This document shows, piece after piece, positions 1 to 28,336 of a stretch of 28,336 nucleotides of DNA (position 1 is its first letter; every line of letters starts with the position of its first letter). A program made the translations under genes and the position numbers. This stretch comes from a virus. Where the stretch lies: positions 1-28,336 of the IMG/VR virus record IMGVR_UViG_3300048079_000026. The stretch is one strand, 5' to 3'. The notes beneath the pieces are model-generated. The model did not search any database, was not told the origin of the DNA, and saw nothing but the letters and a program-made list of their open reading frames with translations.

Positions 1-1
1 C

Positions 2-1090
2 CGCGTGGACGCCGAGATCGCCCGCGAGCAGAAGCTGCTCGACCTGGCGGCGGAGAAGGCTTTTCCAGAGGCCGCGCGCGAGATCGCGCGGATCGGCGGC
101 GGAGAGCGCAAGCTCTCGAAGGAGGTCCGCGATATCTACGTCAAGTGGCTGCGCGGCGGGGACAAGGCGATCGCGAACGATGAGTGGCCGAAAATCCTCA
201 ACGTGCTCTCCACCGGCACCGGCTCGGAGGGCGGCTTCACGGTGCAGACCGAGATCGCCCGCGATCTCGTGGACGCGCTCAAGGCCTTCGGCGGCATGCG
301 TGAAGTGTCGGAAATTTTCGCGACGGCGCAGGGCAATCCGATGAACTTCCCGACATCGGACGGCACGGCGGAGGTGGGCGAGCTGATCGCGGAGAACGTG
401 ACGGCAACCGGCCTGGACCCGGTGTTCGGGACGGTCGGGCTCAACGTGTTCAAGTTCAGCTCGAAGATCATCGCCTGCCCGATCGAGCTGCTGCAGGATT
501 CCGAGATCGACATGGAAGGCTTCCTGCGCAACCGGATCCAGCAGCGCCTGGGCCGGATCACGAACCAGATGTTTACCACCGGCACCGGCTCGGCGCAACC
601 GCGCGGTGTGGTTGTCGGCGCGAGCGCGGGCAAGGTCGGCATCACCGGCCAGACGTTGACCGTGATCTACGATGACCTGATTGACCTGATCCATGCCGTG
701 GATCCGGCCTATCGCGGCTCGGGGCGGTGCGCGCTCATGATGAACGATTCGTCGGTGAAGGTGATCCGCAAGATCAAGGACACCAGCGGCCGGCCGATCT
801 GGGTGCCGGGTGACGAGCAGGGAATGACGCAGGGCGTGGCGGCCTCGCTGCTCGGCTATCGCCTCGTCACGAACCAGGACGTGGCAGTGATGGCGGCGAA
901 CGCGAAGTCGATCCTGTTCGGCGACTTCAATTACTACAAGATCCGCGACGTCATGACGGCGACGCTGTTCCGGTTCACGGACAGCGCCTACACCAAGCTC
1001 GGCCAGGTGGGCTTCCTCGCCTGGATGCGCGCGGGCGGCAACCTGGTGGATACCGCGGCGGTCAAGTACTACCAGAACAGCGCGACCTGA
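2..1090 (+). CDS. HK97-fold major capsid protein (5' end outside window)
   Basis: Major head subunit that would assemble the icosahedral shell. The frame is open to the left edge, so the start is lost; the GTG at 5 is only the first in-window start codon. At least 361 residues are visible, close to the usual HK97-type length. The first ~50 residues are charged and helical, like the end of a scaffold-like delta domain. Next comes a Gly-rich segment (STGTGSEGGFTV) typical of the junction before the mature N-arm, then the E-loop/P-domain pattern with MNFPTSDGTAEVGELIAEN and the helix IELLQDSEIDMEGFLRNRI. The family is recognised from this overall pattern rather than a catalytic motif. The connector genes lie several kilobases downstream, separated by an accessory block. 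Confidence 0.93.
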   Translation, partial: RVDAEIAREQKLLDLAAEKAFPEAAREIARIGGGERKLSKEVRDIYVKWLRGGDKAIANDEWPKILNVLSTGTGSEGGFTVQTEIARDLVDALKAFGGMREVSEIFATAQGNPMNFPTSDGTAEVGELIAENVTATGLDPVFGTVGLNVFKFSSKIIACPIELLQDSEIDMEGFLRNRIQQRLGRITNQMFTTGTGSAQPRGVVVGASAGKVGITGQTLTVIYDDLIDLIHAVDPAYRGSGRCALMMNDSSVKVIRKIKDTSGRPIWVPGDEQGMTQGVAASLLGYRLVTNQDVAVMAANAKSILFGDFNYYKIRDVMTATLFRFTDSAYTKLGQVGFLAWMRAGGNLVDTAAVKYYQNSAT

Positions 1091-1182
1091 GAGCGGGCGC
1101 GTTTCAATGTTCGTAGGGACATTCGTCGGGGGCCGGCTCATATCGCGCTGGTTCCCCGGCGAATTTTTACAAGGAGCGAGTC

Positions 1183-1542
1183 ATGAAACGGCTAAGGATG
1201 CTCGTCGACAAAACGGTCGAGGGGCTGAATTACAAGGCGAACCAGGTGGTGGATTTCCCGGACGCGCTAGGGAAAAAACTGATCGAAGGTCTGGAGACTG
1301 ACGCCAGCAAGGCGGGCGTCGACTATTGCATTGACGAACTTGGCGCGAAGCTGATCAAGCATGAGGATGCCGCGGACCAGTTGCTGGAAGCCCAACTGAA
1401 AGCCGCCAAGGAAAACCTCGACCGCCTCAACGCGCAGGTCAAGGCGGAAACCGACGCCGGCCGGCGTGCGAACCTGCAGGTCGCGGCGAAAGAGGCGGCG
1501 GAGATCTACAAGGCCGCCCAGGAGAAGCTCAAGGGCGAGTGA
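1183..1542 (+). CDS. Small helical head-module protein, unknown function
   Basis: A 119-residue protein with a strong ribosome site (AAGGAG) 7 bases before the ATG. Residues ~45-119 are rich in Ala, Lys, Glu and Gln with heptad-like spacing (LLEAQLKAAKENLDRL), so a long helix or coiled coil is likely. The N-terminal ~30 residues (MLVDKTVEGLNYKANQVVDF) resemble the short beta-type segment seen in small proteins next to phage capsid genes. It follows the capsid gene on the same strand after a 92-base gap, so it is probably a head-associated protein. No family was recognised. Confidence 0.75.
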   Translation: MKRLRMLVDKTVEGLNYKANQVVDFPDALGKKLIEGLETDASKAGVDYCIDELGAKLIKHEDAADQLLEAQLKAAKENLDRLNAQVKAETDAGRRANLQVAAKEAAEIYKAAQEKLKGE

Positions 1543-1578
1543 GTTGCGACAACGATCAACGCTGCGAAGGAGACGCAC

Positions 1579-2049
1579 ATGCTGCTGAAACGCATCTACA
1601 AGAAGCCACCCGGCTGGGAGGCGATGCGGAACGCCAAAGGCGAACTGCTCAACCCGCCGCCGATCGAGCACTTCGAGGTCCGCCACAGCGGCACGCACGC
1701 CGAGCAGAATTTCTCGACGGGGATGGTGGACGCCGGGCTCGCGGAAGGCTGGATCTCCATCGGCCAGGGTAAGCTTACGCTCCGCGCGAAGCCCGAGGAT
1801 CTCGTCTACGCGATCAAGCGCGGGCCCGGGCACTACTGCTGCCACTGCGGCGTAAAGCTGCCGGATGCGGCGGTGTTCGTCGCGCCGAAAGTCACCGGCG
1901 GCATGCAGCACGTCGCGTCGGTGCACCCGGGCAAGAAGTCGCCTGACGAGGGCAACCCGGCCGGCTACCTGCGGCTCAACCACTATGAATGCGTGCTCGC
2001 GCCCGAGCAGCACAAGAAGTTCCAGGCGCGCGCTCCGAGGAGGGCGTGA
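1579..2049 (+). CDS. Head-module protein with Cys/His cluster, unknown function
   Basis: A 156-residue protein preceded by AAGGAG seven bases before its ATG. A YCCHCG cluster (C87, C88, C90) and C138, with His residues nearby (H85, H89, H111, H116, H135), suggest a possible metal site. No signal peptide or membrane segment is visible. The C-terminus is basic (ARAPRRA). The stop overlaps the next start as TGATG at 2047-2051, which implies translational coupling. It lies between capsid and connector genes, so a structural role is plausible, but no family was recognised. Confidence 0.72.
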   Translation: MLLKRIYKKPPGWEAMRNAKGELLNPPPIEHFEVRHSGTHAEQNFSTGMVDAGLAEGWISIGQGKLTLRAKPEDLVYAIKRGPGHYCCHCGVKLPDAAVFVAPKVTGGMQHVASVHPGKKSPDEGNPAGYLRLNHYECVLAPEQHKKFQARAPRRA

Positions 2050-2522
2050 TGGCGGATCTCGTATTCAACATCGCAAAAGGGCGCGTCGCCGAGCTCTATA
2101 ACCGCGTGGATCTCAACGATCCGGCGAACTCGGCGCTCATCATCCTCATCCTCGCGACGGCCGGCATCGAGACCGATGCGGTGCTGCGCGACAAGAACGA
2201 CGTCGCGGATCTCGTCGTGGGCACGACGAACGAGGTGACGAACACCGGCTACGCCCGCAAGACGCTGACGGACACCGACATCGTCGCGTTCGCGCCGGAC
2301 GATACGAACGATCGGGTGGATCTCGACATCCCCGATCAGACCTGGACGGCGGTTGCCGCCGGCGACGGCTTCAACGACTTCGTTGTCAACTACGACAATG
2401 ACACCACGACCGGCACCGACGCCAACATCGTGCCGCTCACGCTGCACGATTTCGTGGTGGTGCCGGACGGCTCGGACATCACCGCGCAGATCGCGGCGGC
2501 GGGATTTTTCAGGGCGTCGTGA
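2049..2522 (+). CDS. Putative head structural or decoration protein
   Basis: A 157-residue protein. The start at 2049 is chosen because it overlaps the preceding stop (TGATG) and has GAGGAGGG just upstream; the frame runs further up with only Arg-rich shadow sequence. It is acidic, rich in Asp, Thr and Val, and has repeated beta-strand patterns (TDIVAFAPDDTNDRVDLDI, FNDFVVNYDNDTT). The opening MADLVFNIAKGRVAELYNRV is a small helical segment. The composition fits a beta-rich capsid accessory protein, but no family is assigned. Confidence 0.72.
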   Translation: MADLVFNIAKGRVAELYNRVDLNDPANSALIILILATAGIETDAVLRDKNDVADLVVGTTNEVTNTGYARKTLTDTDIVAFAPDDTNDRVDLDIPDQTWTAVAAGDGFNDFVVNYDNDTTTGTDANIVPLTLHDFVVVPDGSDITAQIAAAGFFRAS

Positions 2523-2562
2523 GGCGGCAGACGGGTTTGCTCATAAAGAAAGGAGCTTGAAA

Positions 2563-2913
2563 ATGAAAAACTTTCTGGCTGGAATCGTCGCGTTGTTGCT
2601 GTCGGTGCCGGCGTTCGCTGCCTCGAACGTGCTGACGTGGGACGACATGAGCACGAACGAGACCGGGTTCAGCGTGGAGCGGAAGCCCGAGGCGTGCACC
2701 GGGCTGGGGGCCTTCGGCATCATCGGGAGCGTGGCGGTGAACGTCAACACTTTCACCGATGCGTCGGTGGTCGAGGGCGTCACGTATTGCTACCGCGTCA
2801 GAGCTACGGGAGGAGGGGGGCTGTTCAGCGCGTATTCCAATAGCGCCGAGCGCCTCGTCCCTTTTACTGCGCCCGCTGCACCATCGGGCCTGACAATTCA
2901 AGGTGGCCCCTGA
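2563..2913 (+). CDS. Secreted fibronectin type III domain protein
   Basis: A 116-residue protein with a classical signal peptide: MKN, hydrophobic core LAGIVALLLSVPAFA, and likely cleavage after AFA near residue 19. The mature part is a single FN3 domain: LTWDDMSTNETGFSVERK, a central strand, then VTYCYRVRATG and AYSNSAERLV, ending in a Pro-rich strand. AAAGGAG precedes the ATG at 2563. Two Cys residues in the FN3 domain could pair after export. A signal peptide is unusual in a head operon. It could be a moron exported to the periplasm or cell surface, or a virion Ig-like decoration carrying an accidental export signal. Confidence 0.8.
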   Translation: MKNFLAGIVALLLSVPAFAASNVLTWDDMSTNETGFSVERKPEACTGLGAFGIIGSVAVNVNTFTDASVVEGVTYCYRVRATGGGGLFSAYSNSAERLVPFTAPAAPSGLTIQGGP

Positions 2914-2988
2914 GCAGATGGCGCAGCTGTCTAAATCGCTGCTGGCGTAAGTGAAGGCGGCGATCTATCCGAGAGACCGGAGAGACTG

Positions 2989-3363
2989 ATGGCTATTGTC
3001 GTTCAAGGCCGCCAAATCAACATTCCCGACGGCAAGCGCGCACTGCTAGCCGAGGCGATCCCTGACGGACTGATGGTGGGCATCGTCGTGCTGAAACGGT
3101 CTACGTCCCTGACGCCGAGTTGGTGGTCGAACCCCCTGACGTGGTTGAAAGCGGACGCCTATCTCTCGCTCGATGATGGAGTGACATGGCTGCATCGCGG
3201 CGGTATTACTTCGGTGGGAGGCGTCGGTTTTGAAGGCGCAGCGGAGGTTCCGGAGTTGACATGGTGGTTTCAACTGCTGCCGGGAACGAATCGGAGAATT
3301 CGGGTGGAAGTCGAAGTTCAGAATGGTCCTCTGAACTCCGAACTTGATGTGATGGTGATCTGA
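2989..3363 (+). CDS. Hypothetical beta-rich phage protein
   Basis: A 124-residue protein starting after CCGGAGAG seven bases upstream. It is Trp-rich (SWWSNPLTWLK, TWLHRGG, LTWWFQLLPG) and built of alternating hydrophobic residues that suggest a beta-sandwich. The second half (NRRIRVEVEVQNGPLNSEL) reads as strands of a lectin-like or Ig-like fold. The stop overlaps the next start (TGATG at 3361-3365). It belongs to the accessory block between capsid and connector genes, so a head-surface role is possible. The family is unknown to me. Confidence 0.7.
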   Translation: MAIVVQGRQINIPDGKRALLAEAIPDGLMVGIVVLKRSTSLTPSWWSNPLTWLKADAYLSLDDGVTWLHRGGITSVGGVGFEGAAEVPELTWWFQLLPGTNRRIRVEVEVQNGPLNSELDVMVI

Positions 3364-4091
3364 TGCCGATTGCACGAGTCTCTGGACAAACGCCGCAGGC
3401 GAACGGCGCGAATACTGTCCAGACAATTGCGATCACTCTGCCGCAGAACGTAGTGGCCGGGAACTTCATCGGCTGCATTGGCGGCTCACAGAATTCAAAC
3501 GCTCACATCTATTCTGATAACCTCGCGAACTCTTTTGCCAACGACGTGAGCCGAGATAGAGCGGTGGATGCCAATCATTGTTCCATCGGCACCGCGAAAA
3601 ATATCAGCACTGGAGGGGCCGCCACTATCACTCTCAGCCAGGACGGGACGCCAGCGAACGCTCGAATGGGCATCGCCGGGATGGAGTGGTCGGGCTTCTC
3701 TGGGGGTGCCGCTCTCGATAAAACTTTCAGCAACGATTCCGCCGGGACTCCGGGGACAAGTATTGACACCGGCGCGACGGCAGCGACGACGGCAAACGAC
3801 GAACTGCTGCTCGCCGGGGTCAAGGACTCGAATAACGGCGTGCCCTATACGTGGGGCAGTTCGTTTTCTCTGATCGCGGAAACCGGCTCAGCCGCTGGCC
3901 GCACCAGTTCTGGCGACCGCATCGTAACGGCAACCGGCACCTACAATGGAACGGCGACTGCCTCCAACTCGATCGCTTGGGCTGCTGTCATTGCTACTTA
4001 TAAAGCGGCGGCGGGCGGGGCTGCGCTGACTCACGACTTCTCACGCTTCCCGATTGAGAAATTGCGGACGCCTTCAGAGAGCTTCCTATGA
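3363..4091 (+). CDS. Putative virion surface (head decoration or fibre) protein
   Basis: A 242-residue protein dominated by Gly, Ala, Ser, Thr and Asn, with no charged helices. This composition is typical of beta-rich phage surface proteins. It opens with SGQTPQANGANTVQTIAITL and includes segments such as GTYNGTATASNSIAWAAVIATYKA near the C-terminus, resembling virion-displayed beta-sandwich proteins. The start is fixed by the TGATG overlap with the preceding gene, and its own stop overlaps the next start (ATGA at 4088-4091). Codon use looks less G+C-rich at third positions than in the neck genes, which suggests separate acquisition. No family assigned. Confidence 0.7.
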   Translation: MPIARVSGQTPQANGANTVQTIAITLPQNVVAGNFIGCIGGSQNSNAHIYSDNLANSFANDVSRDRAVDANHCSIGTAKNISTGGAATITLSQDGTPANARMGIAGMEWSGFSGGAALDKTFSNDSAGTPGTSIDTGATAATTANDELLLAGVKDSNNGVPYTWGSSFSLIAETGSAAGRTSSGDRIVTATGTYNGTATASNSIAWAAVIATYKAAAGGAALTHDFSRFPIEKLRTPSESFL

Positions 4092-4903
4092 GACTCGCGG
4101 CAACCACTGACAAGCTGCAGCTCGTCACCAGCGCGGCGGCGTCGATCGACTCGGTCGTCAACTACATTGACGCGAGCAGCTCGACCGGCGCGTTCTCCGG
4201 CGGCGGCAGCCAGCGCGCGGCGATCACGACCGCGGCGACGACGGACATCCTCGCTGCGCCGGGCGCCAGCACCCTGCGCGATATGACGAGCGGGACGTGG
4301 CGCAACAAGCACGCCTCGCTGTCGTGCGACGTGACGGTGGTGCTGGATGCGAACGGAACCGATTACGAGCTTCATAAGGCGACGCTCGCGCCGGGCGATT
4401 GCCTCGAGTACATCGAGAATATCGGGTTCTTCACGCTGAAGGCCAGCGACAAGCTCGATAAGCTGCTGGTGGTGACGGCGGACGTCATCAACGCGACCAC
4501 GGCATTCGCCGACATCACCGGCCTCACCTATCCGGTCACGTCGGGCAAGACTTACTCGATCCTGGCTGAGCTGTTTCACGCCAACGACGCCGCGACGACC
4601 GGCTCGCGCTTCGGCTTCAACGGGCCGGCGATGACCTACGACATCTACGCGACGATCGACACGGTGACGCCGAGCGTGACCGCGTCGGCGCACTCAGCGG
4701 GCGCAGTGACGGCGCAGGAGACGGCGATCACCGCCCAGACCACCGGATCGACGAGCAACCGCCTTGCGCATATCGCAGGCATCATCGTGCCCTCGGCGGA
4801 CGGCACGCTCGCCGCGCGCTGCGCATCGGAGATAGCGGTCGCGGCCGGTCTGACGGTGCGGCGCGGGTCGTGGATGTGGCTGCGCGAGGCTGACAACGCT
4901 TAG
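4088..4903 (+). CDS. Putative virion structural protein
   Basis: A 271-residue protein, coupled to the upstream gene by ATGA. The N-terminal ~110 residues (LAATTDKLQLVTSAAASID ... LVVTAD) look like one beta domain. The rest (INATTAFADITGLTYPVTSG, YSILAELFHANDAATTGSR) resembles C-terminal beta modules found in phage fibres and decoration proteins. There is no signal peptide or membrane segment. It precedes the repeat protein gene by 19 bases, and the two probably act together on the virion. Function is inferred from composition and position only. Confidence 0.7.
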   Translation: MRLAATTDKLQLVTSAAASIDSVVNYIDASSSTGAFSGGGSQRAAITTAATTDILAAPGASTLRDMTSGTWRNKHASLSCDVTVVLDANGTDYELHKATLAPGDCLEYIENIGFFTLKASDKLDKLLVVTADVINATTAFADITGLTYPVTSGKTYSILAELFHANDAATTGSRFGFNGPAMTYDIYATIDTVTPSVTASAHSAGAVTAQETAITAQTTGSTSNRLAHIAGIIVPSADGTLAARCASEIAVAAGLTVRRGSWMWLREADNA

Positions 4904-4922
4904 TCTTTAGCGAGCAGCGATC

Positions 4923-6005
4923 GTGACGACGCGGGTATTCCACAAGAGCGTAGTTCCGAGCGCGTGGTTCGACCGGCGGACGGCGGGCGGATGGCTGTCG
5001 CGGAATTTTCTAACGGTAAGCGGCGGCATCACCGTCGCCATCGGCCAGGTCGTCGAGACCGACCTCGCACAGCCGATCGCGTGGGCGCCGAAGCACCGGC
5101 TCGTGGCGCAGGTCCTGGAAACCGACCTCGCGCAGGCGGTGACGGCGCGCAAGACGAAGGCGATCGGCCAGGCGCTGGAAATCGACAACGCCCAGGCGCT
5201 CAGCGCGCGCAAAAGCGTGACTGTGGCGCAGGCGTTCGAGACGGATCTCGCGCAGGCGCTCGGGCGCCTCAAGGTCAAGGCGATCGCGCAGGCCTCTGAG
5301 ACGGATCTCGCGCAGGCGTTGACTGCCCGCAAGACGAAGGCGATCGGCCAGGCGGCGGAGACCGACCTCGCGCAGCCGGTCACCTTCTCCGGCGCCAAGA
5401 CCATCGCGGTCGCGCAAGCGAACGAGACCGACACGGCGCAGCCTATTGTCTGGGCGCCGAAGATCCGCGTGGTGGCGCAGGTGGCGGAGGCGGACGTCGC
5501 CCAGGCCGTCAGCGCGCGCAAGACCAAGGGCATCGGCCTCGTCCTCGAGATCGACACGGCGCAGGCGATCACGCGGGTCAAGTCACGGGCGATCGGGCAG
5601 GCGGCCGAGACCGACATCGCGCAGCTCATCGCCCGCTCGAAGGCGAAGGCGATCGGGCAGGCGGTGGAGACGGATTCGGCGCAGCCTGTCAGCCGGCCCA
5701 AGCTGGTAGGTGTCGGGCTCGTCCTCGAGATCGACGTATCCCAGGCGATCATCCGCATTAAGTCGCGCACGCTGGGGCAGCCGGCGGAGAGCGACACAGC
5801 TCAAGGGATTACTTACTTCAAATCGCGCACGATCGGCGCAGCGCTCGAATTCGATCTTGCACAAGCGATCACGGCAGAGGGCGGCCGGCCGCCGACGGTA
5901 GCTGGGCCACCGGGAGCGGGGCCGCGACTGAGGATCGGAACGGAACAGCGGCCGAGCTCGATCACTGAACGCAGGCCGCAATCGACAGGGTCACGACGTC
6001 CATGA
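4923..6005 (+). CDS. Protein of 14 tandem 20-residue E-T-D-x-A-Q repeats
   Basis: A 360-residue protein with a GTG start. Residues 1-37 form a unique head (VFHKSVVPSAWFDRRTAGGW). Residues 38-321 are 14 tandem units of consensus xAIGQAxETDxAQAIxxRKxK. The conserved Glu falls at 45, 66, 86, 106, 126, 146, 168, 189, 209, 229, 249, 269, 289 and 309. Residues 322-360 are a Pro/Arg-rich tail. Alternating small hydrophobic residues around the polar ETD turn suggest two short strands per unit, hence a beta-solenoid or fibrous stalk (inference). The ribosome site is weak. The 3' end overlaps the next gene (ATGA at 6002-6005). It sits in the head module, so a head fibre or surface filament is the leading guess. 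Confidence 0.78.
   Translation: MTTRVFHKSVVPSAWFDRRTAGGWLSRNFLTVSGGITVAIGQVVETDLAQPIAWAPKHRLVAQVLETDLAQAVTARKTKAIGQALEIDNAQALSARKSVTVAQAFETDLAQALGRLKVKAIAQASETDLAQALTARKTKAIGQAAETDLAQPVTFSGAKTIAVAQANETDTAQPIVWAPKIRVVAQVAEADVAQAVSARKTKGIGLVLEIDTAQAITRVKSRAIGQAAETDIAQLIARSKAKAIGQAVETDSAQPVSRPKLVGVGLVLEIDVSQAIIRIKSRTLGQPAESDTAQGITYFKSRTIGAALEFDLAQAITAEGGRPPTVAGPPGAGPRLRIGTEQRPSSITERRPQSTGSRRP
5034..5885 (+). repeat. Tandem ~60-bp coding repeats, 14 units
   Basis: This is the DNA encoding the 14 peptide units of the preceding gene. Most units are exactly 60 bases; units 1, 6 and 7 are 3-6 bases longer. Units 1 and 7 share WAPK, units 2 and 8 share VAQV...ARKTK, and units 3 and 9 share LEID. This suggests duplication of a block of six units. 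Units 9-11 and 12-14 look like a further three-unit duplication. The copies have diverged at the DNA level. Confidence 0.85.
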
Positions 6006-6790
6006 ACATCCGGCAAGTAACACTCCCGACGGCGGAGCCGATATCGGTCGCGCAGGCGAAGGCGCACATCAAGGCGCTCACCAACGACGAGGACGCCTTA
6101 ATTGCGCGCTGGATCAAGACGGCGCGCGAGCAGGCCGAGGCGATGCTCAACCGCGCGGTCGTCGCGAGGACATGGGAAAAGCAGCTCGACGCCTTCCCGG
6201 TCTCGCTCGAATTGCCGTGGGCGCCGGTGCGGTCGGTGACGTCGCTCAAGTACCTGGACGTCGATGGCGTCGAGCAAACCATCGCCCCGGCGAGCTACAC
6301 GCTCGACAAGCATGCAACACCGGGCTGGATCGTGCCCGCCTATGGCTTCGCCTGGCCGTCGACGCGCGCGGATATCAACGCGGTACGCGTGCGCTACGTC
6401 GCCGGCATGGCGATACCGTTCACCGTGGACCCGAGCACCGATCTGTTGACGGCGGCGGGGCACGGTTACGCGAGCGGTGATGAGGTTCCGTTCTTTACCA
6501 CAGGCACGGCCCCGGGTGGCCTCACGGACGGGGGGCAGTACTTTGCCCGCGATGTGACAGCGGACACGCTCAAGCTCGCGACGACGCCGGGCGGAAACGT
6601 GATCGATATCACGACGGCCGGGGCCGGCGGGAATTTCTTAGGGCAACTGCCGGACGCGATCATCGCAGCGATGCTGCTCATGCTCGGGCATTGGGAGCTG
6701 CACCGCGAGGAAGTGGCCGAGCGCCAGCTCTACGAGATCCCGCTCGGCGCGCAATCGCTGCTGCGACCCAACTCGCTGCTGGTGATTTGA
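6002..6790 (+). CDS. Head-tail connector, phiE125 gp8/HK97 gp6-like, with inserted domain
   Basis: A neck adaptor that would sit below the portal ring. Residues 1-50 hold the helical core (ISVAQAKAHIKALTNDEDAL, IARWIKTAREQAEAMLNRAV). Residues 55-137 are the beta part (LPWAPVRSVTSLKYLDVDGV, VRVRYVAGMA). The C-terminal helix lies at 216-262 (LPDAIIAAMLLMLGHWELHREEV, PLGAQSLLRPNSLLVI). Family members are usually ~190 residues; this one has 262. The excess is residues ~138-214 (GHGYASGDEVPFF, QYFARDVTADTLKLATTPGG), a beta module of a kind repeated in other phage structural proteins. The start overlaps the upstream stop (ATGA) and the stop overlaps the next start (TGATG). Confidence 0.85.
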   Translation: MNIRQVTLPTAEPISVAQAKAHIKALTNDEDALIARWIKTAREQAEAMLNRAVVARTWEKQLDAFPVSLELPWAPVRSVTSLKYLDVDGVEQTIAPASYTLDKHATPGWIVPAYGFAWPSTRADINAVRVRYVAGMAIPFTVDPSTDLLTAAGHGYASGDEVPFFTTGTAPGGLTDGGQYFARDVTADTLKLATTPGGNVIDITTAGAGGNFLGQLPDAIIAAMLLMLGHWELHREEVAERQLYEIPLGAQSLLRPNSLLVI

Positions 6791-7116
6791 TGGAAGCGGG
6801 GGGGCTCGACCGCAAGATCACGCTCGAGTTCAAGACGGCAGGGCAGAGCGGATCGGGCGAGCCGACGGAGAGCTGGGGCACGCCGACGACGGTATGGGCG
6901 CGGGTGAGGGCGCTGTCGGGACGTGAGTTCTATGCGTTCCTCGCGGCGCAGGTCGTCGCTGAGGAAACGCTGCATTTCGGGATCCGGTGGCGGGCGGACG
7001 TGCGGCCGGGCACCGCGCGGATCCAGTACGAGGGCCGGACCTACAACATCCAGCGCGTGGGGGAGATCGGGCGCCGGCGCTATCTCGACATCGTCGCCGA
7101 CACGGTGAAGGCATGA
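6790..7116 (+). CDS. Phage head closure (head-tail joining) protein
   Basis: A 108-residue neck protein of the head-tail joining family (SPP1 gp16/HK97 gp7-like). It would form the stopper ring between connector and tail. The family signature is visible: LDRKITLEFKTAG at the start, then WARVRALSGREFYAF, TLHFGIRWRADVRPG, RIQYEGRTYNIQRVGEIGRR and YLDIVADTV at the end. The ATG at 6790 is chosen because it overlaps the preceding stop (TGATG). Sequence further upstream in frame is a shadow of the connector. It is coupled to the next gene by ATGA at 7113. Confidence 0.9.
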   Translation: MEAGGLDRKITLEFKTAGQSGSGEPTESWGTPTTVWARVRALSGREFYAFLAAQVVAEETLHFGIRWRADVRPGTARIQYEGRTYNIQRVGEIGRRRYLDIVADTVKA

Positions 7117-7589
7117 GCTATCAATACGTGCATGGCGTCGAGGAGGTGATGAAGAACCTTCTCGAGTTCCCGGTGAAGGTCGAGGCGCAGGTCACACGCG
7201 GCGCCTTGCGGACGGCTGCTCAGGTGGTGCGAGCCGCTGCATTGTTCAGGACGCCGCGCGCGAGCGGCGCGCTCGCGGGCACGATCCGCGTTTTCACGCG
7301 CAAGCGTGGCAAGGAGATCTCTGCCGGTGTGCGAGTGGGCAACCGCAAGAAAGGAATCTTCTACGCGCACATGGTGATGGGCGGGACGAAGCCGCACATC
7401 ATCAAGGCGCGCGCGGGTGGCTGGCTCGGGTTCGGCGGGATCGTGGTGAGACGCGTCCAACATCCCGGCACGAAGCCGCAGCCCTTCATGGAGGAGGCGA
7501 TCAACTTCTCGCGCTACAACGCTTTCCAGGCCGCGTTTGCCTACGCGACCGCTCGCATCAAGAAGATCATCGTGGACCAGAACCGATGA
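7113..7589 (+). CDS. HK97 gp10-like neck/tail-completion protein
   Basis: A 158-residue protein. The N-terminal GVEEVMKNLLEFPVKVEAQV helix is followed by GALRTAAQVVRAAA and the hallmark TPRASGALAGTIRV, then beta strands and YAHMVMGGTKPHIIKAR. The pattern matches the HK97 gp10 family, whose members complete the neck or tail terminus. The ATG overlaps the preceding stop (ATGA) and the stop overlaps the next start (ATGA at 7586). The position, between head closure and DUF3168-like genes, is the standard one. Confidence 0.88.
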   Translation: MSYQYVHGVEEVMKNLLEFPVKVEAQVTRGALRTAAQVVRAAALFRTPRASGALAGTIRVFTRKRGKEISAGVRVGNRKKGIFYAHMVMGGTKPHIIKARAGGWLGFGGIVVRRVQHPGTKPQPFMEEAINFSRYNAFQAAFAYATARIKKIIVDQNR

Positions 7590-8026
7590 GCGGCGAATTT
7601 CTCGCGGGCGACATCATCAAGACGCGGCTCGGCGCCGTCGCCGGCGTGACCGGGCTGGTGGGCGCGCCGCCGAACGACAAGATACACAAGTTCTGGCTCC
7701 CGCAGGGGTCAGCGTTGCCGGCGATCGCCTACAAGCAGATCGCGGCGCGGCGGCTGCAGGGCACCTACAACGATCCCGGGTTCGTGATCGTGACGGTACA
7801 GGTCATTAGCCTGGCCGCGACGATGGACGGGGCGCACGAGCTGGACCGCCAGGTGCGTCTCGCGCTGGAGCGGTTCGGCAGCAGCCAGCCCGCCGGCATC
7901 CCGTTCGCGGGCACGACGCTCTACGACATCAAGCCGGGATCGAGCGCGGACGGCTACGCCGATGAGGCCGAGCTGTTTTTTGTCACGACCGATTACGCGG
8001 TCCATCACCTGGAGACCACACCATGA
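7586..8026 (+). CDS. DUF3168-like tail-completion protein
   Basis: A 146-residue tail terminator/completion candidate (gp17-like). It begins with a helix (IIKTRLGAVAGVTGLVG), then KIHKFWLPQGSALPAIAYKQ. The central pattern VQVISLAATMDGAHELDRQV is typical of DUF3168, and the final strands AELFFVTTDYAVHHLE complete it. Family members cap the tail tube and join it to the neck. Both ends overlap neighbours by ATGA, consistent with a tightly coupled neck operon. Confidence 0.82.
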   Translation: MSGEFLAGDIIKTRLGAVAGVTGLVGAPPNDKIHKFWLPQGSALPAIAYKQIAARRLQGTYNDPGFVIVTVQVISLAATMDGAHELDRQVRLALERFGSSQPAGIPFAGTTLYDIKPGSSADGYADEAELFFVTTDYAVHHLETTP

Positions 8027-8208
8027 CACCGGACACCCCGCAAAAAGAAACCAGCTTCGCCGAGACGCACCGCGACGAATACGCCGGCCAGGGCGGCAGC
8101 TACGAGATCGGCCCGGACGGCAAGCGCCGCCTGGTCGGTCGCACGCTCACGCCGGGAGAGGCGAAGACAATCCAGGACGCCGGCGGCGAAGTGCCGGAGA
8201 ACGGCTGA
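8023..8208 (+). CDS. Small hydrophilic phage protein, unknown function
   Basis: A 61-residue acidic, hydrophilic protein (ETHRDEYAGQGGSYEIGPDG, RTLTPGEAKTIQDAGGEV). It has no membrane segment or obvious fold. The ATG overlaps the stop of the DUF3168-like gene (ATGA) and the gene ends 18 bases before a strong hairpin terminator. Small proteins of this type, with an IGPDGKRRLV core, are seen ahead of tail tube genes in related phages. The role is unknown. Confidence 0.68.
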   Translation: MTPDTPQKETSFAETHRDEYAGQGGSYEIGPDGKRRLVGRTLTPGEAKTIQDAGGEVPENG

Positions 8209-8226
8209 GTCGGATTCAGATGATTC

Positions 8227-8253
8227 AAGGCCCGGCAGAGTCCGGGCCTTTTT
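8227..8253 (+). terminator. Rho-independent-type hairpin between head and tail modules
   Basis: A perfect 9-bp stem, AAGGCCCGG (8227-8235) with CCGGGCCTT (8242-8250), a 6-base loop and a T-run ending at 8253. It lies 21 bases before the tail tube start, with no room for a full promoter between. It may therefore be read through under antitermination, or act as an mRNA end-protector for the head transcript. Confidence 0.85.
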
Positions 8254-8273
8254 ATTGATAAGGAGACACCACC

Positions 8274-9218
8274 ATGCCAGACCGCCTGCAGGCACGACGC
8301 GCGATGCTGCTCAAGATCGAGTCCACGTACGGCGTCGACCCGACGCCGACGGGCGCGGCCGACGCCCTCTACTGTTACGACCTTAAGGTCGACCCGATGG
8401 AAAATCAGGAGGGCGCCAGGAGGCCGGTGCGCCCGTTCTTCGGGGCGGACACGCCGGCGATCGGCGGCACGATGGCGAAAGTCGACTTCGGCCTCGCGAT
8501 CGCCGGGTCCGGCACCGCCGGCACCGCGCTGCCGAGCGCCTATGCGGCCGCTTTGCGGGCGGCGGGACGATCTCAGACAATCAACGCCGCGGTGGACGTG
8601 ATCTACGGCTTGGTCGGCTCCGGGTTCGAGTCGGCGTTCGGCTACTACAACGAAGACGGGGTGCAGCACAAGCTGGGCGGCATCCGCGGCAATCTCTCGC
8701 GCGAGTTCAGCCACGAGCAGATCCCGATGTACAAGTTCTCCGGAGCGGCGCTCTACAGCGCGCCGACGGACGTGGCGTTGCCCACCCTCACGTTCCCGGC
8801 GACGTGGCAGAAGCCGCTGGTGGTCAACAAGGTCAACACCACGTTCACGCTGCACGGCCTGGCCGCGGTGCTGAATTCCCTCTCCTATGACGACGGGCTC
8901 GCCTACGCCTGGAAGGATTACGTCAACGCCGAGGAGGTCCGTGTCAGCGACCGGCCGCTGATCAAAGGCAAGGTCGTGGTGCAGGCGGGCGCGATCTCGC
9001 AGAAGGACTGGTTCGCCATCGCCAAGGCGGGCACGACTGGCGCGCTCGCGCTCGTCCACGGCATCACCGCCGGCAACAAGTGGAAGGTGGACGCGGCGAA
9101 CGTGCTGCCGAAAAACCCGAAATACGAGGTGGTCGACGGCATCACGTTCTACGGCATGGACCTCGAGTTCTACCCGTCGAGCGCCGGCAACGACGAGATC
9201 GTTGAGCGGATTCTGTAG
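8274..9218 (+). CDS. Major tail tube protein
   Basis: A 314-residue protein expected to form the tube of the flexible tail. It starts after AAGGAG, one of the strongest ribosome sites in the window, as expected for an abundant structural protein. The opening RLQARRAMLLKIESTYGVDP is typical of siphophage tube proteins of ~300 residues. The interior is beta-rich with repeated Gly/Ala loops (FGLAIAGSGTAGTALPSAYA). The call rests on that N-terminal pattern and on position: directly after the neck genes and before the frameshifted chaperones and tape measure. There is no evidence of a C-terminal Ig-like extension. Confidence 0.87.
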   Translation: MPDRLQARRAMLLKIESTYGVDPTPTGAADALYCYDLKVDPMENQEGARRPVRPFFGADTPAIGGTMAKVDFGLAIAGSGTAGTALPSAYAAALRAAGRSQTINAAVDVIYGLVGSGFESAFGYYNEDGVQHKLGGIRGNLSREFSHEQIPMYKFSGAALYSAPTDVALPTLTFPATWQKPLVVNKVNTTFTLHGLAAVLNSLSYDDGLAYAWKDYVNAEEVRVSDRPLIKGKVVVQAGAISQKDWFAIAKAGTTGALALVHGITAGNKWKVDAANVLPKNPKYEVVDGITFYGMDLEFYPSSAGNDEIVERIL

Positions 9219-9226
9219 GAGGAGTC

Positions 9227-9586
9227 ATGTTCACCATCAAGAAGCGGGAAAGCTACCGCTGGCCGGTCGAGCACGTGATCGCCATCAGCGCCGGCAAACC
9301 GGAAAAAATCAGCTTCGATGCCGAGTTCCGCGCGCTCGGACAAGCGCGGATCAGCGAGCTGCTCAAGCTCGCCGCCGTGATGGAAATCAAGGATGAGGCG
9401 TTTCTCGACGAAATCCTGGCCGGCTGGCACGACTTGAAGGACGGGCGCAACGGCGAGGAGACGCCGTTTCCGTTCAGCAAGCAGAACCTCTCCGAGCTGC
9501 AGGAGCTGTATCCCGGCATCACCGCGTCCTTCTCACGATCGTGGACCGAGTCGGTGCTCGGAGGGAACGCCGCAAGAAAAAACTGA
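9227..9586 (+). CDS. Tail assembly chaperone, G-like (0-frame product)
   Basis: A 119-residue product equivalent in role to lambda gpG. It would coat the tape measure and recruit tube protein during tail assembly. It starts 8 bases after the tube gene with GGAGGAG upstream. It opens FTIKKRESYRWPVEHVIAI and has a helical C-terminal half. The last sense codons AGA AAA AAC, just before TGA, carry an in-frame A_AAA_AAC slippery heptamer. Most ribosomes would stop here, and a fraction would shift to make the longer G-T protein. The size and position between tube and tape measure genes are standard for this pair. Confidence 0.88.
   Translation: MFTIKKRESYRWPVEHVIAISAGKPEKISFDAEFRALGQARISELLKLAAVMEIKDEAFLDEILAGWHDLKDGRNGEETPFPFSKQNLSELQELYPGITASFSRSWTESVLGGNAARKN
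9577..9583 (+). other. Programmed -1 frameshift site A_AAA_AAC
   Basis: The heptamer is in the exact phase needed: A (9577), AAA (9578-9580) and AAC (9581-9583) in the G frame, one codon before the TGA at 9584-9586. A -1 slip reads AAA AAA, then CTG ACG GCG, entering the T frame that stays open to 9927. A GC-rich run (GGCGGCGGCGGCGG) follows and may add stalling structure. This matches the canonical X_XXY_YYZ class used by siphophage tail chaperones. Confidence 0.9.
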
Positions 9587-9927
9587 CGGCGGCGGCGGCG
9601 GAATGGGTGCGCTCGTGGTCCACGAGCGGCCCGATCGAGCTCGGGCGCGAGTTCGAGGGCCCGGCATGGATGCAAGAGGACCAGGAGGCGGAGGGCGCCG
9701 ACCGCGAATTCGGGATACTTCCCGACAACTGGCCAGCCGCCCAGGCCTTCTTTGCCTGCGGCACACAATGGCGCGCGGATCCGAACGGTGGGTTGATGGG
9801 GCTCGATTACACGGCGCTCGACGTGGTGCTCAAACACAAGCGCGCGCCCGCGGGGACGTTTGATCTGGTGAGAATCATGGAGAACGCGGCAATCGAGGCG
9901 GCGCGTCGACGGACGATCAAGACATGA
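9583..9927 (+). CDS. Tail assembly chaperone T domain (made as -1 frameshift G-T fusion)
   Basis: The -1 frame contributes ~114 residues (LTAAAAEWVRSWSTSGPIEL ... AAIEAARRRTIKT), giving a G-T fusion of about 233 residues. The T domain would contact tail tube subunits while the G part binds the tape measure. The region contains WPAAQAFFACGTQWRADPNG, like the C-terminal domain of such chaperones. No convincing independent ribosome site lies near its start, so expression by frameshifting is the simplest reading. The stop overlaps the tape measure start (ATGA at 9924-9927). Confidence 0.85.
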   Translation: MTAAAAEWVRSWSTSGPIELGREFEGPAWMQEDQEAEGADREFGILPDNWPAAQAFFACGTQWRADPNGGLMGLDYTALDVVLKHKRAPAGTFDLVRIMENAAIEAARRRTIKT

Positions 9928-11936
9928 GCAGCGGCAACGTAACCTACAGCATCGATTTTGTCGCCGCGATCGCGCGCCTCGAGGAAGGTACGAAGGCGGG
10001 CGCACGCCATGTCAAACGCATGGCGGACGAGATGGAGGGCGCCGCGAACTTCGCGCGCAACGCGCTGCTGACGCTGGGCGGTGCGCTGGGCGTGTTCTCG
10101 TTCTCGTCCGCGATCAAGCAGGCCTCGGAGGCGGCCGATGCAGCCGCCAAGATGGGCGATCGCTTCGGCATCGCCACCGAGAAGATCATCGGCCTGCAGC
10201 ACGCCGGTGCGCTGGCCGGCGCGAGCAACGAGGCGCTGGCCACGGCGCTTCGCGGGCTGGCGAATTCTGGCGTCGATGCGGCGCGTGGCAGCGAGTCGGC
10301 CGCGCGCGCGTACGCTGCGTTGAAGATCAACGCCTCCGAGTTCATCAACCTGCCGATGGACCGGCAGTTCACGCTGGTGATCGAGCGCCTGGGCGGACTT
10401 GAAAACGCGACACTCAGGAACGCGCTCGCCCAGGACCTGCTCGGCAAGTCCGCCGGCGAAGTCATGGGGCTGGTTGCGGAGGGGGGTGACGCCATCCGCA
10501 AGGCGACGGAGGATGCCGAGGCGTGGGGCCTGGCGCTCAATCGAGTGGACGCGGCCAAGCTCGAGCTGGCGAATGACGCGATGACGCGGGCGAAGGCCGC
10601 GGCGCAGGGAGTTTTTACCACCATCGCGATCAATCTGTCGCCGGCCATCAAGCTGCTCGCCGACCGCTTTGCCGACAGCGCGGTCGAGGCGAAGGGATTC
10701 AAGACGGAAGTCACGGAGGGCATGCAGAGGGCAAGCGATGCCGTGGGCGGGGCGATCTGGTTCGTGGAACGACTGCAGTTCGCTTGGTCGGGGTTGAAAT
10801 ATCTCGCTGCGCTCGCGATTAACGGAATCATCCAGAGCCTCGCCGAGCTCGATCGCGCCTATACCGACACGATGAATTCGCTTGCCGCGTCGTGGATCGG
10901 CAAACGGCTCGGGATGGAGGCACGCGAATATAGCGTGGCGCTCTCCGAGATGGCGGACGTTGCGGGGAGCCGGGTCGCAGCACTGAAAGAGGAACTCGAG
11001 CAACTGGCGCTTGGGGCGCGAGACCTCGACCAATGGCAGGAAGTCGTCCGCACTTCGTTCAGGCAGGCCGCGGATGCTGTCGAAGAGGAAGCCAGGCGGA
11101 TCGCCGAGGCGCGCCAGAAGATGATGGGCGGCGGCGAAGCGGGCGTCACGCGCGAGGGTAAGGAGGTCAAGGAGGATCCCTGGCAGAAACAAGTCGCCGA
11201 GCGCATGGAGCGCCTGGCTTTCGAGAACGCAACGGAACTCGAGCAACTGCAGATTCAGCTCGAGGCGAAACAGAATCTGCTCGACGCTAGCAAGGCCCTG
11301 GGAATTATCAGCGAGGAGGAGCACCAGAGACAGACTTTCGAGATCTTCGCCCGATACCAGGACGCCAAGACCCGGGTCGAGGACGATGCGGTCAAGAAGC
11401 GCTACGGGATCGCCAAGGTTTACCGCAAACTCGACATGGAGTCGGCGGCATTTGCATTGAACTCGGTCTCCGGGTTGATGCAATCTGAAAGCCGCAAGAT
11501 GTTCGAAGTCGGCAAGGCGGCGGCGATCGGCGAGACGGTGATCAACACCTACGCCGCCGCGATGGGGGCTGCCAAGGCGCTGGCGAGCATTCTTTACGTC
11601 GGGCCGTTTCTCGCTGCGGCCGCTGCAGCGGCGATGATCGTCGTGGGCATGGAGCGAGTGCGGCAGATCCGCTCGACGCAGTTTGGCGGCGGCTCGGTCT
11701 CGGGCGGGGCGAGCCCGGTGTTCTCGGCCAATCCCACGACCGGCGTGCCGGACGCGCCGATTGGAGCATCTGCCGCGCCGCCTCCAGTCTTGCCGCAAGC
11801 GGCCGCTGCGCCACGCAATGTGAACATCACGCTGATCACCGACGGCGGGCCGGTGAGCCAGGATTGGATTCGCTTCACGCTCCTCCCCGGCCTCAACGAA
11901 GCGCTCGATGACCGCGCCACGATCACGGTCAACTAG
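9924..11936 (+). CDS. Tail tape measure protein
   Basis: A 670-residue tail length determinant and probable DNA-ejection factor. It begins with a short beta/helical segment, then LEEGTKAGARHVKRMADEME. Ala-rich hydrophobic segments follow at ~47-60 (ALLTLGGALGVFSF), ~290-312 and ~535-555 (GPFLAAAAAAAMIVVG). Long coiled-coil stretches lie between (RMERLAFENATELEQLQIQL, QLEAKQNLLDASKALGIISE). Composition, length and position just after the G/GT chaperones support the call. It is short for the family; at roughly 1.5 angstrom per residue this predicts a tail near 100 nm. No lytic transglycosylase or peptidase domain is apparent. Confidence 0.92.
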   Translation: MSSGNVTYSIDFVAAIARLEEGTKAGARHVKRMADEMEGAANFARNALLTLGGALGVFSFSSAIKQASEAADAAAKMGDRFGIATEKIIGLQHAGALAGASNEALATALRGLANSGVDAARGSESAARAYAALKINASEFINLPMDRQFTLVIERLGGLENATLRNALAQDLLGKSAGEVMGLVAEGGDAIRKATEDAEAWGLALNRVDAAKLELANDAMTRAKAAAQGVFTTIAINLSPAIKLLADRFADSAVEAKGFKTEVTEGMQRASDAVGGAIWFVERLQFAWSGLKYLAALAINGIIQSLAELDRAYTDTMNSLAASWIGKRLGMEAREYSVALSEMADVAGSRVAALKEELEQLALGARDLDQWQEVVRTSFRQAADAVEEEARRIAEARQKMMGGGEAGVTREGKEVKEDPWQKQVAERMERLAFENATELEQLQIQLEAKQNLLDASKALGIISEEEHQRQTFEIFARYQDAKTRVEDDAVKKRYGIAKVYRKLDMESAAFALNSVSGLMQSESRKMFEVGKAAAIGETVINTYAAAMGAAKALASILYVGPFLAAAAAAAMIVVGMERVRQIRSTQFGGGSVSGGASPVFSANPTTGVPDAPIGASAAPPPVLPQAAAAPRNVNITLITDGGPVSQDWIRFTLLPGLNEALDDRATITVN

Positions 11937-12674
11937 ATGGCGAAGCCGAAATTTCTCTACGACTCGCGATTCAGCGACGCCACGCCGGTGGCAAGCTCGA
12001 CGGCGGCGGGCGACTTCAACGTGCTGAACCTGCGCGACTGGCGGCCGTTCACCTGGTGGAAGCCGGCCTCGATCCCGGCGACGGTGACCGTCGATTCCGG
12101 CACCTCGAAGGCGCGCGACTACCTGCTGGTCTATGGCGAAGCGGGCACCTACGAGGCGCGCGGATCGACCGACAATTTCAGCGCGAGCAACGTGCTGCTC
12201 GCGACCCTGGTGCTGTCGGCGACGGGGCTCGGCCTGGTGACTTTCGCGAGCGCGTCGCACCGCTACACGCGCCTGACCATCCCGAGCGGGAGCCCGCCGG
12301 CGGTCGCCATTGCCGTGATCGGCGCGGCGCTCGAGGCGACGGTGTTCTTCGACGGCTCCTTCAGCCCGATCGACCGCAAGGTCCACGGGCACACCAATCG
12401 CAACGAGAGCGGCCACGCGCTCGGGCGCATCGTCAATTTCGAGTCGTGGGAATCGCAGATCATGCTCAAGGACGTGTCCTGGTCATGGGCGCGGGACACG
12501 TTTCTGCCGGCGTGGAAGGCGAGCCTCCGCGGTTCCCCGTTCGGCTTTGTGTGGGACTCGGACCTCTATCCCGGCGACGTGCGCCTGGTGGCGGCGGGCG
12601 AGAAGTTCGCAGCCCCCCATCGCGCCGGCTCGCGCTGCGATGTCCAGATCGATGTTGAAGGAGTCGCGCCGTGA
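11937..12674 (+). CDS. Distal tail/tail-tip protein
   Basis: A 245-residue protein beginning directly after the tape measure stop. The N-terminal ~130 residues (FLYDSRFSDATPVASSTAAG, FTWWKPASIPATVTVDSGTS, RYTRLTIPSG) have the strand order of a discoidin-like beta-sandwich. The C-terminal part (ALGRIVNFESWESQIMLKDV, WKASLRGSPFGFVWDSDLYP) resembles the beta domain of distal tail proteins. It would form the ring at the tail tip to which the hub and fibre attach. The gene order tape measure, this gene, large hub recurs in HK97-type siphophages. Recognition is by context plus fold pattern. Its stop overlaps the next GTG start. Confidence 0.7.
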   Translation: MAKPKFLYDSRFSDATPVASSTAAGDFNVLNLRDWRPFTWWKPASIPATVTVDSGTSKARDYLLVYGEAGTYEARGSTDNFSASNVLLATLVLSATGLGLVTFASASHRYTRLTIPSGSPPAVAIAVIGAALEATVFFDGSFSPIDRKVHGHTNRNESGHALGRIVNFESWESQIMLKDVSWSWARDTFLPAWKASLRGSPFGFVWDSDLYPGDVRLVAAGEKFAAPHRAGSRCDVQIDVEGVAP

Positions 12675-14872
12675 CTGCCCGCACCGACGCCCAGGCGAGG
12701 CTCGAGCGCATTCCGGTCACGGTGGTCGAGATGGATCTCGACTACTGCTCGAACACCTTCGGCGTCTCGCCGTGCACGGCGGGGCGCAAGGATAGCGGCA
12801 CGGCGCAGGCAGGCGCGGCGCGCACGATCACCCTGCGGGCCGGCGCCTCGGCGGTGGATGGCTTCTATGTTCCGATGACGGTGCGCATCGTGAGCGGCAC
12901 CGGCAGCGGACAGGAGCGGCGCGCGGGCGATTACGTGGGTTCCACCAAGGTCCTGACGATCGCCGCGAGCGAGCCGGACTTCTCGCCCGCTCCGAACGGC
13001 ACGTCAGTTTACGACGTCATCGACCGGCCGAACGGATGCTACAACGTGTTCCTCGGCGACAGCCCGTGCCAGGACACGGCGAACTTCGTGAAGGGCACGA
13101 AGACGATCAAGCTCGGTGATCGCGGCATGCCGATCCCGGCCGGCGAGCAGATCCGGCCCTATCTCCTCAAGGCGGGCCCTACGCCGACCGTGATCGACAC
13201 GGCCAAGGGCCTCGCGATGCCTTCGCGGCCGAGCCTCACGTTCACCGATGAGCCGTGCCGTGACGACCTCGACAAGTACATCGATGACCGCCTGGCGCCG
13301 GCCGGCGGCACGTTCTGGACGCGGCTCATCGCCCGCAACCCGAACGCGATCGGACGCTTCGCCCGCGTGCGCAAGGGCTACGTGGTGAGCCCCTGGGACT
13401 GGAATACTTTCCAGACCGAGCTCTACGCGATCGACGCGATTCGGGGGCCGGACGCGAGCTGGCGGATCACGCTGGTGCTGTCGGACGCGATCAAGCTCCT
13501 CGACCGGAACAAGGTGCCGAAGGTCACCGACGGCAAGCTCATCGTGGCACTCCCGGCGACGAGCTTCTCCGGGGTGGCGGCTGGAGGCAGCGCGACCACC
13601 ATCGTGCTGCCGGGCTCGGCCTCGGCGGTGGACGATTTCTATAACGGCGAGGAGGTCGCCATCCTGCAGAACACTGGCGCCGGGCAGCGCAAGGTTGCGA
13701 GCGATTACGTCGGCGCCACGCGCACGTTAACCGTCCCCGCCTGGGCCGTGATCCCCGACTCGACCAGCGTGATCGAGGTCGCGCCGTTGAAGTTGACGCT
13801 CGGCACGGGCAAGGGCGCGCAGTACACCGACCCCGCCACCAGCGGGAAAAACGAGTACGGCCGCATCGGCGACGAGGTGATCCGCTACACGGCGAAGGCG
13901 GGCGACGTGCTGTCGTGGACGGACGGCACCTACCGCGCGCAGTTCGGCACGGCGCGCGAGGACCACAAGGTCAACGACGTGGTGGTGCTGTGCCGGGCGT
14001 GGATCGACAAGCCGGCGAAGGAAGTGATCGAGGACCTCATCAATGAGGCCGGGCTCGCCGACACCTACATCGATCTGGCCGGGCTCGCGACCGAGGACAC
14101 CAACTGGCTCTCCGGCGGGCGGATCACGGCCTGCATCGCGGACCCGGAGCAGGCGAGCACGCTGCTGGCGGAATTGCTCAGGGACCTCCTGATGATGAGC
14201 TGGTGGCACCCGGTCGAGCAGAAGGTCAAGTTCAAGGTGGACATGCCCGAGCTGCTCACGTCCGTTACCCTGATCGACACCAATAAGCTGATGCTCGACA
14301 AGACCGCGTCCGCCCGGCTTGACGCCGAGCGCATCACGCAGTCGTGGATCGACTTCAGCCTGCGCTTCGCGACGGCGGACGAGGACAAGCGCGCGAGCTA
14401 TCAGAATATCCGCGGGATCATCGACGCTTCAGCGGAAAGCGCGAACGGCTACGGCGACGTGCGGCCGAGCCTGCCCCGCTCACGCTGGTTTACCGCGGCG
14501 AACGAGAACTTGGCTGCGAGCAACGCTGCGCGCAAGCTCGCGCGCCTGCGTGATGCCCCGTCGCGGATCACCTTTCATCTCGACCCGCTGCACGAGGTGG
14601 GGCTGAGCCAGCTCGTTGATGTAAAGACACCCAAGCTGACGGATGCGGCTGGCAACGCGAAGACGGTGCGCTGCCGGGTTGTGAAGTTGACGGACCTGGG
14701 CGGGCACTTCGAGGCCGAGGCGCAGACCACGATCTTCGCGCGGCGCTATGCCTTCATCTGCCCGAACGGATATCCGAATTATCCGAGCGCGACCGCCGAC
14801 CAGCGGCAGCGAGCGTTCATCAGCAACGGCGCGACGATGTCGGATGGCACGTCGGCGTACCTCATTTCATAG
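12671..14872 (+). CDS. Large tail-tip hub/baseplate protein with duplicated inserted domain
   Basis: A 733-residue protein with a GTG start overlapping the preceding stop (GTGA). Residues 1-40 hold DYCSNTFGVSPCTAG, and the related NGCYNVFLGDSPCQD lies at 121-135. A ~75-residue module occurs twice: residues 41-117 (ASAVDGFYVPMTVRIVSG, DYVGSTKVLTI) and 296-372 (ASAVDDFYNGEEVAILQN, DYVGATRTLTV). Residues ~440-680 (AKEVIEDLINEAGLADTYID, LLAELLRDLLMMSWWHPVEQ, DPLHEVGLSQLVDV) resemble the hub domains of tail proteins that cap the tube and carry fibres. The five Cys in the first 200 residues might bind metal or form bridges; that is unproven. Confidence 0.75.
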   Translation: MTARTDAQARLERIPVTVVEMDLDYCSNTFGVSPCTAGRKDSGTAQAGAARTITLRAGASAVDGFYVPMTVRIVSGTGSGQERRAGDYVGSTKVLTIAASEPDFSPAPNGTSVYDVIDRPNGCYNVFLGDSPCQDTANFVKGTKTIKLGDRGMPIPAGEQIRPYLLKAGPTPTVIDTAKGLAMPSRPSLTFTDEPCRDDLDKYIDDRLAPAGGTFWTRLIARNPNAIGRFARVRKGYVVSPWDWNTFQTELYAIDAIRGPDASWRITLVLSDAIKLLDRNKVPKVTDGKLIVALPATSFSGVAAGGSATTIVLPGSASAVDDFYNGEEVAILQNTGAGQRKVASDYVGATRTLTVPAWAVIPDSTSVIEVAPLKLTLGTGKGAQYTDPATSGKNEYGRIGDEVIRYTAKAGDVLSWTDGTYRAQFGTAREDHKVNDVVVLCRAWIDKPAKEVIEDLINEAGLADTYIDLAGLATEDTNWLSGGRITACIADPEQASTLLAELLRDLLMMSWWHPVEQKVKFKVDMPELLTSVTLIDTNKLMLDKTASARLDAERITQSWIDFSLRFATADEDKRASYQNIRGIIDASAESANGYGDVRPSLPRSRWFTAANENLAASNAARKLARLRDAPSRITFHLDPLHEVGLSQLVDVKTPKLTDAAGNAKTVRCRVVKLTDLGGHFEAEAQTTIFARRYAFICPNGYPNYPSATADQRQRAFISNGATMSDGTSAYLIS

Positions 14873-14879
14873 GAGCGTC

Positions 14880-15155
14880 ATGAAACAGGCGGTAATCGAA
14901 GCGCTCAAGCCCCCCCCGCCCACGAGCGGCGAGGTGGGCACGGTCGATATACCGGGCAGCGTTCTGGTGCGTTGCCCGCTGGTGGAGTTCAAGCTGCGCC
15001 CGATCGCCAAGCATTGCCCGACGTGCCCGCACTTCAAGGGACTCGCCGACCGGTTTCCGGGCTCCAGCCAGCACAGCTTCGTGCAGCGTTACCTGCTGCG
15101 CTGCCAAGGCGCGGTCACCAACCGGGAAGTGTTTGAGATCGAGAGGACGGACTAG
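14880..15155 (+). CDS. Small Cys4 protein beside the tail hub
   Basis: A 91-residue protein. The ATG at 14880 has AGGAG immediately upstream; the frame extends further up only as a shadow of the hub gene. Four Cys are present: C32 (VRCPL), C46 and C49 (KHCPTCPHF) and C75 (LRCQG), a spacing that fits one metal site (Zn or Fe-S). Lambda tail-tip protein gpL carries an Fe-S cluster, so a tip-associated metal protein is conceivable. No homology to gpL is claimed. Codons 11-14 are encoded across a run of eight C (14910-14917). Confidence 0.7.
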   Translation: MKQAVIEALKPPPPTSGEVGTVDIPGSVLVRCPLVEFKLRPIAKHCPTCPHFKGLADRFPGSSQHSFVQRYLLRCQGAVTNREVFEIERTD

Positions 15156-15157
15156 CC

Positions 15158-16621
15158 GTGGCCGCGATCTCCAGAGCCTGGGTCGTCATTGCCGACACCG
15201 CGGTCGACCCGGACTCGCCGCTCGATGCGGTGCTGATGGCCGCGATCCAGGGGAACCTGACCCACCTGCGCGAGTGGCTCGGCAACGCGTTCACCGCCGG
15301 CGCGGTCCAGAACCACTCGCACGACGGTGTGGACAGCGCGCTCGTGGCGGTCGGCCCGAACCTGATCCGTAACGCGAGCTTCGAGCAGGACACGAGCGGT
15401 TGGACGATCACGACCTACAGCGGCGGGTCGAGCGCGGTGGAGACGGCGAACGACGCGCACGGCGCGAAGTCGCTTTCATTTACCAGCACTGTGCTAGCGA
15501 ACGGCGGCGGGGACGCGCGCTCGAACGAGTTCATCCCCTGCGGCGGCGCGGTCGACCTACACTTCGAGGTCTGGCGCAAAGGCTCGGTGATCAACATCGC
15601 CTCCAAAGCGGAAGTGATCTGGTACGACGATGCGCAGGCACCGATCTCGGTGGCCTCGATCTACACCGACACCAACACGCCGACCACCGCGACTCGCGCC
15701 CAGGCGGTTCTCGCTTCGCCGTCCACCGCGCGGTTTTTGAAGATCAAGCTGACGGGCGGCACGCCCGGCGCCGGCAGCGCGACCGGGACCATCTACTTCG
15801 ACGGGGTGAATGCCTCGGACTGGACGTTCATCCACAACGCGGCCGTCGGCCAGGCGCAGCTCAAGACGACGACGGCGAGCGGATCGCTCGCGCTCGCCTC
15901 GACCGCATCCGGATCGTTCGCGCTGACGGGCGGCACCTACTCCTGGTGGACGGCGAGCGGGTCCCTAGCCAACCAACTTGGATTTGATTTCGGCAACGAC
16001 AATGTCGCGGCCGGAGTCATAGGCGTTGTTAACAATAATGGAACCACGCGGACGTTCTACGTCGATGAGCGCTACGTGCAAGCCTCGCCGCCCTACAATC
16101 TTGGCGATGGAGACATCCCGCTCTTCGTCTTGGCCCTGGTCGCAGCGGACGGCTCGCTGCGGGGGATCAGCGTAGCGCCCGACCCCGCGTGGGCCTATCA
16201 CGGCCCAACGAACATCGTCCCCGAGCGCATCGAGAACGGCAAAGCCTACCGACGCTACCGTGAGATCGAGGGCATGCTGCTCGATGAGGTGCTCAAGAAT
16301 CCGACCGTGCTTGCGCGCTTCGTGAGAGAGCAGTCCGAGATCGTTCTCGTCGAGCGCGAGATCACGCAGGCGCTCAAGAATCGCGACATGGGGCTCTTCC
16401 CGCACCCGTGGGTTGGCAACGATCTCACCGGCCTTACCGTCGTGATGCTCGACCCGGTCGGGCGCCTGGTGGACCGCTTGGCGCTGATCTCCGGCGACCA
16501 GGGCGCGCGCGAGGTGCGCAAGCTGATCGAGGCCGGCTTCCTCACGATCGGCAACACGCCGCTCGCCCGTGCTGCCCCGCCGGGCGTGATCCCCATCGCG
16601 GCGAGCTGGAAGCTGACATGA
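15158..16621 (+). CDS. Tail fibre/tip protein with carbohydrate-binding-like domain
   Basis: A 487-residue probable receptor-binding protein with a GTG start two bases after the Cys4 gene. Residues 1-65 form the attachment part, ending with the fibre-type motif NHSHDGVDSALV. Residues ~68-228 look like a beta-sandwich carbohydrate-binding module: PNLIRNASFEQDTSGWTIT at the start, FLKIKLTGG and TIYFDGVNASDW at the end. A Ser/Thr/Gly-rich middle follows (SGSLALASTASGSFALTGGT). The C-terminal ~130 residues are mixed and more charged (MLLDEVLKNPTVLARFVREQ, GDQGAREVRKLIEAGFLTIG). Position after the hub and before lysis genes supports a host-contact role. No depolymerase motif was seen. Confidence 0.78.
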   Translation: MAAISRAWVVIADTAVDPDSPLDAVLMAAIQGNLTHLREWLGNAFTAGAVQNHSHDGVDSALVAVGPNLIRNASFEQDTSGWTITTYSGGSSAVETANDAHGAKSLSFTSTVLANGGGDARSNEFIPCGGAVDLHFEVWRKGSVINIASKAEVIWYDDAQAPISVASIYTDTNTPTTATRAQAVLASPSTARFLKIKLTGGTPGAGSATGTIYFDGVNASDWTFIHNAAVGQAQLKTTTASGSLALASTASGSFALTGGTYSWWTASGSLANQLGFDFGNDNVAAGVIGVVNNNGTTRTFYVDERYVQASPPYNLGDGDIPLFVLALVAADGSLRGISVAPDPAWAYHGPTNIVPERIENGKAYRRYREIEGMLLDEVLKNPTVLARFVREQSEIVLVEREITQALKNRDMGLFPHPWVGNDLTGLTVVMLDPVGRLVDRLALISGDQGAREVRKLIEAGFLTIGNTPLARAAPPGVIPIAASWKLT

Positions 16622-16902
16622 ACGAGGGCAACAGAGAGCAGCGCAGCGCCTTTCGCTACGTCCTGGTGTGGGCGCTCGGAGTGATCCAGGTGGTGACGAC
16701 GGCGGCGGTGATCGCCGGGGTCGGCTCGCTGTGGACGTTATCCACCACGATGGCCGCGCTGGTGGTGGAGATGGCCACGATCAAGGCCGATGTTTCCGTG
16801 ATCAAGTTACGCCAGGACAAGTCCGAGGCCGAGGTGAAGCGCGTGAGCGATGAGCAGATACGCCGAGGCGTCATTATCGAGCAACTCAGGGGGAAGAAGT
16901 GA
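16618..16902 (+). CDS. Small membrane protein of the lysis cassette
   Basis: A 94-residue protein; the ATG at 16618 overlaps the fibre stop (ATGA). A hydrophilic N-terminus (MNEGNREQRSAFR) precedes a hydrophobic stretch ~15-45 (VLVWALGVIQVVTTAAVIAG ... LWTL) that could cross the membrane once or twice. A coiled-coil tail ~50-94 follows (MATIKADVSVIKLRQDKSEA). Such one-TM plus coiled-coil proteins beside endolysin genes often act with the holin. It may be a holin, antiholin or accessory. The stop overlaps the next GTG start. Confidence 0.7.
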   Translation: MNEGNREQRSAFRYVLVWALGVIQVVTTAAVIAGVGSLWTLSTTMAALVVEMATIKADVSVIKLRQDKSEAEVKRVSDEQIRRGVIIEQLRGKK

Positions 16903-17321
16903 CGGAGAAGCTGACCATCCAGCAGATCCGACAAAACGAGCCGGAGACGCTGTGGCATTTTCTCCAGCAGTTACCGGCTTCCTTCGAGGCGCAGATTCTG
17001 CTCGGGCTGGTGCTCGCGGGTTTCCTGGGGGCGATCGTGAGCTGGCTCGTCAAGTGGAGCAGCGGGGACGCGCACAGCCTCATGGATTACTGTTTCAGGA
17101 ATTCATTTAAGCGCACGGTGGCGTCCGTTCTGACCTTTCTCGGAATCATCGTCGGGGCGATCGCCTCGGATATGTTCAAGACCGATTCCGGCGAGTTCGT
17201 GGGCTGGATGAATGTCCTGGTCAACGGCTTCACGGTCGGCTTCGGGAGCGACGCCAGCATCAACAAGGGCAAGCGCGTCGTGTGGACCGAGGACAAGCGC
17301 GCGGAGGCCTCGCCTAGATGA
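16899..17321 (+). CDS. Multi-span membrane protein, holin candidate
   Basis: A 140-residue protein with a GTG start overlapping the upstream stop. Two clear membrane spans lie at ~32-51 (AQILLGLVLAGFLGAIVSWL) and ~72-90 (VASVLTFLGIIVGAIAS). A weaker third hydrophobic stretch lies at ~101-115 (WMNVLVNGFTVGFG). The C-terminus is charged (KGKRVVWTEDKRAEASPR). A holin makes the inner-membrane lesion that releases or activates the endolysin. The spans and the position three genes before the spanins favour this role, but no holin family signature was recognised. Confidence 0.65.
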   Translation: MTEKLTIQQIRQNEPETLWHFLQQLPASFEAQILLGLVLAGFLGAIVSWLVKWSSGDAHSLMDYCFRNSFKRTVASVLTFLGIIVGAIASDMFKTDSGEFVGWMNVLVNGFTVGFGSDASINKGKRVVWTEDKRAEASPR

Positions 17322-17554
17322 GGATCCTCGCTTGCGTCCTGGCCGTGGTCCTGGCCGTCTCGGTCGCGTACGACGTGAAGAGCGGCGCCACGCCGGCGCC
17401 GGCGTCGCGTGCCGGCGACACCTGGTTCGTCACGGTCGACGAGGCCGACGGCAGCGTCAGCCTGGCGCGCGAGGACTTCGATGCGATCGTGACCGCCTAC
17501 AACCAGCAGCGTGCCGAGCTCGGGCAGCTGCGCAGGGTCGGAGGCTGTCCGTGA
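17318..17554 (+). CDS. Small exported or membrane-anchored lysis-region protein
   Basis: A 78-residue protein coupled to the holin candidate by ATGA. The first ~19 residues (MRILACVLAVVLAVSVAYD) form a signal peptide or anchor. The rest is periplasmic in character and ends in a helix (AIVTAYNQQRAELGQLRRVGG). The Cys at position 6 is early and not in a normal lipobox, so this is not called a lipoprotein. It directly precedes the endolysin gene. The function is unknown; a regulatory or accessory lysis role is inferred from position alone. Confidence 0.65.
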   Translation: MRILACVLAVVLAVSVAYDVKSGATPAPASRAGDTWFVTVDEADGSVSLAREDFDAIVTAYNQQRAELGQLRRVGGCP

Positions 17555-18006
17555 TCACCCTGCAGGATTACTTCGGGCGCTACGCACAGCACCCGGACGC
17601 CAGGCCCGGCATGTGGAGCAGTGCCGATGACCTCCTCGGGCGCGTGAATGAGCTAAAGGAGTGGGCGAAGGCGGCCGGGATCGCGGTCGATGAGATCGAC
17701 GCCGACACCGGGAGCGAGATCTCTGGCTCGAGCGTTGCCTCGGGTGGCGGTAACGGCGGCTTCCGGCCTCAAGATTGTCCCGTGGGCGCTCCGGACTCCG
17801 CGCACAAGCAGGCGTGCGCGCTCGATGACTTTGACCCCAGCAACGCGCTCGACAACTGGATCTCTGAATTCGACGAGAATGACGGGCGCAAGAACGTGAT
17901 CCTTGAAAAATTCGGCCTCTACCGCGAGCATCCCGACGCGACGCCGGGCTGGTGCCACCTGACGACCCGCCGCCCGGGCAGCGGCAAGCGGACTTACCGG
18001 CCATGA
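17551..18006 (+). CDS. Putative endolysin, M15-type D,D/L,D-peptidase
   Basis: A 151-residue protein with a GTG start in GTGA overlap. The zinc-site pattern of M15 peptidases is visible: S83-x-H85-x5-A-x-D92 (SAHKQACALDDFDP) and H136 in TPGWCHLTTR. The usual Gly in SxHxxGxAxD is Ala here. The C-terminal ending HLTTRRPGSGKRTYRP is the pattern seen in phage M15-like proteins. It would cut peptide cross-links of the cell wall. There is no export signal, so release would depend on the holin. N-terminal residues 1-55 (LQDYFGRYAQHP, LLGRVNELKEWAKAAGI) form a small helical segment. Confidence 0.78.
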   Translation: MITLQDYFGRYAQHPDARPGMWSSADDLLGRVNELKEWAKAAGIAVDEIDADTGSEISGSSVASGGGNGGFRPQDCPVGAPDSAHKQACALDDFDPSNALDNWISEFDENDGRKNVILEKFGLYREHPDATPGWCHLTTRRPGSGKRTYRP

Positions 18007-18320
18007 ACGTCGGGCAGCTCCTCGGTATCGACCGGCTGCGCATCCTCCAGCTCGAGGACGAGCGCGATCAGCGCGTACCGCCGGCGGATGTCCGCCCCAG
18101 GGATAAGCGTCTGCGGGCGGGGCTGCCGCAACGAGTCGTCGAACTGCTGAACGCCTCAGATCGGCCGCTCTCGACGAAGGAGATCGGCGCGGCGCTCGAC
18201 TGCCTCCTGGAAACGCTCTATCAGCGAATCCCGAAGCTCCTGCGCGTCGGCCTGATCACGCGGCAGGGCCGGCGCAAGCACTACGTCTACTGGACGCCAC
18301 GTAAAGCGGAGGCGGCATGA
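18003..18320 (+). CDS. Winged helix-turn-helix protein in lysis cassette
   Basis: A 105-residue protein; the ATG at 18003 overlaps the endolysin stop. Residues ~45-100 read as a winged HTH: LPQRVVELLNAS, then PLSTKEIGAALDCLLETLYQ and LLRVGLITRQGRRKHYVYWT, the last being the wing. The N-terminus has MNVGQLLGIDRLRILQLEDE. It is probably a DNA-binding regulator. A regulator inside a lysis cassette is unusual; it could tune late genes or act on the host. The stop overlaps the i-spanin start (ATGA). Confidence 0.75.
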   Translation: MNVGQLLGIDRLRILQLEDERDQRVPPADVRPRDKRLRAGLPQRVVELLNASDRPLSTKEIGAALDCLLETLYQRIPKLLRVGLITRQGRRKHYVYWTPRKAEAA

Positions 18321-18742
18321 TCGGCTGGATCCTCAAATTCCTCGGCGGCGGCAACATCGGCAACCTGGCGATCGCCGCGGCCGTGATCGCGGTCGTCGCC
18401 GGCGCGGCCGGATTCACGTCCGGCTGGACCGTCAACGGCTGGCGGCTCGGCGCGCGCATCGAGCGCCTACAGGGCGAGAACACGGTCTACGCCGGGGCGA
18501 ACGCTCGATGCGGCGTCAACGTGGCCGAGGTCAAGGCCGCGGTCGCCGGCATCGTGAAGGCCGGCGAAGAGCGGGCCGAGCAGGCACGCAAGGGCATCCA
18601 GAAGGCCGAGGCCGCCGCGCTCGGCCACATCAACCGCGCCGCCGGCATCATCCAGCGTCCGCCGGTCCCGCCCGAGAAGCAGTGCGACACCGTGCGCGAC
18701 GAGCAGCGCGCCTACGTCCAGGAGCGGCACAGTGAGCAGTAG
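18317..18742 (+). CDS. Inner-membrane spanin subunit (Rz-like)
   Basis: A 141-residue protein. One membrane span at ~16-36 (LAIAAAVIAVVAGAAGFTSG) is followed by a periplasmic helical region (GARIERLQGENTVYAG, VKAAVAGIVKAGEERAEQAR, KGIQKAEAAALGHINRAAG) expected to form the coiled coil. The tail is Pro- and Cys-containing (QRPPVPPEKQCD). The downstream lipoprotein gene overlaps its 3' end by 11 bases in another frame, the classic Rz/Rz1 arrangement. Together the two would fuse inner and outer membranes in the last step of lysis. Sequence identity to Rz is not claimed. Confidence 0.8.
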   Translation: MIGWILKFLGGGNIGNLAIAAAVIAVVAGAAGFTSGWTVNGWRLGARIERLQGENTVYAGANARCGVNVAEVKAAVAGIVKAGEERAEQARKGIQKAEAAALGHINRAAGIIQRPPVPPEKQCDTVRDEQRAYVQERHSEQ

Positions 18743-18998
18743 ATTCCTGCCGGTCCTCGCCCTCAGCGCGTTGATTGCCGGCTGCGAGACCGCCCCGCCG
18801 GTCGTCGAGACCGTCATCGTCGAAAAGCCGGTGCCGGTGCCATGCAAGATCCCGCCGATCGAGCGGCCGCCCTTCGCGGTCGACCGCACCTCCCCGGCCG
18901 ACGACATGGTCACCATCAACCGCGCCCTCCGCGCCGAGCTCGAACAGCGCCGCGGCTACGAGCTGCGCCTCGAGGCCGGCGTCAAGGCCTGCCAGTAA
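18732..18998 (+). CDS. Outer-membrane spanin lipoprotein (Rz1-like)
   Basis: An 88-residue protein with a GTG start inside the i-spanin gene. The signal MSSRFLPVLALSALIAGC contains a good lipobox (LIAGC) with acylated Cys at position 18. The mature part is Pro-rich (PPVVETVIVEKPVPVPCKIP, IERPPF), then helical (TINRALRAELEQRRGYELRL). Lipid anchoring, Pro content and overlap with the preceding gene support the spanin call. It is the last rightward gene before the terminator. Confidence 0.85.
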   Translation: MSSRFLPVLALSALIAGCETAPPVVETVIVEKPVPVPCKIPPIERPPFAVDRTSPADDMVTINRALRAELEQRRGYELRLEAGVKACQ

Positions 18999-19069
18999 CG
19001 GGTAACACCGGCGCCGCGGCGGTTCCGCGGCAACCCTGGTGCCCTCCCTCCCTCCAGGGTGAGTGCCTC

Positions 19070-19101
19070 GCCCCGGCGGCTTCGGCTGCCGGGGCTTTTT
19101 T
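19070..19101 (+). terminator. Late-operon terminator with UUCG tetraloop
   Basis: An 11-bp stem (19070-19080 with 19085-19095; one G-T pair) is closed by a TTCG loop, followed by six T. It lies 72 bases after the o-spanin stop and before attP, so it would end late transcription. Confidence 0.9.
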
Positions 19102-19125
19102 CATGTACGCGGCCGGTTTTGTGGG

Positions 19126-19210
19126 GGGCAGGATTTTGGCATCCAGGCCGCTATAAGCGGCCCGTGGCGCACTTCCTGCCCTATGGACGTGGGTAAGTGC
19201 GCCTAGCGCA
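19126..19210. repeat. Cluster of inverted repeats left of the attP core
   Basis: Four inverted repeats lie within 85 bases: GGGCAGGA (19126-19133)/TCCTGCCC (19174-19181); GGCCGCT-ATA-AGCGGCC (19146-19162); GGCGCAC (19166-19172)/GTGCGCC (19197-19203); TGCGC-CTA-GCGCA (19198-19210). No gene fits here. They may be integrase or accessory protein arm sites, or a folded RNA. Their position next to the attachment core favours the first. Confidence 0.6.
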
Positions 19211-19218
19211 TTAACGGT

Positions 19219-19263
19219 CTCTTAATCCGTTGGTTCGGGGTTCGAGTCCCCGGCCGCCTACCA
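19219..19263 (+). other. attP: attP core: 3' half of a tRNA-Lys(CTT) gene
   Basis: From the anticodon loop onward the sequence is tRNA-like: loop CTCTTAA (anticodon CTT), stem TCCGT, T-stem CGGGG (19236-19240), loop TTCGAGT, stem CCCCG (19248-19252), acceptor strand GCCGCCT, A, CCA (19261-19263). The 5' half is absent: no D-arm and no matching AGGCGGC acceptor strand lies upstream, and the position 31-39 pair is T-T. Tyrosine integrases often use the anticodon loop to 3' end of tRNA genes, and int lies next door. The phage copy would restore the host tRNA after integration. Confidence 0.8.
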
Positions 19264-19386
19264 CTTCACAATCAACGACTTAGGCGCGGAGACGAGCGCC
19301 AGGCTGTCGGCGCTGGTGGGCATTTTTATGGCGTTTGTGCCCTACTTTCAAAGCGATAGACGGCAATTTGGACTGTCTCGATCACG
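19264..19386. other. attP right arm, non-coding
   Basis: There is no credible gene between the core and the end of the small leftward gene. A short inverted repeat AGCGCC/GGCGCT (19296-19301 and 19310-19315) is followed on the plus strand by CATTTTTATGG. It may be a weak terminator or arm-site structure. Nothing else recognised. Confidence 0.45.
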
Positions 19387-19686
19387 TCATACTCGGTGTT
19401 TTCTCGTTTCCTCTGGCGCAATCGCGTCGATCACGTCTTTCGGTATCCCGCGTTTCAGCCCGTATTCTCTTGCGAAAGCACGGAATTCTTGGTGTAGCCC
19501 TTCGAGAATAGCGATGCGTTTCTCCTCACTAATTTCGTCGCTATCGATGTCGCGCACAATGCGCAGAGCCGACTCGGCGCCATAGTAAAACACGAGGCGG
19601 AGATTATCGATCTGGAATGGAGTTGCGCGTTCCATCATTGGGGACGCAGCCTTAAATAATTGCCAATGTTCGTGGACTGTTTTCAT
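19387..19686 (-). CDS. Small protein downstream of int, unknown function
   Basis: A 99-residue soluble helical protein (MKTVHEHWQLFKAASPMMER, DEISEEKRIAILEGLHQEFR, FAREYGLKRGIPKDVIDAI). Its ATG overlaps the int stop as ATGA (19686-19683), with AAAGGA upstream, so it is co-translated with int. It is the last gene before attP, so on integration it stays linked to int. Base composition is less G+C-rich than int. No family recognised. A role in recombination or in lysogeny is possible from position only. Confidence 0.7.
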   Translation of the reverse strand: MKTVHEHWQLFKAASPMMERATPFQIDNLRLVFYYGAESALRIVRDIDSDEISEEKRIAILEGLHQEFRAFAREYGLKRGIPKDVIDAIAPEETRKHRV

Positions 19687-20669
19687 GGTTTCCTTTTGCC
19701 GATACTTAAGATGACTTTTTGCAAGCGCTCTGGGTAGAGATGTGCATAGCGGCGGGCGCTGGCGACGCTTTTGTGGTGGAGGGCGGCCTGGACGTCGGGG
19801 AGGGTGCCGCCGGCGCTGATGATAGCGCTGGCGAGGCTGTGGCGCAGGTCGTGCATGCGCACGTGGGCGAGGCCGGCGCGCTTGCGGGCGGCTTCGAAGG
19901 CGGCGTAGTAGTCGCGCCAGTGGCGGGTGAAGGGCAGGCGCCGGAGATCGGCGCGGATCGCGGCGTGGACCGGGACCATGCGGGGCGTGCCGTTCTTGGT
20001 CATGCCGACGTCGAGCCAGAGCTCGCGCCCGCGGCGCTTGATGCTCGCCGGCGTGAGCGGGAGGAGCTCGGAGATCCAGCGCAGGCCGGTGTAGAACGCG
20101 ATACGCATGATCGCGCGCACGTCTGGATCGCGGCAGGCGCGGACCAGCTGCTCGAGCTCGGGCAGGCGCAGGTAGACCTGGCGCTCGTTGTGCGCCGGCG
20201 GGACGTGCATGCGCGCGGTTGGATCGGCGTCGACCAGGTGGTGGTGCTTCCAGGCGTAGCGGCAGGCGGCCTTGAGGTAGGCGAGGCGGTTCCTGATGGT
20301 GCCGGGGGCGAGCTCGCCGGTGCGATCGGCGGCGTACTTGCGGGCGACGTCGGGCAGGTCCTGCAGGCCTCGGCCTTCATACCACGGCAGGAGCGCGGCC
20401 AGGTGGAGCGCGGCCTTGTGGCCGGCGCGGTGCTGCGGGAGGCGATGCTCGAGGTAGAGCTTGACGGCGTCGTCGATCAGGCGCGACGGCTGTTCGATAC
20501 CAGTCGCAATCGCATAGAGCCGCCCGGTTTCCTTGCGGTCGTATGCCTCGGCGCGGGATCGATTCCAATCCGCCGGAAGCAGTCGCGAAGCGCGGTGGCG
20601 CTCACCGTGGATAACGCGGTTGAACGTGAAGCGCCAGCGTTTTTTCGCGGTGTCGTGGTAGACCGGCAT
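19683..20669 (-). CDS. int: Tyrosine-family site-specific integrase
   Basis: A 328-residue protein, counted from the ATG at 20669, which has AAGG six bases upstream; the frame is open to 20735 but that part overlaps xis. The N-terminal AP2-like segment (YHDTAKKRWRFTFNRVIHG) precedes a core-binding domain (~65-150). The catalytic set is present: R197 (TGLRWISELLPL), K225 (MTKNGTPRMVPV), H273 and R276 (HDLRHSLAS), H299 (LHHKS) and Y308 (ARRYAHL). The box-I motif has one extra residue compared with the common TGLRxSEL form. It would recombine attP with a host tRNA-Lys site. Gene end overlaps the small downstream gene. Confidence 0.95.
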   Translation of the reverse strand: MPVYHDTAKKRWRFTFNRVIHGERHRASRLLPADWNRSRAEAYDRKETGRLYAIATGIEQPSRLIDDAVKLYLEHRLPQHRAGHKAALHLAALLPWYEGRGLQDLPDVARKYAADRTGELAPGTIRNRLAYLKAACRYAWKHHHLVDADPTARMHVPPAHNERQVYLRLPELEQLVRACRDPDVRAIMRIAFYTGLRWISELLPLTPASIKRRGRELWLDVGMTKNGTPRMVPVHAAIRADLRRLPFTRHWRDYYAAFEAARKRAGLAHVRMHDLRHSLASAIISAGGTLPDVQAALHHKSVASARRYAHLYPERLQKVILSIGKRKP

Positions 20670-20815
20670 TGCGCCTTGAAGGCCTCGATGTCCGCGCGCG
20701 CCCATCGTGTGAGCCGCGGCCCGAAACGATAGCACGGCAGCCGGAGCTCGTAAAACGCGCGCCTCGAGATCCCGAGCAGCTCGGCGGCCTGGCGGGCGGT
20801 GAGCATTTGATTCAT
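20477..20815 (-). CDS. xis: Excisionase/AlpA-like helix-turn-helix protein
   Basis: The start at 20815 overlaps the upstream stop (ATGA). Residues 1-52 are a MerR/AlpA-type HTH: MLTARQAAELLGISRRAFYE, then CYRFGPRLTRWARADIEAFK. This is the fold used by many small excisionases. The recognisable domain ends where int begins (near 20669), but the frame stays open ~60 more codons into int, giving 112 residues. The tail is Arg/Ser/Thr-rich and looks like unselected sequence. Xis would bind attachment arms and direct Int towards excision. The long overlap makes the true 3' extent of functional protein uncertain. Confidence 0.8.
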   Translation of the reverse strand: MNQMLTARQAAELLGISRRAFYELRLPCYRFGPRLTRWARADIEAFKAQCRSTTTPRKNAGASRSTALSTVSATALRDCFRRIGIDPAPRHTTARKPGGSMRLRLVSNSRRA

Positions 20816-21015
20816 AGCACCCGGCGCCAGTCGTTCCACCAATATTTCCCGTTGATGCTCGGGATTCGATACCAGCGGAACAGTCCGTCGTTCGTGAGCA
20901 TCCAGCTGCCGATCCGGACCGTGAGCCAGATCCGCGGCTTCGTGACGCCGACTTCCGGAGCCATGAAATCGGTGGGCACCGGGTTCAATGTTTTGGGGCT
21001 TGGTTCTGTCTGCAT
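20812..21015 (-). CDS. Small protein upstream of xis, unknown function
   Basis: A 67-residue, Trp-rich protein (TKPRIWLTVRIGSWMLTNDG, LFRWYRIPSINGKYWWNDWR). The start at 21015 lies 31 bases inside the upstream gene and lacks a clear ribosome site, so coupling is assumed. The ATG at 20964 is an alternative. The stop overlaps the xis start. It looks like a small beta protein. No family assigned. Confidence 0.6.
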   Translation of the reverse strand: MQTEPSPKTLNPVPTDFMAPEVGVTKPRIWLTVRIGSWMLTNDGLFRWYRIPSINGKYWWNDWRRVL

Positions 21016-21206
21016 CGATCGAGGTGTGCGTTGATCGCCGCGATCACGACGTCGTGACCGTGCTCTTCCGCGATCCGGCCGGCGAATGCGGCGCCGGCGT
21101 AGACGGCAGCTTCGATCTGCGCTCGCTGCTCGGGTGGCATCGTGTCGAGGGTGCGGCGGTACCAACCGCATAGCCATTCCAGGAAGCCTTCGTCGAATTC
21201 GTTCAA
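20985..21206 (-). CDS. Small helical protein, TTG start
   Basis: A 73-residue protein. No ATG or GTG fits; a TTG at 21206 overlaps the upstream stop as TTGA, and AGGA lies eight bases upstream, so TTG is the likely start. Content: NEFDEGFLEWLCGWYRRTLD, MPPEQRAQIEAAVYAGAAFA, EEHGHDVVIAAINAHLDRC. It is all-helical and reads as a small phage accessory protein. The frame extends much further upstream only as a shadow of the ASCH gene. Function unknown. Confidence 0.65.
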   Translation of the reverse strand: MNEFDEGFLEWLCGWYRRTLDTMPPEQRAQIEAAVYAGAAFAGRIAEEHGHDVVIAAINAHLDRCRQNQAPKH

Positions 21207-21649
21207 ATCAGTTTTTCCTGCCGGTTGTCGGCCGACGCCGCGGCGACCGTGATGATGTGATCGGGGACATCGAACAAGCTTTGCATGCCCCGCCAGGGGA
21301 TAGGTTTGTCGAGCTGGCGCATGTTGAACGGATCCCAGGCGAAGCGCCCAGGAGTGAAATTGCCCTGCGCGAATTCCTCGTCGTTGACGTGAAGATGATC
21401 GGTCGGCTTGCAGACCACGTAATCGCAGACGGCGATCAGCGCGCCGCCTGGAAGCTCCTCGGCCCAATGGCGGCCGAACTCGTTCTTGCAGGTCTCGCGT
21501 AGCGCGTCTGGAATATCGGTCTCGATGCGTTTGGCGGCGTGTACCAGCAGCGGGCCGGCGTAGTCGGTCGACCAGCTCCGGGTTTCGTAGCTCTTGCGGC
21601 GGCAGGCCCACAGCGAGGCCCAGGGTTGCCAGAGAGAGAGGGCTTTCAC
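21203..21649 (-). CDS. ASCH-domain protein
   Basis: A 148-residue protein with the ASCH/PUA-like signature: MKALSLWQPWASLWACRRKS, YETRSWSTDY, then GPLLVHAAKRIE and GALIAVCDYVVC. ASCH domains are small beta-barrels related to PUA folds; members bind RNA or modified bases. Phage copies are frequent in early regions, with undefined roles. The protein is soluble and consists of little more than the domain. The downstream gene starts by TTG over its stop. There is a 33-base gap to the upstream gene. Confidence 0.85.
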   Translation of the reverse strand: MKALSLWQPWASLWACRRKSYETRSWSTDYAGPLLVHAAKRIETDIPDALRETCKNEFGRHWAEELPGGALIAVCDYVVCKPTDHLHVNDEEFAQGNFTPGRFAWDPFNMRQLDKPIPWRGMQSLFDVPDHIITVAAASADNRQEKLI

Positions 21650-21682
21650 GCTTTCACCTTCTCGAACACGCTGAACGCGTCG

Positions 21683-22048
21683 TCAGTTATTTATTGGTTT
21701 TGGCAAGCGGAGTTTGGGCGCGAGCGCGGGAAACGCCGCGGCGAATCGTTCCCAACAACCTGCTGATGTGATGTTGCCGTGGACGATGATGGCGGCGTTA
21801 GTGCCTGGCCTGCTGTCGAATGTCCGATCCCACCAGGCAAGGACCGTGATATTCATCGCCGGCAGGTAAGTCCGCACACCTTCACCCGGCTTTTCCGGGT
21901 GAGGCAAGAAAATCGCCGAGCCGTCGATCTGCGAGGCTTTGGGCACGCGCAGAGGGTCGGTATATTCTCTGAATCTGCTGCGATCCGGGTGCCAGTAGTA
22001 GTGCCCGGATTCGTCCCAACAGCCCCAATAAACAACGAAGTCAGCCAT
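21683..22048 (-). CDS. Hypothetical Trp-rich phage protein
   Basis: A 121-residue protein; the ATG at 22048 is supported by GGAG seven bases upstream. It is aromatic-rich (VVYWGCWDESGHYYWHPDRS, ITVLAWWDRTFDSRPG) with a central HPEKPGEGVRTYLPAMN segment, and ends in a Pro/Lys-rich tail. The His, Asp and Trp residues near the N-terminus might bind a ligand, but no catalytic motif is clear. It follows the MazG-like gene in the leftward operon. No family recognised. Confidence 0.7.
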   Translation of the reverse strand: MADFVVYWGCWDESGHYYWHPDRSRFREYTDPLRVPKASQIDGSAIFLPHPEKPGEGVRTYLPAMNITVLAWWDRTFDSRPGTNAAIIVHGNITSAGCWERFAAAFPALAPKLRLPKPINN

Positions 22049-22100
22049 TGTTAATCTCCGCGCAGGTCGCTCATGCGGGGGGTGATTTTCATCATCGTGT

Positions 22101-22355
22101 TTACCCTCGCAAGTCAGCCACGTAACGGACGCCCATCGCGGCAATCTGGACGGCTTCTTCAAGCGCCGAGAGATCGCGGCCCCTGTTGCCTTTCACTTCC
22201 TGCCATAGCTCGTCCACCTCCTCTAGGATCACGGCGTAGCCTTCGTGCGGTGATTTCATGGGAGCGTGCTTGGCAATTGCGCGCGCACACTCAGCGCGGA
22301 CCTCAAGCATTACTTGATCGATTGCGGCCATCCGTTCGGCGAATGGATTGCTCAC
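22101..22355 (-). CDS. MazG-like NTP pyrophosphohydrolase
   Basis: An 84-residue all-helical protein with the acidic signature of this superfamily: HEGYAVILEEVDELWQEVKG (E45, E46, D48, E49). A second helix follows, LEEAVQIAAMGVRYVADLRG, where family members place the other metal-binding residues. Family members hydrolyse (d)NTPs to monophosphates and pyrophosphate, shaping nucleotide pools or removing modified nucleotides. The short length matches phage single-domain forms. Its ATG overlaps the stop of the zinc/MbcA-like gene. Confidence 0.78.
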   Translation of the reverse strand: MSNPFAERMAAIDQVMLEVRAECARAIAKHAPMKSPHEGYAVILEEVDELWQEVKGNRGRDLSALEEAVQIAAMGVRYVADLRG

Positions 22356-22705
22356 AGGTACACTCCTTCACGTAGTTGGTCGATCACTTCTCGGACGTGG
22401 CGGACCTGGCCCATCGCGACGAGGCCCATCGGTTGCTGATAGTCGAATAGCTTTTGCGGCGAGCGGAACCAGGCGATGGCTTCGCCCGGCTCGTAGAGGT
22501 CCTCGAGCAGCTCGATCACGCGCAGCTCTGTGAATTCCTGCAGCACGTAGCGCACGCCGGCGTTCCAGCGCGGGAGCAGCTCGGGGCAGGCGGAGCAGAT
22601 CCCCATGCCGGTGGTGACGTCGAGGCAGAGCCAGTGGCAGCCGGCCGCCATGCCGTCGTGGCAGGCGTGGTGATCGTCGCAGCCGCAGCCGAGGCAGGTG
22701 GTCAC
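22352..22705 (-). CDS. Zinc-binding N-domain fused to MbcA/ParS/Xre-antitoxin-like C-domain
   Basis: A 117-residue protein, GTG start overlapping the upstream stop. Residues 1-40 are packed with Cys/His (TTCLGCGCDDHHACHDG, GCHWLCL, GICSAC; eight Cys), resembling a phage-type zinc domain. Residues ~60-117 (VIELLEDLYEPGEAIAWF, RSPQKLFDYQQPMGLVAMGQ, VREVIDQLREGVYL) follow the pattern of the DUF2384 toxin-binding domain of RES-Xre/MbcA antitoxins. No RES-type toxin gene lies nearby. The domain call rests on residue pattern only. It could counter a host toxin or act as a regulator. Confidence 0.7.
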   Translation of the reverse strand: MTTCLGCGCDDHHACHDGMAAGCHWLCLDVTTGMGICSACPELLPRWNAGVRYVLQEFTELRVIELLEDLYEPGEAIAWFRSPQKLFDYQQPMGLVAMGQVRHVREVIDQLREGVYL

Positions 22706-22941
22706 AGGCGCTCGACCTCACTGTATCTTCCGATGTGCACGTCGGTTGTTTTTCCCGTTGCGGTGTTCAATACACGGAGATCGCCGCGGTATAGATGCCC
22801 CTGCACCGTGCCGGCGCGGAGCGTTTTCCCCCATGAATAGCTGACGCGGCAGCCAATCGGAAAGGCAGTCTTAATTTGATTCTCGATCTCCTTTTCGAGC
22901 GCGGTGTGTTCCTCGAACAACGATTTCAGCCAGGGGTTCAT
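22702..22941 (-). CDS. Small soluble phage protein, unknown function
   Basis: A 79-residue protein; the ATG at 22941 overlaps the upstream stop (ATGA). The N-terminal helix (NPWLKSLFEEHTALEKEIEN) precedes a small beta part (PIGCRVSYSWGKTLRAGTVQ, GHLYRGDLRVLNTATG), suggestive of an SH3-like barrel. Sequence in frame further upstream is an Arg/His-rich shadow. No family recognised. Confidence 0.68.
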   Translation of the reverse strand: MNPWLKSLFEEHTALEKEIENQIKTAFPIGCRVSYSWGKTLRAGTVQGHLYRGDLRVLNTATGKTTDVHIGRYSEVERL

Positions 22942-23078
22942 GTGAGCAGCGCCCCGATGGCCATGACGACGATGCCGGCGATGATGAAGGCGGCGCAGAG
23001 CAGGAAAGCCGCGCGCCAGATGCCGCGACCAACCGCATCGAGGACCTCGACGAATGCCTTGTCGTGGCAGTCGTTCAT
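22938..23078 (-). CDS. 46-residue single-span membrane protein
   Basis: A short gene; the ATG at 23078 overlaps the upstream stop and the stop overlaps the next start. It has an acidic/polar N-terminus (MNDCHDKAFVEVLDAVGRG) and one membrane span at ~22-45 (AAFLLCAAFIIAGIVVMAIG). The coupled start and stop on both sides support it as a real gene. The role is unknown; tiny phage membrane proteins often modulate host envelope functions. Confidence 0.7.
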   Translation of the reverse strand: MNDCHDKAFVEVLDAVGRGIWRAAFLLCAAFIIAGIVVMAIGALLT

Positions 23079-23278
23079 TTCCACTTCCGCTTCGGCGGGC
23101 CGTAGGTCGCGCCACGACGCTGGCCGAACATGACCAACGCGCCCGAGTCCTGCATCCGCTGGAAAATGTCCGTAAAGGTGCGACGCTGGCGATCGGTGCG
23201 GCATAACCCCTCGAGGACGCTGCGCTTGCGCGGGCCGGTTTCCGTGGTGACGGCGAGGATGCGGGCTTGGAGGCCCAT
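23075..23278 (-). CDS. Small winged-helix-like protein downstream of parB-like gene
   Basis: A 67-residue protein; the ATG at 23278 overlaps the ParB-like stop (TGATG). RKRSVLEGLCRTDRQRRTFT, DIFQRMQDSGALVMFGQRRG and ATYGPPKRKWK read as helix-helix-wing with a basic end, so DNA binding is likely. A GTG one codon upstream is an alternative start. It may act with the ParB-like protein or regulate the operon. Confidence 0.65.
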   Translation of the reverse strand: MGLQARILAVTTETGPRKRSVLEGLCRTDRQRRTFTDIFQRMQDSGALVMFGQRRGATYGPPKRKWK

Positions 23279-24906
23279 CACTTCTTCCGCGCCTTCGCCG
23301 TCGGCTTCTTTGCCGCAGGCTTCGCCTTCTTCGCGGCGCGCTCGAGGCCGGCCGCCTTCTTGCGGTCCGCAATGATCCACTCGCGCTCCTTGTCGGCGTT
23401 GATATCAAACTGGTGCAGAATGTCCCTCTCGTAGTAGTAGCCGCCGTTCACGAAAAGCAGCTCGATCATCAGCAGCAGGAGCTTCTGCTCGTCGAGTTTC
23501 TCCGCGAGTTTCGGCAGCCGCGAGCTATAGCCTGACGTGAAGGATCCGGCTGGCCAGCCGAATGCGAGCGACACAGCGCGCAAGTGATCGGTGCGCGGGT
23601 GGATCGCATCGAACAATTGACCCGCGATGAAGTGCACCTGGGCGCGCGAGAATTTCGCCGGCGCTTTACCGTGGATCAGCTTCACGAGTCGCACGAGCAA
23701 TTGTTCGTCGACGTCGGGCCCTTTAGGCTTCGAGGGGCGGGATCCGGCAGCCGAGCCCACGGACGAGGCCTTGCCGGTCACTTTCTGCGCGGCGCTGGCG
23801 ACGGCCTGTTGCGTCGCGGCCTTGATGATCCGGCCGGTGCGCGGGTGCTGGATCAGCACCGGCTTGAAATCGGCGGCGAGGATTTCGCTTACCTTGCGGT
23901 GGCGGCCGGTCGCGTAGGTCTCGCCGTCGATCCTTACATAGCCGCCGGCCAGTTGGTCCCCGCCGTAGCGGTCGTCTTCCCAATTCGGCATGAGCTTCTT
24001 GGCGGCGTCGCCGGCGATTACCTTGTTGCCCTGGGCCTCGAGGCTCTTGCGCGCGCCGGCGAAGTGGGCCTGGCGCTTGTCGTCGAAGCACTTCGGGTCG
24101 GTGCATATGTCTGCACTCTTGACGTCGCCGAACAGGTCGGGCTGATTGCCGGTGCGTTTTGGACACTTCCCACAGGAGCCGGCCTTCGGCACCAGGGCTT
24201 CGTCGGCTGGATCGAAGGGGGCCGCGGAAAGCTTGAGCATGAACTCTTCCGCGATGTGCTTCTGCAGCTCGCGGTAGGTCATGGGACCGCGCCCGTAGCG
24301 GTTCGTGACGGCGTCCTTCAAGGCCTGGCGCTGTGTGTCGTGGTGGCCGATGCGGGAGATCAGGAGCGCGCGGCTGGCGTCGAGCGTGCCCTCGATCAAG
24401 GCCTTGCGCGCCTCGGCGCAGAGGTCGTTCAGCTTGGTGCGGGCGTAGACGTAGGAGCGCGACTTACCGATCAGGTCGGCCAACTGGTCGGCGTTGATCT
24501 TCTTCAAGGCCATGAGCTGCTTGTAGCCGTCGGCTTCCTCGAGGGGGCCGAGGTCGTCGCGCTGCAGGTTCTCGGTCAACTGGAGCTCGAGGACCTGGAC
24601 GTCGCCGATGGCGCGGATCCAGACCGGGACGTGCGCGAGCTCGGCTTGCTTGGCGGCTTTCCAGCGGCGCTCACCCGCGACGATCTCGTACTTGACGCCG
24701 GCGGCGCCCTTCTCCGGGACCGGCCGGACCAGGATCGGCTGCATGACACCGTGCAGCTTGATCGACTCGGCCAGCTCGGCGAGCTTGGCCTTGTCGAAGT
24801 GCTTTCGCGGATTGGTGGGCGAGGGCGTGCAGGCGCTGACCGGCACGAATTCGATCGCGGCATCGGCCATGTGACCGGGTGGCTCTTTTCTGACGGCGGT
24901 GTCCAT
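23278..24906 (-). CDS. ParB/RepB-like DNA-binding protein
   Basis: A 542-residue protein with AGGAG six bases before the ATG. Residues ~18-115 are the ParB N-domain: NPRKHFDKAKLAELAESIKL, then the nucleotide-site motifs GERRWKAA (78-85) and ENLQRDDLGPLEEA (112-125). An HTH follows at ~137-162 (INADQLADLIGKSRSYVYAR). A Cys4 site (C245, C248, C268, C273) precedes a C-terminal part of mixed helices and a Lys/Ala-rich tail (AAKKAKPAAKKPTAKARKK). No ParA-like ATPase gene is in the window. It could partition, act in replication, or shape operon expression. A set of 7-bp repeats lies just upstream. Confidence 0.9.
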   Translation of the reverse strand: MDTAVRKEPPGHMADAAIEFVPVSACTPSPTNPRKHFDKAKLAELAESIKLHGVMQPILVRPVPEKGAAGVKYEIVAGERRWKAAKQAELAHVPVWIRAIGDVQVLELQLTENLQRDDLGPLEEADGYKQLMALKKINADQLADLIGKSRSYVYARTKLNDLCAEARKALIEGTLDASRALLISRIGHHDTQRQALKDAVTNRYGRGPMTYRELQKHIAEEFMLKLSAAPFDPADEALVPKAGSCGKCPKRTGNQPDLFGDVKSADICTDPKCFDDKRQAHFAGARKSLEAQGNKVIAGDAAKKLMPNWEDDRYGGDQLAGGYVRIDGETYATGRHRKVSEILAADFKPVLIQHPRTGRIIKAATQQAVASAAQKVTGKASSVGSAAGSRPSKPKGPDVDEQLLVRLVKLIHGKAPAKFSRAQVHFIAGQLFDAIHPRTDHLRAVSLAFGWPAGSFTSGYSSRLPKLAEKLDEQKLLLLMIELLFVNGGYYYERDILHQFDINADKEREWIIADRKKAAGLERAAKKAKPAAKKPTAKARKK

Positions 24907-25035
24907 GCTTGCTCCTGCAGAGAGTGTTGAGTGTTGAGTTTTGAGTGATGAGTGTTAATGGAGCGGGGCGCGCGGCCCGGGCGAAACTTGGTCAGCCCAC
25001 CCGTTTACTGCTTGGCCTCGTCCCCCGCGTGATCG
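24907..25035. other. Intergenic leader of the ParB-like gene
   Basis: This 129-base gap is one of the few breaks in the otherwise overlapping leftward operon. It holds the 7-bp repeats and the ParB ribosome site. No clear promoter, terminator or further gene was seen. Confidence 0.5.
24922..24956. repeat. Five head-to-tail 7-bp repeats (GAGTGTT-type)
   Basis: In plus-strand reading the units are GAGTGTT, GAGTGTT, GAGTTTT, GAGTGAT and GAGTGTT, exactly phased. They end 16 bases upstream of the ParB-like start codon, in the 5' leader of that gene. They are A+T-richer than the surroundings. They may be binding sites for the ParB-like protein or simple-sequence filler. Confidence 0.8.
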
Positions 25036-25488
25036 TTATCGTTTCGCGGCGGCGAGGATTTTCTCGGCGCGGTCGTGGTTGGCGAGGGCGTTGCGGAGGC
25101 CGTGAGCGGTCGAGAGGTCGTCGACGCCGTCCTCGATTGCCTGGCGGAGCAGCGCGCCGGCGCCGATGTAGTTGTCGAGCGCGAGGGCGGGAATGTCGAC
25201 GCCGTTGCGGCGTGCAACCTTCGCGGCGAGGCGCTTATACGGCCGCTTCACGGCCTTCTTCCCGGCGGGCTTCGCGCGACGGCCCTGGGGGGGGGCGGCC
25301 TTGCGCGTCAGCAAGCTCACCGTGCGGTCGTCATCATCGGCAACCTTGACCTTGCCGTTGTATTTCAAGTTGTAGAGTGCTTTGGTGATCTTCGCGTCGT
25401 CGCCGCCGATCTCTTCGTGTAATTGTCGGAAGGTGCGCTTGCCGCCGGCGGCAGCGAGCTGGTCCTTGATTTGTTTGCCGATGGTCAT
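25036..25488 (-). CDS. Basic protein with N-terminal HTH-like domain
   Basis: A 150-residue protein. Residues ~1-60 suggest a small winged helix: MTIGKQIKDQLAAAGGKRTF, RQLHEEIGGDDAKITKALYN, LKYNGKVKVADD. A Lys/Arg/Pro-rich linker follows (TRKAAPPQGRRAKPAGKKAV), then a helical end (LRQAIEDGVDDLSTAHGLRN). A DNA- or RNA-binding role is likely. The linker is encoded over a nine-base G/C homopolymer (25287-25295). The ATG overlaps the upstream stop. Confidence 0.75.
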   Translation of the reverse strand: MTIGKQIKDQLAAAGGKRTFRQLHEEIGGDDAKITKALYNLKYNGKVKVADDDDRTVSLLTRKAAPPQGRRAKPAGKKAVKRPYKRLAAKVARRNGVDIPALALDNYIGAGALLRQAIEDGVDDLSTAHGLRNALANHDRAEKILAAAKR

Positions 25489-25688
25489 GCGGGTGACTCC
25501 GGTGGTTGCTTGTAGACGTGCGCGCAGCGGTGCATCGCCTCGCGGATTTCCTTTTCCGGCAGATCCAGACCGAGGTCGAAGCGGGCGCTTTCGCCGTTCG
25601 CCTGGATGATGTGGGCGTGGGCGGCATTCAGATGCTCCATCGCGCGTGCGTAGGCGCGGCTGCGCTCGATGACTTGGAACTCGTTCAT
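25485..25688 (-). CDS. Small helical phage protein
   Basis: A 67-residue protein; the ATG at 25688 overlaps the upstream stop (ATGA). It is mostly helical (NEFQVIERSRAYARAMEHLN, AAHAHIIQANGESARFDLGL, EKEIREAMHRCAHVYK). The sequence is soluble, with no motif recognised. Further in-frame upstream sequence is an Arg/His-rich shadow. Confidence 0.68.
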   Translation of the reverse strand: MNEFQVIERSRAYARAMEHLNAAHAHIIQANGESARFDLGLDLPEKEIREAMHRCAHVYKQPPESPA

Positions 25689-26038
25689 CGCGTTGTCCGC
25701 GGAAGATAGGACCGTTCGGCGATGCGGGAGCAGCCGCTGACGGTGATGCCGGTGTCGGTGCGGGAGTGGATGACCATCAGCAGGACGTCTGTCATTCCGG
25801 ACCCGGCGGCGGGGCAGGCGCGGAGGCCGCGCTCGAGCTCGCGGGCGACGGCGAAGCGCTGCACGGCTTCTTGAGTCGCGGCTTCGGTCGCCTGCTCGGC
25901 GCGCATGTCGATCGCGCCGACCAGGGCGAAGGCTGAGAGGATGAAGGCGACGATGCCGGCGATCTTCATGCGCATCATCCAGCGGTCGCGGTTGCGGTAG
26001 ACGGCGATGCGGTCGCGGAGATCTTCGGAGACGGTCAT
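25685..26038 (-). CDS. Membrane-anchored early protein
   Basis: A 117-residue protein; the ATG at 26038 has GGAGGGGAA upstream and overlaps the preceding stop. The cytoplasmic N-terminus (MTVSEDLRDRIAVYRNRDRW) is followed by one span at ~24-42 (IAGIVAFILSAFALVGAID). A C-terminal domain follows (EAVQRFAVARELERGLRACP, MTDVLLMVIHSRTDTGITVS). The role is unknown. It is one of several small membrane proteins in this operon. Confidence 0.7.
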   Translation of the reverse strand: MTVSEDLRDRIAVYRNRDRWMMRMKIAGIVAFILSAFALVGAIDMRAEQATEAATQEAVQRFAVARELERGLRACPAAGSGMTDVLLMVIHSRTDTGITVSGCSRIAERSYLPRTTR

Positions 26039-26343
26039 TTCCCCTCCCTTGACGCAACGGCCCGGAGGGCGGAGAGCTCGCAGCGCGGGCACGGAATGAG
26101 GTGGCCTTTATATTCCCAATAGCGAAAGCCGCAGTCAGCGCACTGGCCGCCCACTGGTAACTTCGTTGCGCGGAACTCGTCCCGCTCCGCTGTCATCTTC
26201 GCAAACTCGCGCTGCCAGTGATCGGACTCGCGTTCGAGGGTGCGGGCGAGTTCTGCCTTGACGTATTGTTCAGTTCCAAAATCATCACTCCATACAACAG
26301 CATCCGTTCTCGGCGTCGCCGCTGGTTTGATAATGGTGGTCAT
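26035..26343 (-). CDS. Zinc-ribbon-like early protein
   Basis: A 102-residue protein; the ATG at 26343 overlaps the upstream stop. A coiled-coil-like middle (YVKAELARTLERESDHWQRE, FAKMTAERDEFR) precedes a two-pair Cys motif, QCADCGFRYWEYKGHLIPCP with RC just after. This is C-x2-C-x13-C-x2-C, a typical zinc ribbon. Such small early proteins may bind nucleic acid or host proteins. No named family. Confidence 0.72.
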   Translation of the reverse strand: MTTIIKPAATPRTDAVVWSDDFGTEQYVKAELARTLERESDHWQREFAKMTAERDEFRATKLPVGGQCADCGFRYWEYKGHLIPCPRCELSALRAVASREGK

Positions 26344-26477
26344 TTCCAGTTCTCCGGCGGGTTGCGGTTGATGTGAACGATGAGGACCACCAGCGCGATG
26401 AAGAAAAGCACGACCGCGAGGAGGCCGATGTAGCCGATGATCTCGGAGATTTTGTGGGCGAGGGTGAGAGCGATCAC
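26340..26477 (-). CDS. 45-residue membrane protein
   Basis: A short gene with a GTG start at 26477 overlapping the upstream stop (GTGA), and a stop overlapping the next ATG (ATGA). Translation gives MIALTLAHKISEIIGYIGLL, then AVVLFFIALVVLIVHINRNP and PENWK. It is one strong membrane span with a short polar tail. The exact coupling at both ends supports a real gene. Function unknown. Confidence 0.68.
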   Translation of the reverse strand: MIALTLAHKISEIIGYIGLLAVVLFFIALVVLIVHINRNPPENWK

Positions 26478-26707
26478 GCGCGCCCCGCTTGCTCGCTGCG
26501 CGCGCGGAGGCGCGCGAGGTTGACGTTGACGAGGCAGCGGCGGATGAGCTCGTCGCGCAGCGCGCGCTCGAACGTGTAACCAAGCGCACGGAGCGGGGAT
26601 CGCTCGAAGGCGCCGCGGAGGGAGGATTCGCTATCGGGCGCGTCGGGCAGCGGCAGCGACTGCTGCTCCTGGCGGAACTCGACGACGCGGACTGCGGGGT
26701 GAGGCAA
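26474..26707 (-). CDS. First gene of the leftward operon, small charged protein
   Basis: A 77-residue protein. The proposed start is TTG at 26707, with GGAGGG five bases upstream and lying just after the leftward promoter. The sequence (PHPAVRVVEFRQEQQSLPLP, ALGYTFERALRDELIRRCLV, LARLRARSEQAGRA) is helical and Arg-rich in its second half. In lambda this position is held by the antiterminator N; a small basic RNA-binding role is possible but unproven. A rare start codon in the first gene would keep expression low. Confidence 0.62.
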   Translation of the reverse strand: MPHPAVRVVEFRQEQQSLPLPDAPDSESSLRGAFERSPLRALGYTFERALRDELIRRCLVNVNLARLRARSEQAGRA

Positions 26708-26711
26708 GCTG

Positions 26712-26733
26712 CCCTCCGTGGGGTGACGGAGGG
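26712..26733 (-). promoter_or_regulatory. Inverted repeat over the first-gene ribosome site
   Basis: An 8-bp inverted repeat, CCCTCCGT (26712-26719) and ACGGAGGG (26726-26733), surrounds the GGAGG ribosome site of the TTG-start gene. If the transcript includes both arms, the ribosome site would be hidden. The predicted start point falls inside the 5' arm, so only a shorter stem may form. Confidence 0.45.
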
Positions 26734-26735
26734 GA

Positions 26736-26764
26736 AATTTACCAACTGGTAAAGCTTATGTCAA
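26736..26764 (-). promoter_or_regulatory. Leftward early promoter (PL-like)
   Basis: On the minus strand, -35 TTGACA (26764-26759), a 17-base spacer, then -10 TAAATT (26741-26736). The -10 lies within operator OL1, and the -35 touches OL2. It drives the leftward operon starting at 26707. Confidence 0.8.
26738..26753. promoter_or_regulatory. Operator OL1
   Basis: TTTACCAACTGGTAAA: a perfect 7-bp inverted repeat with a 2-base centre. The 12-base core TACC-AACT-GGTA is identical in OR1, upstream of cro. It overlaps the -10 of the leftward promoter. It is probably bound by the repressor and/or the Cro-like protein. Confidence 0.85.
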
Positions 26765-26778
26765 TACCATCCGGTAAC
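26763..26778. promoter_or_regulatory. Operator OL2
   Basis: AATACCATCCGGTAAC shares the TACC-N4-GGTA core. Its centre is 25 bp from that of OL1, the same spacing as between OR1 and OR2. It lies just upstream of, and touches, the -35 box. Confidence 0.75.
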
Positions 26779-26784
26779 TATTGG

Positions 26785-26979
26785 CTATGAATGATGCTTC
26801 CGAACTTCATTTCTGATCTCGTTTAGAGCCTCGACGATGCCTGCGGCAATGAAAAACAACGTGCCGATCACGACCATGATCATGCTGCTGATTTCCCCTA
26901 TGGACGTCTTGGCCAACGCGCAGCCGCCGAAGCCGATCAGATAGAAGGCGACGGCGAGAATTCCGTAGATGTATCTCAC
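26785..26979 (-). CDS. Two-span membrane protein co-transcribed with repressor
   Basis: A 64-residue protein with a GTG start at 26979 overlapping the repressor stop (GTGA). Two membrane spans are clear: ~3-23 (YIYGILAVAFYLIGFGGCAL) and ~30-50 (EISSMIMVVIGTLFFIAAGI). The tail is charged (EALNEIRNEVRKHHS). It lies between repressor and OL, so it would be expressed in the lysogen. This position is that of rex in lambda; superinfection exclusion is a reasonable guess, with no sequence proof. Confidence 0.75.
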   Translation of the reverse strand: MRYIYGILAVAFYLIGFGGCALAKTSIGEISSMIMVVIGTLFFIAAGIVEALNEIRNEVRKHHS

Positions 26980-27446
26980 GGTTTTGCTTTAGCTTTCGGC
27001 GCCGGGGGCAGGCGTTCGGCTGCGCGCTGGCGTGAGACGGTCTTCATGCGGCCTCCTAACTCGCGGACGATGGATTCGTTGGCCGTCTTAAGGGCTTGCA
27101 ATTGGTCGATCATGTCTTCCTGCTGCGCCTCGGTAAGGCCGTCGAACAGCTCCAGCAGTTTGGTCTGTAATTCGTAGTGGATGTTGTAGATAGCGAGCGG
27201 TTGCTGTATCGACAACTGATTGTTTTCCTCTTCGGCGTCGAGCCAGCCTGCGGGCAGTGCATTGGCGCGCTCTATGTGCCTCGCCAGTTTTTCTCCAATA
27301 TCGCGTTTATGTTTATTGGTCATGAAGAGGCGGGCGACTTGCGCAGGCTGTCGCTCGATCTTGGCCGCAAGCCTGGCGTCGACGCCGCTGTACCGCTCAT
27401 CAATGAGTTTGCGTAGTCGCTGGCGCCGAATTTCCGGTAGATCCAT
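26976..27446 (-). CDS. Prophage repressor (CI-like) without autoproteolysis domain
   Basis: A 156-residue protein. The ATG at 27446 is chosen because it lies exactly seven bases after a -10-like TTTAAT; the upstream extension would cover operators. Residues ~5-65 are an HTH of phage-repressor type: RQRLRKLIDERYSGVDARLA, AKIERQPAQVARLFMTNK, then IGEKLARHIERANALPAGWL. The C-terminal ~90 residues are helical (LLELFDGLTEAQQEDMIDQL) with a basic Pro/Lys tail. There is no S24 Ser-Lys peptidase region. It would bind the palindromic operators on both sides and maintain lysogeny. Confidence 0.85.
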   Translation of the reverse strand: MDLPEIRRQRLRKLIDERYSGVDARLAAKIERQPAQVARLFMTNKHKRDIGEKLARHIERANALPAGWLDAEEENNQLSIQQPLAIYNIHYELQTKLLELFDGLTEAQQEDMIDQLQALKTANESIVRELGGRMKTVSRQRAAERLPPAPKAKAKP

Positions 27447-27452
27447 GAAGGG

Positions 27453-27481
27453 ATTAAAGCAGCCGTTTCCCATTTGGGAAA
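27453..27481 (-). promoter_or_regulatory. Repressor maintenance promoter (PRM-like)
   Basis: On the minus strand, -10 TTTAAT (27458-27453) has only a poor -35, TTTCCC (27481-27476), at 17 bases. The expected start is the A of the repressor ATG (27446), giving a leaderless mRNA. OR3 overlaps the -35 region, so control by bound protein is likely. Confidence 0.6.
27466..27481. promoter_or_regulatory. Operator-like palindrome OR3
   Basis: TTTCCCATTTGGGAAA: a perfect 7-bp inverted repeat with a 2-base centre. Each half differs from OL1 by one base (TTTCCCA against TTTACCA). It shares base 27481 with OR2 and covers the -35 area of the repressor promoter. Confidence 0.65.
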
Positions 27482-27496
27482 TTGACAATTGGTATT
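27481..27496. promoter_or_regulatory. Operator OR2 (degenerate)
   Basis: ATTGACAATTGGTATT: one half-site (GGTA) is intact, the other is TGAC. The centre is 25 bp from OR1, repeating the OL1-OL2 spacing. It touches the cro -35 box. Confidence 0.6.
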
Positions 27497-27523
27497 GACC
27501 TGATCTATACCAACTGGTAAATT
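27495..27523 (+). promoter_or_regulatory. Rightward early promoter (PR-like)
   Basis: -35 TTGACC (27495-27500), a 17-base spacer, then -10 TAAATT (27518-27523), the same architecture as the leftward promoter. The cro ATG begins nine bases after the -10 with no ribosome site between, so the transcript should be leaderless or nearly so. A second possible pair is TTGACA (27482-27487) with TATACC. Confidence 0.75.
27506..27521. promoter_or_regulatory. Operator OR1
   Basis: TATACCAACTGGTAAA contains the same TACC-AACT-GGTA core as OL1 and overlaps the -10 of the cro promoter. Binding here would block rightward transcription. Confidence 0.85.
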
Positions 27524-27531
27524 CATCGCGC

Positions 27532-27768
27532 ATGCAAAAGCTCATCGAGTTCCTAGAACAACAACCGGCGGGTTACAAGGCGGAACTCGCCGCTGCGATC
27601 AATCGGCATCCCAGTTATTTCTCGCGCCAGCTATCCGGCGATCGTTCTTTCACCGTTCAGGACTGCATTGGCATCGAGAAACACACTACAGGCCAGGTGC
27701 GCTGCGAGGACATCCTGCCCGACGTGGACTGGGCGTATTTGCGTCGATCAGTGGAGGCGGCGGCGTGA
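27532..27768 (+). CDS. YdaS/Cro-type regulator
   Basis: A 78-residue protein divergent from the repressor. The HTH lies at ~13-40 (GYKAELAAAINRHPSYFSRQ, LSGDRSF). The family ending is clear: VQDCIGIEKHTTGQVRCEDI, LPDVDWAYLRR, the pattern of YdaS-like Cro proteins. It would bind the same operators and shut off the repressor and early promoters during lytic growth. The ATG is nine bases after the -10 and lacks a ribosome site. The stop lies two bases from the end of the convergent lipoprotein gene. Confidence 0.88.
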   Translation: MQKLIEFLEQQPAGYKAELAAAINRHPSYFSRQLSGDRSFTVQDCIGIEKHTTGQVRCEDILPDVDWAYLRRSVEAAA

Positions 27769-27770
27769 GG

Positions 27771-28316
27771 TTAGGGCTTCTTACCGGATCGAATGGCTTC
27801 AATCTGATCGAGGAACGGTCGGAATTTCGTATTGACCGCCGCGCCAACCCCCGTGGCGGGGCCGAAACTCGACACCGTGTAGTCGTTGATGCTGCCCATG
27901 CGCATCTTCACCTCCTGAGCGTTAGCGATGATGCGGAAATCTTCAAGCGACATTTCGAAACGCCTGGAGCTCGAAGTGGCGGTTCCGAACCGATCAAACT
28001 CCGTCAGCACGCTGGCCTGTTTAATTTTGTCGACAATGCGACCATCAGCATTGAAGGCAACATCCTGGATCGAGCGAAGGCCAAAGGCAAACCCTGTGGT
28101 GATAAAGATGGTGTTCGGATATTTTTCCGTCCATTCGAAACCAAGCGTATGAAACGGCTCACCAAGGCTGCTGGCGGCGCTGACCGGCGCTTGCCGCACG
28201 ATCATCTTACCGTCGAAATCGTCCCTGATAACGCTTGCGGACGGGGTCATTGCGTCCTGCATGCCGGCGCAGCCGGTTACCAAAGCGGTGAGGATCAGAC
28301 ATATCAGTCGGTTCAT
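27771..28316 (-). CDS. Lipoprotein of unknown function, probable moron
   Basis: A 181-residue protein with signal MNRLICLILTALVTGC and lipobox LVTGC (acylated Cys at 16). The mature part is mixed alpha/beta (IRDDFDGKMIVRQAPVSAAS, LGFEWTEKYPNTIFITTGFA, RFEMSLEDFRIIANAQ). Base composition is visibly less G+C-rich than in the structural genes. GGGGA lies before the ATG. It faces cro on the opposite strand, where replication genes would normally follow, so it is likely an inserted cargo gene expressed in the lysogen. No family recognised. Confidence 0.8.
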   Translation of the reverse strand: MNRLICLILTALVTGCAGMQDAMTPSASVIRDDFDGKMIVRQAPVSAASSLGEPFHTLGFEWTEKYPNTIFITTGFAFGLRSIQDVAFNADGRIVDKIKQASVLTEFDRFGTATSSSRRFEMSLEDFRIIANAQEVKMRMGSINDYTVSSFGPATGVGAAVNTKFRPFLDQIEAIRSGKKP

Positions 28317-28336
28317 TGTTGTCCCCAGTCAGTTAA

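Follow-up and report, generated by a model that had tools for sequence, protein, structure and literature searches.

A 20-residue repeat protein and its partner gene as a candidate accessory virion module of tailed phages

Why should a phage encode, between its capsid and connector genes, a protein made of fourteen copies of a 20-residue unit? The question is raised by a 28,336-base virus record in IMG/VR (the window, meaning the whole stretch of DNA that was analysed), in which a preliminary description had placed such a gene, here called REP, between head genes and had proposed that it encodes a head-surface fibre or adhesin. The placement is borne out by family matches, with a PF05065 capsid gene on one side and a phrog_442 adaptor gene on the other. 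We think it probable, from sequence comparisons, that REP and a 157-residue partner encoded upstream are the central pair of a mobile accessory module of the virion, in which REP would be a fibrous, length-variable adhesin exposed on the particle. The features concerned are:

5–1090, plus strand: HK97-type major capsid protein (PF05065, 1.7e-59; phrog_10)
1579–2049, plus strand: second cassette gene, 156 aa, without a known family; immediately 5' of the partner gene in 107 of 154 loci
2049–2522, plus strand: partner gene, 157 aa (phrog_26662), linked to REP, with a good Shine–Dalgarno sequence (GAGGAGG); a possible anchor or adaptor
2563–2913, plus strand: small FN3/Hoc-like protein (phrog_18315, 1.4e-5; phrog_10993, Hoc-like head decoration, 0.0033); variable cargo
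2989–3363, plus strand: protein without known function, with weak homologues 5' of the repeat gene in loci L005 and L008
3363–4091, plus strand: protein without known function or family match
4088–4903, plus strand: protein without known function or credible family match, immediately 5' of REP
4923–6005, plus strand: REP, 360 aa, with 14 units of about 20 residues (residues ~39–328) and a basic tail of about 38 residues
5612–5791, plus strand: three-unit (60-residue) stretch missing in relative L003 by protein alignment, its boundaries approximate because repeats align ambiguously
6002–6790, plus strand: head–tail adaptor (phrog_442, 3.8e-21) with a tail-fibre-like insertion (residues 142–210; phrog_7765, phrog_9370)

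Two of the neighbours have features of their own. The small FN3/Hoc-like gene (2563–2913, plus strand) has a good Shine–Dalgarno sequence and a signal-peptide-like start (MKNFLAGIVALLLSVPAFAA), and its product is apparently an exported protein amid head genes, between capsid and connector. The insertion of about 70 residues in the adaptor (6425–6631, plus strand; residues 142–210) matches the tail-fibre- or baseplate-associated PHROGs 7765, 9370 and 2885.

The repeat array in the window

REP opens with a GTG codon that no clear Shine–Dalgarno sequence precedes, and its exact start is therefore uncertain. The array itself is unambiguous. Fourteen anchors of the pattern E[TIASF]Dx[AS]Q are spaced at 21, 20, 20, 20, 20, 22, 21, 20, 20, 20, 20, 20 and 20 residues, and the count of the preliminary description (14 units and 13 spacings, ten of them exactly 20) is confirmed by the anchors, by shuffling and by autocorrelation. 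When the protein was shuffled 10,000 times, no shuffle held more than one anchor and a spacing of 20 never arose, and the autocorrelation of REP is 0.32 at lag 20 vs 0.04–0.14 at adjacent lags.

Block duplications of six and of three units had also been suggested. Identity at the six-unit lag of 123 residues is 0.33 and comes mostly from units 1–2 against units 7–8 (65 and 75 per cent), so that a six-unit duplication is supported for the first units only. The three-unit block fares better: units 9 and 12 are 75 per cent identical, and the duplication is independently supported because the closest relative, L003, lacks exactly 60 residues at that place in the protein alignment. L003 thus carries 11 units where the window REP carries 14, which indicates that unit number varies by whole units, as had been proposed. 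The shared part of the two genes (271 codons) has a dN/dS of 0.25, and the frame is therefore under purifying selection. An open frame of 296 aa runs antisense to REP (4907–5797, minus strand) and probably arises incidentally from repeated, GC-rich codons.

A widespread family and its linked partner

Homologues of REP proved abundant in other phages. In IMG/VR the repeat matched at least 216 related stretches, of which 79 loci were kept, while tblastn among annotated phages matched the Streptomyces phages Hiyaa and Spocter as the sole hits; two Streptomyces plasmids with phage genes match as well. Besides these records, phages and plasmid prophages, family members are found in bacterial genomes. 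The window REP has a profile match to phrog_14065 (3.4e-26), as do 13 of 13 members of REP set A2; this one strong PHROG match is without an assigned function, and no Pfam family covers the 20-residue unit. Weak Pfam matches of REP to vWA_Ro60, HhH-GPD and TRF were considered spurious.

The core of the unit, taken over 1456 units in 108 distinct arrays, reads [ATL][VIL]GQ[AV]xETD[LT]AQ[AP][IVL]T, conserved at E (96 per cent), A11 (89 per cent), D (88 per cent), Q4 and Q12 (84 per cent each), with flanks that drift. The core is near-palindromic about its central T (I2-Q4-A5-E7-T8-D9-A11-Q12-I14), as can be seen directly in the sequence. Complete ORFs (131) hold between 3 and 28 units, with a median of 14, weak units being under-counted in diverged arrays. 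The identity of unit pairs at the DNA level is 56 per cent within arrays vs 49 per cent between them, and in 8 of the 108 arrays two units reach 95 per cent identity or more, which indicates recent duplication in those eight.

Relatives of REP have variable N-termini with weak LamG, polysaccharide-lyase-like or Ig matches, the lectin-like ones scoring below the curated Pfam cut-offs. Two relatives have an Ig_2 match; the window REP lacks an Ig domain and has a short N-terminus without a family match. A second short repeat of about 10–11 residues (e.g. RDEDGRF..., AERRRFVVAAEKRRLAV...) is present in the C-terminal tails of L006 (8930–9125) and L019 (12800–12927). In Pam4 (L016) a degenerate repeat-like stretch, noticed by eye at 10552–10720, opens a large gene after a polysaccharide lyase and suggests a repeat fused to a tail-region protein.

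The partner gene, absent from the preliminary description as was the mobility of the pair, matches phrog_26662 (4.6e-35), also without an assigned function. Searching IMG/VR with it gave 312 related stretches, of which 80 loci were kept, and 18 bacterial assemblies contain homologues, among them actinobacterial genomes and a Nitrosomonas metagenome-assembled genome. Because loci were collected by searching with the repeat or with the partner, separately, each linkage test is fair for the gene that was not searched with. Upstream DNA of 5.5 kb or more was available for 51 repeat loci, and all 51 have the partner. Conversely, 43 partner loci offered at least 6 kb of downstream DNA, and in 42 of them a repeat ORF lay within 6.5 kb on that side; the remaining locus has it upstream. 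In loci that carry the two genes, 132 of 132 repeat ORFs were on the strand of the partner, some of the linkage loci being overlapping or near-identical records and hence not independent. Partner and repeat gene are likewise adjacent in the diverged actinobacterial cases (the plasmids and Hiyaa). The order of genes is altered in L023, L055, L062 and L170, where the repeat gene comes first, ahead of both the gene corresponding to 1579–2049 and the partner.

In most loci whose other genes barely or not detectably resemble those of the window, the partner is still 65–87 per cent identical. The pair therefore moves between lineages, which implies that it is passed on as a cassette among otherwise unrelated tailed phages.

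Predicted folds and remote kinship

The preliminary description saw in each unit two short strands around a polar turn, suited to a beta-solenoid or stalk. That proposal drew no support from single-chain prediction: an AlphaFold2 (AF2) monomer of REP, built on a shallow alignment of 13 sequences, gave no usable model (pLDDT 38, pTM 0.19), with low-confidence helices and zero strands. The regular coils of a beta-solenoid are accordingly missing from this monomeric, shallow-alignment model, a search of PDB sequences for solved relatives of REP gave matches at chance level, and PDB sequence and fold searches with REP and the partner yielded nothing that supports a fibre fold. Given the lack of a confident structure REP may be disordered. 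With so shallow an alignment and a single chain the prediction tests the fold only weakly; it is no demonstration of disorder and leaves room for an oligomeric shaft.

The partner, in contrast to REP, is predicted with confidence (114 sequences, pLDDT 96.3). Among its homologues 79 of 114 match phrog_644 (best 3.4e-8; the window member 0.0021), the family to which Bxb1 gp31, deposited as 'tail wing arm' (PDB 9d93_Ra), belongs at 1.5e-42. Direct comparison of partner and gp31 gives a weak match (E 0.35), and a Foldseek search of the PDB returned no credible match, 9d93_Ra not being among the best 50 listed. In BFVD the partner fold finds phage proteins of no known function at TM 0.6–0.7, among them a 144-aa protein of Mycobacterium phage Onyinye (TM 0.67/0.72) and a 484-aa protein of Agrobacterium phage Atu_ph07, and more weakly tail-collar fibre proteins (TM about 0.4). 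We take these matches as a remote homology lead: the partner may be a distant relative of the virion appendage protein gp31, with no equivalence of role implied. A copy of the repeat suspected within the partner ('GIETDAVL', resembling 'ALETDLAQ') was dropped when profile comparison of the two came back empty.

A REP without a confident fold might be a flexible scaffold, each unit being a putative short linear motif on which a single partner copy docks; the array would then serve as a ruler or multivalent string for loading the partner onto the virion, and the partner would provide the functional surface. Such a division of labour would account for a partner that is the most conserved element and almost always accompanies the array, as well as for unit cores that stay highly constant over 1456 units while their flanks drift. 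We nonetheless judge it unlikely, since repeat and partner share no sequence similarity and a homotrimeric fibre would equally give constant cores. The same failure of prediction would suit an assembly or host-takeover factor that is encoded in a structural operon and never reaches the virion surface. There is, however, much to make this very improbable: relatives fuse the repeat to lectin-like and Ig-like domains, the genes sit in late structural or lysis regions, unit number is variable, and the partner is related to a virion protein.

Site on the particle and proposed role

It might be expected that the position of the cassette would reveal where its products are placed. In 46 records examined, a PF05065 capsid gene was found in 14, and in ten of these the partner follows it at a distance of 0.3–4.9 kb and in the same orientation; the remaining four have the partner upstream of the capsid gene or far away. 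With a 10–20 per cent chance of falling in that interval, random placement would give 10 of 14 with P < 5e-5, the records being partly non-independent. Elsewhere the surroundings differ. A portal-family gene follows REP in the L101 group, a podovirus portal/head–tail connector gene (PF12236, 1e-111) follows it in the podovirus-like L012 and L091, and in the Streptomyces plasmids the cassette lies beyond tail and lysis genes. A BppU-like baseplate domain that had seemed, by eye, to be present in the short proteins after REP in many loci was not borne out, the scanned ones giving head–tail joining or adaptor families or no match.

These surroundings bear on a rival location that is compatible with an adhesin, namely a tail-tip appendage resembling the tail wing of Bxb1, for which adjacency to capsid genes would be incidental. 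In its favour, the partner is remotely akin to the tail wing arm, the repeat gene directly precedes the tape measure gene in eight loci (L009, L010 and relatives), the partner of Pam4 comes after tape measure and baseplate genes, beside a gene annotated as a polysaccharide lyase, and gp13 of Hiyaa is called a minor tail protein, by annotation alone. It is nevertheless doubtful in view of the ten capsid-linked records and of the cassette's place before a portal gene in L012. Genome position by itself does not decide between head and tail, and a head location is only favoured. Of the proposal of a head-surface fibre or adhesin, then, the adhesin half gains from the N-terminal lectin-like and Ig-like domains of relatives and from the kinship of the partner, and the head half is favoured by 10 of 14 records, with the others elsewhere.

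We infer, with good support, a virion fibre or adhesin module. REP would lie at the virion surface, in most cases at or close to the head, and would display glycan-binding or other sticky domains supplied by its own N-terminus or by neighbouring genes; the reading fits the lectin-like or Ig-like domains that vary among the N-termini of relatives. In the window, where the N-terminus is short and unmatched, such domains would have to stem from neighbouring genes. The partner would anchor or organise REP. The module would help the phage to cling loosely and multivalently to the surface of the bacterium ahead of receptor engagement by the tail, and the fibre would lengthen or shorten as whole units are gained or lost. 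More speculatively, and held only tentatively, the two proteins could constitute a mobile virion adhesion organelle of a structural type not seen before, in which the near mirror-symmetric unit (IGQAxE-T-DxAQAI) adopts a new fibrous fold, alone or bound to the partner, and which is exchanged between phages of siphovirus-like and podovirus-like type whose hosts are very different bacteria, and is used at different sites on the particle.

The closest known arrangement is that of Hiyaa (Hiyaavirus; also Keanu, Spocter and Galactica), where gp12 and gp13, a partner homologue followed by a large protein of ~20-residue repeats, lie between capsid and head-to-tail adaptor genes. The Hiyaa repeats are, however, far more diverged (about 32–36 per cent identity) and preceded by a long non-repeat N-terminal region, the gene corresponding to 1579–2049 is lacking, and the repeat protein is annotated only as minor tail or hypothetical. 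With Bxb1 the cassette shares the phrog_644 family, but that link runs through sequence profiles only and no 20-residue repeat protein was identified in Bxb1.

Phage fibres and accessory decoration domains are already well known. BACON is a far longer, globular domain of carbohydrate-binding type, not a 20-residue unit, although it too forms tandem repeats in a phage protein. In crAss-like phages these repeats are regarded as an evolutionary hotspot (PMC6949934). T4 Hoc is reported to combine a conserved capsid-binding domain with variable Ig-like domains (PMC10385173). Hoc and similar Ig-like decoration proteins thus share with the cassette a conserved anchor and variable accessory adhesive domains, but here anchor and repeat are separate genes, the repeat is of 20 residues and non-Ig, and capsid binding is putative; a domain scan found no string of Ig domains within the window REP. 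The capsid fibres of phage 7-7-1 and the head filament of phiCbK are long, flexible head appendages that make first contact with the host flagellum (PMC12796354); neither phage showed a sequence link to the cassette or was among the matches of the repeat and partner searches.

A limited literature search found no description of the 20-residue repeat or of the partner cassette, whose structure and function appear undescribed. The present reading offers a function hypothesis for the PHROG families 14065, 26662 and 644, and hundreds of natural variants together with an isolated model phage, Hiyaa, are on offer for testing it. A module common to otherwise unrelated tailed phages may represent a general route to an adhesin of tunable length.
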